Assembly (NCBI RefSeq): GCF_016865425.1
Contig: NZ_AP023355.1
Span: 3,098,198-3,162,197, forward strand
Length of the DNA: 64,000 nt
Direction of reading: 5' to 3'
Origin: Actinocatenispora thailandica
Lineage (GTDB): Bacteria; Actinomycetota; Actinomycetes; Mycobacteriales; Micromonosporaceae
The number at the start of each line of letters is the position of its first letter. The stretch's first letter is position 1. The notes beneath the pieces are model-generated. The model searched no databases. It saw only the letters and a program-made list of their open reading frames with translations, and had not been told where the DNA came from. Below are positions 1 to 64,000 of this stretch, one piece after another. The position numbers were made by a program, and so were the translations under genes.

Positions 1-262
1 CGGCGAGCTGTGCCGCGAAGGTGTCCACGTCGTGCGGCGGGTCCGCCGTGGCGAGCTGCCGCCAGCCCTCGGTCTCGCGCTCCAGCAGCCGGTCCAGCAC
101 GCCGGCCAGCAGCGCGTCCCTGCTGCGGAACACGTTGGAGGTCGAGCCCAGCGGCAGGCCGGCGGCGGCGTCCACGGCACGGTGGGTGAGCCGACGGGAG
201 CCGCCGGCGCCGAGCACGTCGATCGCCGCGTCGCAGATGCGCTGTCGTCGGTCGGTCGCCAC
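1..262 (-). CDS. TetR-family transcriptional regulator (C-terminus cut by window edge)
   Basis: Reads from a GTG at 262 leftward off the window. The first 87 residues contain a typical TetR N-terminal helix-turn-helix: RRQRICDAAIDVL, then the recognition region LTHRAVDAAAGLPLGSTSNVF, followed by RSRDALLAGVLDRLLE. The ligand-binding C-terminal half is outside the window, so the effector cannot be guessed. It is divergent from the FAD monooxygenase that starts at 317. The 54-bp gap holds two identical-architecture dyads, so this protein very probably represses both itself and the monooxygenase. A minus-strand -10 box TAGTGT (274 to 269) lies seven bases before the GTG, which suggests a leaderless message. 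The family call is firm; the role is inferred from context. Confidence 0.85.
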   Translation of the reverse strand, partial: MATDRRQRICDAAIDVLGAGGSRRLTHRAVDAAAGLPLGSTSNVFRSRDALLAGVLDRLLERETEGWRQLATADPPHDVDTFAAQLA

Positions 263-268
263 GGGCCG

Positions 269-310
269 ACACTACAGCAGTAGTCATGAGCACTACATCT
301 GTAGTACGGT
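269..310. promoter_or_regulatory. Divergent promoter with two ACTAC-N4-GTAGT operator dyads
   Basis: Two palindromes of the same form, ACTAC-N4-GTAGT, lie at 271-284 and 292-305. Their centres are 21 bp apart, two helical turns. The left dyad overlaps a minus-strand TANNNT box (TAGTGT, 274-269) for tetR. The right dyad abuts a plus-strand TANNNT box (TACGGT, 305-310) for the monooxygenase. Each box ends seven bases before its start codon (262 and 317). This is the layout expected for a TetR dimer pair that shuts both promoters. Site sequences are seen directly; binding is inferred. Confidence 0.7.
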
Positions 311-316
311 CGGGGC

Positions 317-1378
317 ATGGCGAGAACGGCGGCCGTCGTCGGAGGCGGCATCGGAGGGTTGACCGCGGCGATCGCGTTGCATCGGGCCGGCTGGCGGGTC
401 GCCGGGTTCGAGCGGGCCGCGGCGCTGCCCGCCACCGGCACCGCGCTGGGCATCTGGCCGGCCGCGCTGCGTGCGCTGGAGCGGATCGGCGTGGACGCCC
501 GGTCGGTGGGCCGGCCACAACCGTCCGGCGCGCTGCTGCGGCCGGACGGGCGGCCGCTCGCCGAGATCGACATGGACGCGCTGACCGCCCGGGTCGGCGA
601 GCCGGTCCGGCTGATCAACCGCCCGACGCTGCTGCGGTTGCTGTTCGCCGCGCTGCCGGCCGGCACCGTCCGGCTGGATCGTCCGGTCACCGACCTCGGG
701 GCGCTGCGCGCCGAGTACGACCTGGTGGTGGGCGCCGACGGGGTGCACAGTGCGGTGCGTGCGGCGGCGTTCGGCCCGCGGTACCGGGCGCGTCCGGTCG
801 GCAGCGTCGCCTGGCGCGGGTCGGTGCCGCTGCGGCTGCCGTCCGGTGCCGAGGTGTGGGGGAGCGGGACGAAGTTCGGTTACACCCCGCAGCAGGACGG
901 CCGGACGAACTTCTACGCGGTGACCCGGGCGCCGGCCGGGTGGCGCCCCGCCGACGACCTCGCCGAACTGACGCGGCTGTTCGGCTCCTGGGCCGAGCCG
1001 GTGCCCACGATCGTCGCCGGGATCGACCCGGCGGGCCTGCTGCGGCACGAGATCGTCGACCTGCGACCGCCGCTCCCGTCGTACGTGGCGGGCTCGGTGG
1101 TGCTGCTCGGCGACGCGGCGCACGCCATGACGCCGGACCTCGGGCAGGGTGGCTGTCAGGCGATCGTGGACGCGGTGACGCTCGCGGACTGCCTCGGCAC
1201 CGGCGACGACATCGCGGCCGGGCTGGCCGGCTACGAGCGGCTCCGCCGCCGCCGCACGCAGCGGATCGTGCGGATGTCCCGGCTGGCGGGCCGGCTCGGG
1301 CAGGTGCGCCGGCTGGTCTGGCTGCGCAACGCCGCGCTGCGGCTGGCGATCCGCTCCGGCCCACCCGCTGCGGGCTGA
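317..1378 (+). CDS. FAD-dependent monooxygenase (PHBH/UbiH-like fold)
   Basis: A 353-residue class A flavoprotein monooxygenase-type protein. An N-terminal dinucleotide-binding motif VVGGGIGGLTAAIAL (residues 7-21) is followed by an acidic-end strand FER. A central VGADGVHSAVR carries the DG motif, and the late GDAAHAMTPDLGQGG segment binds the FAD ribityl/pyrophosphate. These enzymes hydroxylate aromatic or related substrates with NAD(P)H and O2. The substrate cannot be told from sequence. No Shine-Dalgarno is evident before the ATG, in keeping with a leaderless transcript from the -10 box at 305-310. It is divergent from, and probably controlled by, the adjacent TetR protein, an arrangement common in detoxification or xenobiotic-induced pairs. 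Confidence 0.85.
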   Translation: MARTAAVVGGGIGGLTAAIALHRAGWRVAGFERAAALPATGTALGIWPAALRALERIGVDARSVGRPQPSGALLRPDGRPLAEIDMDALTARVGEPVRLINRPTLLRLLFAALPAGTVRLDRPVTDLGALRAEYDLVVGADGVHSAVRAAAFGPRYRARPVGSVAWRGSVPLRLPSGAEVWGSGTKFGYTPQQDGRTNFYAVTRAPAGWRPADDLAELTRLFGSWAEPVPTIVAGIDPAGLLRHEIVDLRPPLPSYVAGSVVLLGDAAHAMTPDLGQGGCQAIVDAVTLADCLGTGDDIAAGLAGYERLRRRRTQRIVRMSRLAGRLGQVRRLVWLRNAALRLAIRSGPPAAG

Positions 1379-1397
1379 GGTCGGCGCCCTTCTTTCA

Positions 1398-1416
1398 GTC
1401 CAGCTACCTAGGAAGC
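1398..1416. repeat. 19-bp dispersed repeat, copy 1, with near-palindromic core
   Basis: These 19 bases, with core AGCTACCTAGGAAGC, recur exactly at 49953-49971. Similarity continues loosely about 25 bases further (AAGC, TTG, then AGTGCCC) at both sites. The core is close to the palindrome AGCTnCCTAGGnAGCT and holds CCTAGG, a rare string in this GC-rich DNA. Both copies sit upstream of plus-strand genes (dhaK here). It may be an operator or a small dispersed element; I do not recognise it. Confidence 0.5.
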
Positions 1417-1513
1417 ATTGCGAGCAGTGCCCGCCGGCACACCGCGCGCCGATCGGGACGCCCGGGGCTGGAATGATGGACAGCCACGGAGCTGGCGACA
1501 GGCAGGTGGGCCG

Positions 1514-2518
1514 ATGAAGAGGCTGTACAACTCGCCCGACACGGTGGTGTCCGAAGCGCTGGAGGGCATCGCGCTGACCCATCCCGAACTGCTGCGGGTG
1601 GCCCACGATCCGACGTACCTGGCCCGGGTCGACGCGCCGGTCGCCGGCCGGGTCGCGGTGGTCTCCGGCGGCGGCTCCGGCCACGAGCCGATGCACGTCG
1701 GGTTCGTCGGCCCCGGCATGCTGTCCGCCGCCTGCCCGGGCGAGCTGTTCACCTCGCCCACCGCCGACCAGGTCGAGGCGGCGGTACGCGCGGTCGACGC
1801 CGGCGCCGGCACGGTGCTGGTGGTGAAGAACTACTCCGGCGACGTGATGAACTTCGAGATGGCCGCCGAGCTGCTCGCCGCCGACGGGGTCGCCACCGAA
1901 ACCGTGCTGGTCGCCGACGACGTCGCGGTCGAGGACTCCACCTACACCAGCGGGCGGCGCGGCGTCGGCGCGACGGTGCTGGTGGAGAAGGTGTGCGGAG
2001 CGGCGGCCGAGCGCGGCGACTCGCTGGCGCAGGTGGCCGAACTGGGCCGGCGGGTCTGCGCGCGCAGCCGGTCGCTCGGGTTCGCCCTGTCGGCGGGTAC
2101 CGTGCCGGCGACCGGCCGGCGCAGCTTCGAGCTGCCGGACGACGAGATCGAGTTCGGTGTCGGCATCCACGGCGAGCCGGGGCGGGAGCGCCGGCCGATG
2201 CAGCCGGTCGACGCGCTCGTCGACCGGGCGATGGCGGCGATCTGTGCCGACTTCGGCGCCGACGAGCTGGCCGGCGACGTGCTGCTGTTCGTCACCGGAC
2301 TGGGCTCGGCGACGCCGCTGGAGTGTTCCATCGTGGCCCGCCGGGCGGTGCAGGACCTCGACCGGCGGGGGCTGCGGGTGGCCCGCAACCTGGTCGGGTC
2401 GTACATGACCTCCCTGGACATGCTCGGCGTGTCGCTGACGGTACTGGTGCTCGACGAACAGCTCGCCGAGTTGTGGGACGCCCCGGTGCGGACCGCGGCG
2501 CTGCGATGGGGGCGGTGA
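1514..2518 (+). CDS. dhaK: PTS-dependent dihydroxyacetone kinase, substrate-binding subunit DhaK
   Basis: 334 residues. DhaK binds dihydroxyacetone covalently as a hemiaminal on a histidine and passes it to DhaL for phosphorylation to DHAP. Visible are the N-terminal GGGSGHEP loop (residues 52-59), the central VVKNYSGDVMNFEMA strand, and FGVGIHGEPG with the substrate-binding His at residue 219, equivalent to E. coli His218. The ATG follows an AGGTGGG ribosome site at 1504-1510. dhaL starts two bases after the stop, and dhaM overlaps dhaL, so the three form an operon. The absence of a fused C-terminal ATPase domain and the presence of dhaM show that this is the PTS-type, not the ATP-type, kinase. 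Controls are not evident. Confidence 0.95.
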   Translation: MKRLYNSPDTVVSEALEGIALTHPELLRVAHDPTYLARVDAPVAGRVAVVSGGGSGHEPMHVGFVGPGMLSAACPGELFTSPTADQVEAAVRAVDAGAGTVLVVKNYSGDVMNFEMAAELLAADGVATETVLVADDVAVEDSTYTSGRRGVGATVLVEKVCGAAAERGDSLAQVAELGRRVCARSRSLGFALSAGTVPATGRRSFELPDDEIEFGVGIHGEPGRERRPMQPVDALVDRAMAAICADFGADELAGDVLLFVTGLGSATPLECSIVARRAVQDLDRRGLRVARNLVGSYMTSLDMLGVSLTVLVLDEQLAELWDAPVRTAALRWGR

Positions 2519-2520
2519 CG

Positions 2521-3153
2521 ATGGCCGACCGGCTTTCCGCGACGGACCTGACGGCGGTGTTCGCTGACTTCCAGCGGGCGGTGGAGCGCGACCGCGACCT
2601 GCTGACCGAGCTGGACACGGCGGTCGGCGACGGCGACCACGGGACGAACCTGGACCGCGGCATGCGCGCCGCCGTCGAGGCGCTGGCCGCCATCCCGCAG
2701 GACACCCCGGGCGGCGTGTTCAACCTGGTCGGCCGGCGGCTGGTCAGCACGGTGGGTGGCGCGTCCGGCGCGTTGTACGGGACGGCGTTCCTGCGGGCCG
2801 CGCGGGCCGCCGGCGCGGCCGAGGCGCTGGATGCGGCAACGTGCACCGCCGTACTGCGGGACGCGACGACCGGCATCGCCGAGCGCGGCAAGTGCGCCAC
2901 CGGCGACAAGACGATGTACGACGTCTGGATGGCGGCCAGCACCGCCGCGGCGGCCGCGGCGGGCGACGGGCTGCCGGCCCTGCTGGCCGCGGCATCGACC
3001 GCAGCCGGCGCCGCCGAGCAGGAGATGGTGCCGTGGCAGGCCCGGCGAGGCCGGGCCAGCTACCTGGGGGAGCGCAGCAAGGACCATCGGGACCCGGGCG
3101 CGGTCTCCAGCCGCCTGCTGTTCGGGTGCTTCGCGGCGTGGGCGGACGCGTGA
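2521..3153 (+). CDS. dhaL: Dihydroxyacetone kinase ADP-binding subunit DhaL
   Basis: 210 residues, the usual length for DhaL. The Mg-ADP binding signature is D32-x4-D37-G-D39-H (AVGDGDHGTN), matching the three aspartates of E. coli DhaL. GGASGALYG in the middle is the glycine-rich nucleotide loop, and MYDVWM/QARRGRASYLGERS near the end is also typical. In the PTS-type enzyme the bound ADP is a permanent cofactor: DhaM rephosphorylates it and it transfers phosphate to DHA on DhaK. The ATG at 2521 lies two bases after the dhaK stop. The end overlaps the dhaM GTG by four bases, so translational coupling is likely. Confidence 0.95.
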   Translation: MADRLSATDLTAVFADFQRAVERDRDLLTELDTAVGDGDHGTNLDRGMRAAVEALAAIPQDTPGGVFNLVGRRLVSTVGGASGALYGTAFLRAARAAGAAEALDAATCTAVLRDATTGIAERGKCATGDKTMYDVWMAASTAAAAAAGDGLPALLAAASTAAGAAEQEMVPWQARRGRASYLGERSKDHRDPGAVSSRLLFGCFAAWADA

Positions 3154-5516
3154 TCGGTCTGGTCCTGGTCTCGCACAGCGCGGCGCTCGCCGCCGGCCTG
3201 GCCGAGCTGGTCGCCCAGATGGCGCCGGAGGTGCCGGTGGTGCCGGCCGGCGGTGATGTCGAGGGCGGCCTCGGTACCAGCGCGGACCGGGTCGCCGACG
3301 CGCTCGCCGCGGCCGACCGTGGCGCCGGGGTGGTCGTCCTGTACGACCTGGGCAGCGCCCGGATGGCGGCCGAGTTGGCGCTGGAGTTCGTCGAACCGGA
3401 GCTGGGCGAGCGAACCAGGCTGGTGGACGCGTCGTTCGTGGAGGGTGCGGTCGCGGCCGGCGCCGCCGCGGCGGGCGGCCAGTCGCTGGGCGAGGTGGCC
3501 GCGGCGGCCCGGCAGAGCGGCGCCGCCGAGCCGGCCGCGGGTGCCGAACCGGGTGACGCCGCTCAGCTGGGTGCGGGCGCCGGGCCGATCGGTGCGGCCG
3601 GACCGGGCGCCGGGTCGGTGGGCGCGGGTTCGGGCGGCCCGCCGGAGCAGCCGGCGGCCGGTTCGGACGGGTTGGTGCCGGCGGCGGACGCGGTGACGGC
3701 GCGGGTGGTGTTGACCGACCCGGCCGGCCTGCATGCCCGGCCGGCGGCCGCGGTGGTCCGCGCGCTCGCCGGCCTGGACGCGACGGTCACCGTGGCGGCC
3801 GGTGCGGTCGAGGCGTCGGCGGCCAGCCTGTCGGCGTTGCTGCGGCTCGGCGCCTCGGCCGGTACCGAGGTGCGGGTTGCCGGGTCCGGCCCGGATGCGG
3901 CGCTCGCGGTACCGCGGGTGGTGGCGGCGCTGTCGGCGGCGGGTGCCGAGGACGCCGTACCGGTGGTGGCGGCGAACCGTTCGGGTGGCGTCGGTGCGGC
4001 GCCCGGGCGCCGGTCCGGGCCGCTGCGGCGCCCCGGCGCGGCCGGGATCGAGCCGCCGGCGGAGCCGTTCGCCGGTGCGGCGGCCGAGCGGGGGCGGCTG
4101 GCGGCCGCCCTGCGGCAGGCCGGCGAGCAGCTGGTCGGCGGTGGCGACATCACCGAGGCGCACCGGGTCCTGCTGGCCGATCCGGAACTGACCGGCGCCG
4201 CCGACGAGCTGATCGGTACCGGTGTGCCGGCGGCGACGGCGTGGTGGCGGGTGGTGCGCCGGACCGCCGAGGAGCTGGCGGCGAGCGGTGATGCGGTGAT
4301 CGCCGGCCGGGCGGTGGACGTGGTCGACGTCGGCCAGCGGGTGTTGGGCGCGTTGCTCGGCCGGCCGGTGCGTCCGGAGGTACCGGCCGGTGCGGTACTG
4401 CTCGCCGACGACCTGGCGCCGTCGCTGGTGCCGGAGCTGGTCGAGGCGGGTGTGGTCGGTTTCGTGCTGCGCGCCGGCGGGGTGCGCGGGCACGCCGCGG
4501 TGCTGGCCCGGGCGGCCGGGGTGCCGATGGTGGTGGCGGCCGGCGACGCGCTGGATGCGGTGCCGGACGGTACCCCGGTGCTGGTCGACGGCGGTACCGG
4601 CGAGGTGTTGGTGTCGCCCGACGAGGCGGCGTCGGCTCCGGTGGCGCCGGCCCGGACCGTGCCGCGTACCGCCCGGGTGCGGCGGGCCGACGGCGGGGAC
4701 CTGCGGCTGTCGGCGAACGTGGGGTCGGTGGCGGACGCGCGGGCGGCGGTGGCGGCCGGAGCGGCCGGCGTCGGGCTGGTGCGTACCGAGTTGGCGTTCA
4801 CCGGCCGCTCCGCGCTGCCGGGTGAGGACGAGCAGGTCGAGTGGTTGTCGGCGGTGCTCGCGGCGTGCCCGGACGGGCCGGTGGTGGTGCGCACGGTCGA
4901 CCTGGGCGGCGACAAGCCGGTACCGGGGCTGCGGCTGGACCAGGTCCGGCACGGGTTTCTGGGCGAGCGCGGGCTGCGGCTGTGTCTGGCCCGGCCGGCG
5001 CTGTTTCGTACCCACCTGCGTGCGGTACTGCGGGCGGCGGTGTCGCGCCCGATCGAGCTGATGTTCCCGTTCGTGACCGAGCCGGCCGAGCTGGCCGCGG
5101 CCCGGTCGGCACTGGCGTCGGCCGCGGAGAGCCTGCGCGCCGACGCGACGCCGTTCGCCGAGCCGGCCGGGGTGGGGATCATGGTGGAGATCCCGACCGC
5201 GGCGCTGCGGCCGGAGCCGTTCCTGCCGGACGTCGACTTCGTCTCGGTCGGCAGCAACGACCTGGTGCAGTACCTGACCGCGGCGGACCGCACGGTCCCG
5301 GAGGTGGCGGGGGTGTACCGGTCGGGCGAGCGGCTGGTGCCCGGTCTGGTGGCCGGTCTCGTCGCGGCGGCCGGTCCGGCCGGGGTGCCGGTCGCGGTGT
5401 GCGGTGATCTGGCCGGCGACCCGGAGTGTGCGGCGCTGTTGCGCACCGCCGGTGTCGCCGAGCTGAGCATGGCCGCGCCGCTGCTGGCCGGCGTCCGCGC
5501 CGCCCTGGCCGACTGA
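3150..5516 (+). CDS. dhaM: DhaM fused to HPr and full-length PTS Enzyme I
   Basis: 788 residues carrying three PTS modules. Residues 1-130 are EIIA-DHA with phospho-acceptor His9 (LVSHSAALA). An Ala/Gly/Pro-rich linker follows to about 175. HPr spans roughly 180-265, with His195 in GLHARPAA. Residues 300-788 are Enzyme I: His448 in GHAAVLARAAGVP, the PEP-barrel segments ELMFPFVTEP and VSVGSNDLVQYLTAADR, and Cys751 in VAVCGDLAGDP. E. coli DhaM stops after a truncated Enzyme I; here the C-terminal PEP-binding domain is complete. The protein could therefore take phosphate straight from PEP and hand it down its own chain to DhaL-ADP. The GTG overlaps the dhaL stop. It could also serve as a general Enzyme I for the cell. 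Confidence 0.9.
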   Translation: MIGLVLVSHSAALAAGLAELVAQMAPEVPVVPAGGDVEGGLGTSADRVADALAAADRGAGVVVLYDLGSARMAAELALEFVEPELGERTRLVDASFVEGAVAAGAAAAGGQSLGEVAAAARQSGAAEPAAGAEPGDAAQLGAGAGPIGAAGPGAGSVGAGSGGPPEQPAAGSDGLVPAADAVTARVVLTDPAGLHARPAAAVVRALAGLDATVTVAAGAVEASAASLSALLRLGASAGTEVRVAGSGPDAALAVPRVVAALSAAGAEDAVPVVAANRSGGVGAAPGRRSGPLRRPGAAGIEPPAEPFAGAAAERGRLAAALRQAGEQLVGGGDITEAHRVLLADPELTGAADELIGTGVPAATAWWRVVRRTAEELAASGDAVIAGRAVDVVDVGQRVLGALLGRPVRPEVPAGAVLLADDLAPSLVPELVEAGVVGFVLRAGGVRGHAAVLARAAGVPMVVAAGDALDAVPDGTPVLVDGGTGEVLVSPDEAASAPVAPARTVPRTARVRRADGGDLRLSANVGSVADARAAVAAGAAGVGLVRTELAFTGRSALPGEDEQVEWLSAVLAACPDGPVVVRTVDLGGDKPVPGLRLDQVRHGFLGERGLRLCLARPALFRTHLRAVLRAAVSRPIELMFPFVTEPAELAAARSALASAAESLRADATPFAEPAGVGIMVEIPTAALRPEPFLPDVDFVSVGSNDLVQYLTAADRTVPEVAGVYRSGERLVPGLVAGLVAAAGPAGVPVAVCGDLAGDPECAALLRTAGVAELSMAAPLLAGVRAALAD

Positions 5517-5572
5517 CGGGTGCCGGTTCGCGCTGCTTCGGGACTGTCGGTGGGCCCGGGTAGGGTCGCGGT

Positions 5573-7093
5573 GTGGAATCGGCCGGCCTCTTCGATCTTG
5601 ACGCGGTGCCGGGTTCGGCGCAGCCCGAACCGGCCCAGCCGTCGGCGGACGCGCCGCTGGCGGTGCGGATGCGCCCGCGCGACATCGACGAGCTGGTGGG
5701 TCAGGATCACCTGCGCGCGGCGGGGGCGCCGTTGCGCCGGCTGGTGGAGGGCGACGCGCCGCTGTCGGTGATCCTGTGGGGTCCGCCGGGCAGCGGCAAG
5801 ACCACGATCGCGCACCTGGTGGCGGCGGCGACCAACCGGCGGTTCGTGGCGCTGTCGGCGCTCTCGTCCGGGGTCAAGGAGGTGCGGGAGGTCATCGCGA
5901 CCGCCCGGGCCGCGCGCCGCCGGGGCGGCGATCCGACGGTGCTGTTCATCGACGAGGTGCACCGCTTCACCAAGACGCAGCAGGACTCGCTGCTCGCCGC
6001 GGTGGAGGACCGTACGGTCACGCTGCTCGCCGCGACGACGGAGAACCCGTACTTTTCGGTCGTCTCGCCGCTGCTGTCCCGGTGCGTGCTGCTCACCCTG
6101 CAACAGCTGGGCTCGGAGTCGGTGCGCGAGCTGGTTCGCCGCGCGGTCGTCGACGAGCGTGGTCTGGCCGGCCGGGTCCGGCTCGCGCGGGAGGCGGAGG
6201 ACCATCTGGTCCGGCTGTCCGGCGGCGACGCGCGCAAGGCGCTGACCGCGTTGGAGGCGGCCGCCGGTTCGGCGCTGGCGACGTCGGCGGGCGGGTCCGG
6301 GCCGGCCACGACGGATCCGGCGGGGACCGAGCCGGTCGAGCCGGTGGAGATCGATCTGGACACCGCCGAGGCGGCGGTGGACACCGCCGCGGTGCGCTAC
6401 GACCGGGACGGCGACGGGCACTACGACATCTCGTCCGCGCTGATCAAGAGCCTGCGCGGGTCGGACGTGGACGCGGCACTGCACTGGTTCGCCCGGATGA
6501 TCGTGGCCGGGGAGGATCCGCGGTTCATCGCCCGCCGGTTGATCATCTTCGCCAGCGAGGACGTCGGGATGGCCGATCCGCAGGCGCTGCCGGTGGCGGT
6601 CGCCGCGGCCGAGGCGCTGGACCGGGTGGGGTTGCCGGAGGCGAAGCTCAACCTCGGCCAGGCGGTGGTCCACCTGGCGACCGCGCCGAAGTCGAACTCG
6701 GTGACCGCGGCGGTGGGCGCCGCGATCGCCGACGTCCAGTCCGGTCGCACCGGGCTGGTGCCGCGGGCGCTGCGCGACGCGCACTACTCCGGAGCCCGGG
6801 GCCTGGGGCACGGCACCGGCTACCGCTATCCGCACGACGATCCGCGCGGCGTGGTCACCCAGCAGTACCCGCCGGACGAGGCGGCGGGTCGGGACTACTA
6901 CACGCCGACCCGGCACGGCGCCGAGCGGGCGGTGGCCGACCGGCTGCCGAAGATCCGGCAGATCGTCCGAGGTGCCGCGACGCCGCCCGGCGCCGGGTCG
7001 TTGAGCGAGGTGCGCGAGCCCGACGCGAAGGCGGCCGGTGCCGACTCGCCCAAGCCGGACGCCAGTCCCGATACCGGCGGCGCCGGGCGGTAG
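5573..7093 (+). CDS. rarA: Replication-associated recombination protein A (MgsA/RarA AAA+ ATPase)
   Basis: 506 residues. RarA acts at stalled replication forks and unwinds DNA ends. Walker A GPPGSGKT is at residues 70-77, Walker [10 protein letters not shown] at about 124-132, and sensor 1 at [11 protein letters not shown]. The C-terminal part contains the MgsA signatures [33 protein letters not shown] and [11 protein letters not shown] longer acidic/Gly insertion near residue 240 ([19 protein letters not shown]) and a Lys/Ala-rich tail are extra to the usual 430-450 residues. A GTG start is chosen because the LFDL motif near the N-terminus is the conserved SSB/clamp-like peptide of the family. 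It stands alone between the dha operon and the DUF948 gene. Confidence 0.93.
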
Positions 7094-7170
7094 GGTCTGT
7101 TCCGTCGCAGGCGCCGGGGCGACGCCGCCGGTCGATCCGGTCCGGCGAGAATCGCAACGAGGGGGAACAG

Positions 7171-7743
7171 GTGTCCGGGACCGAACTCGCGGCGCTGATC
7201 GCGGCGCTGGCGTTTGTGCTGCTGGTGGGTGCGTTGCTGGTGCCGATCCTGAAACTGCGGCACACCGTGGACGCGGCTACCCGGGCGTTGACCGAGCTGG
7301 CCGATCGCAGCGGTCCGATCCTGTCCGACGCGCAGCGCACCCTGGACGGGATGAGCACCGCGGTCGAGCAGGTGCACACCTCGCTGGACGGGGTGAACGC
7401 GCAGTTGGCCCGGTTGGATGTGATCAGCGGTCATCTGGCGCAGGTGTCCGGCAACGTCGCCGAGGTCTCCACGATCGTCACCGGCGCCACCCGCAGCCCG
7501 CTGGTCAAGGCCGCCGCGTTCGGGTACGGCGTGCGCAAGACCACCGCGGCCCGTCGCACCGGCGGGACCCGGTCCGGTGCGGGCCGGCAGGGCGGGCGTG
7601 GCAGGCTGGTGAGGCAGCGTAGGGCCAGCGCGGCGCCGACGGGCCGGGGGTCGATCCCGGCGTCGGCCGGCCGCGCGTTGTTCCGGCGGGTGCTGGCCAA
7701 GCGGCCGGCCGTCGGGGCGGGAGTCGGGGAAAGGGACGTGTGA
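7171..7743 (+). CDS. DUF948-family membrane-anchored protein
   Basis: 190 residues. An N-terminal transmembrane segment (about residues 6-26, LAALIAALAFVLLVGALLVPI) is followed by a heptad-rich region (AATRALTELADRSGPILSDAQRTLDGMSTAVEQVHTSLDG) likely to form a coiled coil, then a basic Arg/Gly-rich tail. DUF948 proteins are common in actinobacteria and Bacillus (general stress, YtxG-like) but have no settled function. The GTG follows a GAGGGGGA ribosome site at about 7159-7166. The stop overlaps the next ATG as TGATG, so the two small genes are coupled. The pair lies between rarA and alaS, a conserved actinobacterial arrangement. Confidence 0.8.
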   Translation: MSGTELAALIAALAFVLLVGALLVPILKLRHTVDAATRALTELADRSGPILSDAQRTLDGMSTAVEQVHTSLDGVNAQLARLDVISGHLAQVSGNVAEVSTIVTGATRSPLVKAAAFGYGVRKTTAARRTGGTRSGAGRQGGRGRLVRQRRASAAPTGRGSIPASAGRALFRRVLAKRPAVGAGVGERDV

Positions 7744-7991
7744 TGCGGCGACTGTTCTGGCTGGGGTTGGGCGTCGCGGTCGGTGCCGTCGCCGTGCGCA
7801 AGATCAGTCAGACCGCGCAGGCGTACTCGCCGCAGGGCGTCGCCGCGTCGTTGCAGTCCTCGGCGGTGGGCGCGCTGGACGAGGTTCGGTCGTTCGTGTC
7901 CGACGTGCGAGCTTCCATGGCCGAGCGCGAAGAGCAGATCCTCGACGCCGTCGCGGCGGGCCAGGATCGCAGCGCTCGGCCGCACGGCTGA
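7743..7991 (+). CDS. Small single-helix membrane protein (DUF6167-like)
   Basis: 82 residues. An N-terminal hydrophobic stretch (LFWLGLGVAVGAVAVRKI, residues 4-21) is followed by an amphipathic region ending EREEQILDAVAAGQ. The ATG overlaps the stop of the DUF948 gene and is preferred over the GTG one codon earlier. Small proteins of this kind sit between DUF948 and alaS in many actinobacteria. I recall them as DUF6167, but I cannot confirm the family from sequence alone. The function is unknown. Confidence 0.7.
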   Translation: MRRLFWLGLGVAVGAVAVRKISQTAQAYSPQGVAASLQSSAVGALDEVRSFVSDVRASMAEREEQILDAVAAGQDRSARPHG

Positions 7992-8042
7992 CCTGACCGA
8001 CACCCAGCAGCACCGCACACGAAAGCGAGCAGGCGAAACACC

Positions 8043-10730
<2,688 letters not shown>

Positions 10731-10814
10731 GATGCCGGCCGGCGCCGAGCGCAGACACCGGGCCGCCCCTGGCCCGAGCCGTGCCCTGCCGGCCGGTTCG
10801 GGGGCGGTGCCGGC

Positions 10815-11294
10815 ATGAACCAGAACCGTTCTGAATTCTGGCGCGGTGTCCGGTTGGCGGTCGATGTCGGTACCGTCCGGATCGGTGTCGCCCGCTGTGA
10901 CCCGGACGGCCTGCTCGCCTCACCGGTGGTCACGGTGCCGCGCGATCGCGGCCCGAACGCCGACACACCCGCCGCGGGAGACCTGGCGGAGCTTGCCGAT
11001 CTGGTCGCCGAGTATCACCCTGTGGAGGTGGTCGTCGGCCTACCGGTCACGCTGAGTGGTCAGGAAAGCTACGCCGCGCGGGACGTGCGGGCCTACGCGG
11101 CGCGGTTGGCCGACCGCGTCGCGCCGGTACCGATCGTGTTCGCCGACGAGCGGATGTCCACCGCGGTGGCAACCCGTAGGCTGTCCGATCGTGGCGTGCG
11201 CGGCAAGCGCCGCCGCGCGGTGGTCGACCAGGCCGCCGCCGTGGAGATCCTGCAGTCGTGGCTCGATGCGCACCGGAGGCGGACGGATGCTTGA
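10815..11294 (+). CDS. ruvX: Putative pre-16S rRNA nuclease (YqgF/RuvX)
   Basis: 159 residues with the RNase H-like fold of YqgF. The first catalytic aspartate is in AVDVGTVRIGVA, a conserved glycine region is VVVGLPVTLSGQE, and the late acidic residues are in FADERMSTAVATR. The terminal Asp is in RRAVVDQAAAVEILQSWL. YqgF is implicated in 5' maturation of 16S rRNA; a role in recombination (RuvX) has also been proposed. It overlaps mltG by eight bases, so the two are likely translated together. The ATG with the unusual NQNRSEFW start is the only sensible start upstream of the first strand. Confidence 0.92.
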   Translation: MNQNRSEFWRGVRLAVDVGTVRIGVARCDPDGLLASPVVTVPRDRGPNADTPAAGDLAELADLVAEYHPVEVVVGLPVTLSGQESYAARDVRAYAARLADRVAPVPIVFADERMSTAVATRRLSDRGVRGKRRRAVVDQAAAVEILQSWLDAHRRRTDA

Positions 11295-12456
11295 TGGGCT
11301 GGACCTGGGGTACGACGACGACGGCGACGCCGCGATGCGCCCCGGCCGGCACCGGCGACGAAAGTCGGGCCGCGGCAAGTCGATGTTCGCGCTGATCCTG
11401 GTGGTCGTGCTGCTCGGGGTGCTGGGCGGCGGCGGTTACCTCGGATACCACGCGCTGCGCGGGTTCCTGGTCGCGCCCGACTACTCCGGCGCCGGGCACG
11501 GCTCGGTCCAGGTCCAGATCAAGACCGGCGACGGGCTGAGCGACATGGCCAACGCGCTGTACAAGAAGGACGTCGTGAAGAGCGCGAAGGCGTTCGTGGA
11601 CGCCTCCAACAAGAACCCGAACGCCACCGGCATCCAGCCCGGGTTCTACAAGCTGCACAAGCAGATGAAGGCGTCGCTCGCGGTCACCGCACTGCTGGAC
11701 CTGAAGAACCGGATCGCCACCAAGGTGACCATTCCCGAGGGCCTGACCATGAACGCGACGCTGAGCCGGCTCTCCAAGGGCTTGAAGCTGCCACTGTCGG
11801 ATCTGCAGAAGGCGGCGAAGGATCCGGCGGCGCTGGGCATCGACAAGGGCTGGTTCGACCGCGACGACCACAAGTCCGCGGCGAAGACGGTCGAGGGTTT
11901 CCTGTACCCGGACACGTACCTGTTCGACCCGGGCACGACCGCCAAGGACGCGCTGACCGAGATGGTCTCCCACTTCAAGAAGGCGGCTGCGGACAGCGGG
12001 CTGGACCGGCCGAAGGGCATCTCCCCGTACGAGGCGTTGATCGTGGCTTCGCTCGCGCAGGCGGAGGCCATCAACTCCGACATGCCGAAGGTGACCCGGG
12101 TGGTCTACAACCGGCTGGGCGACACCGCCCAGCCGTGGCTGCAGAAGCTGCAGTTCGACTCGACGACCAACTACTGGTTGGACCTGAAGGGCAAGGGCGC
12201 GAAGGACTCCAGCCAGCTGACCAGGGCCGAGCTCAACGATACGAGCAACCCGTACTCCACCCACGTCCATGCCGGGCTGCCGCCGGGGCCGATCGACAGC
12301 CCGGGTGCGACGGCGATGAAGGCCGCCGCGCATCCCGCGGACGGCAAGTGGGAGTACTTCGTCCGGATCGACAAGTCGGGCAAGTCGGCATTCGCGGTGA
12401 CCTACGACGAGCAGCGGGCCAACGAGCAGAAGGCGAAGGAGAACGGGGCCGGGTGA
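11287..12456 (+). CDS. mltG: Endolytic peptidoglycan transglycosylase MltG (YceG)
   Basis: 389 residues. A basic cytoplasmic N-terminus (RHRRRKSGRGK) precedes one transmembrane helix (about 32-53), then a LysM-like region and the YceG catalytic domain. MltG cuts nascent glycan strands near their reducing end and is thought to set chain length during growth. The family motif ASIVEKE appears as ASLAQAE. The second Glu, which aligns with the conserved catalytic position, is kept while the first is Gln. Later motifs VVYNRL and NPYSTHVHAGLPPGPI are typical. The start overlaps ruvX and the stop overlaps the aroE GTG (GTGA). Confidence 0.93.
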   Translation: MLDGLDLGYDDDGDAAMRPGRHRRRKSGRGKSMFALILVVVLLGVLGGGGYLGYHALRGFLVAPDYSGAGHGSVQVQIKTGDGLSDMANALYKKDVVKSAKAFVDASNKNPNATGIQPGFYKLHKQMKASLAVTALLDLKNRIATKVTIPEGLTMNATLSRLSKGLKLPLSDLQKAAKDPAALGIDKGWFDRDDHKSAAKTVEGFLYPDTYLFDPGTTAKDALTEMVSHFKKAAADSGLDRPKGISPYEALIVASLAQAEAINSDMPKVTRVVYNRLGDTAQPWLQKLQFDSTTNYWLDLKGKGAKDSSQLTRAELNDTSNPYSTHVHAGLPPGPIDSPGATAMKAAAHPADGKWEYFVRIDKSGKSAFAVTYDEQRANEQKAKENGAG

Positions 12457-13322
12457 GCGCTTCGCCGTCGCACCCGGCGCCGTCCGCCGCGGCACCCGCT
12501 CGACGCGTGGTACGGCACCGGGCCGCGGTGCTGGGCAGTCCGGTGCAGCACTCGCTGTCGCCGCTGATCCACAACGCGGGCTATGCGGCGGCCGGGCTGG
12601 CCGACTGGCGCTACGAGGCGCACCGCGTCGAGGCCGACCAGCTGGCCACGTTCGTCGCCGGCCTGGGCCCGGAGTGGGCCGGCCTGTCGCTGACGATGCC
12701 GCTCAAGCAGGTCGCGCTGCGGGTGGCCGACGAGGTGAGCGACACCGCACGGCTGCTCGGTGCGGCGAACACGCTGGTGCTGTCCGGTGGTACCTGGCGC
12801 GCCGACAACACCGACGCGCCGGGCCTGGTCGACGCGCTCGCGCGGGCCGGTACCGCCGCGGCCGAGCGGGTCGCGATCCTCGGCGCCGGTGGCACCGCCC
12901 GGGCCGGGCTGTACGCCGCGGCGAAGCTCGGCGCCACCGGTGTCACGGTGTACGCCCGCCGGTCCGCCGCGGTGGCCGAGCTGCGCGCCGCCGCCGAGCA
13001 GCTGGGGCTGGAGTTGCGGCACGCGGGGTTCGCCGATCCCGAACCGGCCGCTCGCGCCGACCTGGTGCTGTCCACGCTGCCGGCCGGCGCCGCCGACGCG
13101 TTCGCGGCCACGGTGCGGTGGCGGAGCGACGCTACCGTCTTCGACGTGCTGTACTCACCGTGGCCTACCGTGCTGGCCGCCGCCGCCGGCGTGGCCGGCG
13201 CCCGGGTGGTCGGTGGTCTGGAACTGCTGCTCGCCCAGGCGGTTCGCCAGTTCGAACAGTTCACCGGGGTGGCTGCGCCGACCGGGGCGATGCGCGCCGC
13301 GCTGTCGTCCGCTGCCGGCTGA
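12453..13322 (+). CDS. aroE: Shikimate dehydrogenase
   Basis: 289 residues. Catalyses NADPH-dependent reduction of 3-dehydroshikimate. Substrate-binding motifs are SPVQHSLSPLIHNAGY and SLTMPLK, whose Lys is catalytic. ADNTDAPG carries the conserved Asn-Thr-Asp. The Rossmann loop is AILGAGGTARAG. An Ala/Pro-rich N-terminal extension of about 20 residues precedes the core. The GTG overlaps the mltG stop by four bases. It opens the shikimate gene run in this window, followed by a prepilin peptidase and aroC-aroK-aroB-aroQ. Confidence 0.95.
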   Translation: MSASPSHPAPSAAAPARRVVRHRAAVLGSPVQHSLSPLIHNAGYAAAGLADWRYEAHRVEADQLATFVAGLGPEWAGLSLTMPLKQVALRVADEVSDTARLLGAANTLVLSGGTWRADNTDAPGLVDALARAGTAAAERVAILGAGGTARAGLYAAAKLGATGVTVYARRSAAVAELRAAAEQLGLELRHAGFADPEPAARADLVLSTLPAGAADAFAATVRWRSDATVFDVLYSPWPTVLAAAAGVAGARVVGGLELLLAQAVRQFEQFTGVAAPTGAMRAALSSAAG

Positions 13323-13331
13323 GGCGATCGG

Positions 13332-14012
13332 GTGCTGACCGTCTCGCTGGCGGCGTTGGGGTGTGCCGCCGCCGGTGCCGCGGTCGGTCCGGCGCTGGCC
13401 GCGACCGCGGCCCGGTTGCCGGGGGTCAACGCCGGCGGCCGGCGCACCGCCGTGATGTGCCTGCTGACCGCGGTGGCGTTCGGCGGCGTCGCGGTCGGGC
13501 TGGTCCCCGACCCGGTCCGGCGGTACGGGCTGCCCGCGTTCCTGGTGCTCGCGGCGGCCGGGGTGCTGCTGTGCGTCATCGACGCGGACCTGCGCCGGCT
13601 GCCCGATGCGATCACCCTGCCGGCCTACCCGGTGGTCGCGGCGCTGCTCGCGGTGGCCAGCGCGATCGACGGCGGCCCGGGCGCCGCGGAGCTGCTCCGG
13701 GCGGGCATCGGCGCGGTCGCCGCGGCCGGGCTCTATCTGCTGCTGTGTCTCGCACCCGGTTCGCAACTGGGGTTCGGCGACGTGAAGCTGGCCGGCCTGC
13801 TCGGCCTCGCGCTGGGCTGGCTGTCCTGGTCGACGCTCGCGGTCGGCGTGGTCCTCGGTTTCGGCTACGGCGGCGGGTACGCGCTGCTGCTGCTCGCCTC
13901 GCGGCGGGCCGGGTTGCGCACCCGCATCCCGTTCGGCCCGGCCATGCTCGCCGGTGCGCTGACCGCGGTACTGGCCGGGGACTGGCTCGCCGCCGGATAT
14001 CTGGCGTTCTGA
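13332..14012 (+). CDS. A24-family prepilin peptidase
   Basis: 226 residues and strongly hydrophobic (about seven or eight membrane segments). The two catalytic aspartates of type IV prepilin/preflagellin peptidases are visible in [15 protein letters not shown] and GFGDVKLAG (GxGDxK motif). The N-terminal Cys-rich methylation domain of PilD is absent, as is usual in actinobacteria. It would cleave leader peptides of Tad/Flp or type IV pilins or competence pseudopilins, but no such genes are in the window. The GTG lies nine bases after aroE. Its place inside the aro cluster is conserved in actinobacteria without a known functional reason. Confidence 0.88.
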
Positions 14013-14127
14013 CCCGCGTTCCTGGCCGCCCCGGCCCGGCTCGGCCGTCCCGGAGGCGCTGCCGGGGCCGCCGGCGGCCCGCCCTGCGGGACCGGTACGC
14101 CTCTGGTCACCGCCACGAACGCGGTCC

Positions 14128-15324
14128 GTGACAGACTCTCTGGTTGTGTTGCGTTGGTTGACTGCCGGGGAATCGCACGGGCCCGCTCTGGTCGGCATCC
14201 TGGAGGGTGTGCCGGCCGGGGTCGAGCTGACCAGTGCCGAAATCGCGTCCGAGCTGGCCCGCCGCCGCCTGGGGTACGGCCGGGGCGCGCGGATGAAGTT
14301 CGAACAGGACGCCGTGGAGGTGATCGGCGGGCTGCGGCACGGGCGTACCCTGGGCAGCCCGTTCGCCGTGCGGGTCGGGAACACCGAGTGGCCCAAGTGG
14401 CAGCAGGTGATGAGCGCCGACCCGGTGAACGAGGCGGAGCTCGCCGGCCAGGCGCGCAACGCGCCGCTGAGCCGGCCTCGCCCCGGCCACGCCGACCTTG
14501 CCGGCATGCAGAAGTACGGGCACACCGACGCCCGGCCGATCCTGGAACGCGCCAGCGCCCGGGAGACCGCCGCCCGGGTGGCGCTGGGTACCGTCGCGAA
14601 GGCGCTGCTGGACCAGGCGCTCGGGGTGCGGCTGGTCTCGCACGTGGTGGAGATCGGCGCGGTCGCCGCGCCCACCGACCGGCTGCCCACCCCGGACGAT
14701 GCCGCCGGCATCGACGCCGATCCGATGCGCTGCCTGGACGCGGCGGCGTCGGCGGCGATGGTGGCCGAGGTGGACGCCGCCCGCAAGGACGCCGACACGC
14801 TCGGCGGGATCGTCGAGGTCGTCGCGTACGGGCTGCCGCCCGGTCTCGGCACCCACGTGCAGTGGGACCGGCGCCTCGATGCCCGGCTCGCCGCCGCCCT
14901 GATGTCGATCCAGGCGGTCAAGGGGGTGGAGGTCGGCGACGGGTTCGCCCAGGCCCGCAGCCGGGGTTCGGTGGCGCACGACGAGATGGACCCGACCGAG
15001 GAGGGCGTGCGGCGCCGCACCAACCGGGCCGGCGGAGTCGAGGGTGGCATGTCGATCGGCGAGCCGCTGCGGGTGCGCGCCGCGCTCAAGCCGATCTCGT
15101 CGCTCAACCGGGCGCTGTCCACCGTCGACGTGGCCACCGGCGAGCCGGCCACCGCGATCAACCAGCGCTCCGACGTGTGCGCCGTTCCGGCCGGCGCGGT
15201 GGTCGCCGAGGCGATGGTGGCGCTGGTGCTGGCGGACGCCGCGGTGGAGAAGTTCGGCGGCGACTCGGTGACCGAGCTGCGCCGCAACGTCGCCGCCTAC
15301 CGGAAGGAACTGGTGATCTCGTGA
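14128..15324 (+). CDS. aroC: Chorismate synthase
   Basis: Up to 398 residues. Converts EPSP to chorismate using reduced FMN. The three family signatures are present: [20 protein letters not shown] near the start, [28 protein letters not shown] in the middle, and [17 protein letters not shown] late. Family members usually begin M-L-R-W-L-T-A-G, which corresponds to the GTG at 14146 rather than the GTG at 14128. Neither has a clear ribosome site, so the start is uncertain by six codons. The stop overlaps the aroK GTG by four bases. Confidence 0.96.
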
Positions 15325-15908
15325 CCCCAGCCGCGGACCTCGCCGGCGGGGCGTCGACCGCACCCGAACCGGCCGGCGTACCGGGTGTCGACCGGCCGGT
15401 GTGCGTGCTGGTCGGCGCCCCCGGCGCGGGCAAGACCACGGTGGGCAGGCTGCTCGCCGCCCGGCTCGGCGTCGAGTTCGCCGACACCGACGAGCAGATC
15501 GAACGTGCCGCGGGCAAACCGATCTCGGACATCTTCGTCGACGACGGCGAGGAGCACTTCCGTTCGCTGGAGCGGGCCGCGGTCGCCGAGGCGCTGGCCA
15601 CCCGGCGCGGCGTGCTCGCGCTCGGCGGCGGCGCGGTGCTGGCCGGGGCCACCCGTGAGCTGCTGCTGGCCCACCTGGTGGTGTACCTGTCGGTCGAGCT
15701 GCCCGACGCCGCGAAACGCACCGGGCTGTCGGCGGCCCGGCCACTGCTTGCCATCAACCCCCGCGCGACGATGCGGCAGCTGCTCGCCGAGCGTCGCCCG
15801 CTCTACGAGGAGGTCGCCGACGTGGTGGTGCCCACCGACCGGATCGACGCCGAGCAGGTCACCGAGACGGTGCTGGCCGCCCTGAGCGACCTGCGGGCCC
15901 AGCCATGA
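15321..15908 (+). CDS. aroK: Shikimate kinase
   Basis: 195 residues. Phosphorylates shikimate with ATP. Walker [10 protein letters not shown] is at about residues 34-42, the shikimate/Mg aspartates are in FADTDEQIE, and [18 protein letters not shown] and the lid Arg in RPLL follow. An Ala/Pro-rich N-terminal extension of about 25 residues makes it longer than the typical 170 residues. The GTG overlaps the aroC stop and the end overlaps the aroB ATG, so aroC-aroK-aroB are translationally coupled. Confidence 0.95.
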
Positions 15909-16999
15909 CCGCGCCGACCACCCGGATCAAGGTGGCCGGCCCGGCGCCGTACGAGGTGCTCGTCGGCAGCGAGCTGCTCGACACGCTGCCGGACGCCCTG
16001 CCCGGTGCCGAACAGGTCGCGCTGGTGTTCGCGCCGCCGCTGGCCGCTCTGGTGGACCGGCTCGCCGAGGTGCTGGCCGCCTCCGGGCTCAAGCCGCTGC
16101 GCATCGAGGTGCCCGACGCCGAACACGGCAAGAGCGTCGCGGTGGCCGAGCAGTGCTGGGCGCAGCTGGGCCGCGCCGGGTTCACCCGAACCGACGCGGT
16201 GGTGGGTGTCGGCGGGGGAGCGGTGACCGACCTGGCCGGGTTCGTCGCGGCCTGCTGGCTGCGCGGGGTGCGGCTGGTCCAGGTACCGACCAGCCTGCTC
16301 GGCATGGTCGACGCGGCGATCGGCGGCAAGACCGGGGTGAACACGGCCGCCGGCAAGAACCTCGTCGGGGCGTTCCACCCGCCCGCCGCCGTGCTGTGCG
16401 ATCTCGCCACCCTGGCCACCCTCGACGCCGAGGAACTGACCGGCGGCATGGCCGAGGTGATCAAGTGCGGGTTCATCGCCGACCCGCGGATCCTGGAACT
16501 GGTCGAGGCCGATCCGGCCGCGGCCACCGACCCGGCCGGCCCGGTACTGCGCGAGCTGGTCGAACGGTCGGTGCGGGTCAAGGCGGACGTGGTCGGCGAG
16601 GACCTGCGCGAGTCCGGTCGGCGCATCATTCTCAACTACGGGCACACTCTCGGCCACGCGATCGAGCGGCACGAGGGGTACCGCTGGCGGCACGGCCACG
16701 CGGTCTCGGTCGGCCTGGTGTACGCGGCGCAGCTGGCCCGCCGTCGCGGCATGCTCGATGCCGCCACCGCCGACCGGCACGCCGCGGTGCTGTCCTCGGT
16801 CGGCCTGCCCACCCGGTACCGGGCGGACGCGTTCGACGCGCTGCTCCCGGCGATGCGGTTGGACAAGAAGGCGCAGGGCGGCACGCTGCGGTTCGTGCTG
16901 CTGGCCGGGCTGGCCGAGCCGGTCGTGGTGGCCGACCTGACCGAGCCCGAGCTGCGCGCCACCTATCTGGACGTCTGCGTACCGGAGGAGGATCGGTGA
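15905..16999 (+). CDS. aroB: 3-dehydroquinate synthase
   Basis: 364 residues. Converts DAHP to 3-dehydroquinate with NAD and a divalent metal. Visible are the NAD site [18 protein letters not shown], the conserved [21 protein letters not shown], and the metal ligands in [14 protein letters not shown] (Glu) and [13 protein letters not shown] plus [10 protein letters not shown] (His). The ATG overlaps the aroK stop (ATGA). Length and motifs are standard. Confidence 0.97.
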
Positions 17000-17063
17000 C
17001 CGAGCGGCGAGCGCGCCCGGGGTGCTGGTGTCGCGGCGGCGCGGCGCCGGAGAGGTGGGGCCG

Positions 17064-17510
17064 GTGAACGCGGCGACGCGGCGGGTGGACGTGTTGAACG
17101 GGCCGAACCTGGGCCGGCTCGGCCATCGCGAACCGGACGTGTACGGCACCGAGAGCTACCCGGCGCTGGTCGCCGCGTGCGAGGCCACCGGCAGCGAGCT
17201 GGGGTTGGCGGTGACGGTGCGGCAGACCGACGCCGAACACGAGATGCTCGGCTTCCTGCACGAGGCGGCCGATGCCGGCGCCGCGGTGGTGCTCAACCCG
17301 GCCGCCTGGACGCACTACTCGGTGGCGGTCCGGGACGCCTGCGCGATGCTGACCGGCCCGCTGATCGAGGTGCACCTGTCGAACGTGCACGCCCGGGAGG
17401 CGTTCCGGCACACCTCGCTGATCTCGCCGATCGCGACCGGGGTGATCTGCGGCCTGGGCCTGGACGGCTACCGGCTGGCGCTGCGCCACCTGGCCGCCCG
17501 GCCGCGCTGA
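17064..17510 (+). CDS. aroQ: 3-dehydroquinate dehydratase, type II
   Basis: 148 residues, the usual size of the dodecameric type II dehydroquinase. The active-site loop tyrosine is in REPDVYG. The NPGAYTH motif is present as [15 protein letters not shown], and [17 protein letters not shown] carries the catalytic His. The GTG at 17064 is chosen because GAGGTGGGG lies just upstream (17052-17060). An earlier GTG at 17022 would add 14 unconserved residues. It ends the aro run. The enzymes for DAHP synthesis and EPSP synthase are not here. Confidence 0.94.
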
Positions 17511-17528
17511 ACGCCGGCCTGCCGGCGT
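17511..17528 (+). terminator. Hairpin at the end of the aro operon
   Basis: An 8-bp inverted repeat (ACGCCGGC / GCCGGCGT, two bases apart) begins at the base after the aroQ stop. Further GC-rich inverted repeats follow in the 135-bp gap to the convergent SRPBCC gene. There is no U tract, as is usual in this phylum. Confidence 0.45.
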
Positions 17529-17645
17529 GGCCCAGGCTGCCCGCTGCCCGCGTCGCGTCGCGGCCGGGCAGGCCGGGCACGCCGCGCCGGGCGTGACCGC
17601 GAGCGGCCGGCACGCCGGGCCGGCCGCCGGCCGGGGGTGGCGTGC

Positions 17646-18137
17646 TCAGCCGGCGCGCTGCGCGGCGGCGAGCCAGTCCGGCAGCCGGTCCAGGCAGTCG
17701 CGCCAGCCGCGTTCCTGGGCCGCCCGGTCCTCCTCGTCGACGCAGCCGGCGTGCTCCACGTCCAGCTCGGTGCCGTCGTCGGCCGGCGCCAGCCGTACCG
17801 TGACGGTGGCCGTCTCGTCGGCGCCTTCCCAGCACCAGGTGAACTCCAGCAGGGTCGGCTCGTCGACCCGCAGGTACTCGCCGCTGACGGCGGTGGTCAT
17901 GCTGCGGGACGCGGCGCCGACGATGCGGTACCGGCCGCCCTTGCGCGCGTCGGCGGTGACCCGGGGCGCGAGCCGGCGCGGCCAGAACCAGCCGGCCAGC
18001 GCGTTCGGGTCGGTGAAGGCACGCCAGACGAGTTCGGCCGGTGCGGTCACGGTCCGTCGGGTGCGGGCCGGCGGCACGGGACCTGCCTCACCGGCCGCGC
18101 TACCGGGCTCGTCGGACGCCGCCTGCGGCTGTGTCAT
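17646..18137 (-). CDS. SRPBCC / AHSA1-domain protein
   Basis: 163 residues. After a 25-residue Ala/Pro-rich start comes a START-like fold of the AHSA1 type: [19 protein letters not shown], a central GGRYRI strand, [36 protein letters not shown], and a C-terminal helix [17 protein letters not shown]. Such proteins bind hydrophobic ligands or co-chaperone; the ligand is unknown. The ATG has a strong ribosome site (AAGGAGGA, minus strand, about 18142-18149). It is convergent with aroQ and divergent from efp. Confidence 0.82.
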
Positions 18138-18315
18138 CGGTCCTCCTTACGATCCATCGTCGCGATCATGCCCCGATCGACCCTTACGGTCGAGTCGGGG
18201 GCCGCGGCGGGCCACCAGCCGCTCGGTAGACTTCCCAGGGTTTGCTGTACCAAGCCCGCCGCAACCCATCCCGCCGGAGTTCCCGGCATTCGAGACGAAA
18301 GAGACTTTCAAGCGT

Positions 18316-18873
18316 ATGGCCACCACGAATGACCTGAAGAACGGCCTGGTTCTCAACCTGGACGGGCAGCTGTGGACCGTCGTGGAGTTCCAGCACGTCA
18401 AGCCCGGCAAGGGCGGTGCGTTCGTGCGTACCACGCTGAAGAACGTGCTCAACGGCAAGGTCGTGGACAAGACGTTCAACGCCGGCACCAAGGTCGAAAC
18501 CGCCACCGTCGACAAGCGCACCATGCAGTACCTGTACGCGGACGGTGAGGACTTCGTGTTCATGGACTCGGAGAACTACGACCAGATCAACGTGCCCGGC
18601 AACACCGTCGGTGACGCCGCGAAGTACCTGCTGGACAACGCCGAGGTCACGATCGGCTTCCACGAGGGCACCGCGCTCTACATCGAGCTGCCCACCTCGA
18701 TCGAGGTCGAGGTCACCTACACCGAGCCGGGCATGCAGGGTGACCGCTCCACCGGCGGTACCAAGCCGGCCGAGGTGGCGACCGGGGCCAGCGTGCCGGT
18801 GCCGTTGTTCGTCAACATCGGCGACAAGATCAAGGTCGACACCCGCGACGGCCGTTACCTCGGCCGGGTCTGA
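18316..18873 (+). CDS. efp: Elongation factor P
   Basis: 185 residues, full length. EF-P binds between the P and E sites and relieves stalling at polyproline. The N-terminal KOW-like domain carries the loop [11 protein letters not shown], whose Lys is the residue modified in E. coli and equivalent to position 32-34. The OB domains follow ([15 protein letters not shown], ending [11 protein letters not shown]). No epm or ymfI-type modification genes are nearby. nusB starts two bases after the stop, the common efp-nusB pair. Confidence 0.97.
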
Positions 18874-18875
18874 GC

Positions 18876-19325
18876 GTGACGACGGTGACCGAATCCGACC
18901 CGGCGACCTCGGCGGGCATGTCCACCCGCACCAAGGCCCGCAAGCGCGCCCTCGACGTGCTGTACGAGGCCGACCTGCGCGGTGAGGATCCGCTCGCGGT
19001 GCTGCGCCGCCGGGTCGAATGGGCCGAGCCGCCGGTCCGCGCCTACACCGTGACCCTGGTCGAGGGGTACCAGCAGCACGCCGAGGAGATCGACCACCTG
19101 ATCGCGACGTACGCGCAGGGCTGGTCGCTGTCCCGGATGCCCGCGGTGGACCGCAATATCGCCCGGGTGGCGATCGTGGAGCTGGCGCACCGCGACGACA
19201 TCGACGACGCGGTGGCCATCAGCGAGGCGATCGAGCTGGCCACCGCGCTGTCCACGGACGAGTCGCCCAAGTTCGTCAACGGCCTGCTGGCCCGCATCGC
19301 CGAGGTCCTGCACACCCGGAGCTGA
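18876..19325 (+). CDS. nusB: Transcription antitermination factor NusB
   Basis: 149 residues, all-helical. Conserved elements are STRTKARKRALDVLYEAD at the start of the fold, LSRMPAVDRNIARVAIVEL in the centre, and INEAIELA-like AISEAIELATALSTDESPKFVNGLLARI at the end. It binds boxA with NusE and supports rRNA transcription. The GTG at 18876 gives a 14-residue tail before the conserved start; the ATG at 18918 is a possible alternative. A perfect 48-bp palindrome begins at the stop codon. Confidence 0.95.
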   Translation: MTTVTESDPATSAGMSTRTKARKRALDVLYEADLRGEDPLAVLRRRVEWAEPPVRAYTVTLVEGYQQHAEEIDHLIATYAQGWSLSRMPAVDRNIARVAIVELAHRDDIDDAVAISEAIELATALSTDESPKFVNGLLARIAEVLHTRS

Positions 19326-19372
19326 GCGCATGATGAAGGCGCCCGCGATCGCGGGCGCCTTCATCATGCGCT
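19325..19372. terminator. 48-bp perfect palindrome, bidirectional terminator between nusB and bldD
   Basis: Two 24-base arms are exact reverse complements with no spacer. The left arm runs 19325-19348 and the right arm 19349-19372, with GCGATCGC at the centre. The last base of the nusB stop codon is its first base. It lies between convergent nusB (+) and bldD (-), so a single hairpin could end both transcripts. There is no U run on either side. Confidence 0.75.
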
Positions 19373-19524
19373 GTGTGCACCATGCGCTCGAGGGACACGA
19401 GCGAGCCGAGCCTGATTCGATCCCTGGTGGGGCCGGGGCCCGGCATCGCGTGCTTCCGCACACGGGCCGGGCCCTCGGCGCGGTCCAGTGGACAGACCAG
19501 GCCGGCGCGGCGTCCCCGGCAGGC

Positions 19525-20013
19525 TCAGCCGCCGAACAGGGCGCGCGGGTCGGCGACCAGCACCCCCAGCTCGGTGAAGCGCTCCACCAGGCCGGACGGC
19601 GAGGTGTCGTACACGATGGCCAGCGCCCGCAGGTCGTCGGCCCGAATCGACAGCACCCGGCCGTTGTAGTCGCCGCGCTGCTGCTGGATGGCCCGCGCGT
19701 ACCGGGCGACGGGCGCCAGCTCGTCGGCGGTGTGCTCGTACAGCTGCTCCAGGTCCAGGACGATCTTGCCGGCCGACTCCTGCCGGGTGCCGCCGCCGTC
19801 GGGCAGCAGCTCCGCTACCGGAACCCGGTAGAAGTCGGCCAGCTCGGCCAGCCGAGCCACAGTGACGGCGCGGTCCCCACGCTCGTACGAACCGACCACC
19901 ACTGCCTTCCAGCGGCCGCCCGACTTCTCCTCCACCCCCTGCAGGGACAGCCCCTGCTGTTGGCGGATGGCGCGCAGTCGGGCGCCGAGGGACTTCGCGT
20001 ACTCAGACGGCAT
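19525..20013 (-). CDS. bldD: Developmental transcription regulator BldD
   Basis: 162 residues. The N-terminal XRE helix-turn-helix (residues 1-75) includes the near-invariant GRWKAVVVGSYERGDRAVTV. The C-terminal domain has the cyclic-di-GMP signature RxD-x8-RxxD: R113-G-D115, then R124-A-D-D127. In Streptomyces a c-di-GMP tetramer joins two BldD C-terminal domains and lets the dimer repress sporulation genes. All binding residues are present, so control by c-di-GMP is expected. The ATG at 20013 gives the conserved M-x-SEYAK start; an upstream in-frame ATG is rejected. The location between nusB and pyrR is conserved. Loose BldD-like half-sites (GTGAC at 20068, GTCAC at 20107) lie upstream. Confidence 0.95.
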   Translation of the reverse strand: MPSEYAKSLGARLRAIRQQQGLSLQGVEEKSGGRWKAVVVGSYERGDRAVTVARLAELADFYRVPVAELLPDGGGTRQESAGKIVLDLEQLYEHTADELAPVARYARAIQQQRGDYNGRVLSIRADDLRALAIVYDTSPSGLVERFTELGVLVADPRALFGG

Positions 20014-20119
20014 GCGCTGACTCCCACTCACATGGCCGAGGTCTCTCCCCAGCAATCGCTACGGAGCGTGACGGTATTCGGAAGGGCGACGGTCGGTCAA
20101 GTGCTGGTCACCCGAAAAC

Positions 20120-20198
20120 TTGCGTCAATTTGAGTGTTGGTACTGTTGAGCGCGCGTATGGCGTCCTTTAAGGCCCGTCCGGTGAGGCGGGGAAGGAG
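20120..20198 (+). promoter_or_regulatory. pyr operon promoter and PyrR-binding leader hairpin
   Basis: A plausible promoter is TTGCGT (20120-20125) with TACTGT (20141-20146), although the spacing is short at 15 bp. The leader then forms CCCG (20174-20177), loop TCCGGTGAGG (20178-20187), CGGG (20188-20191). The loop matches the PyrR recognition consensus UCCNGNGAGG known from Bacillus and from mycobacterial pyrR leaders. The downstream stem strand touches the ribosome site GGAAGGAG (20191-20198), nine bases before the pyrR ATG. UMP-bound PyrR would therefore block translation of pyrR and the coupled genes, as shown for Mycobacterium smegmatis. Binding here is inferred from the motif. Confidence 0.8.
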
Positions 20199-20206
20199 TC
20201 TGGAGT

Positions 20207-20866
20207 ATGACCGCACCACCCGCCGGCCTGCCCGAAGGCCGGCCGGATCATGATGCCGCGAACCGGTTGGATTCCGCCGAAGCGGCCGATCCCGGAAATC
20301 ATCGACCGATCCTGACCGGATCGGATCTGTCCCGCATCACCGCCCGGATCGCCCACCAGATCCTGGAGAAGACCCGCGGCGCCACCGACACGGTACTGCT
20401 CGGCATCCCGACCCGGGGTGTCCCGCTCGCCGCCCGGCTGGCCGACCGGATCGCCGCCTTCGAAGGCGTGCAGGTGCCGGTCGGCACCCTCGATGTCACG
20501 CTCTACCGCGACGACCTGCGGCTACAGCGCACCCGCGCGGTCGGCCCGACCGACCTGCCGCCCGGCGGTATCGACGGCAAGCGGGTCATCCTCGCCGACG
20601 ACGTGCTGTTCTCCGGCCGCACCGTCCGGGCTGCGCTGGACGCGCTGAACGACCTCGGCCGACCCAGCCAGGTGCAGCTCGCGGTGCTGGTCGACCGGGG
20701 CCACCGGCAGCTGCCGATCCGCGCCGACTACGTCGGCAAGAACCTGCCCACCTCGCTGGCCGAGAGCGTCCGGGTGCTGTTGCGCGAGGTCGACGGCGCC
20801 GACGCGGTGCTGCTCGCCGGCCCGAGCGAGGACACCGTACCGGCCGCCGGAGGGGAGCGCCGATGA
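20207..20866 (+). CDS. pyrR: PyrR, pyrimidine operon regulator / uracil phosphoribosyltransferase
   Basis: 219 residues. A type I PRTase fold with PRPP motif [13 protein letters not shown], the [10 protein letters not shown] loop and [22 protein letters not shown] typical of PyrR. An unconserved N-terminal extension of about 35 residues precedes [19 protein letters not shown]. PyrR binds a hairpin in pyr mRNA when UMP is high, and the hairpin is visible in its own leader. The stop overlaps the pyrB ATG (ATGA), so repression of pyrR translation would extend to pyrB. Confidence 0.95.
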
Positions 20867-21777
20867 TCACCCACCTGCTCAGCGCGGCCGATCTGGACCG
20901 CGCCACCGCCACCCTGGTACTCGATACCGCCACCGAGATGGCCACCGTCGCCGGCCGCGAGGTGAAGAAGCTGCCGACGCTGCGCGGCCGCACCGTGGTG
21001 AACCTGTTCTACGAGGACTCGACGCGCACCCGCACCTCGTTCGAGGTGGCGGCGAAACGGCTGTCCGCGGACGTGATCAACTTCTCCGCCAAGGGCTCCA
21101 GCGTCTCGAAGGGCGAGTCGCTCAAGGACACCGCGCTGACCCTGCAGGCGATGGGTGCCGACGCGGTGGTGATCCGGCACTCGGCCTCCGGCGCCCCGCA
21201 CCGGTTGGCCCGGTGGGTCGACGGCAGCGTCGTCAACGCCGGCGACGGCACCCACGAGCACCCCACCCAGGCGCTGCTCGACGCGTACACGATGCGGTCC
21301 CGGTTGGGCACCCTCGAAGGGTTGCGGGTGGCGATCGTCGGTGACGTGCTGCACAGCCGGGTCGCCCGGTCCAACGTGCTGCTGCTGGCCACCCTGGGTG
21401 CGAAGGTCACCCTGGTCAGCCCGCCGACGCTGCTGCCGGTCGGGGTCGGCTGCTGGCCGTGCGCGGTCGGCTACGACCTGGACGCGGTACTCGCCGACGT
21501 CGACGTGGTGATGATGCTGCGGGTGCAGCGCGAGCGGATGAACGACTCGTACTTCCCGTCGGCCCGGGAGTACGCCCGGCGCTACGGCCTGGACGTCGCG
21601 CGGGCGGGGCGGCTGCCCGAGCACGCGATCGTGATGCACCCGGGCCCGATGAACCGCGGAATGGAGATCGCCCCGGAGGTCGCCGACTCCGCCCGGGCGA
21701 CGATCGTCGAACAGGTGGCCAACGGGGTCAGCGTCCGGATGGCCGTGCTCTACCTGCTGCTGGGGGGAAAGTCGTGA
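20863..21777 (+). CDS. pyrB: Aspartate carbamoyltransferase catalytic subunit
   Basis: 304 residues. Condenses carbamoyl phosphate and aspartate. The carbamoyl-phosphate loop is [13 protein letters not shown], the lysine loop is [12 protein letters not shown], then [15 protein letters not shown] and the aspartate-binding [12 protein letters not shown]. No pyrI follows, as is normal for actinobacteria. It is coupled to pyrR and pyrC by four-base overlaps. Confidence 0.97.
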
Positions 21778-23093
21778 GCAGCTTCGTGCTGACCGGTGCC
21801 CGGATCCTGGGCACCGAGAAGACCGACATCGTGATCACCGACGGAGTGGTCACCGAGGTCGCCCCCGGCGCCGACGCGCCGGGTGCGACCCGCATCGACG
21901 CGGACGGTCTGGTGGCCCTGCCGGGCCTGGTCGACCTGCACACCCACCTGCGCGAGCCGGGCCGGGAGGACGCCGAGACCGTCGAGTCCGGCTCCCGGGC
22001 GGCGGCGCTCGGCGGGTACACCGCGGTGTGCGCGATGGCCAACACCGACCCGGTGGCCGACACCGCCGGCGTGGTCGAGCAGGTGTACCGGCTGGGCCGG
22101 GACGCCGGGCTGGTGCACGTCCAGCCGATCGGCGCGGTCACCGTCGGCCTCGCCGGTGAACGGCTGGCCGAGCTGGGCGCGATGGCCGACTCGGCCGCCG
22201 CGGTCCGGATCTTCTCCGACGACGGCAACTGTGTGTCCGACCCGCGGCTGATGCGCCGCGCCCTGGAGTACGTCAAGGCGTTCGACGGGGTGATCGCGCA
22301 GCACGCCGAGGAGCCGCGGCTGACCGCCGGCGCCCAGCTGCACGAGGGCGAGTGGTCGGCGCGGCTGGGGTTGACCGGCTGGCCGGCGGTCGCCGAGGAG
22401 GCGATCATCGCCCGCGACGTGCTGCTCGCCGAGCACGTCGGCGCCCGGCTGCACATCTGCCACGTGTCCACCGCGGGCAGCGTGGAGATCCTGCGCTGGG
22501 CCAAGGCCCGCGGGATCCGGGTCACCGCCGAGGTCACCCCGCACCACCTGCTGCTGACCGACGCGCTGGCGGAGAGCTACGACCCGGTGTTCAAGGTCAA
22601 CCCGCCGCTGCGTACCGACGCCGACGTTGCCGCGCTGCGCGCCGCGCTGGCCGAGGGCGTGGTCGACGTGGTGGCCACCGATCATGCCCCGCACACCGTC
22701 GAGGACAAGGAGTGCGAGTGGCCGTACGCGCGGCCCGGCATGCTCGGCCTGCAGACCGCCCTGCCGGTGGTCCTGGACACCATGTTCGAGCCGGGTTCCG
22801 CCGGCGCGGTCGACCTCGCGCCCGGTCGGCTCGACTGGGACGGCCTCGCGGAACGGATGAGCCGACGGCCGGCGCGCATCGCCGGACTGGCCGAGCACGG
22901 CCGCGACCCCGCCCCGGGGGCCCCGGCGAACCTGACGCTGGTCGATCCGGCGGCCCGGGTGACGGTGGAGCCGGGCGAACTCGCCTCGGGCAGCCGCAAC
23001 ACCCCGTACTCGGGGCGCACCCTGCCGGGCCGCGTGGTGGCGACGTTCCTCGCCGGCACGCCGACCGTGTTGGACGGGAAGGCACAACAGTGA
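21774..23093 (+). CDS. pyrC: Dihydroorotase (class I type)
   Basis: 439 residues. A cyclic amidohydrolase that closes carbamoyl-aspartate to dihydroorotate. The metal pair is [10 protein letters not shown], the later ligands are in IAQHAEEP and LHICHVST, and the catalytic Asp is in [17 protein letters not shown] is a typical dihydroorotase strand. The GTG overlaps the pyrB stop. The active metal residues are all present, so this is not an inactive PyrC' form. Confidence 0.96.
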
Positions 23094-23166
23094 GCGAGCG
23101 TCAGCGAGCGAATCATCGGCATCGTGCGTGGTGCCCCGCCGACGTGCCGACGAGGGAGGAACGTCG

Positions 23167-24330
23167 ATGAGTACAGACAAGACCGCGATCCTGGTCCTGG
23201 AGGACGGCCGTACCTTCACCGGCGAGGCGTTCGGCGCCCGGGGGGAGACGTTCGGCGAGGCGGTGTTCAACACCGGCATGACCGGCTACCAGGAGACGCT
23301 GACCGATCCGTCGTACCGCGGCCAGATCGTCGCGATGACCGCGCCGCACATCGGCAACACCGGAGTGAACGGCGAGGACGCCGAGTCCGACCGGATGTGG
23401 CTGGCCGGCTACGTGGCGCGCGACCCGGCCCGGATCGCCTCGAACTGGCGGGCCACCGGCTCGCTCGCCGACCGGCTGGTCGAGCAGGGGGTCGTGGGCA
23501 TCGCCGGCATCGACACCCGGGCACTCACCCGCCACCTGCGCGAACGCGGCGCGATGCGGGTCGGCGTGTCCAGCCTGGACACCGACCCGGCGGCGCTGCT
23601 GGCGAAGGTACGGGCGGCGCCGCAGATGGTCGGCGCCAACCTGGTCGGCGAGGTCACCACGGCGCAGCCGTACTCGGTGGCCGCCGAGGGCCCGCACCGG
23701 TTCACGGTGGCGGCGCTGGATCTCGGCATCAAGCGCAACACGCCGCGCCGGCTGGCCGCCCGCGGCGTGACCACGCACGTGTTGCCAGCCACCGCCACGC
23801 TCGACGACGTGCTGGCCACCGGCGCGGACGCGGTCTTCTTGTCCAACGGCCCGGGCGACCCGGCCACCGCCGACGAGCAGGTCGAGCTGACCCGGGCGCT
23901 GCTGGCCCGCAAGGTGCCGATCTTCGGCATCTGCTTCGGCAACCAGATCCTCGGCCGCGCGCTCGGCTTCGGCACCTACAAGCTGGCCTACGGCCACCAC
24001 GGCATCAACCAGCCGGTGCAGGACCGGACGACCGGCAAGGTCGAGGTCACCGCGCACAACCACGGCTTCGCCGTCGACGCACCGCGGGAGAGCGCGACCG
24101 ACACCGAGTACGGCCGGGTCGAGGTCAGTCACGTGTGCCTCAACGACGACGTGGTCGAGGGGCTGCGGGTCACCGACGGCGAGCGCACCGCGGCGTTCTC
24201 GGTGCAGTACCACCCGGAGGCGGCGGCTGGACCACACGACGCCGACTACCTGTTCGACAGGTTCACCACATTGATCGAGGGGCAGGCGCGACCGGCCACC
24301 GCAACGCAAGGGGGGCCGGCGAATGCCTAG
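23167..24330 (+). CDS. carA: Carbamoyl-phosphate synthase small (glutaminase) subunit
   Basis: 387 residues. The N-terminal CPSase small domain ([25 protein letters not shown]) is followed by a class I glutamine amidotransferase with nucleophile Cys in [11 protein letters not shown] and catalytic His/Glu in [11 protein letters not shown]. It feeds ammonia to CarB. A clear GAGGGAGGA ribosome site (about 23152-23160) precedes the ATG. The 73-bp gap after pyrC holds a short AGCGAGCG direct repeat and no membrane-protein gene of the kind seen at this place in mycobacteria. The stop overlaps the carB ATG. Confidence 0.97.
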
Positions 24331-27300
24331 GCGCACCGACATCCGACACGTGCTGGTGATCGGCTCCGGGCCGATCGTGATCGGCCAGGCGTGCGAGTTC
24401 GACTACTCCGGCACCCAGGCGTGCCGGGTGCTGCGGGCCGAGGGGCTGCGGGTCACGCTGGTCAACTCGAACCCGGCGACCATCATGACCGACCCGGAGT
24501 TCGCCGACGCCACCTACGTCGAGCCGATCACCACGGACTTCATCGAGCAGGTGATCACCGCCGAGGCGGCGAACGGGCATCCGATCGACGCGCTGCTCGC
24601 CACGCTCGGCGGCCAGACCGCGCTCAACACCGCGGTCGCCCTGGACGAGCAGGGCATCCTGGCCAAGCACGGGGTCGAGCTGATCGGCGCCGACATCGAG
24701 GCGATCGGCCGGGGCGAGGACCGGGAGAAGTTCAAGCAGGTGGTCCGGGAGGTCGGCGGGGACGTGCCGCGCAGCGCGGTGTGCCACTCGATGGACGAGG
24801 TCCGGGCCACCGTCGCCGAACTCGGCCTGCCGGTGGTGATCCGGCCCAGCTTCACGATGGGCGGCCTGGGGTCCGGCATGGCGCACGATCCCGAGCAGCT
24901 GGAGCGCATCGCCGGCGCGGGGCTGGCCGCGAGCCCCACCACCGAGGTGCTCATCGAGGAAAGCGTGCTCGGCTGGAAGGAGTACGAGCTGGAGCTGATG
25001 CGCGACCGCAACGACAACGTCGTGATCGTCTGCTCCATCGAGAACGTCGACCCGATGGGCGTGCACACCGGCGACTCGGTCACCGTGGCGCCGGCGATGA
25101 CGCTGACCGACCGGGAGTACCAGCAGATGCGCGACCTCGCGATCGCGGTACTGCGCAAGGTCGGGGTGGACACCGGCGGCTGCAACATCCAGTTCGCGGT
25201 CAACCCGGTCGACGGTCGGATGATCGTGATCGAGATGAACCCGCGGGTGTCGCGCTCCTCGGCGCTGGCGTCGAAGGCCACCGGCTTCCCGATCGCGAAG
25301 ATCGCCGCGAAGCTGGCCGTCGGCTACACCCTGGACGAGATCCCGAACGACATCACGAAGGCGACGCCGGCGGCGTTCGAGCCGGCGCTGGACTACGTGG
25401 TGGTCAAGATCCCGCGGTTCACCTTCGAGAAGTTCCCCGGCGCCGATCCGGAGCTGACCACGACGATGAAGTCGGTCGGCGAGGCGATGTCGCTGGGCCG
25501 CAGCTTCGGCGAGGCGCTGAACAAGGCGATGCGGTCGATGGAGACCAAAGCCGTCGGTTTCTGGACCCACGACGGCGCACCGGCGAGCGCCGAGGAGCTG
25601 CTCACCGCGCTGCGCACCCCGCACGACGGCCGGCTGTACACGGTGGAGCGCGCGCTGCGCGCCGGCGCCAGCGTGCCGCAGGTGTGCGAGGCGTCCGGGA
25701 TGGACCCGTGGTTCGTCGACCAGGTCGCGGCGCTGGTCGAGTTGCGCGCCGAGATCACCGAGGCGGCGGTGCTGGACGCGGCGCTGCTGCGCCGGGCCAA
25801 GCGGGCCGGGCTGTCCGACCGGCAGCTCGCCGCGCTGCGCCCGGAGCTGGCCGGCGAGGACGGCGTGCGCCGGTTGCGACACCGCCTCGGGGTGCGCCCG
25901 GTGTACAAGACGGTGGACACCTGCGCGGCCGAGTTCGCCGCGACGACGCCCTACCACTACTCGGCGTACGAGACCGATCCGGCCGCGGAGACCGAGGTGG
26001 CGCCGTCGGCGCGGCCGAAGGTGCTGATCCTCGGGTCCGGGCCGAACCGGATCGGGCAGGGCATCGAGTTCGACTACTCGTGCGTGCACGCGGTGATGGC
26101 GCTGCGCGACCCGGCCGCCGGCGACGGCGGCTACGAGACGGTCATGGTCAACTGCAACCCGGAGACGGTGTCGACCGACTACGACACCGCCGACCGGCTC
26201 TACTTCGAGCCGCTGACCTTCGAGGACGTGCTGGAGGTCGTGCACGCCGAGGACTCGTCCGGCAAGGCGGCCGGCGGCCCGGGGGTGGTCGGGGTGGTCG
26301 TGCAGCTGGGCGGCCAGACGCCGCTGGGGCTGGCGCGGCGGCTCGCCGACGCCGGGGTACCGGTGGTCGGCACCAGCCCGGCGAGCATCGACGCGGCGGA
26401 GGACCGCGGACTGTTCGGCAAGCTGCTGACCGACGCCGGCCTGACCGCCCCGCAGTACGGCACCGCCACCTCGTTCGAGGAGGCGAAGCAGATCGCCGAC
26501 GAGATCGGCTATCCGGTGCTGGTGCGCCCGTCCTACGTGTTGGGCGGGCGGGGCATGGAGATCGTCTACGACGAGGCCACCCTGCGCGGCTACATCGAGC
26601 GCGCCACGGAGGCCTCGCCGGAGCACCCGGTACTGGTGGACCGGTTCCTGGACGACGCGATCGAGATCGACGTCGACGCGCTGTGCGACGGCGGGCAGGT
26701 GTTCCTGGGCGGCGTGATGGAGCACATCGAGGAGGCCGGGGTGCACTCCGGTGACTCGTCCTGCGCGCTGCCGCCGATCACCCTCGGCGCCTCGGACATC
26801 GAGCAGGTCCGCCGCTACACCGAGGCGATCGCGCACGGCGTCGGGGTGCGCGGGCTGCTCAACGTGCAGTACGCGCTGAAGGACGACCAGCTGTACGTGC
26901 TGGAGGCCAACCCGCGGGCCAGCCGGACGGTGCCGTTCGTGTCGAAGGCGACCGGGGTGTCGCTGGCGAAGGCGGCGGCCCGGATCATGCTGGGCGCCAC
27001 CATCGAGCAGTTGCGCGGCGAGGGCATGCTGCCGGCGACCGGGGACAACGCCGTGCTGCCCGCCGACGCGCCGGTCGCGGTGAAGGAGGCGGTGCTGCCG
27101 TTCAAGCGGTTCCGCACCCTGGAGGGCCGCGGCGTCGACTCGCTGCTCGGGCCGGAGATGAAGTCCACCGGCGAGGTGATGGGCATCGACACCAGCTTCG
27201 GCCACGCGTTCGCCAAGTCCCAGGCCGCCGTCTACGGGTCGCTGCCGACCTCGGGCACCGTGTTCGTCTCCGCCGCGAACCGGGACAAGCGGGCGCTGAT

Positions 27301-27676
27301 CTTCCCGGTGAAGCGGCTCGCCGACCTGGGCTTCGAGATCGTCGCCACCGCCGGCACCGCGCAGGTGCTGCGCCGGCACGGGATCGCCACCCGGGTGGTG
27401 CGCAAGCACTTCGAGGACCCGGCCGGTGACGCCGGTCCGAACGCGGTCGAGCTGATCGAGTCCGGCGGGGTGGCACTGGTGATCAACACGCCGCACGGGT
27501 CCGGGCCGCGCGTCGACGGGTACGAGATCCGCAGCGCGGCGGTCACCACCGACACCCCGTGCATCACCACGGTGCAGGGCGCGTCGGCGGCGATCATGGG
27601 CATCGAGGCGCTGATCCGCGGCGAGATGACGGTGCGGCCGTTGCAGGCGCTGCACGCCACCGGGCGCGGCGCCTGA
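24323..27676 (+). CDS. carB: Carbamoyl-phosphate synthase large subunit
   Basis: 1117 residues, full length. Two homologous ATP-grasp halves: the first opens [22 protein letters not shown] with [19 protein letters not shown], the second opens [23 protein letters not shown] with [19 protein letters not shown]. The C-terminal MGS-like domain binds UMP-type effectors ([18 protein letters not shown]). It makes carbamoyl phosphate from bicarbonate, ammonia and two ATP. The ATG overlaps carA, and the stop forms TGATG with pyrD. Confidence 0.98.
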
Positions 27677-28779
27677 TGTACCGGCAGCTGCTGCGCCCGG
27701 CGCTGTTCCGGCTGGGCGGCGGGGACGCGGAGGTGGCGCACACCGCGACGCTGCGGGCGCTGGCCGGGCTCGGCGGCGGGTCGGCCCGGCTCACCGCGCT
27801 GTGGGCCGCGACCGCCCGCTACCGCAAACACGCCCGGGCGACCCCGGTGGAACTGTTCGGCCTGCGGTTCCCCAACCCGGTGGGGCTCGCCGCCGGGTTG
27901 GACAAGGACGGCATCGCGCTGCCGGCGTGGCCGGCGCTCGGCTTCGGGTTCGTCGAGGTCGGCACGGTCACCCGGTACCCGCAACCGGGCAACCCACGGC
28001 CGCGGCTGTTCCGGCTGCCGGCCTCGGAGGCGCTGATCAACCGGATGGGTTTCAACAACGCCGGTGCCGCGGCGCTGGCGTCCAGGCTGGCCACGCTGGG
28101 GCGGCTGCCGGTGCCGCTGGGCGTCAGCATCGGCAAGTCGAAGGTGACGCCGCTGTCCGCGGCGGTCGAGGACTACCTGGTCTCGCTGCGCACCCTGTAC
28201 GCGCACGGCGACTACTTCGCGATCAACGTGTCCTCGCCGAACACCCCGGGGCTGCGGACGTTGCAGGACGCCGGGGCGCTCACCGAGCTGCTGACGGCGC
28301 TGTCCGCCGAGTCCCGCCTGCTGGCCGCGGGCGGGCCACCCCGCCCGCTGCTGGTGAAGGTGTCGCCGGACCTGACGGAGCCGGCACTGGCCGAACTGCT
28401 GCAGGTCTGCACGGACGCCGGGGTCGCCGGCGTCATCGCCACGAACACGACGCTCGCACGCGACGGCCTGGCCGGCACCGATTCGGCCACCGGTGCCGAG
28501 CCGGGCGGGTTGTCGGGCCGGCCGTTGCACGAACGTGCGGTGCGGCTGGTCCGGTTCGTGCACGGTGAGACCGGCGGCCGGTTGCCGGTGATCGGCGTGG
28601 GCGGCATCCTCGATGCGCACGGCGCGCTGCGGATGCTGGACGCCGGTGCCAGCCTGGTCCAGCTCTACACCGGCTTCATCTACCGCGGGCCGGAGCTGGT
28701 CCGCCAGATCAACCGCGCGGTCGGCCAGACGGTGTACCGGCCGCGGGTGCCCGCAACCAGCAGTCAGGAGCCGCGATGA
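27676..28779 (+). CDS. pyrD: Dihydroorotate dehydrogenase (quinone), class 2
   Basis: 367 residues. The N-terminal helix region [25 protein letters not shown] is the membrane-facing quinone tunnel of class 2 enzymes. The FMN barrel shows [23 protein letters not shown] and [11 protein letters not shown] with the catalytic Ser, and the C-terminus has [31 protein letters not shown]. It passes electrons from dihydroorotate to menaquinone at the membrane. The start overlaps the carB stop and the end overlaps pyrF. Confidence 0.96.
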
Positions 28780-29630
28780 CCGATGTAGACAGCTCGTTCG
28801 CCGCCCGGCTGGCCGCCGCCGGTGCCGCCCGGCCGGCGCTGTGCGTCGGCATCGACCCGCATCCCGGGCTGCTGTCCGCCTGGGGCCTGGGCGACGACCC
28901 GGCCGGTCTGGACCGGTTCGCCCGTACCGTCGTGGAGGCGCTCGCCGACCGGGTCGCGGTGCTCAAACCGCAGTCGGCGTTCTTCGAACGGCACGGTTCC
29001 CGCGGCGTCGCGGTGCTGGAGACGGTGATCGCGGAGGCGCGGGCGGCCGGCGCGCTGGTGCTGGTGGACGCCAAGCGCGGCGACATCGGCTCGACCGTCG
29101 CCGCCTACGCCGACGCCTACCTGAACCCTGCCAGCCCGCTCGCCGGCGACGCGGTGACCGCCAGCCCGTACCTCGGGTTCGGGTCGCTCGCGCCGATGTT
29201 CGACCAGGCTGCGGCGCACGGTAAGGGCGTGTTCGTGCTGGCGCTGACCTCGAACCCGGAGGGCGCCGCGGTGCAGCGGGCAGTGGCCGCGGACGGCCGT
29301 ACCGTGGCCGGCACGATCCTGGACGAGCTGGCCGCCCGCAACATCGGTGCCACCCCGTTCGGGTCGCTCGGGGCGGTGGTCGGGGCGACCGCGGCGGGCG
29401 GAATCGGTCACGATCTGGCGAAGGTGAACGGGCCGTTGCTGGCACCTGGCCTGGGTGCGCAGGGTGGCCGGCCGGAGGACCTGGCCGACCTGTTCGGCCC
29501 GGCGTTGCCGCTGGTCCTGCCCGCATACTCCCGCGAAATACTACAAAACGGACCGTCAATCGACGCGTTGCGTATCTCCGCCAACACGGTCTGGCGATCA
29601 TGCGCTAGCGTGCTGGGTCGAAGCGCGTGA
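28776..29630 (+). CDS. pyrF: Orotidine 5'-phosphate decarboxylase (type 2)
   Basis: 284 residues, matching the longer PyrF type 2 of actinobacteria. The signature [19 protein letters not shown] contains the catalytic Lys-Asp set. [11 protein letters not shown] at the N-terminus and [10 protein letters not shown] near the end bind phosphate. It produces UMP, the last step of the operon; pyrE is not in the window. The 150-bp gap after it holds no clear terminator, and mihF follows with its own ribosome site. Confidence 0.96.
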
Positions 29631-29783
29631 GTTGTTCCGCAAGATTGTGACATCGATGACACCATTTAGCGGGTACCGCTCGCGCGTGCCGGCGTTGCTT
29701 CCTGGTGCGATTGCCCGCTAGGTTTCCCGCGCTGGTAGTTCATCCGTTTCGTTTCATCACACACGCAACCCAAGGAGACCTTC

Positions 29784-30104
29784 GTGCCGCTCCCGTCGCT
29801 CACCCCTGAGCAGCGTGCTGCCGCGCTGGAGAAAGCGGCTGCCGCGCGCAAGGCCCGCGCTGAGCTGAAGGACAAGCTCAAGCGGGGGGACACGAGCCTC
29901 GCCGACGTTCTCAAGCAGGCCGACACCGATGAGGTCGTCGGCAAGCTGAAGGTGTCGGCGGTGCTCGAGGCGCTGCCCGGTATCGGCAAGGTGCGCGCCG
30001 CTCAGATCATGGAGCGGCTGCACATCGCGGACAGCCGTCGGCTTCGTGGCCTCGGCGAGCACCAGCGTTCTTCGCTGCTCGCCGAGTTCAGCGCTGCCGA
30101 GTAG
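29784..30104 (+). CDS. mihF: Actinobacterial integration host factor (mIHF / sIHF)
   Basis: 106 residues, basic, unrelated to the HU/IHF alpha-beta family. A long N-terminal helix (TPEQRAAALEKAAAARKARAELKDKLKRG) leads into a helix-two-turn-helix DNA-binding core: VSAVLEALPGIGKVRAAQIMERLHI, then RRLRGLGEHQRSSLL. It is a nucleoid-associated protein; in mycobacteria it is essential and in Streptomyces it affects topology and development. The GTG follows CAAGGAGA at about 29771. The gene order pyrF-mihF-gmk-rpoZ is conserved. Confidence 0.95.
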   Translation: MPLPSLTPEQRAAALEKAAAARKARAELKDKLKRGDTSLADVLKQADTDEVVGKLKVSAVLEALPGIGKVRAAQIMERLHIADSRRLRGLGEHQRSSLLAEFSAAE

Positions 30105-30110
30105 GTAAGT

Positions 30111-30147
30111 TGAGGGTGTGTCGGTGCGGTTGACCGACACACCCTCA
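30111..30147 (+). terminator. Terminator hairpin after mihF
   Basis: A 15-bp perfect stem (TGAGGGTGTGTCGGT, 30111-30125, with its complement at 30133-30147) and a 7-base loop begin six bases after the mihF stop. No U tract follows. Confidence 0.8.
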
Positions 30148-30255
30148 GAGCAGTTCGACCCTCGCAGCATCCCGACACCGGCACGCGGGGCGCCGGATGC
30201 CACTGGCGCCGGAGTTCCCTGCACGTGCCTGGAGCACGTTCGGTAGAAACAAGCA

Positions 30256-30855
30256 GTGACCGTTGACCGCGCCGCCGCGCCGCATCCCGCGTTCCTCACC
30301 GTCCTGTCCGGTCCATCCGGGGTCGGCAAGGGCAGTGTGTACGCGCGCGTCCGGCAGCGATATCCGGACGTGTGGCTGTCGGTGTCGGTGACCACCCGCC
30401 CGCCGCGACCCGGTGAGGTCGACGGCCGGCACTACCACTTCGCCGACCGGGCCGAGTTCGACCGGATGGTGGCCGCCGGCGAACTGCTCGAGTGGGCGGA
30501 GTATGCCGGCAACTGCTACGGCACCCCGCGTGGCCCGGTGGAGCAACGGCTGGCGGCCGGGCTGCCGGCGCTGCTGGAGATCGACCTGCAGGGCGCCCGC
30601 CAGGTGCGGGCCGCGATGCCGCAGGCCAGGCTGGTGTTCCTGGCCCCACCGAGCTGGGACGAGCTGGTCCGCCGGCTGGTCGGCCGGGGCACCGAGGACG
30701 AGCAGACCATCCAGCGCCGGCTGCGGCTGGCCCGCGAGGAGCTGGCCGCCGAGCCGGAGTTCGACGTGACGATCGTCAACCACTCGATCGACCAGGCGGC
30801 CGACGAGCTGGTCGCGCTGCTGGATCCGACCGCGTCCGCGACGCACCGCGGCTGA
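30256..30855 (+). CDS. gmk: Guanylate kinase
   Basis: 199 residues. Phosphorylates GMP to GDP. The P-loop is [11 protein letters not shown], the GMP-binding region is [20 protein letters not shown] with the YGTPR strand, and [12 protein letters not shown] precedes the lid. The GTG has no ribosome site, but a near-consensus -10 box TAGAAA ends seven bases upstream (30244-30249), so the message may be leaderless. It is separated from mihF by a terminator and followed by rpoZ. Confidence 0.95.
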
Positions 30856-31039
30856 CCGGCCACTTCGTGTCCTCGGTCACAGAAAGCGAACGCCGACCCG
30901 CAGTTGCCTCGCCGTTGGTCACAACCTGTTGCTACCATCGGTCGTTCACAATGGTGTCAGTCGCCGCCCAGTCGGCATCGGTCGACATGTGACACTGTCG
31001 CCGCCCACCCAACGATCGCAGGCATTGAGGTCGATCCGC

Positions 31040-31306
31040 GTGTCCGGAACCGTGGCCAGTCCCGAAGGAATCACCAACCCCCCGATCGACGAGCTGCTCG
31101 AGAAGACGCCGTCGAAGTACGCCCTGGTCATCTTCGGCGCCAAGCGCGCCCGCCAGATCAACGCGTACTACTCGCAGCTCGGCGAGGGCCTGTTGGAGTA
31201 CGTCGGGCCGCTGGTCGAGACCACCCCGCAGGAGAAGGCGCTGTCGATCTCACTTCGGGAGATCAACGCCGGCCTGCTCACCGCCGAGCCCACCAACGAG
31301 GCCTGA
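31040..31306 (+). CDS. rpoZ: DNA-directed RNA polymerase omega subunit
   Basis: 88 residues. The core [35 protein letters not shown] is the actinobacterial omega signature, binding the beta-prime C-terminus. The tail [16 protein letters not shown] is also conserved. The GTG at 31040 gives a 10-residue lead; a GAGG at 31026 may serve as ribosome site. The 184-bp gap after gmk may carry its own promoter. Confidence 0.93.
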
Positions 31307-31371
31307 CGGCGAGTCGCCACCTTCACGGCGTCGCATCCCTCCCGCTGGTCCGGGGCGGATGCGGCGCCGTT

Positions 31372-31403
31372 GGCGTGTCCGGTTCGCGGTGCTCGGACAC
31401 GCC
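31372..31403 (+). terminator. Terminator hairpin after rpoZ
   Basis: A 10-bp perfect stem (GGCGTGTCCG at 31372-31381, CGGACACGCC at 31394-31403) with a 12-base loop lies between rpoZ and coaBC. Confidence 0.65.
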
Positions 31404-31455
31404 GGCCACCTGGCCGAGGTGACGCCGGGCCGGTCGGTGCGGTTGAGTGTGCGGT

Positions 31456-32676
31456 ATGAGCCGAAACATCGTGCTGGGTGTCGCCGGCGGTATCGCCGCG
31501 TACAAGGCGTGTGAGCTGCTGCGGCGCTGCACCGAGGCCGGTCACCGGGTCCGGGTGGTACCGACGCCGGCGGCGTTGCGGTTCGTCGGCGCGCCGACCT
31601 GGGAGGCGCTGTCCGGCCAACCGGTGCACACCGGCGTGTTCGACGACGTACCGGGGGTCGAACACGTGGAGCTGGGGCAGCGGGCCGACCTGGTGATCGT
31701 CGCCCCGGCCACCGCGGACCTGCTGGCCCGGGCCGCCGCGGGCCGGGCCGACGACCTGCTCACCGCGACCCTGCTCGCCGCCCGCGGGCCGGTGGTGTTC
31801 GCGCCGGCGATGCACACGGAGATGTGGCAGCATCCGGCGACCGTGGCGAACGTGGCGACGCTGCGGTCCCGGGGCGCGATCGTGGTCGAACCCGACGTCG
31901 GCCGGCTGACCGGCCCGGACACCGGCAAGGGGCGGCTGCCGGACCCGGCCGCGCTGTACGAGGTGGTCGAGGCGGTGCTGGCCGGCCGGGACCAGCGGCG
32001 CGGCGACCTGACCGACCGGCACGTGGTGGTCAGCGCCGGCGGTACCCGGGAGTACCTGGATCCGGTCCGGTTCATCGGCAACCGTTCCAGCGGCAAGCAG
32101 GGGTACGCGTTCGCCCGGGCGGCGCTGGCCCGCGGCGCCCGGGTGACCCTGGTGGCGGCGAACGTCGCGTTGCCGACGCCGGCCGGGGTCGAGCTGGTGC
32201 GGGTCGAGACCACCGAGCAGCTGCGCCAGGCGCTGCTGGCGGTCGGTGACGCCGACGCGATGGTGTTCGCCGCGGCGCCGGCGGACTTCCGCCCCGCACA
32301 CCCGTCCACCAGCAAGATCAAGAAGTCCCCGGGTGGCACCGTGCCGCCGCTGGAACTGGCGGTCAACCCCGACATCGCGGCCGAGCTGGGGGCCGCGAAG
32401 CGACCCGGACAGGTGCTCGTCGGGTTCGCCGCGGAGACCGACGACCTGCTCGACAACGCGGCCGGGAAGCTGGCCCGCAAGCGCGTCGACCTGATCGTGG
32501 CCAACGAGGTCGGCCCGGATCGCGGTTTCGGTACCGACACCAACGCCGCCACGGTGCTCGACGCCGACGGTGGGCGGACCGAGCTGACCGAGATGGACAA
32601 GGTCGAACTGGCCGACCGGGTGCTGGACCTGGTCGTTTCCCGGCTCGGGAAAGCTGGGCCTGGCCGCCGGGCGTGA
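31456..32676 (+). CDS. coaBC: Bifunctional phosphopantothenoylcysteine decarboxylase / synthetase
   Basis: 406 residues. The N-terminal CoaC flavoprotein half has GVAGGIAAYKACEL, the active-site His region LGQRADLVIVAPATAD, and PAMHTEMW. The C-terminal CoaB half has SAGGTREYLDPVRFIGNRSSGKQG, AAAPADFRP and the Lys-rich KIKK site, ending with LIVANEV and DKVELADRVLDLV. It makes 4'-phosphopantetheine in CoA synthesis. The ATG at 31456 (M-S-R-N-I-V-L-G) fits the family better than a GTG three codons upstream. Confidence 0.96.
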   Translation: MSRNIVLGVAGGIAAYKACELLRRCTEAGHRVRVVPTPAALRFVGAPTWEALSGQPVHTGVFDDVPGVEHVELGQRADLVIVAPATADLLARAAAGRADDLLTATLLAARGPVVFAPAMHTEMWQHPATVANVATLRSRGAIVVEPDVGRLTGPDTGKGRLPDPAALYEVVEAVLAGRDQRRGDLTDRHVVVSAGGTREYLDPVRFIGNRSSGKQGYAFARAALARGARVTLVAANVALPTPAGVELVRVETTEQLRQALLAVGDADAMVFAAAPADFRPAHPSTSKIKKSPGGTVPPLELAVNPDIAAELGAAKRPGQVLVGFAAETDDLLDNAAGKLARKRVDLIVANEVGPDRGFGTDTNAATVLDADGGRTELTEMDKVELADRVLDLVVSRLGKAGPGRRA

Positions 32677-32779
32677 GTAGTCTCAAGGTCAGATCGTGCG
32701 GCCTGGCCACCCGTGAGTTCATCTCGGCGTCGTCCGGCTAGACTCGCCGTTCATCAAATCGCACACTCCGAGGAGTACG

Positions 32780-33973
32780 ATGGCACGCCGCTTGTTCACA
32801 TCGGAGTCGGTCACCGAAGGCCATCCGGACAAGATCGCTGACCAGATCAGCGACGGGGTTCTCGATGCCCTGATCGCGCAGGACCCGCGCAGCCGGGTCG
32901 CGGTCGAGACGCTGATCACCACCGGTCAGGTGCACGTGGCCGGTGAGGTCACCACGGAGGCCTACGCCGACATTCCGCGCATCGTGCGCGACACGATCCT
33001 GCGGATCGGGTACGACTCGTCGAAGAAGGGCTTCGACGGGGCCTCGTGTGGGGTGAGCGTGTCGATCGGCGCCCAGTCGCCGGACATCGCGGTCGGCGTC
33101 GACACCGCGTACGAGACGCGGGCCGGCGCGAGCGAGGACTCGCTGGACCAGCAGGGCGCTGGCGACCAGGGCATGATGTTCGGTTTCGCCTGCACCGAGA
33201 CGCCCGAGCTGATGCCGCTGCCGATCGCGCTCGCGCACCGGCTGTCACGCCGGCTGTCGGTGGCGCGGCACGAGGGCACGATTCCCTACCTGCGGCCGGA
33301 CGGCAAGACCCAGGTCACCATCGAGTACGACGGGTTCCGCCCGGTCCGGCTGGACACCGTGGTGGTCTCCAGCCAGCACGCGCCGGACATCTCCCTGGAG
33401 TCGCTGCTGACCCCGGACGTCCGCGAGCACGTGATCACCCCGGTGCTGGCCGAGCTCGACCTGGAGTCCGAGGACTACCGGCTGCTGGTCAACCCGACCG
33501 GGCGGTTCGAGATCGGCGGCCCGATGGGCGACGCCGGCCTCACCGGCCGCAAGATCATCGTCGACACGTACGGCGGCTACGCCCGGCACGGCGGCGGCGC
33601 GTTCTCCGGCAAGGACCCGTCCAAGGTCGACCGGTCCGCGGCGTACGCGATGCGTTGGGTGGCGAAGAACGTGGTCGCCGCCGGTCTCGCCGACCGGTGC
33701 GAGGCGCAGGTGGCGTACGCGATCGGCAAGGCGCAGCCGGTCAGCCTGTTCATCGAGACCTTCGGTACCAACACGGTGCCGGTGGACCGGATCGAGCGGG
33801 CCGTGTCGGAGGTGTTCGACCTGCGCCCGGCCGCGATCATCCGCGACCTCGACCTGGCTCGGCCGATCTACTCGCAGACCGCCGCGTACGGCCACTTCGG
33901 TCGGGAGCTGGACGAGTTCACCTGGGAGCACACCGACCGGGTCGACGAGCTGAAGTCCGCGGCCACCAAGTAA
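32780..33973 (+). CDS. metK: S-adenosylmethionine synthetase
   Basis: 397 residues, full length. Makes SAM from methionine and ATP. Signatures: [22 protein letters not shown] at the start, the hexapeptide-type loop [13 protein letters not shown], and [19 protein letters not shown] for the phosphate-binding region. AGGAG lies at 32771-32775. The 103-bp leader shows no recognisable SAM riboswitch fold. A strong double hairpin follows the gene. Confidence 0.98.
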
Positions 33974-33977
33974 CGAC

Positions 33978-34061
33978 CGTGCGGGCTCGACCCCGCACGA
34001 GTTCCTCCGCGCCACCCGCGATTCGGGGCGTGTCCACGGCTGTCCGCCGGGACACGCCCCG
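33978..34061 (+). terminator. Double terminator hairpin after metK
   Basis: Hairpin one has an 8-bp stem CGTGCGGG / CCCGCACG at 33978-33999. Hairpin two has a 12-bp perfect stem, 34024-34035 (CGGGGCGTGTCC) with 34050-34061, and a 14-base loop. Together they separate metK from priA. Confidence 0.8.
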
Positions 34062-34103
34062 GTGCGTGCCGGCGCACCGACGTCGGCGAGGTAGGACTGC
34101 AGG

Positions 34104-36182
34104 GTGAGCCAGGACCCGACGTTGCCGCTGCCCGGCGCGCCCACCCCGCCGGAACGCCCGACCGCCCGCGCGCCGGCCCGCCGCGCACCGGTTCGCCGGC
34201 CCGCCCGGACCCCGACCGCGGCCGACGAGCTGCCGGTGGCGCAGGTGGCCGTCGACGTGGGGCTCGCTCACCTGGACCGGCCGTTCGACTACCTGGTGCC
34301 GGCCGAACTCGCCGACACGGCGGTACCGGGCTGCCGGGTCCGGGTCCGGTTCGGTGGGCAGCTCGCCGACGGGTTCGTCCTCGCCCGGGTCGCCGACACC
34401 GACTTCACCGGCCGGCTCGGCTTCCTGGAGCGCGTCGTGTCGGCCGTGCCGGTGCTGGCGCCGGAGGTGGTGGAGCTGGCGCGGGCCGTCGCGGACCGGT
34501 ACGGCGGGACCCTCGCCGACGTGCTGCGGCTCGCGGTACCACCGCGGCACGCCCGGGCGGAGCGGGCCGCGCCCGAACCCGCCCCGACCGGCCCGCTGCC
34601 GGAACCGGACGGTGCCGGCTGGCGCGGGTACCCGGCGGGGCCGGCGTTCCTGCGCGCGCTCGCCGACGGGCGGGCCCCCCGGGCGGTGCTCACCGCACTA
34701 CCCGGTGACGACTGGGCGGCCCGGCTCGCCGACGCGCTGGCCGCCGTCGCGGCCGGCGGCCGGGGTGGCCTCGCGGTGGTGCCCGACGCGCGTGACCTGG
34801 ACCGGCTCGACGCCGCGCTGACCGACCGGCTCGGCGCCGGCCGGCACGTCGCGATCGCCGCCTCGCTCGGCCCGGAACAGCGGTACCGGCGGTTCCTGCG
34901 CGCGGTGCGCGGCGAGGTGCCGGTGGTGATCGGCACCCGGGCTGCGATGTTCGCGCCGGTGCCCGCGCTGGGCCTGGTGGCGATCTTCGACGATGGCGAC
35001 GACCTGCACGCCGACGACCATGCGCCGTACCCGCACGCCCGCGAGGTGCTGCTCACCCGCGCGCAGCAGACCGGTGCCGCGGCGCTGCTCGCCGGGTACG
35101 CGCGCAGCGCCGAGGCGCAGCTGCTGCTCGCCACCGGCTGGGCCAAACCGATCACCGCCGACCGGGCCGCCCTGCGCGCCGCCGCGCCGCGGGTGATCGC
35201 CACCGGCGACGAGTTCCAGCTCTCCCGCGACCCGTCCGCCGCGGCGGCCCGGTTGCCCGGCGTGGCGGTCCGCGCCGCTCGGGAGGCGCTGGCCGCCGGC
35301 GCGCCGGTACTGGTGCAGGTGCCGCGTCGTGGCTACCTGCCGGTGGTGGTGTGCCAGCGGTGCCGGGCCCGGACCCGGTGCCCGCAGTGCGCCGGCCCGC
35401 TGGCCGTACCGGCGGCGGGCGGGTTCCCGGTGTGCCGGTGGTGCGGCCACACCGCCGGCGGGTACCGGTGCCCTGAGTGCGGTGGCCGCGAGCTGCGGGC
35501 CGCCGTGATCGGCGCCCGGCGTACCGCCGAGGAGCTGGGTCGGGCGTTTCCCGGCGCGGTGGTGCGCACCTCCGGTCGCGACGGGGTGCTCGCCGCCGTC
35601 GACGCCGAACCTGCCGTGGTGGTCAGCACCCCGGGCGCCGAGCCGGTCGCCGCCGACGGGTACGGCGCGGTGCTGCTGCTGGATTCCTGGGCGCTGCTGA
35701 CCCGCGCCGACCTGCGTGCCGCGGAGGAGACGCTGCGTCGCTGGCTCGCCGCGGCGGTGCTGGCCCGGCCGGCCGACGCCGGCGGCCGGGTGGTGGTCGT
35801 CGCCGACGCCTCGGTGCCGGTGGTGCAGGCGCTGGTGCGGTTCGACGCGGCCGGCTTCGCCGAGCGCGAGCTGGCCGACCGGCGGGCGCTGGGGTTCCCA
35901 CCGGCGGTACGGATGGCGAGCCTGACCGGTACCGCCCCCGCGATCGCCGAGCTGCTGGCCGCGGCGACGCTGCCGGACGGTACCGACGAGCTGGGCCCGG
36001 TGCCGGTCGCGACCCCCCGGGCGGCCCCCGACGCGCCGGAGCGGGAAAGGCTGCTGCTGCGGGTGCCGCGCCCGCAGGCGCCGGCGCTCGCGCTGGCGCT
36101 GCGCGCCGCCACGGCGGTACGCAGCGCCCGCAAGGGCGCCGACCCGGTCCGGGTTCAGGTCGACCCGCTGGACCTGCTCTAG
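34104..36182 (+). CDS. priA: PriA-like primosomal protein N' (ATPase motifs degenerate)
   Basis: 692 residues. The N-terminal 3'BD domain (VAQVAVDVGLAHLDRPFDYLVPAELADTAVPGCRVRVRFG) and the zinc-binding cysteines (VVCQRCRARTRCPQC, then VCRWCGHTAGGYRCPECGG) are clear. The Walker A loop, normally GVTGSGKT, is replaced by TALPGDDWAARL, and the DEEH box is replaced by DDGDDLHADD. Helicase activity is therefore not expected. This is known of actinobacterial PriA, which probably works as a DNA-binding loading platform in replication restart. An Arg/Pro-rich N-terminal extension of about 40 residues precedes the fold. def and fmt follow, the conserved order. Confidence 0.93.
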   Translation: MSQDPTLPLPGAPTPPERPTARAPARRAPVRRPARTPTAADELPVAQVAVDVGLAHLDRPFDYLVPAELADTAVPGCRVRVRFGGQLADGFVLARVADTDFTGRLGFLERVVSAVPVLAPEVVELARAVADRYGGTLADVLRLAVPPRHARAERAAPEPAPTGPLPEPDGAGWRGYPAGPAFLRALADGRAPRAVLTALPGDDWAARLADALAAVAAGGRGGLAVVPDARDLDRLDAALTDRLGAGRHVAIAASLGPEQRYRRFLRAVRGEVPVVIGTRAAMFAPVPALGLVAIFDDGDDLHADDHAPYPHAREVLLTRAQQTGAAALLAGYARSAEAQLLLATGWAKPITADRAALRAAAPRVIATGDEFQLSRDPSAAAARLPGVAVRAAREALAAGAPVLVQVPRRGYLPVVVCQRCRARTRCPQCAGPLAVPAAGGFPVCRWCGHTAGGYRCPECGGRELRAAVIGARRTAEELGRAFPGAVVRTSGRDGVLAAVDAEPAVVVSTPGAEPVAADGYGAVLLLDSWALLTRADLRAAEETLRRWLAAAVLARPADAGGRVVVVADASVPVVQALVRFDAAGFAERELADRRALGFPPAVRMASLTGTAPAIAELLAAATLPDGTDELGPVPVATPRAAPDAPERERLLLRVPRPQAPALALALRAATAVRSARKGADPVRVQVDPLDLL

Positions 36183-36271
36183 CCGGCGCGTGCCGGCGGC
36201 TGGTCACGGGATGCCGGTGGCGGTCCGTAGACTGGTGCCGATGATCGTCGTCGGTGGGAGGGGACCGCGTC

Positions 36272-36982
36272 GTGAGCGCACCTGCTGAGCCGTCGGCGCC
36301 GGCTCCGGCCACCGATCCGGCTACCCACACCGAGGCGGCCCCGGTCGAGCGGGTCGAGCCGCGCCCGTCGACTGCGGTGGTCACCGGCTCGATGCAGCTG
36401 GCGGCGACGGACCTGGCCGACGCGCGGGTGCGGGCGCTGCGGCTGTTCGGCGACCCGGTCCTGCGCACCGAGTGCGAGCCGGTGGTGAGCTTCGACGCGG
36501 AAGTGCGGGCGCTGGTGCGGGACCTGTCCCGCACGCTGGCCGAGGAGCGCGGCGCGGGCCTCGCGGCGCCGCAGATCGGGGTGTCGGCCCGGGTGTTCGT
36601 GTTCGACGTGCCCGGACCGGACGGCCGGGTCAGCGGGCACCTGGTGAACCCGGGCCTGGACTTCCCGGACGACGACGAGCAGGACGGCCCGGAGGGCTGC
36701 CTGTCGATACCCGGCCTGTACTTCGACACCCGGCGCCGGCAGAACGTGATCGCCCAGGGCTTCAACGCGTACGGGGACCCGGTGCAGGTGGTGGGCAGCG
36801 GGCTGATGGCGCGCTGCCTCCAGCACGAGACCGACCACCTGGACGGGGTGCTGTTCGTCGACCGCCTCGACCCGGCGACCCGGCGGGAGGCGATGCGCGC
36901 GATCCGCGACGCCGACTGGGCCGCCGGGGCCGCCCCGGCGGTCAAGGTCAGCCCGCACCACATCCACGGCCGGCTCGGCTGA
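36272..36982 (+). CDS. def: Peptide deformylase
   Basis: 236 residues. Removes the N-formyl group from new proteins. The three metal motifs are intact: GAGLAAPQIG, EGCLSIPG (Cys ligand) and QHETDHLDG (two His and catalytic Glu). A low-complexity N-terminal extension of about 60 residues, rich in Ala, Pro and Thr, is not part of the catalytic fold. The GTG at 36272 follows GGGAGGGG at about 36256-36263. fmt starts 12 bases after the stop. Confidence 0.95.
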   Translation: MSAPAEPSAPAPATDPATHTEAAPVERVEPRPSTAVVTGSMQLAATDLADARVRALRLFGDPVLRTECEPVVSFDAEVRALVRDLSRTLAEERGAGLAAPQIGVSARVFVFDVPGPDGRVSGHLVNPGLDFPDDDEQDGPEGCLSIPGLYFDTRRRQNVIAQGFNAYGDPVQVVGSGLMARCLQHETDHLDGVLFVDRLDPATRREAMRAIRDADWAAGAAPAVKVSPHHIHGRLG

Positions 36983-36994
36983 GAGGAACCCGAC

Positions 36995-37921
36995 GTGCGC
37001 CTCGTCTTCGCCGGTACGCCCGAGGTGGCGGTGCCGAGCCTGTCCGCGATCGCCGCCTCGCGGCACGAGCTGGTCGGGGTGGTGACCCGGCCGGACGCGC
37101 GCGCCGGCCGCGGCCGCCGGGTCCTGCGCTCGCCGGCGGCGAGTTGGGCGGACGAGCACGGCGTCGAGGTCCGGACGCCCCGCCGGCCCTCGGACGAGGA
37201 GTTCCTCGACTGGCTGCGCGACACCGCGCCGGACTGCGTGCCGGTGGTGGCCTACGGCGCGCTGGTGCCGCAGACCGCGCTGGCCATCCCCGCGCACGGC
37301 TGGGTCAACCTGCACTTCTCGCTGCTGCCGGCCTGGCGCGGCGCGGCGCCGGTGCAGCACGCGCTGCTGCACGGCGACGAGGTGACCGGGGCGAGCGTGT
37401 TCGAGCTGGAGAAGGGGATGGACACCGGCCCGGTGTACGGCTCGCTCACCGAACAGGTGCGGCCCACCGACACCTCCGGCGACGTGCTGTCTCGGCTGTC
37501 GATCGCGGGTGCCGGGCTGCTGGTGGCGGTGCTGGACGCGATCGAGGACGGCACCGCGCGGGCGGTGCCGCAGCCGGCCGACGGGATCAGCATGGCGCCG
37601 AAGGTGACGGTCGAGGACGCCCGGGTGCGCTGGGACGACCCGGCGTTCGCGGTGGATCGCCGGGTGCGCGCGTGTACCCCGGCGCCCGGCGCGTGGACCA
37701 CCTTCCGGGGCGAGCGGATCAAGGTGTTGCCGGTGGGCCTGGGCGGCGCCGACGCGGCGCTGGCGCCCGGCGAACTCGCCGTGCGGCGCACCGAGGTGCG
37801 GGTGGGTACGGCGTCCTCCGCGGTGCGCCTGGATCGGGTGCAGCCGGCCGGCAGGAAGCCGATGGCCGCCACCGACTGGGCGCGTGGCGCCCGGGTGTCA
37901 CCCGGGGACCGGTTCGCGTGA
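36995..37921 (+). CDS. fmt: Methionyl-tRNA formyltransferase
   Basis: 308 residues. Formylates initiator Met-tRNA with 10-formyl-THF. The N-terminal Rossmann start [16 protein letters not shown], the catalytic region [21 protein letters not shown] with Asn/His, and [17 protein letters not shown] are typical; the C-terminal OB domain follows. The GTG is preceded by GAGAGGAA. It is paired with def, the usual arrangement. rsmB follows after 70 bp. Confidence 0.96.
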
Positions 37922-37991
37922 GCCGGCGGTACCCGACGGGGCGAGTCCCGGCGCGCCACGAGATCCGGGCCGCGCGCACCGGGGAGCGATC

Positions 37992-39601
37992 GTGAGCGGC
38001 CCGCATCGGCGCCGCGGCGGTAAGCCGCCGCGTCCTCGCCGGCGCGGCGCACCCCGGCCCGCGCCGGTGCGGCCGGTGGCCGGGGCGAAGCCGGTCGACC
38101 GGGCCCGGCGGGCGGCGTACGAGGTGCTGCGCCAGGTGCACGAGCACGACGCGTACGCGAACCTGGTGCTGCCGAAGCTGCTCGCGGACTGGTCGCTGAC
38201 CGGCCGGGACGCCGCGTTCGCGACCGAGCTGTGCTACGGGGCCCTGCGTGCGACCGGCACCCTGGACGCGGTGCTCGCGGCCGGGTCCAACCGCCCGCTG
38301 GCCAAGATGGACGACACGGTTCGGGACGCGTTGCGGCTCGGCGCCTACCAGCTGCTGTACACCCGGGTGCCGGCGCATGCCGCCGTGTCGACCACGGTCG
38401 GCCTGGTCCGGTCCACCGCCGGGGCCGGCTCGGCCAGCTTCGCCAACGCGGTACTGCGCCGGGTCGCCGGCGCCGACCTGGACGGCTGGCTGGACCGGAT
38501 CGCTCCGGACGCCGGCACCGACCCGATCGGCGCGCTCGCCGTGCGGTACGCGCACCCGAAGTGGATCGTCCGGGCTTTCGCCGCCGCGCTGGATGCTCCC
38601 GCCGCCGCGACGTCGGACGCCGCGGGCGACGGCGGGCCGGGTGCCGCGCCCGGCAGCGACGGTGGGCCGGGTGCCGCGCCCGGCGGTGCCGATGCGCCCC
38701 CGACGCGGAGGTCGGGTCGGCGGGGGCCGATCCCGGGGTGGGCGCCGCGGGCGCCGAGCTGCGGGCGGCGCTGGCCGCCGACAACGACCGGCCGGTGGTG
38801 CACCTGGCCGCCCGCCCGGGCGCGATCGACGCGGCCCGGCTGGCCCGCCGGGTCGGGGGCGAGCCGGGTCGCTACTCGCCGTACGCGGTGTACCTGCCCG
38901 GCGGCGCTCCCGGTGAGCTGCCGGAACTGCGCGACGGGCTGGCGCGGGTCCAGGACGAGGGCAGCCAGCTGGTGGCTGCCGCACTGGCCGGTGCGGCGCT
39001 GGACGGCCCGGACGCGGCCTGGCTGGATCTGTGCGCCGGCCCGGGGGGCAAGGCGGCCCTGCTGGGCGCGCTGGTCGCGGCCCGCGGCGGCCGGCTGACG
39101 GCGGTCGAGGCGGCGGAGCACCGGGCCGAGCTGGTGCGGGCTGCGGTGGCCGGGCTGCCGGTGACCGTGCTGCATGCCGATGGCCGAACGGTGGGGGAGC
39201 GGCCAGAGCTGCCGGTCGGCGGGTTCGACCGGGTGCTGCTGGACGCGCCGTGCACCGGGCTGGGAGCGTTGCGCCGGCGTCCGGAGGCGCGCTGGCGGCG
39301 CTCCGAGGCCGATCTGGCCGATCTGGTCGAGCTGCAGCGTGCGCTGCTCGCCGCGGCCTGCCGGGCGGTACGCCCGGGTGGCCTGGTGGGTTACGTGACC
39401 TGCTCGCCGCACCCGGCCGAGACCCGCGAGCAGGTGGCCGCGCTGCTCGCCGACCCGCCGGTACCGCTGGTCGCGGTCGACGCCCGGCCGGCGCTCGGCG
39501 CCGATATGCCGCAGCTGGGTGCCGGGCCGACGGTGCAGCTGTGGCCGCACCGGCACGGCACCGACGCGATGTTCCTCGCGCTGCTGCGTCGCACGGCCTG
39601 A
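37992..39601 (+). pseudogene. rsmB: 16S rRNA m5C967 methyltransferase RsmB, one-base frameshift
   Basis: The 5' part (37992 to about 38700) encodes the NusB-like RNA-binding domain: DRARRAAYEVLRQVHEHDAYANLVLPKLL, GTLDAVLA, FANAVLRRV, and VRYAHPKWIVRAF. It then shifts frame. The 3' part, one frame back, encodes the SAM-dependent methyltransferase: LDLCAGPGGKAALLGAL, LLDAPCTGLGALRRRPEARW (catalytic PC motif) and YVTCSPHPAE with the second Cys. Adding one C to the five-C run at 38697-38701 joins the frames as ADAPPDAEVG and gives 536 residues. The junction lies in a repetitive Gly/Ala/Pro linker between the domains (two 30-bp direct repeats, about 38630-38690). Every catalytic motif is intact, so an assembly error is more likely than decay. 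The GTG at 37992 follows GGGGAG. Confidence 0.88.
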
Positions 39602-39650
39602 CCGCGCGCCGCACCCCGGACCGGCACCGCGCTGCGTTGCTGCCCGCCGC

Positions 39651-39713
39651 GCCGCACCCGGACCGCGCCGCGCCGCACCCGGACCGCGCCGCGCCGCACC
39701 CGGACCGCACCGC
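39651..39713. repeat. Three tandem 21-bp repeats
   Basis: Unit GCCGCACCCGGACCGCGCCG plus C is repeated at 39651, 39672 and 39693; the third copy has one change. A looser copy lies at about 39609. The array sits in the 255-bp gap between rsmB and marR. It codes for nothing I can recognise. Confidence 0.8.
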
Positions 39714-39844
39714 GTCGCTGCCTGCCGCACCGCGCGCGGCAGGCAGCGGGCATCCGGTGGCACCTCGCCCGGGTGCCGGCGGATCACTCGGCGACCCGTT
39801 CGACGGCGTTACTCCGCTCACAGCGGCGGTCATCCGGCCAGAAA

Positions 39845-39859
39845 CATAGTTAGGCTATG
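39845..39859. promoter_or_regulatory. marR promoter with operator palindrome CATAG-N5-CTATG
   Basis: The inverted repeat CATAG (39845-39849) / CTATG (39855-39859) overlaps a TANNNT box TAGGCT at 39851-39856. That box ends seven bases before the ATG at 39863, so a leaderless transcript is implied. A MarR dimer bound here would cover the -10 box. Binding is inferred. Confidence 0.6.
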
Positions 39860-39862
39860 GAT

Positions 39863-40309
39863 ATGAATTCCGTGGCGACCGAGGAGCTGGCGGCCGAGCT
39901 GGCCGGCCGGCTGGGTGACCTGACGCACGCGCTGCGCCGCACCGTGGACCACGCCGCCAGCCCGACCGTGACCGCGGTGCTCGCCACCCTGGACCGGGAC
40001 GGCGCGAAACGGGTCAGCGAGCTCGCCGAGGTCGCCCGGGTGGCGCAGCCCACGATGACCGCCCTGCTGCGCCGCCTGGTCGAGGACGGCACCGTGGTGC
40101 GCGGTGCGGACCCGCACGACCAGCGGGTCGTGACCATCGAGCTCACCGAGGCCGGTCGCGACACGCTCCGCAGCGTCCGGCAGCAGCGCACCGCCGCGCT
40201 GGCGAGCCGGCTGGACCAGCTCGACGGGAGCGACCGGGCCGCGCTCGCCCAGGCGATCCCGGCGCTCGACAAACTCCTCCTAACCTGGCGAAAGGTAGAT
40301 CACAAATGA
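39863..40309 (+). CDS. MarR-family transcriptional regulator
   Basis: 148 residues. A winged helix-turn-helix of the MarR type: TVTAVLATLDRDGAKRVSELAEVARVAQPTMTALLRRLVEDGTVVRG, then the wing DPHDQRVVTIELTEAGRDTL. The dimerisation helices are at both ends. It overlaps the MFS gene by four bases and so is co-transcribed with it. Together with the palindrome on its own promoter this suggests an autorepressor of the transporter, released by the exported compound. The ATG at 39863 is preferred over the ATG at 39857, which lies inside the palindrome and too near the -10 box. Confidence 0.88.
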   Translation: MNSVATEELAAELAGRLGDLTHALRRTVDHAASPTVTAVLATLDRDGAKRVSELAEVARVAQPTMTALLRRLVEDGTVVRGADPHDQRVVTIELTEAGRDTLRSVRQQRTAALASRLDQLDGSDRAALAQAIPALDKLLLTWRKVDHK

Positions 40310-41955
40310 GTCATGGCGAGGGCGGCAGCATCCTCCGCCAACCGAAGTCCGTGTGGGCGGTCGCGTTCGCGTGTGTGATCGCCTTCATGGGCATCGGGCT
40401 CGTCGACCCGATCCTGCCGGCGATCTCCAAGGACCTGCACGCCAACCCCAGCCAGGTCGAGCTGCTGTTCACCAGCTACATGCTGGTCACCGGCGTAGCG
40501 ATGATCATCACCGGCTGGGTGTCGAGCCGGATCGGCCCCAAGCGCACCCTGCTCGCCGGCCTCGTGCTGATCGTGGTGTTCAGCGCGCTGGCCGGATCGG
40601 CCAACGGCGTCGACGGGATCATCGGCTTCCGCGCCGGTTGGGGACTGGGCAACGCGCTGTTCATCGCCACCGCCCTCGCGGTGATCGTGGGCGCCGCGTC
40701 CGGCGGCGTCGGCGGCGCGATCATCCTGTACGAGGCGGCGCTGGGCGTGGGCATCGCGGTCGGACCGCTGCTCGGCGGGCTGCTCGGGGGCATCAGCTGG
40801 CGTGGCCCGTTCATCGGCGTCGCGGTACTGATGGCGATCGCGTTCATCGCCGTCGTCACGCTGCTGCCGACCTCGCCCAAACCCGCCCACCGCTCGTCGC
40901 TCGCGGACCCGTTCAAGGCGCTGCGGCACCGGGGACTGCTGACCACCGCCCTGACCGCGCTGTTCTACAACTACGGGTTCTTCACGCTGCTGGCGTGGAC
41001 GCCGTTCCCGATGGGGCTGTCGGCGCACCAGCTGGGACTGGTGTTCTTCGGCTGGGGGCTGTGCCTCGCGGTCACCTCGGTGTTCGTGGCGCCGCGGCTG
41101 CAGGTGCGGTTCGGCACGGTCAAGACGCTGTACGTCGTGCAGGGCCTGATCGCGTTGACACTGGTCGTGATGGGTGTCGGCACCCAGTCGAAGCTGACGT
41201 TGATCCTCGCGGTGATCATCGCAGGTCTGTTCCTGGGCATCAACAACACGCTGATCACCCAGGCCGTGATGAAGGCGGCTCCGGTGGAGCGGCCGGTGGC
41301 CTCCGCGGCGTACAGCTTCGTGCGGTTCATCGGCGGCGCGATCGCGCCGTTCCTGGCCGGCAAGCTCGGCGAGAACATCAGTCCGAACCTGCCGTTCTAC
41401 GTCGGTGCCGGTTGCGTGGTCATCGGGATCCTGGTCCTCGCCAGCGGGCGCAAGGTGCTCGCCAGGGTGGACGAGCCGGAGGAGCCGGCACCGAGCCCGG
41501 CCGACGCCGGTCGGCTGCTCGTCGCGGTGGACGCCGGCCCGGCCGGTACCGCGGTGGTGCGGCACGCCGCCGAGGTGGCCGCGCGGCGTGGCCTGTCGGT
41601 GCACCTGCTGCACGTGCGGGAGACCGAGGTGGTCGGCGACGCCGCGGTGGCGCTGGAGGGCGACGCGGACGCGCAGCGACTGCTCGCCGAACGACTCGCC
41701 GAGCTGCGCGCTGCCGGGGTGAGCGCCGACGGCGAGATCGCCGCCAGCACCGGTACGCATCCGGAGGTGGCCCGGCTGATTTTGGACCGGGCGGTGAAGC
41801 TGGCCGCCCCGGCGGTGGTGATCGGGTCCTCGTCGCACACCGGCCTGCACGGGCTGCTGGGCGGCAGCGTGGTCGCCGAGGTCTCGCAGCACGCCGGCCG
41901 GCCGGTCCTGATCATCGACCCGGCGGCGGACAAGCTCAGCCCGGTCACCGGCTGA
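40306..41955 (+). CDS. MFS transporter with C-terminal universal stress (UspA) domain
   Basis: 549 residues. Residues 15 to about 395 form a 12-helix major facilitator permease: VDPILPAISKDLHANPSQVELLFTSYML, the A-loop SRIGPKRTLLAGL, and the motif C-like region GVGIAVGPLLGGLLGG (drug:H+ antiporter type). An acidic/Pro linker (DEPEEPAPSPAD) follows. Residues 410-545 are a UspA domain: LLVAVDAGPAGTAVVRHAAEVAARRG, and the nucleotide-binding motif GSSSHTGLHGLLGGSVVAEV. The USP motif fits ATP-binding forms, so the cytoplasmic tail may gate or sense for transport. The substrate is unknown. It overlaps marR. Confidence 0.9.
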   Translation: MSHGEGGSILRQPKSVWAVAFACVIAFMGIGLVDPILPAISKDLHANPSQVELLFTSYMLVTGVAMIITGWVSSRIGPKRTLLAGLVLIVVFSALAGSANGVDGIIGFRAGWGLGNALFIATALAVIVGAASGGVGGAIILYEAALGVGIAVGPLLGGLLGGISWRGPFIGVAVLMAIAFIAVVTLLPTSPKPAHRSSLADPFKALRHRGLLTTALTALFYNYGFFTLLAWTPFPMGLSAHQLGLVFFGWGLCLAVTSVFVAPRLQVRFGTVKTLYVVQGLIALTLVVMGVGTQSKLTLILAVIIAGLFLGINNTLITQAVMKAAPVERPVASAAYSFVRFIGGAIAPFLAGKLGENISPNLPFYVGAGCVVIGILVLASGRKVLARVDEPEEPAPSPADAGRLLVAVDAGPAGTAVVRHAAEVAARRGLSVHLLHVRETEVVGDAAVALEGDADAQRLLAERLAELRAAGVSADGEIAASTGTHPEVARLILDRAVKLAAPAVVIGSSSHTGLHGLLGGSVVAEVSQHAGRPVLIIDPAADKLSPVTG

Positions 41956-41968
41956 ACGACCGTGGCGG

Positions 41969-41995
41969 CGGGCCGGACGTGGATCGTCCGGCCCG
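41969..41995 (+). terminator. Terminator hairpin after the MFS gene
   Basis: An 11-bp perfect stem (CGGGCCGGACG, 41969-41979, with its complement at 41985-41995) and a five-base loop lie shortly after the stop. Confidence 0.8.
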
Positions 41996-42081
41996 TTCCC
42001 GGCTACCCGGGTCCGCGCACGGATCACCCCCGGTACCGGTCATGATGGTGCGATGAGTGCTGACCCGGATGCGGGACGCCG

Positions 42082-43026
42082 GTGAGCGGTCGAGCCGCGC
42101 TGCGCCGCCCGGCACCGGGGCGGCGCCGGGCCGGGCTGCGTGACGTCCCGGCCGTCCTGGCCGCCCTGCTGGTTGCCGCGCTGCTGGTCGGCCACCGGCT
42201 GGTACCCGACGGGGACGGCCTCGGTACCGTGGTGGACAGCTTCCTGCCCTGGCTCGGGCTGCTGGTGATCCCGGCCGGGCTGCTGGCGCTCGCGACCCGT
42301 TCCCGGCTCGGTGCGGTCGCGCTGCTGGTGCCGGTGGTCGGGTGGGCGGTGATGTTCGGGCCGGTGCTGCTGCCCCGGGGTGGTGGCGACGGGCAGCTGC
42401 GAGCGGCGACCCAGAACCTGGACGCGGCGAACCCGGACCCGGCCTCGACCGTACGACGGCTGGTGGCGCTGCATCCCGACCTGGTCGCGGTGCAGGAACT
42501 CGCGAACGACGATGCCGCGCGGCTGCTCGACGACACGTACCCGCATCAGCTGCGGGTGGGCACGGTCGGGCTGTGGAGCCGGTACCCGGTGAGGGACGGG
42601 GCGCCGGTCGACCTCGGCCTCGGCTGGAACCGCGCGCTGCGCGCCGACGTGCGCACCGATCACGGGCAGGTCCGGGTGTACGTGGCGCATCTTGGCTCGA
42701 TCCGGCCGGGGGAGGACGGCAGCCGGGACCACACCCTGAGCCGGCTCGCCGACTCGGTACGGGCCGACCGGTCGTCGCACCTGCTGCTGCTCGGCGACCT
42801 GAACACCGCGACGACCGATCGGGCGCTGCGCCAGCTCAGCCCGCCACTGACCGACGCGCAGCGCGCCGCGGGCAGCGGGTTCGGCTTCACCTGGCCGTCC
42901 CGGTTCCCGATGACGCGTCCGGACCAGGTGCTCTACCGGGGACTGTCGGCCACCGACGCGTCGGTGGCCGACACCGGCGGCAGCGACCACCGGGCGGCCC
43001 TGGCCGATCTGCGCGTCACCGGCTGA
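42082..43026 (+). CDS. Membrane-anchored endonuclease/exonuclease/phosphatase-family protein
   Basis: 314 residues. Three hydrophobic segments occupy about residues 22-100 (VLAALLVAALLVG, WLGLLVIPAGLLAL, VALLVPVVGWAVMF). The EEP hydrolase fold follows, presumably outside the membrane: TQNLDAANPD (Asn), VAVQELAND (Glu), VAHLGS (His), LLLGDLNTATTD (Asp-x-Asn) and SDHRAALADL (Asp-His). All metal and catalytic residues of the DNase I-like family are present. Substrates in this family range from DNA to phosphoinositides and lipids, so none can be assigned. The start is a GTG. It is convergent with the reductase gene. Confidence 0.82.
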   Translation: MSGRAALRRPAPGRRRAGLRDVPAVLAALLVAALLVGHRLVPDGDGLGTVVDSFLPWLGLLVIPAGLLALATRSRLGAVALLVPVVGWAVMFGPVLLPRGGGDGQLRAATQNLDAANPDPASTVRRLVALHPDLVAVQELANDDAARLLDDTYPHQLRVGTVGLWSRYPVRDGAPVDLGLGWNRALRADVRTDHGQVRVYVAHLGSIRPGEDGSRDHTLSRLADSVRADRSSHLLLLGDLNTATTDRALRQLSPPLTDAQRAAGSGFGFTWPSRFPMTRPDQVLYRGLSATDASVADTGGSDHRAALADLRVTG

Positions 43027-43045
43027 GCCTGGCCACTGCGGGCCG

Positions 43046-43666
43046 TCACTGCCGGCGGTCGAGTTCCAGCGAGGTGGCGTAGTTCCCGCCGATCTGGTCC
43101 TGCACCTTCATGTGCAGCAGCTGGAACGACTCCAGGGTGTACGCGTGCTTGCTGCCGCCGACCAGGATCGGCCGCATCCCGCCGTCGGCGGTGAGCGCGG
43201 CTACCTGGGTGCAGGCGGTCTCGTCGTCGCCGGCGATGAACACGTCCAGCGGACCGCCGCCGGTCAGGTTCACCGCGAACGTGGTGTTGAACGCCTTGAC
43301 CACCTTGGCGCCCGGTGCCGCCTTCGCGACCTGTTCGGCGGCCGAGATTCCGGGTGGCGTGACGAGGTCGTCGAAGGTGCCGATGTTGACCGGGTTCGCG
43401 ATGTCGACGACCACCCGGCCGACCAGCTCGCCGGCCAGCCGCTCGGCGACCATCCGGGTCGCCGGGTACGGCAGGGCGAGCACGACGACCGAGGCGGCGC
43501 CGAACGAGCCGATCGGTTCGCCGGTGGCGTCGCCGTCGAGCTCGGCGGCGAGGGTACGGGCCGCGTCGTGGTTGCGGGCCGCGATGCGGACCTGGTGCCC
43601 ACCGGCGAGCAGGCGGGTGGCGATGCCTCGGGCCATGCTGCCGGCCCCGACGATGAGTACCTCCAT
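43046..43666 (-). CDS. NADP/F420-type dinucleotide-binding reductase
   Basis: 206 residues. An N-terminal Rossmann fold of the F420H2:NADP+ oxidoreductase (Fno/NpdG) and NADP-oxidoreductase type: MEVLIVGAGSMARGIATRLL with ARN after strand two as NADP phosphate binding. Then VVLALPYPA, VVDIANPVN and KVVKAFNTTFA, typical of the family. A Leu/Ser tail ending HMKVQDQIGG matches many actinobacterial homologues. It could be an F420 or a simple NADP-linked reductase. It is divergent from the FAD monooxygenase; a minus-strand TACGAT box at 43681-43676 sits close to the ATG. It may share the operator region. Confidence 0.82.
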   Translation of the reverse strand: MEVLIVGAGSMARGIATRLLAGGHQVRIAARNHDAARTLAAELDGDATGEPIGSFGAASVVVLALPYPATRMVAERLAGELVGRVVVDIANPVNIGTFDDLVTPPGISAAEQVAKAAPGAKVVKAFNTTFAVNLTGGGPLDVFIAGDDETACTQVAALTADGGMRPILVGGSKHAYTLESFQLLHMKVQDQIGGNYATSLELDRRQ

Positions 43667-43844
43667 GAGTACGGATCGTAGTCGCTATGCGGGGGAGTGT
43701 CCGGCCCAACGACGCTGCGCGGTCGGCGCCGGTCGCCGTCCCTGGTCCGCGGGCCGTGGAGCGGGTCGGCGGCGGCCTGGCCCTCCCCGACCCGGGCAGC
43801 CGGCCCGGTTCCGGCTGGCTCGCGCGGTTCGACGGCGCCTCGAT

Positions 43845-43904
43845 CATTCTGTGGACCAGCTGGTCCACAGAATGCTAGGCTCTCTGTGGACCAGTTGGTC
43901 CACA
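43845..43904. promoter_or_regulatory. Two palindromic operators flanking the monooxygenase-tetR promoter
   Basis: Operator one is a perfect 30-bp palindrome (43845-43874) with inner half-site TGTGGACCA. Operator two (43885-43904) has arms TGTGGACCA and TGGTCCACA around GT. Their centres are 35 bp apart. A TANNNT box TAGGCT at 43876-43881 lies between them. The TetR gene downstream in the same operon is the natural partner, making an autorepressed unit. The site sequences are seen; binding is inferred. Confidence 0.78.
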
Positions 43905-43931
43905 AGCAGTGTTTCAGGAGAGGGAGCCGCC

Positions 43932-45164
43932 ATGCTGCGCTCGATCGACCCGGCGACCCAGTACCAGGAGACCCGGCGCGACCCGCTGCGCGTCCTGGTG
44001 GTCGGCGCCGGTGTCGCCGGTGTGACGACCGCACGGCTGTTGCGGCACCACGGTCTGCACCCGGTGCTGATCGAACGGTCCGCCACCGGCGGGGCCGAGG
44101 GCTACATGCTGGCGCTGATGCCGATGGTCACCCCGGTGTTCGAGGAGCTGGACCTGTGGCCGGAGTACCGGAAGAACGGCATCCCGTTCGGGCGGTACCG
44201 GCTGTGCGCGCACACCGGCCGCGCGGTGCGCACCGACTCGATGGGCGAGCTGCTCGCCGACTACGGCGACTACCGCGGCATCAGCCGCGGCGGCCTGCTC
44301 GACGTGCTGTCCGGCGCGGACTGCCCGGTCTCGCCCGGCACCACGGTCGCCGCGCTCACCGAGGCCGGCGACGCGGTCACGGTGCGGTTCGACCCGGGCG
44401 AGGACGCGGTCGAGTACGAGTTCGACCTGGTCGTGGTGGCCGACGGGATCGGCTCCGCAACGCGCGAGCTGGTCGGCGCCGGTCCGGTCGGCGGGCTGAA
44501 CACCGGCTGGGGCGGCTGGGTGGCGTGGGCACCGGCCGACGACGAGCAGGACCTCGGCGAGGAGCTGTGGGGCGCCGGGTTCTTCCTCGGCAGCTACCCG
44601 GTGCTGGACCGGATCGGGGTGTTCCTCGGCGGGCCCGACGCGGTGACCGCCGACGGCCCGGAGCGTTTCGTGGCCGAAGTGCAGCGGCGGCTGCATGCCC
44701 CGACCGCCCGGACCCGGCGGGCGCTGCGCGCCGTACTCGACGCCGACGACCCGTACTACTGGCCGATGCGGGACGTGCGCGCCAGCCGCTGGGTGACCCG
44801 CCACACCGTGCTGCTCGGTGACGCCGCCGCCGGCTTCCTGCCCACGGCCGGGATCGGCGCCGGGATGGCGATGGAGTCGGCGTGGGTGCTGTCCCGGCTG
44901 CTGCGCCATGCCGACCGGGCGAACCTGGCCACCCTGCTGGAGGCGTACGAGGGTGTCCAGCGGCCGCGGGTGGAGGCGGCACAGGACAACTCGCGGTCGT
45001 TGGCGAAGATGATGTTCCGCAGCGGTACGGCGTTCGCCGTGGGTCGCGACGTGGCGGCCCGGCTGCTGAGCATCCGTACGGTGCTGAAGCCGATCCGGCA
45101 GTTGCTGGACGGCCGGCCGGACCCGGACGCGGCGGCCCGCCGGGCGCTGTCGCGTACCGCCTGA
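43932..45164 (+). CDS. FAD-dependent monooxygenase (class A flavoprotein)
   Basis: 410 residues. The GxGxxG FAD motif is VLVVGAGVAGVTTARLL, the DG motif is VVVADGIGSATR, and the late FAD motif is HTVLLGDAAAGFLPTAGIGAGMAME. It resembles the tetracycline/aklavinone hydroxylase-like group, but the substrate is unknown. A good ribosome site AGGAGAGGGAG (43916-43926) precedes the ATG. tetR follows after 25 bp and two strong palindromes precede it, so expression is likely induced by a ligand of that TetR, perhaps the substrate itself. Confidence 0.88.
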   Translation: MLRSIDPATQYQETRRDPLRVLVVGAGVAGVTTARLLRHHGLHPVLIERSATGGAEGYMLALMPMVTPVFEELDLWPEYRKNGIPFGRYRLCAHTGRAVRTDSMGELLADYGDYRGISRGGLLDVLSGADCPVSPGTTVAALTEAGDAVTVRFDPGEDAVEYEFDLVVVADGIGSATRELVGAGPVGGLNTGWGGWVAWAPADDEQDLGEELWGAGFFLGSYPVLDRIGVFLGGPDAVTADGPERFVAEVQRRLHAPTARTRRALRAVLDADDPYYWPMRDVRASRWVTRHTVLLGDAAAGFLPTAGIGAGMAMESAWVLSRLLRHADRANLATLLEAYEGVQRPRVEAAQDNSRSLAKMMFRSGTAFAVGRDVAARLLSIRTVLKPIRQLLDGRPDPDAAARRALSRTA

Positions 45165-45189
45165 CCGGTCGGGTCGTCGAGGGGGAGCC

Positions 45190-45804
45190 ATGCGGGGTGC
45201 CGAGACCGGAGTCCTGCCGCCGAAGCGGCGGCAGGCGCTTCTGGCCACGGCGGCCCGGGAGTTCGCCGGCGCCGGCTACCAGGGCGCCTCGCTGAACCGC
45301 ATCATCCGGTCCTGCCGGATGAGCAAGAGCTCCTTCTACCACTACTTCGACTCGAAGGAAGCGCTGTTCGACGCCACCGTGCTGGACGCGGCACACCGGC
45401 TGCTCGCGGCGCTGCCGGTACCCGCACCCGACCGGCTGGCCGGGCCGGACTTCTGGACCAGGATCGACGAGCTGGTCGCGGCGCTGGCGGAGATCGACGA
45501 GCCGGAGGGCCGGATGTTGTGGGCCCTGTTCTACCTGGCCGACGCACCGAACGGGCCGGGCAGTGCGCTGTCGAGGTTGCGCGCCGCCATCGACGGCTGG
45601 CTGGCCGCGGCGCTGGCGGCCGGCCGCGCCGCCGGCGTGGTGCGTACCGACCTGCCGGCGTCGCTGCAGTCCGCGCTGGCTCTCGCCGTCCTGCAGGCGA
45701 TGGACGAGTGGTCCCTGCAGCACGTCGACGCGCTGCCGCCGGCCGAACTCGACGCGCTGGTCCGGGCCCAGTTGGACGCGCTGCACCGGCTGCTCGACCG
45801 CTGA
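45190..45804 (+). CDS. TetR-family transcriptional regulator
   Basis: 204 residues. The N-terminal helix-turn-helix is KRRQALLATAAREFAGAGYQGASLNRIIRSCRMSKSSFYHYFDSKEALF. The C-terminal helices form a ligand pocket and dimer face of no assigned class. A GGGGGAG ribosome site lies just before the ATG. As the second gene of the monooxygenase operon, it likely binds the TGTGGACCA palindromes at 43845-43904 and represses its own operon. Confidence 0.9.
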   Translation: MRGAETGVLPPKRRQALLATAAREFAGAGYQGASLNRIIRSCRMSKSSFYHYFDSKEALFDATVLDAAHRLLAALPVPAPDRLAGPDFWTRIDELVAALAEIDEPEGRMLWALFYLADAPNGPGSALSRLRAAIDGWLAAALAAGRAAGVVRTDLPASLQSALALAVLQAMDEWSLQHVDALPPAELDALVRAQLDALHRLLDR

Positions 45805-45915
45805 GCGCTCCCGGCCTGGAGCCGATCGCCGGACTGGTCCGCATCGACCGTGCACCGCACGGGATTCCGTCAGAGCCGGCGACCGGCCAGGTGGCAGCCG
45901 TCCACCGCTGGTTTT

Positions 45916-45937
45916 TGGTCTAGACCAGTAATAGCAT
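45916..45937 (+). promoter_or_regulatory. DasR-like operator and promoter of the aminosugar-type operon
   Basis: The 12-bp palindrome TGGTCTAGACCA (45916-45927) matches the core of the DasR/NagR responsive element known from Streptomyces. A TANNNT box TAGCAT follows at 45932-45937, ending seven bases before the GTG at 45944. A repressor on the palindrome would block the promoter. The GntR/UTRA regulator encoded at the end of the operon is the likely binder. Confidence 0.75.
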
Positions 45938-45943
45938 GTCGTG

Positions 45944-46858
45944 GTGTCCGAGACGGTGGATGTCGCGATCGACGCCGGTCAGACCGGCGTGCGGGTCGGC
46001 GTGGTGCGGCGCGGCCGGCTGGTCGCCCGGCGGGATGGCCCGGGGCTGACCTACGGCGCGGAGTCCGGCTCCGCTGCCGCTCTCGACGGGCTGACCGGAC
46101 CGTGGCGGGCGGTCGCGCCGGACGCCACGGTCGGCTCGGTGTGCGTGGGGTTGACCAGCGTGCTCGGCGGCGACGCCGGCTACCGCGCGCTGGCCGACGG
46201 ACTGCTGGACCGGCTCGCCGCGCATCGCGTACTGCTCGGCGGCGACGTGGTGACCGCGCACGCCGGAGCGCTCGGCATGTGCCCTGGCGTGGTCCTCGCC
46301 GCCGGTACCGGCGCCATCGCCCTGGGGCTGAGCGCCGACGGGCGTTGCCACACCGTCGACGGCGGCGGCTACCTGTACGGCGACGCCGGTGGCGGCTTCT
46401 GGGTCGGTCGCCGTGGCCTGGACGCCGCCCTGCGCGGGTACGACGGGCGCACCGAGCCTGGCCCGCTGACCCGCAGGGCCACCGAGGTCTTCGGCGACCT
46501 CGGCCGGCTCCCCGAGCGGCTCTACCCGGCCGACGACCGGGTGGCCCAGGTGGCCGGCTTCGCCCGGCACGTGCTGGAACTGTCCGACTCCGACCCGGTG
46601 GCCGCGGCGATCGTCGACACCGCCGCCGCCGAGTTGGCCGCGACCACCGCCGCGGCCGGCGGCGACGACGTCTCCTGGACCGGCCGGCTGCTGCAGCACG
46701 ACGGGCTGCGGGAGCGGTTCGCCGCCGCGTTGCACGCCCGGCGCCCGTCGGCGCGCCTGCACCCGCCGGCGGGCGACGGTCTGGACGGCGCCGCCGCGCT
46801 CGCCGCCAGTACCGACCTCGGCCCGTACGTCGGGTTGCTGCGGGTGGTGACGCGATGA
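45944..46858 (+). CDS. BadF/BadG-type ATPase, likely N-acetylglucosamine or other sugar kinase
   Basis: About 304 residues. Sugar-kinase/Hsp70/actin fold: phosphate 1 motif DVAIDAGQTGVRVGVVRRG, connect motif HAGALGMCPGVVLAAGTGAIALGL, and GGGYLYGDAGGGFWVGRRGLDAALRG, as in GlcNAc kinases of the BadF/BadG/BcrA family. It therefore probably phosphorylates an aminosugar with ATP. A second GTG one codon upstream is possible; the GTG at 45944 is chosen because it coincides with the predicted transcription start (leaderless). The stop overlaps the next ATG. It is the first gene of a four-gene operon with a hydrolase, a SIS protein and a GntR regulator. Confidence 0.85.
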   Translation: MSETVDVAIDAGQTGVRVGVVRRGRLVARRDGPGLTYGAESGSAAALDGLTGPWRAVAPDATVGSVCVGLTSVLGGDAGYRALADGLLDRLAAHRVLLGGDVVTAHAGALGMCPGVVLAAGTGAIALGLSADGRCHTVDGGGYLYGDAGGGFWVGRRGLDAALRGYDGRTEPGPLTRRATEVFGDLGRLPERLYPADDRVAQVAGFARHVLELSDSDPVAAAIVDTAAAELAATTAAAGGDDVSWTGRLLQHDGLRERFAAALHARRPSARLHPPAGDGLDGAAALAASTDLGPYVGLLRVVTR

Positions 46859-48108
46859 GGACCGGCTTCGCCGCGGTGCCGCTCCCGGTCACCGAACCCA
46901 CCCCGATGGGCGGCTACGCCGGCCGCGTCGGCGTCTCGGCCGGCACCCGGGATCCGCTCCAGCTCAGCGCCCTGACCTGGTCGGACGGGCATCACCGGCT
47001 CGCCCTCGTCCTGGCCGACCTGATCTGCGTCAACGCCGACGTGGTCGCCGCGGCACGAGCGGCGGTCACCGGGGTCGACGCGTTGTGGCTGGCGGCCAGC
47101 CACACCCACTCCGGGCCGGAGACCGGCTGCGTGCCGGGCGGTACCGCGACCCCGCCGCCCTGGTCGAGGTCGATCCCGGCGGCCGTGGCGGGTGTCGTCG
47201 ACCGGGCGGTACGGGCGGAGGCCGACAGCGTCGGCCGCTGGCGCACCGGGATCCTGACCGATGTGGGCTCGGTGCGCAGCGAGGCGGCCACCGACGCGCG
47301 GGTACCGCTGGATCTCGTCGAGGTGCTCGACACAGCTGGCGACCGCGCCGGGCTGCTGGTCGTGCTTCCCGTCCACCCGACCGTGCTGTCCGCCGACAAT
47401 CTGCTGGTCAGCGCCGACCTGGTCGGCGCGGTCCGGGCCGCGCTGGCCGAGCGGCTCGGCCCGGACATCTGGGTGGCCGTGGCCACCGGTACCGCCGGTG
47501 ACATCAGCACCCGGCACACCCGCCGCGGCCACGGCGGCGCCGAACTGAAGCGGCTGGCCGCCGCGGTGGCCGACCACTGCCTTGCCGAGCTCGCCCGACC
47601 AGCGGTGCCCGCCTGGGGCGCTGCCGATCGGTGGGACGGGCGGGCCCGGCGCACGCTGCTGACCCCCAAACCGTCGTCGGCGGCCGACCGGCAGGCGATG
47701 ATCGCCGCGGCCACCGAGGCGGTGGCGGCGGCCCGGCACGGCGGCGACCCGGCCACGGTGCGCATCGCGGAGGGCGACCTGACCGGCGCCCGGCTCGCCA
47801 GCACGATCGACGGGCCCGAGCACGAGATCGAGGCCGAGGTGGCGGTGGCACGCATCGGCGCGCTGGCGGTGGCCGCGCTGCCCGGTGAACCCTTCCTCGC
47901 GTTGGGGGAGACGATCCGCCGGTCCCGGCCGGGACCGACCGCGGTGCTCGGCTACGCGAACGGCTACCCGGGCTACCTGCCCACTCGCGACGCGTACCGC
48001 CGAGCGCGGTACGAGGTGCTTGCCGCCGCGGCGGCCCCCGGCTCCGGCGAACGGCTCGCCGGGATCGCCGCCGACCTGCTCACCGACCTGGACGGAGCGC
48101 ACCAGTGA
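46855..48108 (+). CDS. Neutral/alkaline ceramidase-fold hydrolase, short cytoplasmic form
   Basis: 417 residues. The N-terminal part resembles neutral/non-lysosomal ceramidases: PMGGYAGR near the start, LVLADLICVN, the zinc motif ASHTHSGPETG, VLPVHPTVLSADNLLVSADLVGA, and GTAGDIS. Ceramidases proper are exported, about 650 residues long and have a C-terminal immunoglobulin-like domain. This protein has no signal peptide and lacks that domain. It is encoded between a sugar kinase and a SIS protein, which points to an amide hydrolase on an aminosugar or glycoconjugate (for example a deacetylase-like step) rather than ceramide. The function is not proven. It overlaps both neighbours by four bases. 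Confidence 0.75.
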   Translation: MRTGFAAVPLPVTEPTPMGGYAGRVGVSAGTRDPLQLSALTWSDGHHRLALVLADLICVNADVVAAARAAVTGVDALWLAASHTHSGPETGCVPGGTATPPPWSRSIPAAVAGVVDRAVRAEADSVGRWRTGILTDVGSVRSEAATDARVPLDLVEVLDTAGDRAGLLVVLPVHPTVLSADNLLVSADLVGAVRAALAERLGPDIWVAVATGTAGDISTRHTRRGHGGAELKRLAAAVADHCLAELARPAVPAWGAADRWDGRARRTLLTPKPSSAADRQAMIAAATEAVAAARHGGDPATVRIAEGDLTGARLASTIDGPEHEIEAEVAVARIGALAVAALPGEPFLALGETIRRSRPGPTAVLGYANGYPGYLPTRDAYRRARYEVLAAAAAPGSGERLAGIAADLLTDLDGAHQ

Positions 48109-48857
48109 TCGATCAGGACGCCTACGCCGAGGTGGCCCGGGCCACGATCGACCGGTTCCTCGGCACCCAGCGCGACGCGATCACCCGGGCCGCTGCGGTG
48201 GTCGCGTCGGCGCTGCTGGACGGGGGAGTGCTGCAGGCCTTCGGTACCGGCCACTCCCGGGCGATCGCGCTGGAGCTGGCCGGCCGGGCCGGTGGCCTGG
48301 TACCGGCGAACCAGTTGGGCATCCGAGACGTCGTCTACTACGGCGACGCGCAGCCGGACGACATCCTCGATCCGCTGGTGGAGCGGGAGACCGGGCTGGC
48401 GGAGCGGATCTGGAAGCTGGCCCGGATCGAACCGGCGGACGTGTTCGTCGTCGCGTCCCACTCCGGTGGCAACGCCGCCATCGTGGAGATGGCCCAGCTG
48501 GCGAAGGGGCGCGGCCACCGGCTGGTGGCGATCACCTCGATGGCGCACACCCGGGCCATCACCCCGCGGCACCCGAGCGGGCAGCGGTTGGCCGATCTCG
48601 CCGACGTGGTCGTCGACAACTGCGCTCCGTACGGCGATGCGGCCGTCGAGCTGCCCGGTGGCGACCGGGTCGGCCCGCTGTCCAGCCTCACCGGCGTGCT
48701 GGCGGTCAACCTGCTGGTCGCGGAGGTGGCCGGCCGGTACCTGGCGGCCGGGTCGCCGCCCCCGGTGTACCGGTCGCTCAACGCGCCGGGAAACGAGGAG
48801 CGCAACGCCGCGCTGCTCGCCCGCTATGCCGGCCGGGTCCGGCTCGGCGACGCCTGA
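48105..48857 (+). CDS. SIS-domain protein (sugar isomerase / MurQ-like)
   Basis: 250 residues. One SIS phosphosugar-binding domain: GVLQAFGTGHSRAIALELAGRAGG, VFVVASHSGGNAAIVEMAQLAKGRGHRLVAITSM, and HPSGQRLADLADVVVDN. It matches the UPF0309/YfeU-like SIS group (sugar phosphate isomerases or N-acetylmuramate-6-phosphate etherase relatives). The MurQ catalytic Glu pattern is not clear. It would act on the phosphosugar made by the upstream kinase. The GTG overlaps the hydrolase stop (GTGA). Confidence 0.85.
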   Translation: MIDQDAYAEVARATIDRFLGTQRDAITRAAAVVASALLDGGVLQAFGTGHSRAIALELAGRAGGLVPANQLGIRDVVYYGDAQPDDILDPLVERETGLAERIWKLARIEPADVFVVASHSGGNAAIVEMAQLAKGRGHRLVAITSMAHTRAITPRHPSGQRLADLADVVVDNCAPYGDAAVELPGGDRVGPLSSLTGVLAVNLLVAEVAGRYLAAGSPPPVYRSLNAPGNEERNAALLARYAGRVRLGDA

Positions 48858-48877
48858 GTACCGGAGGAGCACCGACG

Positions 48878-49639
48878 ATGGCCCGCACCCGGCACGACAG
48901 GTTCCCGGCGATCGAGCTGCCCGAGTCGCTGGATGCTGGCCGGGCCAAGGGCGAGCAGCTGCGCGAGATCCTCGAAGCGATGGTGGCGCACCAGCCGCCG
49001 GGCACCCTGCTGCCGTCGGAACGTTCGCTCGCCGAGCGGTTCCGCCTGGCCCGGATGACGGTCCGGCAGGCGATCGACGACCTTGCCGTCCGCGGACTGG
49101 TCCGCCGCGCCAGGGGCACCGGCACGTTCGTCGCCGAGCCGAGGCTGTCTCACGGGACGACGGCGGGCTCGTTCAGCGACGACATGCGGCGCCGTGGGAT
49201 GGTGCCCGGCGCCCGGGTCGTCTCGGTACGGGAGCACTCGGCGAGCATGCTGGTGGCCGAACGGCTGCGCATCGGCGCGGGGGATCCGGTCGTGACCCTC
49301 GATCGGCTCCGTTCGGCCGACGGGGTTCCGATGGCGGTGGAACAGACCAGGCTGCCGGCGACCCGGTTTCCCGGTCTGGCCGACCTGATCTCCGACGACG
49401 TCTCGCTCTACGGCGTGCTCGCCGAACGGTGGGGGGTGCGGGTGCATCGCGCGGCTCACCGGGTGTCGGTCGTCGGTCTGGCGGAGACCGATGCGGCGCT
49501 GCTGGACGCACCGACCGGGCTGCCGTCGTTCCTGATCGAACGCACCGCGTACGACGAGGCGGGGCGGGTGATCGAATGGGGGCGCTCGCGCTATCGCGGT
49601 GACCGCTACGACGTGATCTTCGACGTCGCTGCGGACTGA
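48878..49639 (+). CDS. GntR/UTRA regulator, DasR/NagR-like (HutC subfamily)
   Basis: 253 residues. The N-terminal winged helix is KGEQLREILEAMVAHQPPGTLLPSERSLAERFRLARMTVRQAIDDLAVRGLVRRARGTGTFV. The UTRA effector domain spans about 95-250 (GARVVSVREHSASMLVAERLRIGAGDPVVTLDRLR, ending FLIERTAYDEAGRVIEWGRSRYRGDRYDVIF). DasR and NagR of this type sense glucosamine-6-P or GlcNAc-6-P. The strong ribosome site GGAGGAG is at about 48862-48868. With a TGGTCTAGACCA palindrome before the first gene, autoregulation of the operon by a phospho-aminosugar is the simplest model. Confidence 0.88.
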   Translation: MARTRHDRFPAIELPESLDAGRAKGEQLREILEAMVAHQPPGTLLPSERSLAERFRLARMTVRQAIDDLAVRGLVRRARGTGTFVAEPRLSHGTTAGSFSDDMRRRGMVPGARVVSVREHSASMLVAERLRIGAGDPVVTLDRLRSADGVPMAVEQTRLPATRFPGLADLISDDVSLYGVLAERWGVRVHRAAHRVSVVGLAETDAALLDAPTGLPSFLIERTAYDEAGRVIEWGRSRYRGDRYDVIFDVAAD

Positions 49640-49670
49640 CCGGGACCGGCGCAGCCGCGCTCAGCGACAG

Positions 49671-49708
49671 ATGCCCCTCCATCAGCGTTTCCGCTGGTGG
49701 AGGGGCAT
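49671..49708. terminator. Hairpin between the gntR gene and tRNA-Pro
   Basis: A 17-bp stem (ATGCCCCTCCA then CAGCG, with complement; one G-U pair) around a four-base loop TTTC spans 49671-49708. It lies between the convergent operon and tRNA-Pro and can end both transcripts. Confidence 0.85.
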
Positions 49709-49718
49709 CGAGGAACTG

Positions 49719-49792
<74 letters not shown>

Positions 49793-50149
49793 AGGCCGCG
49801 CTGCCGCGGCCATCACAGCGTAGCGTAGCCGCGTCCCGATAGTCCGCCGGGGACACCCGTCGATGCGCTTGGTCCGGTTGCGGTGCCGGTGGCCTCCGGC
49901 TGGCCGGCGATCACGAGCCCATCTCACTGCCATCATCCCCTTTCCGTATCCGTCCAGCTACCTAGGAAGCTTTGAGGCGTAGTGCCCCGCACCACACCTA
50001 CCGGTGTCGCGCCGACAGCACCGCACGCGTGACCGGCCGCCCGGCACGGCTACGATGGCGTCGCTAACTGGGGGAGCGGGGCGTCCAGCCGGGCGCGCCC
50101 CGGGTCTTGGCCACGAGCAGGGCCGGGACGGCCGCGGAGGGGAGGCCAG
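49793..50149. other. 357-bp gap: tRNA upstream region, repeat copy 2 and pgsA-like leader
   Basis: No gene is seen. The gap holds the second copy of the 19-bp repeat (49953-49971). A TANNNT box TACGAT at 50051-50056 is a plausible promoter for the downstream operon and gives a leader of about 85 bases. That leader contains a 7-bp hairpin CGGGGCG / CGCCCCG (50077-50083 with 50096-50102). The hairpin resembles no riboswitch I know. A good ribosome site GGAGGGGAGG precedes the ATG at 50150. Confidence 0.5.
49953..49971. repeat. 19-bp dispersed repeat, copy 2
   Basis: Identical to 1398-1416, including the core AGCTACCTAGGAAGC. Here the next base is T, which completes AGCT at the right end of the near-palindrome. 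It lies 179 bp upstream of the CDP-alcohol phosphatidyltransferase gene. Confidence 0.5.
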
Positions 50150-50776
50150 ATGGCGCGCCGGTCGGTGTCGACCTCATCGGTCGCGGCCGGTACGGGTCAG
50201 GTCGTGTCGCACCGGGTCTTCACGCTGCCGAACCTGGTCAGCCTGATCCGGCTCGCGGGTGTGCCGCTGTTCGTCTACCTCCTGCTGGTCGCGCACGAGA
50301 CGATCGCCGCGCTGGTGGTCCTGGCGGTCGGCGCCTCGACCGACTGGGTCGACGGCCAGCTGGCGCGCCGGCTCAACCAGGTCACCCGCCTCGGCCAGCT
50401 GCTGGATCCGATCACCGACCGGGCGTACATCGTCGTCACGGTGCTCGCCCTGACGGTCTCCGGCGCGGTGCCGTGGCAGCTGACCGCGGTGCTGGTCGCC
50501 CGGGAGGCGGTGGTGGCACTGTCCATCCCGGTGCTCTGGTACCACGGGTACCAGTCGCTGCAGGTGCACTACCTGGGCAAGACGGCGACGTTCGTGTTGA
50601 TGTTCTCGTTCCCGGTACTGCTGCTCGCCACGGTCGGCGGGGTCGTGCAGGCGGTCGCGTTGCCGGTGGGTTGGGCGCTGGCGCTGTGGGGCGCGGCGCT
50701 GTACTGGTACGCCGGGGTGCTGTACCTGATCCAGGCGGCGCAGGTGGTGCGCGCGGCGAGGCGGAGCCTGCGGTGA
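50150..50776 (+). CDS. CDP-alcohol phosphatidyltransferase family protein
   Basis: 208 residues and about five or six membrane helices. The complete family signature D-x2-DG-x2-AR-x8-G-x3-D-x3-D is present (DWVDGQLARRLNQV, then GQLLDPITD). It transfers a phosphatidyl group from CDP-diacylglycerol to an alcohol. The position before DUF881-sbp-DUF881-gcvH-garA matches mycobacterial Rv1822 (called pgsA2). Phosphatidylglycerophosphate or cardiolipin synthesis is likely, but the alcohol substrate is not decided by sequence. A GTGA overlap couples it to the next gene. Confidence 0.9.
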   Translation: MARRSVSTSSVAAGTGQVVSHRVFTLPNLVSLIRLAGVPLFVYLLLVAHETIAALVVLAVGASTDWVDGQLARRLNQVTRLGQLLDPITDRAYIVVTVLALTVSGAVPWQLTAVLVAREAVVALSIPVLWYHGYQSLQVHYLGKTATFVLMFSFPVLLLATVGGVVQAVALPVGWALALWGAALYWYAGVLYLIQAAQVVRAARRSLR

Positions 50777-51720
50777 GCGACGCGGTGGAGCCGCCGAAGG
50801 GCGAACCGTCCGGGCCGGGCCCGACCGGCAAGACGTGGGGCAAGGCGTTCGGTGCCGACCTGCTCGCCCGGCTGTACGAGACCTCGCTGGAGCCGGGTTA
50901 TGCGGCGGCGGCGGAGAAGCGGCGCCGGGAGGGGCCGCAGCGTCCGTCGGCGCGACGGCTGGGCAAGGCCGGTACGGCGGCGATGGCGCTGCTGTTCGGG
51001 GTGCTGGTGGCGGTGACCTACCGGCATGCGGTGGCCGCGGAGCCGGAGTCGCATCGCACCCACGACCAGCTCGTTGGTGCGGTGAAGAGCCAGCGCGCGG
51101 AGACGGATGCGTTGCAGCGGCGGGCGGATCGGCTGCGGGAGCAGGTGTCGAACCAGCGCGACCAGGCGCTGTCGCTGGCCGGTGGCGACGAGGCCGCCCG
51201 GTTGCACGCCTTGGAGGCGGCGAACGGCCTGGACCGGGTGCGGGGGCCGGGGCTGACGGTGACGTTGACCGATGCGCCGCCGCCGAAGGATCCGGTGACC
51301 GGCAAGGAGAGTTCGGAGAACCTGGGTCGGGTGCTGGATGTGGACATCCAGGAGGTGGTGAACGAGCTGTGGCGCGATGGGGCGGAGGCGGTGGCCATCG
51401 ACGGGCAGCGGTTGGGTGCCACCTCGACGATCCGCACCGCGGGGGAGGCGATTCTGGTGGACTTCCGACCGGTGAGCAGCCCGTACAAGATCACGGTGAT
51501 CGGGCCGGGGTCGATGGGTGACCGGTTCGGGTCGTCGGCGACGGATGCGCGGTACGAGGGGTTCGTGAAGCGGTATCAGATGGGGTTCTCGGTGCAGCGC
51601 TCGGCGCGGTTGACCCTGCCGGCGGCGGCCGACCAGCAGTTGCGGTACGCGCATCCGGTGCGCCCGGGTGCTTCGGTGTCGCCGTCGACGTCGGCGTCGG
51701 GTTCCGGGGGTGGCCGATGA
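50773..51720 (+). CDS. DUF881 membrane protein, first copy
   Basis: 315 residues. A cytoplasmic N-terminus of about 65 residues, one transmembrane helix (AAMALLFGVLVAVTYRHAV), a coiled coil (VKSQRAETDALQRRADRLREQVSNQRDQ), then the extracytoplasmic DUF881 domain (VRGPGLTVTLTDAP, DIQEVVNELWRDGAEAVAIDGQRLGATSTIRTAGEAILVD, SSPYKITVIG). DUF881 proteins flank Sbp in actinobacteria and Firmicutes near division genes. The function is unproven; a cell-envelope or division role is suspected. The C-terminal Ser/Gly tail is low complexity. Confidence 0.88.
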   Translation: MSDAVEPPKGEPSGPGPTGKTWGKAFGADLLARLYETSLEPGYAAAAEKRRREGPQRPSARRLGKAGTAAMALLFGVLVAVTYRHAVAAEPESHRTHDQLVGAVKSQRAETDALQRRADRLREQVSNQRDQALSLAGGDEAARLHALEAANGLDRVRGPGLTVTLTDAPPPKDPVTGKESSENLGRVLDVDIQEVVNELWRDGAEAVAIDGQRLGATSTIRTAGEAILVDFRPVSSPYKITVIGPGSMGDRFGSSATDARYEGFVKRYQMGFSVQRSARLTLPAAADQQLRYAHPVRPGASVSPSTSASGSGGGR

Positions 51721-52049
51721 TCGCGTTGGTCGCGCTGGTGATCGGGGTGGTCGTCGGGTTCGCGCTGGAGCCGACGGTGCCGACCGGGCTGCAAGCGTAC
51801 CTGCCGATCGCGGTGGTGGCGGCGCTGGACGCGGTCACCGGCGGGGTGCGGGCGTGGCTGCGCAAGGAGTTCAACGACAAGCAGTTCGTCATCTCGTTCG
51901 TGTCGAACGTGCTGGTGGCGGCGCTGATGGTGTACCTGGGTGACAAGTTGGGCGTGGGCGCGCAGTTGTCGACGGGTGTGGTGGTGGTGTTGGGGATGCG
52001 CATCTTCGCGAACGTGGCGGCGATCCGGCAGACGTTGTTCAAGGCGTGA
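51717..52049 (+). CDS. sbp: Small basic protein Sbp (DUF1290)
   Basis: 110 residues with three hydrophobic segments: IALVALVIGVVVGFALEP, AYLPIAVVAALDAVTGGVRAWL and VISFVSNVLVAALMVYLGDKLGVG. The middle DAVTGGVRA motif and the end IFANVAAIRQTLF are typical of the Sbp/YlxW-associated DUF1290 family. It lies between the two DUF881 genes with four-base or shorter overlaps on both sides. The function is unknown, probably envelope-linked. Confidence 0.9.
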   Translation: MIALVALVIGVVVGFALEPTVPTGLQAYLPIAVVAALDAVTGGVRAWLRKEFNDKQFVISFVSNVLVAALMVYLGDKLGVGAQLSTGVVVVLGMRIFANVAAIRQTLFKA

Positions 52050-53032
52050 TGATGGCCAAGCACGAGGAACCGATCGATCCCGACGCGGAGCCCGCGGAGG
52101 TCGGGCGCCGGCCGGAGGCGGGGCGCCCGTCGCCGTCTGCCGGGTCCTCCGACCGTCCGGAGGACCCGGCGGACCCGGAGGCGGGCGCGACCCCGGAAGG
52201 CAACGCTGGGGACGCGGCGGAGTCCGGGGCCGAGGGGCCCATGCGGGCCGAGGCCGGGGACGACGGGCCGGCCGGCGGTGCCGCGGTGCGGGCGGGTGGT
52301 GCGGAGGAGTTGCCGTCGGTGCGGTGGTGGACGCACCGGTTGCCGCGCCGGTCGGCGGCGTTGATCGGGGTGCTGGTGGCGTTGCTGGGGTTCGCGCTGG
52401 CGGTGCAGGTCAACAGCAACGATTCCGATCAGGCGCTGGCGGGGGCGCGGCAGGAGGATCTGGTACGGATCTTGGACACGCTGGATTCGCGCAAGGAGCG
52501 GTTGCAGCAGGAGATCGCGTCGTTGAACTCGCAGCGGCAGCAGATCTCGTCCACCGAGCAGGGCCGGGCGGAGGCGTTGAAGGAGGCCCGGCAGCGCGCG
52601 GATGATCTGGGCATTCTAGCCGGTACGTTGCCGGCGGAGGGGCCGGGGTTGTCGGTGGTGTTCGCCGCCGGCAAGGACGGCGTGGGGGCGAGCGTGCTGC
52701 TGGATGCGGTGGAGGAGTTGCGGGGGGCCGGCGCGGAGGCGATGCAGGTGGCGGGGTCGTCCGGTGCCGGGGTGCGGATCGTGGCGTCGACGTCGTTCGT
52801 GGATGCCTCGGGTGGTGCGGTGGCGGTGGACGGGAACCGGTTGTCGGCGCCGTTGACGTTGTCGGTGATCGGGGACGGTTCGACGATGCAGGCGGCGTTG
52901 AACATCCCTGGCGGGGTGGTGGACACGGTGCGGCAGGCGGGTGGTCGGGTGAGCGTGCGGCAGCCGTCGGTGGTGCGAGTGTCGGTGACCCGGTCGGCGG
53001 CTGCGCCGCGGTATGCCCGCCCGGTGTCGTAG
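52049..53032 (+). CDS. DUF881 membrane protein, second copy
   Basis: 327 residues. An acidic, low-complexity cytoplasmic region of about 95 residues (Pro/Glu/Ala rich), one transmembrane helix (SAALIGVLVALLGFALAVQVNS), a coiled coil (DSRKERLQQEIASLNSQRQQI) and a DUF881 domain (PAEGPGLSVVFAAG, LLDAVEELRGAGAEAMQV, VASTSFVDASGGAVAVDGNRLSAPLTLSVIGDG). It is a distant paralogue of the first copy and follows sbp directly. An earlier GTG (52046) or later ATG (52052) could also start it. The two copies probably form a heteromer with Sbp. Confidence 0.85.
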   Translation: MMAKHEEPIDPDAEPAEVGRRPEAGRPSPSAGSSDRPEDPADPEAGATPEGNAGDAAESGAEGPMRAEAGDDGPAGGAAVRAGGAEELPSVRWWTHRLPRRSAALIGVLVALLGFALAVQVNSNDSDQALAGARQEDLVRILDTLDSRKERLQQEIASLNSQRQQISSTEQGRAEALKEARQRADDLGILAGTLPAEGPGLSVVFAAGKDGVGASVLLDAVEELRGAGAEAMQVAGSSGAGVRIVASTSFVDASGGAVAVDGNRLSAPLTLSVIGDGSTMQAALNIPGGVVDTVRQAGGRVSVRQPSVVRVSVTRSAAAPRYARPVS

Positions 53033-53133
53033 CCGCTGGTTGTCGTACATTGGCGGGGTTCGCCGGTGGATGCTGGCGGTGGGGTGGCCCGGTTGCCGCG
53101 GCTGCGGCTTTGGTGCATTGAGAGGACACAGCG

Positions 53134-53514
53134 GTGATTCCCGACGATCTGCGGTACACGGCGGAGCACGAGTGGGTGCGGGCTTCGGGCGACTCGGTGC
53201 GGGTGGGTATCACGCACTTCGCGCAGGACTCGCTGGGTGATGTGGTGTTCGTGGAGTTGCCGGAGGCGGGCACGGCGGTGTCGGCCGGGCAGGCGGTGGG
53301 TGAGATCGAGTCGACCAAGAGCGTCTCGGATGTGTACTCGCCGGTGTCGGGGACGGTGACGGCGCGCAACGAGGCGTTGGGGGATTCGCCGGACCTGATC
53401 AACCGTGAGCCGTACGGCGAGGGTTGGATGCTGGAGATCGAGGTGTCGGATTCGGCGGAGCTGGACGGGCTGCTGGATGCGGCGGCGTACCGGAAGGTCA
53501 CCGGCGAAGGCTGA
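53134..53514 (+). CDS. gcvH: Glycine cleavage system H protein
   Basis: 126 residues. A lipoyl-carrier fold: LRYTAEHEWVRASGDSVRVGITHFAQDSLGDVVFVELPEAG, with the lipoylated Lys in GEIESTKSVSDVYSPVSG, and INREPYGEGWMLEIEV. It shuttles the aminomethyl group between GcvP and GcvT. A GTG start. gcvP is 3 kb downstream behind a glycine riboswitch; gcvT is not in the window. garA follows. Confidence 0.96.
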   Translation: MIPDDLRYTAEHEWVRASGDSVRVGITHFAQDSLGDVVFVELPEAGTAVSAGQAVGEIESTKSVSDVYSPVSGTVTARNEALGDSPDLINREPYGEGWMLEIEVSDSAELDGLLDAAAYRKVTGEG

Positions 53515-53645
53515 GGTGCCGCGGGTGCCGGGCCGCGCGTAGTGTTGGGGCTGCTGGTTGGTTCCGGCGTGGGTCGGGTCCGTCCGGTGCAGGCGGTGGC
53601 TGGTTGCGGGGCCACCGAGGATCGCGATGGTCTTGAGGTGGTCCG

Positions 53646-54089
53646 ATGACCCGGCCCGACGACGAGTTTCCCCCGCTCGACGTCACCTCGACGTTGAACA
53701 TCGGCGCGCTGGAGGACATGCTCGACAGCGCGGTCGAGGCCGAGGTGGTGCCGACTCGGTTGGCGCGGTCGTTGCCGCCGGGGACGGCGCTGCTGGTGGT
53801 GCGGCGGGGGCCGAACGCGGGTGCGCGGTTCCTGCTGGATCATGATGTGACGACCAGTGGTCGTCATCCGGACAGCGACATCTTCCTCGACGATGTGACG
53901 GTGTCTCGTCGGCATGCGGAGTTCCACCGGGAGGCCGGTGTGTTCGCGGTGCGCGATGTGGGCAGTTTGAACGGGACGTATGTCAACCGGGAGCGGGTCG
54001 AGACGGCTACCCTGAGCAATGGCGATGAGGTACAGATCGGTAAGTTCCGGTTGGTTCTGATCGCCGGTCCGAGGGCGGACGACGCGTAG
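53646..54089 (+). CDS. garA: FHA-domain regulator GarA/OdhI
   Basis: 147 residues. An N-terminal phospho-acceptor region (FPPLDVTSTLNIGALEDML) replaces the ETTS motif of mycobacterial GarA with DVTST; the Thr/Ser cluster suggests kinase targeting. The FHA domain (residues about 50-140) contains GRHPDSDIFLDDVTVSRRHAEF and VGSLNGTYVNRERV. Unphosphorylated GarA binds and inhibits 2-oxoglutarate dehydrogenase and glutamate dehydrogenase; phosphorylation by Ser/Thr kinases relieves this. The position after gcvH and before the MerR gene is the conserved one. Confidence 0.92.
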   Translation: MTRPDDEFPPLDVTSTLNIGALEDMLDSAVEAEVVPTRLARSLPPGTALLVVRRGPNAGARFLLDHDVTTSGRHPDSDIFLDDVTVSRRHAEFHREAGVFAVRDVGSLNGTYVNRERVETATLSNGDEVQIGKFRLVLIAGPRADDA

Positions 54090-54097
54090 GGGGCGCA

Positions 54098-54847
54098 GTG
54101 GCCGGGTCCGAGGGCTCGTCGGCGCGGGTGTCCGATGGGGCGCGTGCGGCGATGAGCATCGGTGAGGTGCTTGCTCATCTTCGGGGTGAGTTCCCGGACA
54201 CGACGATTTCGAAGTTGCGGTTCCTGGAGTCCGAGGGGCTGGTGGAGCCGGAGCGGACGCCGTCGGGTTACCGGAAGTATTCGTGGGACGACGTGTCCCG
54301 GTTGACCTACATCCTGACTGCGCAGCGTGATCACTATCTGCCGTTGCGGGTGATCCGGGAGCAGTTGGCGGCGATGGACGAGGGGCGGCTGCCGCCGGGT
54401 GGCGCGGTGGTGTCGCGGCCGCCGTTGGTGGCGGTGGAGCAGTTGCCGACGGCGCGGGACTTTCGGCCGGCGTCGGTGGAGGTGCGGCTGTCTCGGGCGG
54501 AGGTGGCCGACCAGGCGGGGATCGACGACGCGCAGCTGCGGGAGTTGGAGCAGTTCGGGTTGGTGTCGGCGCGGTCGGGTTACTACGACGCCGACGCGTT
54601 GGAGATCGCGAAGGTCGTCGGGCTGCTGGCGCGGTTCGGTGTGCAGGCGCGGCATCTGCGGGCGTACCGGTCGGCTGCCGATCGGGAGATCGGGTTGTTC
54701 GAGCAGGTGGTTGCTCCGCTTGCGCGGCAACGGAATCCGCAGGCGAGGGCGGCTGCGGCGGAGACGGTGCGGGAGTTGGCGGCGTTGTCGTTGCGGCTGC
54801 ATGCGGCGTTGGTGCAGGCGGGGTTGCGCGGCTCGGTGGGTGGGTGA
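54098..54847 (+). CDS. ftsR: MerR-family regulator FtsR
   Basis: 249 residues. The N-terminal MerR winged helix is MSIGEVLAHLRGEFPDTTISKLRFLESEGLVEPERTPSGYRKYSWDDVSRLTYILTAQ, with FR-like LPLRVIREQL. A second helix-turn-helix-like region (VRLSRAEVADQAGIDDAQLRELEQFGLV) follows, the organisation seen in Rv1828 and in the Corynebacterium FtsR that activates ftsZ. It starts eight bases after garA. A role in division control is expected from orthology. The region upstream of the MerR domain (20 residues) is not conserved. Confidence 0.9.
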   Translation: MAGSEGSSARVSDGARAAMSIGEVLAHLRGEFPDTTISKLRFLESEGLVEPERTPSGYRKYSWDDVSRLTYILTAQRDHYLPLRVIREQLAAMDEGRLPPGGAVVSRPPLVAVEQLPTARDFRPASVEVRLSRAEVADQAGIDDAQLRELEQFGLVSARSGYYDADALEIAKVVGLLARFGVQARHLRAYRSAADREIGLFEQVVAPLARQRNPQARAAAAETVRELAALSLRLHAALVQAGLRGSVGG

Positions 54848-55068
54848 CCGATCAGCCTGTTGGGGCCTGTTCGTGGCGGGTTGGGGCCGTTGGGGCGGGG
54901 CCGGACGGTGACCGGGTTCGGCGTGTACCGTGCTAGGGAGACGCGGGATTTCCCTGTTCGTTGGCTGCCCGGTCCGAGAGCGTGGCGTTGACGGATGCGC
55001 GCGGTGGCGTTGGTGTCGGTCCCGGTTGGCCGTGCGGGTGGGGACGTCCGGGAACGACGGAGGCGGCG

Positions 55069-55533
55069 GTGCAGGAGCTCAGCGTGGTGGGTGTCCGGGT
55101 GGAGTTGCCGGGTAACCAACCGATCGTGCTACTGAAAGAGGCTTCGGGGGATCGGTATCTGCCGATCTGGATCGGTGCTGTGGAGGCGACGGCGATCGCT
55201 TTCGAGCAGCAGGGGGTGAAGCCGGCTCGGCCGCTGACGCACGATCTGCTGCGGGATGTGTTGACGGCGCTGGGTTCTCCGTTGCAGTTGGTGGAGATCA
55301 CCGAGTTGAAGGACACGGTGTTCTATGCCGAGTTGGTGATCGGTGACGGGGTGCGGGTGTCGGCTCGGCCGTCGGATGCGATCGCGTTGGCGTTGCGGGT
55401 GGGCGCGACGATCCAGTGTTCGGAGCAGGTGCTGGATGCGGTGGGCATCGTGATTCCGGACGAGCAGGAGGACGAGGTCGAGCGGTTCCGCGAGTTTCTC
55501 GATCAGGTGAGCCCGGAGGATTTCGCCGGCTGA
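55069..55533 (+). CDS. Bifunctional nuclease family protein (DUF151)
   Basis: 154 residues. The DUF151/BFN fold: ELSVVGVRVELPGNQPIVLLKEASGDRYLPIWIGAVEATAIAFEQQG, RPLTHDLLRDVLTALG, FYAELVIGDGVRVSARPSDAIALALRVGA, and an acidic C-terminal tail. Homologues show DNase/RNase activity in plants and a structure in Thermotoga; the bacterial role is unknown. The GTG at 55069 follows GGAGG; it matches Rv1829. It sits between the two MerR genes. Confidence 0.9.
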   Translation: MQELSVVGVRVELPGNQPIVLLKEASGDRYLPIWIGAVEATAIAFEQQGVKPARPLTHDLLRDVLTALGSPLQLVEITELKDTVFYAELVIGDGVRVSARPSDAIALALRVGATIQCSEQVLDAVGIVIPDEQEDEVERFREFLDQVSPEDFAG

Positions 55534-55761
55534 GGCGGCGGTGGTTGTTACGATGCCGCGCCGCCGGCTGGTCGGTGGGTGTTGTCGGCGTGTCGCGTCG
55601 TCGGGCGGCCGGCTGGCCTCAACCAGCGGTATAGGGTTCGGGTTGTCGCGGGTTCTGGTAGCTGGTTGACCCCGCGCCGCGGTGTTTCTACCGTCGAGGG
55701 TGGCGCGACGCTTCGTGGTCGGGCCGGTGCGCCCGGCAGTGTGGTGCGGGGAGGTTGTCAC

Positions 55762-56349
55762 ATGGACGAGCGGCGATCCGGGGAGCATGCGGCCGATGGT
55801 GGCGTGGCCCAGGGTGTGTTGTTCGGGTCCGTGGACGGCTCGCTGGACGGTGATGATGTCGGCTATCGGGGCGTGACCGCCTGCCATGCGGCGGGGATCA
55901 GTTACCGGCAGTTGGATTACTGGGCGCGGACGGGCCTGGTGGTGCCGAGTGTGCGGCCGGCGGCGGGTTCGGGCAGTCAGCGGCTGTACTCGTTTCGCGA
56001 CATCGTGGTGTTGAAGGTCGTCAAGCGGCTGCTGGATGCGGGTGTGTCGTTGCAGAACATCCGGAAGGCGATCGATCAGTTGCGCTCGCGTGGGGTGGGC
56101 GATCTGGCGCAGATCACGCTGATTTCCGATGGTACGACGGTGTATGAGTGCCGTTCGCCGGAGGAGGTGGTCGATCTGTTGCAGGGCGGCCAGGGTGTGT
56201 TCGGGATCGCGATCGGTGGTGCGTTCTCGGAGATTCGCGGGTCGCTTGCGGCGTTGCCGGCGGAGCCGGCGGCCGGGGTGGACGTGCCGGTGTCGGCGGC
56301 GGGTGACGAGTTGGCCGCGCGGCGTGCGGCTCGGCGGCACGCGGGCTGA
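55762..56349 (+). CDS. MerR-family regulator, Rv1830/ResR-like
   Basis: 195 residues. A MerR helix-turn-helix: YRGVTACHAAGISYRQLDYWARTGLVVPSVRPAAGSGSQRLYSFRDIVVLKVVKRLLDAGVSLQNIRKAIDQL. An effector-like region follows (DLAQITLISDGTTVYECRSPEEVVDLLQGGQGVFGIAIGGAFSEI). It matches the order and features of mycobacterial Rv1830 (ResR), linked to growth recovery through whiB2/whiA control. GGGGAGG at about 55748 precedes the ATG. The ligand is unknown. Its C-terminal end is 66 bases before the riboswitch. Confidence 0.88.
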   Translation: MDERRSGEHAADGGVAQGVLFGSVDGSLDGDDVGYRGVTACHAAGISYRQLDYWARTGLVVPSVRPAAGSGSQRLYSFRDIVVLKVVKRLLDAGVSLQNIRKAIDQLRSRGVGDLAQITLISDGTTVYECRSPEEVVDLLQGGQGVFGIAIGGAFSEIRGSLAALPAEPAAGVDVPVSAAGDELAARRAARRHAG

Positions 56350-56414
56350 GCTGCGGCGGGTGTGGCGGGCCGGTCGGCTGACACCGCTGGTACGGTTCAA
56401 GGAAGCTGTTGACC

Positions 56415-56602
56415 CGTGTGGGAGAGACCGCCCGGCCGGTTGGTCGGGGGCGCCGAAGGGGCAATTCCTCCCCGGAACCTCTCAGGCAAAAGGACCGCTC
56501 GGGTAGGCGTCTCTGGAGAGTAGGTGGCTGTTGGCCGCCTCACCGACGGGGTAAGTCCGCGATGCGGGTGAAGCTCTCAGGTTTCGTGGACAGAGGGGGA
56601 GG
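56415..56602 (+). ncRNA. Tandem glycine riboswitch upstream of gcvP
   Basis: Two glycine aptamers in series. Aptamer one (about 56416-56520) has GGGAGAGACC, CGCCGAAGGGGCAA, the hallmark CCTCTCAGGCAAAAGGACCG and the closing TCTCTGGAGAG. Aptamer two (about 56521-56602) has TCACCGACGGGGTAAG, AAGCTCTCAGGTTTCGTGG and ACAGAGGGGG. The conserved CTCTCAGG cores at 56479-56486 and 56573-56580 are the glycine-binding regions. High glycine is expected to raise gcvP expression. The gap from aptamer two to the gcvP ATG is about 50 bases. Confidence 0.93.
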
Positions 56603-56652
56603 ACGCTGGCGCGGGCGTGTGCCCGCATGGTGGCGACCTCCTGGAGATCGTG

Positions 56653-59558
56653 ATGACCGATCGGGCACCGGCGCAACGCGGCCCGCAGATCGACGAGACC
56701 GCTGGTTTGGGCGGGGTGGCGGCGGTGCCGTTCGCGGCCCGGCACATCGGTCCGGGCCTGGCCGAGCAGCAGCGGATGTTGGCCGAGGTGGGGTACTCCT
56801 CGGTGGCGGAGCTGCTGGCTGCGGCGATGCCGGAGACGATCCTGACCCGGCAGGCGTTGAAGCTGCCGCCGGCGGCTGGTGAGGCGGAGGTGACCGGCGA
56901 GCTGCGCCGGTTGGCGGATGCGAACCGCACCATGGTGCAGATGATCGGTCTGGGCTACTACGGCACGCACACGCCGGCGGTGGTGTTGCGCAACGTGCTG
57001 GAGAACCCTGCGTGGTACACGGCGTACACGCCGTACCAGCCGGAGATCAGTCAGGGCCGGCTGGAGGCGCTGCTGAACTTCCAGACGGTCGTCGAGGACC
57101 TGACCGGGTTGGCGGTGGCGGGCGCGTCGCTGCTGGACGAGGGTACGGCGGCGGCGGAGGCGATGACGCTGGCCCGCCGGGCGAACAAGAAGTCCTCCTC
57201 GCCGGTGTTCCTGGTGGATGCCGACGTGTTCCCGCAGACCCTCGCGGTGTTGCGGACCCGGGCGTTGCCGCTGGGGATCGAGGTGCGGGTGGCGGACCTG
57301 TCGGCGGGGCTGCCGGACGGGGAGTTCTTCGGCCTGCTCACGCAGTACCCGGGTGCGTCGGGCCGGGTGGTCGACCAGGAGTCGCTGTTCGCCGCGGCGC
57401 ACGAGCGCGGCGCGCTGGTGACGGTGGCGGCGGATCTGCTGGGGTTGTGCCTGCTGCGCCCGCCGGGTTCGGTCGGCGCGGACGTGGTGGTCGGGTCGGC
57501 GCAGCGGTTCGGGGTGCCGATGGGGTTCGGTGGTCCGCATGCCGGGTTCATGTCGGTACGCAAGGGTCTGGAGCGGATGCTGCCGGGCCGGCTGGTGGGT
57601 GTCAGCAAGGACGCCGACGGGGCGGTGGCGTACCGGTTGGCGCTGCAGACCCGGGAGCAGCACATCCGCCGGGAGAAGGCGACGAGCAACATCTGCACCG
57701 CGCAAGTGCTGCTGGCGGTGATGGCCAGCATGTACGCGGTGTACCACGGGCCGGACGGGTTGCGGCGCATCGCGGCGCGCACGCACCGGCTGGCGACGAT
57801 CCTCGCGGCCGGGTTGCGTACCGGTGGGGTCGAGGTGGTGCACGAGGCGTTCTTCGACACGGTGTCGGCGCGGGTGCCGGGCGGCGCGGCGCAGGTGGTG
57901 GCGGCGGCCCGGGATGCGGGGATCAACCTGCGGCTGGTGGATGCCGACACGGTCGGGATCGCCTGTGACGAGACGACGGGTGACGGGGATCTGCTGGCGG
58001 TGTGGCGGGCGTTCGGGATCGCCGTGCCGTCGATCAGCGAGGTGGATGCGGCGTGCGTGGAGCCGCTGCCGAGTTCGCTGCTGCGGGACGTGGACTACCT
58101 GGCGCATCCGGTGTTCTCGGCGCACCGGTCGGAGACGGCGATGCTGCGCTACCTGCGGGATCTGGCGGACAAGGACTACGCGCTGGATCGCGGGATGATC
58201 CCGCTGGGTTCGTGCACGATGAAGTTGAACGCCACCACCGAGATGGAGCCGATCACCTGGCCGGAGTTCGCGGCGATCCACCCGTTCGCGCCGGCCGACC
58301 AGGCGGAGGGGTACCGGTCGCTGATCGACGACCTGTGCCGGTGGTTGGCGGAGGTGACCGGTTACGACGCGGTGAGCCTGCAGCCCAACGCCGGCAGCCA
58401 GGGTGAGCTGGCGGGGCTGCTTGCGATCCACGGCTACCACCAGGCGCGCGGGCAGCAGCAGCGAGACGTGTGCCTGATCCCGTCGTCGGCGCACGGCACG
58501 AACGCGGCATCGGCGGTGATGGCCGGGATGCGGGTGGTCGTCGTCGGCTGTGACGACCAGGGCAACGTGGATCTGGCCGATCTGGACGCGAAGATCGCCG
58601 CGCACGCCGACACCCTCGCCGCGATCATGGTGACCTACCCGTCGACGCACGGGGTGTACGAGCAGCAGATCGCGCAGCTGTGCGGCAAGGTGCACGATGC
58701 GGGCGGCCAGGTGTACGTGGACGGGGCGAACCTCAACGCGTTGCTCGGGTTTGCCAAGCCGGGCCAGTTCGGTGCGGACGTGTCGCATCTGAACCTGCAC
58801 AAGACGTTCTGCATCCCGCATGGTGGTGGCGGGCCGGGGTGGGTCCGGTGGCGGCGCGGGCGCATCTGGCGCCGTACCTGCCGGGGCATCCGATGCTGGA
58901 CGGGGCCGACACGCAGCGGCCGACGGTGTCGGCGGCGCCGTACGGGTCGGCGGGGATCCTGCCGATCTCCTGGGCGTACCTGCGGCTGATGGGTCCGGAC
59001 GGGCTGGCCGCGGCGACGGGTGCGGCGGTGCTGGCGGCGAACTACCTGGCGGCCCGGCTGCGGCCGCACTTCCCGGTGCTGTACGCGGGGGCGAACGGGC
59101 TGGTGGCACACGAGTGCATCGTGGATCTGCGGCCGTTGACGAAGGCGTCCGGGATCAGCGTCGACGACGTGGCGAAGCGGTTGATCGACTACGGGTTCCA
59201 CGCGCCGACGATGTCGTTCCCGGTGGCCGGCACGCTGATGGTGGAGCCGACCGAGAGCGAGGATCTGGCGGAGCTGGACCGGTTCGCCGAGGCGATGATC
59301 GCGATTCGCGGCGAGATCGCCAAGGTCGAGTCGGGCGAGTGGTCGGCGGAGGACAACCCGCTGGTCAATGCGCCGCACACGGCGCGGATGCTGACCGCCG
59401 ACGAGTGGCCGCACAAGTATTCGCGGCAGGAGGCCGGCTACCCGAACGGCAACGGGGCCCGGCAGAAGTACTGGTCGCCGGTGCGCCGGATCGACGGTGC
59501 GTTCGGTGACCGTAACCTGGTGTGTTCGTGTCCGTCGCCGGAGGCGTTCGCGGACTGA
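56653..59558 (+). pseudogene. gcvP: Glycine dehydrogenase (P protein), one-base frameshift
   Basis: The two halves of glycine decarboxylase are intact but split. Residues 1 to about 728 hold [49 protein letters not shown] and the PLP site [18 protein letters not shown] (Lys717). Right after this glycine run the frame is lost. The continuation one frame back reads [19 protein letters not shown] on to [13 protein letters not shown] and ends SPEAFAD. One G added to the four-G run at 58836-58839 restores PGVGPV and 968 residues. All active residues are intact. The ATG at 56653 follows TGGAG; a GTG at 56617 is also in frame. It is controlled by the glycine riboswitch. An assembly error is the likely cause. 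Confidence 0.9.
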
Positions 59559-59563
59559 GCCGT

Positions 59564-59599
59564 GCGGGCCGCCGTCTGGCCCGCCGGAGCGTTCGGCGG
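59564..59599. terminator. Paired hairpins between gcvP and DUF5999 gene
   Basis: GCGGGCC / GGCCCGC (59564-59570 with 59578-59584) and CCGCCG / CGGCGG (59581-59586 with 59594-59599) overlap in the 42-bp gap between the convergent genes. They may act as alternative terminators. Confidence 0.5.
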
Positions 59600-59600
59600 G

Positions 59601-59810
59601 TCAGGCGGCGTGCGCCGAGCTGCGGTGTGGCGCGGGGCCACGGTGCGGGGTGATGGGGCTGCCGTCGGGCAGCAGCTGGCCGGTGTCGTCGAACAGCACG
59701 ACGCCGTTGCACAGCAGGCTCCAGCCCTGTTCGGGGTGGGTGAACAGGATTCGCGCCGCCTCGCGCGCCGGGTCGTCGGCGGCTGGGCAGGGCGGCTGGT
59801 GCTGGCACAT
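59601..59810 (-). CDS. DUF5999 family small protein
   Basis: 69 residues. The start MCQHQPPCPAADDPAREAA and the core HPEQGWSLLCNGVVLFDDTGQLLPDG, with a terminal ITPHRGPAPHR, are diagnostic of DUF5999, found widely in actinobacteria. Two N-terminal cysteines in a CxHxxxC arrangement plus a third Cys might bind metal, but the role is unknown. The ATG at 59810 is chosen over an upstream ATG because the family begins MCQHQPPCP. Confidence 0.88.
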   Translation of the reverse strand: MCQHQPPCPAADDPAREAARILFTHPEQGWSLLCNGVVLFDDTGQLLPDGSPITPHRGPAPHRSSAHAA

Positions 59811-59992
59811 GGTGTGGTCTCCAGTGGTGATGGCGGCGCGCCGCGGATCGGGGCCGTGCACGCCTCATGGTGGCGTGTCCCCTCAACCGAACGACGTGAC
59901 GTGGCCGCGGTGACGGCGCGGATCCGCCCGATCGGGTGCCGTGCCGGCGGTTCACCGCCCCCGGCCAGCGCCGTGGTGCTAGCCGTTGCGGG

Positions 59993-61828
59993 TCAGTCGG
60001 AGGTGGGTGGGGCGCCGCTGAACAGCGCCGTCAGCAGCACCTTGGAGACCTCGGTGGGGCTGCTCGCGGCGTAGGTGCGGCCGCCGGAGGCCTGCGAGAT
60101 GGTCTGCAACGACGACAGGTCGACACCGCTGCCGTACCCGACGGTGACCACCGGCAGCGGATGGTTCTTGTCCGCGCCGGCGTTGAGGGTGCTGGTCAGC
60201 TCGCCCAGGCCGGTCTTGCTGGCGGAGTCGTTGCCGGAGCCGGTGACCACCACGATCCGGTTGCTGGCGTCGTTCTGGTAGTGCTTGCGCATCATCTGGT
60301 ACGCGGCGGCGACCGTGTCGTAGAGGGTGGGTTCACCGACCGGCTGCAGCGCGTCCAGCGCGTCGTTGATCGCCACCCGGCGGGTGGCGCCGTGGTAGGT
60401 GCCGTTGAGCTTGTCGACCGGGACGATCTCCTCGTAGTCGGCCGAGTCGCCCTTGACGTGGCTCGCGTAGTCCCACAGGCCCAGTCTGGCGCCCGGCCCG
60501 AACAGGGTGATCGCCTCGGCGACGGCGTCGCTGGCCAGCTGCAGCTTGGTCTTGTCGGTGCCGGGAACCTTCTCTCCCATCCCGGCGGACACATCCATGA
60601 TCAGCAGCACGTTGCTGTCGCGGGAGATCGACGTCCACATCGACACGGTCTGCGACACCGAGTCGGGGCTCATCACCTTGCGCGGGAGGGTGGGCACCTT
60701 GCGTTCCACCCCGTTGGCGGCGGTCATCAGCGGCCCCGGGCGGCGGGACGCGTCGCGGTAGCCGGCGTCGCGGAACGCCTTCTTCGCGGTACCCGAGCGC
60801 AGGTCGGTGAGGAACTTCTGGGCGATGTCGGTGCGGACCCGCTGCGCGTCGTCGTTGATGCCCGGAGTGGTCTGCTGCGACCAGCTCAGCGTCAGGTAGG
60901 GGAAGTCGGCGTCGGCGCTGCCGTCCGACGGGTACACCGCGGTCAGCGGCACCTTCGGCCCGTCCTGGTTGTAGCTGATCACGTCCTGTTCCAGGGCGGG
61001 GAACGCGGACACCGTCTTGAGCACCGCGGTGGTGCTGGTCGAGTCGGCCGACTCCAGCTTCTGGATGACCTGCTGGGTGTCGGTGGGGTGGGCGGCGCCG
61101 ACCTGCCAGATCTGGTTGAGGCTCAGCCGCTCGGCGGTGGAGATGTCGCCGTCGTCGTTGGCGTCGGCCATGGCCGTGACCGCGTGCAGACCGGCTGTGG
61201 AGGTGGTCGCGTCGGTCATGTCGACCCGGATGCCGCCCCAGCTGGCGTGGCCGTACTTCGCCCACACCTTGCCGGCGTACTCGGTGGCGAGCTGGTTCCA
61301 GGTCAGCTTCGGGGCGACCTTCTTCATCACCGCGGCCATCGGCTTGGGCATGGCGATCACCGCGGGGCTGCGCGCCAGGCTGGGGCGGCGCTCGGGCAGC
61401 ATCCGTGCCGCGTCCGGCCGCGACGCCGCCAGCTGCATCCACAGGCTGGACTCGGGCACCCAGGCGTCGGGCCGGGTGCCGTCGGTGCGGGGATCCCAGC
61501 TGGGTGCCAGCGCCGCCGCCACCGACGCGGAGTCGCGCGGGACCACGCTGATCTTCGCGCAGTGCCCGTCGACGGCGGGGCTGCCCTGCATCCAGGTCTG
61601 CGCCTGCTTGTCGATGATGCTGGACACGGCCGGGTCGGCGTAGACGGTGGCGGTGACGGCGCTGCCGCCGCAGCCGCGGGTCACCAGCACCACCCAGGTG
61701 GTCGTCAGGCCGGCCAGGACCAGCACGCAGATCGCGGTGATGATGATCCACGGCGCGATGACCAGGTGCTTGCCGATCCTGCGCCGGTGGGAGCGCAGGC
61801 CGCCCTTGGCGTGGTTGCCACGCGGCAC
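59993..61828 (-). CDS. Membrane-anchored substrate-binding / von Willebrand A domain protein
   Basis: 611 residues. A short basic cytoplasmic N-terminus, a signal-anchor helix (about residues 23-46) and a large outer part. Residues 55-395 resemble an extracellular solute-binding protein (ATVYADPAVSSIIDKQAQTWM, VVPRDSASVAAALAPSWDP, DAWVPESSLWMQLAAS, ADFPYLTLSWSQQT). Residues about 420-610 form a VWA domain (SNVLLIMDVSAGMGEK, GLWDYASHVKGDSADYEEIVPV, NRIVVVTGSGND). The MIDAS start is DVSAG rather than DxSxS, so metal binding may be weakened. The function is unknown. The GTG follows GGGAGG six bases upstream. It is alone, with DUF6319 next upstream on the same strand. Confidence 0.82.
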   Translation of the reverse strand: MPRGNHAKGGLRSHRRRIGKHLVIAPWIIITAICVLVLAGLTTTWVVLVTRGCGGSAVTATVYADPAVSSIIDKQAQTWMQGSPAVDGHCAKISVVPRDSASVAAALAPSWDPRTDGTRPDAWVPESSLWMQLAASRPDAARMLPERRPSLARSPAVIAMPKPMAAVMKKVAPKLTWNQLATEYAGKVWAKYGHASWGGIRVDMTDATTSTAGLHAVTAMADANDDGDISTAERLSLNQIWQVGAAHPTDTQQVIQKLESADSTSTTAVLKTVSAFPALEQDVISYNQDGPKVPLTAVYPSDGSADADFPYLTLSWSQQTTPGINDDAQRVRTDIAQKFLTDLRSGTAKKAFRDAGYRDASRRPGPLMTAANGVERKVPTLPRKVMSPDSVSQTVSMWTSISRDSNVLLIMDVSAGMGEKVPGTDKTKLQLASDAVAEAITLFGPGARLGLWDYASHVKGDSADYEEIVPVDKLNGTYHGATRRVAINDALDALQPVGEPTLYDTVAAAYQMMRKHYQNDASNRIVVVTGSGNDSASKTGLGELTSTLNAGADKNHPLPVVTVGYGSGVDLSSLQTISQASGGRTYAASSPTEVSKVLLTALFSGAPPTSD

Positions 61829-61956
61829 GTCGCCTCCCTGGGGGTGTGGGAACGCCGACGGCAGCGGCCGCCGAATCTGGCACAGTGTAGGGCGTGCCGA
61901 GGCGGCCGGCGCGGTCGCGCGGGTACCGGTGGTGAAACGGCTCGCACAGCCGCCGT

Positions 61957-62681
61957 TCAGTCGATCTGCGGCAACTCCGCCAGCCGGGCCTCCACTTCGG
62001 CCAGCTCACGGCGCAGTTGCTCGGCCCGCTCCGCGGCAGCGTCACGGGCGGCAGCGACGATCTCACCGACAGCATCGGTGACGGCCGGTGTGTCGAGCAG
62101 CTCCACCATCTTGAGGGCGTCAACGGCCCGCACCGGTGCAGGTTTGGCCAGCGCTCGGGATCCGCGGTGGGCCTGCACCGACCAGTCGCCGTCCTGCCAG
62201 GTCAGGGTCACCGACAGCTCCGCCGGGCCCTTCGCCTTGGTGCGTCGGCCGGCGGCGCGCGGTGAACCGGCCGGCTTCGTGTCCGCGGCCGGCGCGGCGT
62301 CGACCGGCGCGGCGGGTTTCGCGCTGGGCACGGCGGCGGTCGCGGCCGGTTTCGCGGTCGCCGCCGCCGGCCGGGCCACGTCCGGTTGCGCCGCGGCAGG
62401 CTTCGGGGACGCCGGCTTCGGGGTCGACGGTTTCGCCGGCCGGCGCGGCGCCTTGCCGGGCAGTTGCAGGTCACCGGGCGCGAACTCCAGCTTGTCGCGA
62501 CCGAACCGAACGCTGATGTACTCGTCGGCGGCGGTCGGGTCGCCGACCGCGGTCACCTGGCCGGTCTGTCCGGCGATCTGCCCGGCGGCGGCGGTGAACA
62601 CCACCTTGGGCCGCCGCCCGGATGACACCGCGCTGCGCAGCGTCTCGATGTCGTCGACCGACAGTCCTCGGGGGCGGCCAT
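61957..62681 (-). CDS. DUF6319-like protein, apparent frameshift after start codon
   Basis: An N-terminal domain (GLSVDDIETLRSAVSSGRRPKVVFTAAAGQIAGQTGQVTAVGDP, then YISVRFGRDKLEFAPGDLQLP) precedes a long Pro/Ala/Lys-rich linker, and then a C-terminal part with VSLTW-like SVTLTWQDGDWSVQAHRGSRALAKP ending in a helical AERAEQLRRELAEVEARLAEL. It resembles DUF6319, a family I recall from actinobacteria. An ATG at 62681 has a perfect AGGAGG at 62696-62691 but is out of frame. One extra C in the five-C run at 62674-62670 gives MAAPRGLSVDD and a 241-residue protein. Without it, the in-frame start would be 58 bases upstream with unlike residues. Confidence 0.75.
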
Positions 62682-62789
62682 GGCACCCAACCTCCTGATC
62701 GTGATCTGTTTCGCGGGTCGTGCTGATTGATACCAGCACCCTGCGACATCGTGACGATCAGTCCGGTCCGTACCGGTCGGCGCCCGGCG

Positions 62790-64000
62790 TCACAGGATCA
62801 GGCTGGCCACCATGATCAGGCCCAGCCCGACCACCGAGATGATCGTCTCCATCACCGACCAGCTCTTGAACGTGTCCCCGACGCTCATCCCGAAGAACTC
62901 CTTGACCAGCCAGAACCCGGCGTCGTTGACGTGCGAAAAGAACAGCGACCCGGCGCCGATCGCGAGCGCCACCAGCGGCTTGTTGACGGTGATGTCCGGG
63001 GAGGCGACGAGCGGCGCCATGATGCCCGCGGCGGTGACGGTGGCCACCGTGGCCGAACCGGTGGCCAGCCGGATCAGCACCGCGACACCCCACGCCAGCA
63101 GCAGCGGAGACAGGTGGCTGGTCTCGGCGGCCTTCTTGATCGCGTCGGCGATACCGGAGTCGATCAGGATCTGTTTGAACCCGCCGCCGGCGCCGATGAT
63201 CATCAGGATGCCGGCGGCCGGCAGCAGCGCGTCCCCGACGTACTCGGTGATCTTCTTGCCGCCGAAGCCGCGGAACACGCCGAAGGTGAACATCGCGACG
63301 AGCAGCGCGATCAGCAACGCCACGATCGGCTCACCGATGAAGTCGGCCCACTGCAGCAGCCCGGAGCCCTTCGGCAGGGTGATCTCCGCCAGGGTGCGCA
63401 GCAGCATCAGCGCGACCGGCAGCAGGATCGTGAACAGGGTGACGGCGAAGCTCGGCGGGTTGTCGACCCGGCGGGTCTGCGCGACCTGCTCCAGCAGCTT
63501 CTGCGTCGGGTGCGGGTGCGCGAAGCGGGCCGCGACCCGGGCGAACAGTGGCCCGGCGATGATCACTGTCGGGATCGCGATGATCAGCCCGATCAGCAGC
63601 GTCTGCCCCAGGTCGGCGTGGATCGCGCTGATCGCCACGAGCGGCCCGGGGTGCGGCGGTACCAGGCCGTGCAGCACCGACAGGCCGGCCAGCGCCGGGA
63701 TGCCGACCATGATGTACACGTTGCTGCGCCGGACCGCGGCCTCCTGGGCGGTGCCCTCGGCCTGCTGCTGCACTTCCCGGGCCATGGTCAGGATCAGCGG
63801 CAGCAGCAGCACCAGGCCGATCTCGAAGAACATCGGGATGCCGATGATGCCGGCCACCAGCGCCATGATCCAGGGCACCGTACGAGGTTTCGCGTGCCGC
63901 AGCAGGGTGTCGGCGATCTGTTGGGCGCCGCCGGACTCCGACAGCAGCTTGCCGAGCATCGTGCCCAGTGCGATCACCACACCGACGCTGCCCAGCACCG
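62790..64000 (-). CDS. GntP-family gluconate:H+ symporter (N-terminus outside window)
   Basis: At least 403 residues and about 11 transmembrane segments remain; GntP proteins have about 440-450. Family features: GTMLGKLLSESGGAQQIADTLL, GIIGIPMFFEIGLVLLLPL, GIPALAGLSVLHGLVPPHPGPL, AAGILMIIGAGGGFKQILIDSG, RLATGSATVATVTAAGI and FFSHVNDAGFWLVKEFFGMS. It takes up gluconate or related sugar acids with protons. The start lies beyond the right edge. Whether it is linked to a gluconate kinase cannot be seen. Confidence 0.93.
   Translation of the reverse strand, partial: VLGSVGVVIALGTMLGKLLSESGGAQQIADTLLRHAKPRTVPWIMALVAGIIGIPMFFEIGLVLLLPLILTMAREVQQQAEGTAQEAAVRRSNVYIMVGIPALAGLSVLHGLVPPHPGPLVAISAIHADLGQTLLIGLIIAIPTVIIAGPLFARVAARFAHPHPTQKLLEQVAQTRRVDNPPSFAVTLFTILLPVALMLLRTLAEITLPKGSGLLQWADFIGEPIVALLIALLVAMFTFGVFRGFGGKKITEYVGDALLPAAGILMIIGAGGGFKQILIDSGIADAIKKAAETSHLSPLLLAWGVAVLIRLATGSATVATVTAAGIMAPLVASPDITVNKPLVALAIGAGSLFFSHVNDAGFWLVKEFFGMSVGDTFKSWSVMETIISVVGLGLIMVASLIL

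Follow-up and report, generated by a model that had tools for sequence, protein, structure and literature searches.

The four head-to-tail genes at 45941-49639 of the window (the whole 64,000-nucleotide stretch of DNA from the soil bacterium Actinocatenispora thailandica that was analyzed) may form a locally regulated salvage operon for N-acylated hexosamines of the GlcNAc or ManNAc type, in which a kinase (KIN), a hydrolase (HYD) and a SIS protein act in this order under a DasR-type repressor (Table 1), a reading to which we give about an even chance. The gene order, its conservation, the operator, the regulator contacts, the fold of HYD and the aligned metal-ligand positions are given by the sequence or by a structure model. 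The earlier note had proposed the logic of aminosugar catabolism, and this is supported by the DasR-type operator, the residues of the regulator, the variants with NanE or a mannose-family PTS, the SIS relatives adjoining NgcE and the conserved neighbourhood.

From these features we infer the substrate, the order of the steps, the deacylase and deaminase activities and the identity of the effector. KIN would phosphorylate the N-acylhexosamine at C6, and HYD would serve as a cytoplasmic metal amidase with the fold of neutral ceramidases, taking the N-acyl group off the sugar phosphate. SIS would then turn the free hexosamine-6-phosphate into a glycolytic sugar phosphate and ammonia, HYD and SIS thus performing the work of NagA and NagB, respectively. 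The repressor would occupy a single promoter-overlapping operator and be released when hexosamine-6-phosphate binds to its UTRA domain. If HYD does deacylate HexNAc-6-P, a fold known for lipid amides has found another use in the metabolism of aminosugars, and the labels "ceramidase" and "phosphoheptose isomerase" are misleading. Because HYD and SIS are consistently paired, alongside a kinase or PTS and a DasR-type repressor, a few sugar phosphates suffice to test both functions.

Organization of the Operon

Table 1. Features of the operon, in positions of the window.
Feature	Position	Strand	Profile or basis
DasR-type operator TGGTCTAGACCA, perfect palindrome	45916..45927	.	also in five orthologous loci, same place, 0-1 mismatch
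Putative -10 box TAATAG, directly past the operator	45929..45934	+	sequence
KIN, BadF-family sugar kinase, NagK/MurK-like, 305 aa	45941..46858	+	PF01869
HYD, short ceramidase-fold hydrolase, 417 aa, candidate N-acylhexosamine-6-phosphate deacylase	46855..48108	+	PF04734
SIS, UPF0309 / PRK02947, 250 aa, candidate hexosamine-6-phosphate isomerase/deaminase	48105..48857	+	NF002805
GntR/HutC regulator, DasR-like, 253 aa, presumed autorepressor	48878..49639	+	UTRA + GntR

The ORF positions bear out the gene order and coordinates of the earlier note. Its statement that the genes overlap by a few bases holds for KIN/HYD and HYD/SIS (4 bp each) but not for the SIS-GntR junction, at which a 20-bp gap contains GGAGGA. 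As it had also stated, the unit itself encodes no transporter, deaminase or NagA; a NagA is present elsewhere in the genome. Some more distant operons do include transporter genes, and the lack of one in the window operon is counted against the main reading. Neighbouring genes were named by eye from ORF calls, some of them mis-called, except where a family scan is cited.

The Ceramidase-Fold Hydrolase

HYD matches Ceramidase_alk (PF04734) marginally, with 33.7 bits against a cut-off of 32.1, and its relatives in loci L045 and L064 score under this cut-off; among the NCBIfam profiles, that of NagA (TIGR00221) included, none matched HYD at E 0.01. The structure model has a mean pLDDT of 76 and a pTM of 0.83, with a pLDDT <50 in several loops, of which some flank the presumed active site. 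When the model was searched with Foldseek, neutral ceramidases were the only PDB matches with E <0.001 (1e-18 to 2e-16; 2zws, 1.2e-18), the next match being at 0.23, and a ceramidase fold is supported for HYD as modelled. H83, H85, H174, E345 and Y374 align with H97, H99, H204, E411 and Y448 of Pseudomonas neutral ceramidase, in which H97, H204, E411 and Y448 bind the metal, and are kept in 19/19 aligned HYDs.

Although it shares the fold and the aligned metal-ligand positions with neutral ceramidases (2zws, 4wgk), HYD is much shorter (417 aa vs 646-688), has neither the C-terminal domain nor, by eye, a visible signal peptide, sits inside a sugar operon and is only 14-18% identical to them in structural alignments. 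With no signal peptide recognizable by eye, and with the kinase gene on one side and the SIS gene on the other, HYD is likely to act on an amide other than ceramide, as the earlier note had suggested. Among the matches listed and in the open-licence literature, no function was found for short proteins of the ceramidase fold encoded in sugar operons. Plasmid searches gave matches with SIS and with a Martelella HYD as queries, and none with the window HYD (P0002).

The Kinase and the SIS Protein

KIN scores 42.9 bits with BcrAD_BadFG (PF01869; cut-off 31.5) and 43.1 bits with the NCBIfam NagK equivalog NagK_SO3507, which is far under the cut-off of 370. By sequence it matches hexokinase 2e2n, the NagK-like 1zc6 and the MurNAc/GlcNAc kinase 8zo3 (1.4e-9), and its N-terminal and central kinase motifs are invariant in 14/14 aligned sequences, the kinase of L063 having been translated partly out of frame at the C-terminus.

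SIS scores 131.3 bits with SIS_2 and 271.9 bits with NF002805 (cut-off 135). To the same UPF0309 family belongs NagS (SCO4393), described in the available text of PMC12680351 as a GlcNAc-6-P dehydratase. The residues essential in NagS (H53, R64, E94 and D179) are kept in 25/25 aligned rows, NagS included, and N228 is kept in the window SIS. By contrast, S91, a substrate contact whose change to alanine lowers kcat/Km of NagS 40-fold (PMC12680351, available text), is proline in the window SIS and in 12/12 aligned Micromonosporaceae/Streptosporangiaceae rows. The window SIS also differs from NagS in its identity (34.2% over 228 aligned residues; NagS criterion, >=58.7%) and in its setting, since NagS is characterized by occurrence in Streptomycetaceae and nagS-dmdR1 linkage whereas SIS occurs in another bacterial family with other neighbours. 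That NagS is a dehydratase with essential residues kept in SIS is counted against the deacylase/deaminase reading.

Elsewhere in Micromonosporaceae, SIS relatives adjoin NgcE GlcNAc/chitobiose transporters. Among the matches listed, 150 each, at least 31 of the 150 SIS places have a listed NgcE no more than 5 kb away, compared with about 0.24 expected from uniform placement, related genomes not being independent.

Regulator and Operator

The regulator (UTRA, 136.8 bits; GntR, 53.2 bits) matches DasR with 154 bits and 39% identity and keeps the DNA-reading DasR residues R48, R58, G79 and G81 (P0004); in NagR, R38, R48 and G69 have roles in reading the dre site (PMC4333415, available text). Ten of the 14 effector contacts of DasR are identical (S97, R142, R144, E154, S175, L176, Y177, R221, E232 and Y238), and the others are changed (T99->S; Y98->F, which is F in NagR; E193->H; V234->G), the roles of DNA and effector residues being those given in the available parts of PMC4918961 and PMC4333415. 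The kept effector contacts are not specific, because several are common in the GntR/HutC family (PMC4918961, available part). Judged from its sequence, the regulator probably has sugar-6-phosphate-binding residues of the DasR/NagR type, with hexosamine-6-phosphate as its presumed effector.

The exact 12-mer occurs once in the whole genome of 7.43 Mb, with seven additional one-mismatch sites (backwards control pattern, 29), and so does the core GGTCTAGACC (backwards control, 11). Inexact matches mean little, because the window scan with <=2 mismatches gave three matches against 0.79 expected, and 5/100 shuffles reach three. The operator ends one base ahead of TAATAG and 13 bases ahead of the GTG of KIN, and the five orthologous loci have TATTAC or TATTAG in place of TAATAG. 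The -10 box is a putative assignment because a consensus sigma-70 scan detected no promoter at the operator site; with this box, the KIN transcript is predicted to be leaderless or near-leaderless.

A search for the palindrome before orthologues, proposed as a check in the earlier note, found the operator at the promoter in 6/6 close loci scored (four perfect, two with GGTATAGACC) and in 0/5 Streptosporangiaceae loci that do not have this regulator. The scoring left out L044, the kinase start of which is missing, and the distant, GntR-bearing L063-L066 and L068, in which an exact scan found no GGTCNNGACC ahead of the kinase or GntR genes; this result is counted against the main reading.

Conservation and Variant Operons

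The neighbourhood check comprised 27 loci with a HYD match, eight further family genomes, in which HYD matched only weakly (E 8e-5 to 6e-4), being left out; 15 of the 27 loci have a HYD with >=40% identity over most of its length. In all 15 a kinase lies upstream of HYD, next to it in 13 and separated from it by NanE in L063 and L064. SIS follows HYD in 14/14 evaluable loci, as a partial match only in L045, so that the neighbourhood is conserved where this check was applied to close loci. L048 is out of the SIS count as its contig ends inside HYD; a genome matching it has the remainder of HYD beside a SIS (G093 C582). Among the other 12 loci (HYD <40% or short match), SIS is present in two (L068 and L073) and was not found in 10.

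The distant L063, L064 and L068 have the order KIN-NanE-HYD-SIS with ABC transporter genes, NanE scoring 176 and 178 bits in the two that were scanned. In L073, SIS and HYD are accompanied by mannose-family PTS components IIA/IIB/IIC-IID, and no kinase was found; HYD and SIS would therefore act after phosphorylation. A kinase or PTS accompanies SIS in L080, L087, L151 and L153-L155, which have no HYD. Conversely, L066 is a kinase-HYD-GntR locus without SIS. Distant HYDs are also found in sugar-acid clusters beside ILVD/EDD, DHDPS or MR_MLE enzymes, and UPF0309 adjoins nagB or another SIS protein in Planococcus and Rhizobium.

Five annotated alphaproteobacterial operons combine HYD and SIS with an amidohydrolase and a NagB/6-phosphogluconolactonase-family protein. 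In profile scans, two of the amidohydrolases reached 179 and 184 bits with NagA (cut-off 225.7) and three of the other proteins 105-112 bits with NagB (cut-off 236.9), which makes them NagA-like and NagB-like, respectively. Because these genes lie alongside, HYD and SIS are not simple stand-ins for NagA and NagB there. In these operons, SIS has no phosphate-binding SxS and HYD has N for S218. The alphaproteobacterial NagA-like and NagB-like genes, the NagA and MurQ of the window genome, L066, the sugar-acid clusters, in which a lactonase is equally likely, and the UPF0309 neighbours in Planococcus and Rhizobium are all counted against the main reading.

NagA, NagB and MurQ in the Genome and Family

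The window genome encodes NagA (275.7 bits) and MurQ (362.6 bits) outside the unit, both above their cut-offs, as they are in 4/4 Actinocatenispora genomes. By eye, its NagA is surrounded by a DeoR regulator, a second SIS protein, a ROK kinase, a PfkB kinase and a class II aldolase, and because of these neighbours it may serve GalNAc. The idea that HYD replaces a missing NagA is thus rejected in that form, and an etherase role of SIS on MurNAc is weakened by the occurrence of MurQ. The NagB cut-off (236.9) was reached in 0/200 family genomes, although 13 gave weaker matches at 1e-25, with 227.9 bits as the highest score; this leaves room for another deaminase. As NagB is below the cut-off throughout the family, the argument that a loss of NagB from this genome makes SIS necessary was rejected as stand-alone evidence.

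Alternative Pathways

SIS might instead act first, in the manner of NagS, and convert HexNAc-6-phosphate to a 6P-chromogen by elimination of its C3 hydroxyl, after which HYD would cleave the enamide to an imine that yields ammonia and a 3-deoxy-osulose 6-phosphate. This dehydrative route, which we regard as rather unlikely, is consistent with the kept NagS-essential residues and N228 and with the promiscuous deacetylation of 6P-chromogen I by Streptomyces NagA (PMC12680351, available text), and it would account for HYD and SIS alongside the NagA-like and NagB-like genes of alphaproteobacteria. The replacement of S91 argues against it, as do the inactivity on GlcNAc-6-P of three UPF0309 homologues from outside Streptomycetaceae with 25.7-35.7% identity to NagS, a range that includes that of SIS (PMC12680351, available text), and the lack in the window operon of an oxidoreductase for the product. 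Its extension, in which HYD and UPF0309 SIS proteins form a dedicated dehydrating route for HexNAc-6-phosphates, ammonia leaving spontaneously and NagA and NagB being unneeded, so that the toxic NagS/NagA side reaction of Streptomyces becomes the main path, seems quite improbable. Hydrolysis by HYD of another acyl or ester bond (aminoacyl, long-chain acyl or lactone) of an imported conjugate, ahead of an ordinary NagA, is also unlikely: it fits the co-occurrence of HYD with NagA in the window genome and with a NagA-like protein in the alphaproteobacterial operons, and also the sugar-acid clusters, which call for a lactonase, but HYD of L073 would meet an already phosphorylated sugar, and elsewhere HYD lies within a kinase-SIS unit.

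The cell-wall salvage suggested by the earlier note is weaker than aminosugar salvage in general, because NagA and MurQ exceed their cut-offs elsewhere in the genome. In such a route, KIN would act on MurNAc or an N-glycolyl form, SIS would cleave the lactyl ether as MurQ does, and HYD would act on a glycolyl or peptide amide. The match of KIN to 8zo3, the relatedness of NagS and MurQ as SIS proteins (PMC12680351, available text) and the absence of a transporter, which fits recycling, speak for it; with MurQ in every Actinocatenispora genome, and with NanE and PTS or ABC transporters in other versions suggesting free HexNAc, we consider it distinctly unlikely. That HYD is a genuine ceramidase or acyl-lipid hydrolase, placed in a sugar operon by chance, is very improbable: the Foldseek matches point to this activity, whereas the missing signal peptide (by eye) and C-terminal domain, and the kinase and SIS in 14/14 evaluable close loci, argue against it. 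We prefer the deacylase and deaminase reading.

Relation to Known Systems

The proposed operon resembles nagK-nagA-nagB and nagP-nagAB systems (NagR in Bacillus, DasR in Streptomyces) in its kinase or PTS, amide hydrolysis, SIS/NagB step and GntR/HutC repressor with a dre-type operator. It differs from them in that HYD has a ceramidase rather than an amidohydrolase fold, SIS belongs to UPF0309 rather than NagB, and there is one exact operator. DasR is a global regulator with many dre sites per genome, whereas the window genome has one exact operator, seven further one-mismatch 12-mers and a single exact core in the scans made. With MurNAc salvage by MurK and MurQ the operon shares a BadF kinase and a SIS enzyme, although the window genome has a separate MurQ above the cut-off. 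The aga operon consists of a PTS, AgaA, which is a NagA-like deacetylase, and AgaS, a SIS-type deaminase of a different SIS subfamily; its layout of PTS, deacetylase and SIS-type deaminase would be shared by L073.

Organization and conservation of the operon

The four genes and palindrome that the earlier note placed at 45916-49639 are present, although only two of the three junctions overlap as claimed, kinase/hydrolase and hydrolase/SIS (4 bp each); SIS and GntR are separated by 20 bp. Pfam assigns the products to BadF (42.9 bits), Ceramidase_alk (33.7 bits, barely above the cut-off), SIS_2 (131.3 bits) and UTRA plus GntR (136.8 and 53.2 bits). Among NCBIfam profiles, the SIS protein matches PRK02947 (271.9 bits, cut-off 135), the kinase matches NagK weakly (43.1 bits, cut-off 370) and the hydrolase matches none.

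The hydrolase is matched in 22 of 200 family genomes at E 1e-3 (10 of these at 1e-60 or better) and in 8 of 396 phylum genomes at 1e-8, the window genome counted; that of Actinocatenispora comari, of the same genus, is 81% identical. Neighbourhoods were checked at 27 loci with a hydrolase match, 15 of which have at least 40% identity across most of the length, L048 being counted as far as its contig reaches. The predicted co-occurrence is borne out among these: the kinase lies upstream in 15/15 (L044 holds only its end, and L063 and L064 have NanE in between). SIS comes next in 14/14 evaluable loci, as a partial match in L045. The contig of L048 stops inside the hydrolase gene, the remainder of which adjoins SIS on another contig of the matching genome, G093. 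SIS occurs in 2 of the other 12 loci (<40% identity or short match). The incomplete L045 SIS and split L049 hydrolase possibly reflect decay or sequence errors.

Operons and other features in the window and elsewhere
Locus	Position	Feature
Window	31212-31223	TGGTCGAGACCA, operator with one mismatch
Window	49670-49709	Hairpin 3′ of operon, 18-bp arms, no T-tract (by eye)
Window, minus strand	49718-49792	tRNA-Pro(GGG) gene, beyond hairpin
G000:C1 (window genome)	2868414-2869108	Probable gluconolactonase gene, matching as two adjoining pieces
G000:C1 (window genome)	5272029-5272763 (L069 6018-6764)	Second UPF0309 SIS, 53% identical, facing BadF kinase (PF01869, 81.9 bits)
L045, Nonomuraea sp. G32	9209-9541	SIS match, partial only
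L049, N. endophytica	8001-9497	Hydrolase match in two pieces
L063, L064, L068		GntR and transporter genes with kinase-NanE-hydrolase-SIS
L065		SBP, two permeases (by eye), kinase, hydrolase, SIS
L073		Mannose-family PTS IIA, IIB, IIC-IID, SIS, hydrolase
Plasmids of Devosia, Nitratireductor, Microvirga, Ponticoccus, Martelella		NagB/6-phosphogluconolactonase-family protein, SIS, amidohydrolase, hydrolase, SBP, permeases
Listeria		PTS operon with SIS, without hydrolase
Planococcus		nagE-nagA-nagB-GntR-SIS, without hydrolase
Rhizobium		GntR-SIS-nagA-SIS, without hydrolase
L067	5563-10357	Distant ceramidase-like protein adjoining transporter genes and probable SDR (by eye); ILVD/EDD and DHDPS-family enzymes (Pfam)
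L072	4244-8999	As L067 (ILVD/EDD and DHDPS by eye)
L079	4294-9960	Ceramidase-like protein; nearby, a beta-N-acetylglucosaminidase (PF07555, 219 bits) and an amidohydrolase-family protein, NagA-like in appearance (by eye)

Operator and regulator

The exact operator 12-mer and its core, GGTCTAGACC, each occur once in the 7.43-Mb genome. When up to 300 bases upstream of the kinase were scored, the palindrome expected before orthologues was present in six loci, as a perfect core 14-18 bases before the start codon in the window locus, L048, L061 and L062 and as GGTATAGACC in the equivalent position in L059 and L060 (L059 also has a perfect core at 161 bases), but not in five Nonomuraea/Rhizohabitans loci, where the best match has at least 3 mismatches and no GntR relative was found. 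L063-L066 and L068, five more remote loci of the family that have GntR genes themselves, were covered by an exact scan, which found no GGTCNNGACC before the kinases or GntR genes. Because TATTAC, TATTAG or TAATAG directly follows the motif in all six loci, with the start codon 6-10 bases beyond, the arrangement suggests that the operator would block the promoter and that the message would be leaderless or almost so. A consensus sigma-70 scan called no promoter at the operator site. The one-mismatch site at 31212-31223 is probably a chance match, since sites with up to two mismatches in the window number 3 against 0.79 expected.

Aligned with DasR without gaps across 221 residues, the regulator shows 39% identity. 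It retains both base-reading arginines and the wing glycine, all four residues of the phosphate clamp (R142, R144, S175, Y177) and E154, R221, E232 and Y238, residues whose roles are described in PMC4333415 and PMC4918961. Several of them are widespread in the HutC family, so the effector is probably a sugar-6-phosphate and may, but need not, be GlcN-6-P.

Hydrolase and SIS protein

The AlphaFold model of the hydrolase, built from 6 sequences, has a mean pLDDT of 76 and a pTM of 0.83, with pLDDT below 50 in loops 85-91, 139-146, 175-187, 216-226 and 381-390, some of them close to the presumed active site. Foldseek matches it to neutral ceramidases (2zws, 1.2e-18; 2zxc, 1.4e-18; 4wgk, 5.7e-17 and 2.4e-16) at query-normalised TM 0.66-0.71 and rmsd 7-8; the next match has E 0.23. 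In sequence alignments with the Pseudomonas enzyme, H83, H85, H174, E345 and Y374 correspond to its H97, H99, H204, E411 and Y448, four of which bind the metal; the five hydrolase residues are conserved in 19/19 aligned hydrolases, including five alphaproteobacterial ones. S218 is conserved in 14 of the 19 and is N in all five alphaproteobacterial proteins. Pfam scores of relatives fall on both sides of the cut-off (L045 and L064 under it).

The solved structures closest to SIS are 3cvj and NagS/SCO4393 (9eol), with which it shares 34.2% identity. According to PMC12680351, NagS dehydrates GlcNAc-6-P and requires H53, R64, E94 and D179, and three homologues at 25.7-35.7% identity were inactive. 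These four residues and N228 are conserved in 25/25 aligned rows, NagS counted. S91 is P in 12/12 aligned Micromonosporaceae/Streptosporangiaceae rows and M in five alphaproteobacterial rows. The latter (L081, L086, L090-L092) also lack the phosphate-binding SxS: N-A-Y-G replaces SxSG, so that the phosphate-binding serines are lost. The parts of these loci that were read carry no annotated kinase.

Proposed pathway and variant operons

Phosphorylation, N-deacylation and isomerisation/deamination would cover most variants at the fewest assumptions, and we give this route an even chance. The sugar would be phosphorylated by the kinase or a PTS, optionally 2-epimerised by NanE, N-deacylated by the hydrolase and isomerised/deaminated by SIS, under a repressor freed by hexosamine-6-phosphate. 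NanE (PF04131) scores 176 and 178 bits in L064 and L068; in L063 it was identified by eye, as were the transporter genes of these loci apart from the confirmed SBP and one permease of L064. No kinase was found at L073, where the PTS would phosphorylate, so sugar phosphates should be the substrates of the hydrolase and SIS.

The five annotated alphaproteobacterial plasmids count most strongly against a plain rule that the hydrolase replaces NagA and SIS replaces NagB: their amidohydrolase (two scanned) and NagB/6-phosphogluconolactonase-family protein (three scanned) are NagA-like and NagB-like by profile, under the curated cut-offs. SIS adjoins the hydrolase in two further Nitratireductor records (by coordinates). 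The protein encoded downstream in the five plasmid operons is an annotated AGE epimerase (PF07221, 28.3 bits) in the Martelella case and mostly hypothetical in the other four. A dehydrative route, with SIS as a NagS-like dehydratase, fits these operons and the conserved NagS residues better than the deacylation-deamination route, but is unlikely given S91P and the inactive NagS homologues. Aminosugar operons under a DasR/NagR repressor are already known; among the open-licence PMC papers listed we found no precedent for a ceramidase-fold enzyme in the deacylase position and a UPF0309 protein in the deaminase position. The L067 and L072 neighbourhoods outline a sugar-acid pathway with the ceramidase-fold protein as a possible lactonase.

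Other aminosugar genes

NagA and MurQ score above cut-off in 4/4 Actinocatenispora genomes; the operon is therefore not the sole conceivable aminosugar route in the window genome and may serve a different substrate from the NagA cluster. NagB is above cut-off in none of 200 family genomes, with a weaker match in 13. The window-genome NagB-family (PF01182) match is probably a gluconolactonase, since its neighbours look like zwf and opcA (by eye); its G070 homologue is pgl (213.9 bits). The split match of the window-genome gene possibly reflects a frameshift in the genome or in the sequence.

SIS is matched in 149/200 family genomes at 1e-30 and NgcE in 193/200 at 1e-100; of the 150 SIS places listed, at least 31 have a listed NgcE no more than 5 kb away (about 0.24 expected under uniform placement). 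Of the five Micromonosporaceae SIS-paralogue loci examined, four (L151, L153-L155) have a BadF-kinase match near RpiR-SIS and an NgcE-type transporter protein (547-613 bits, cut-off 399.65), and the fifth, L152, has neither; RpiR was scanned in L151 alone, and inspection of L154 by eye showed none. L069 lacks the hydrolase and, by eye across 12.5 kb, an NgcE-type gene, unlike L154 (G012, same genus), where such a gene adjoins SIS.
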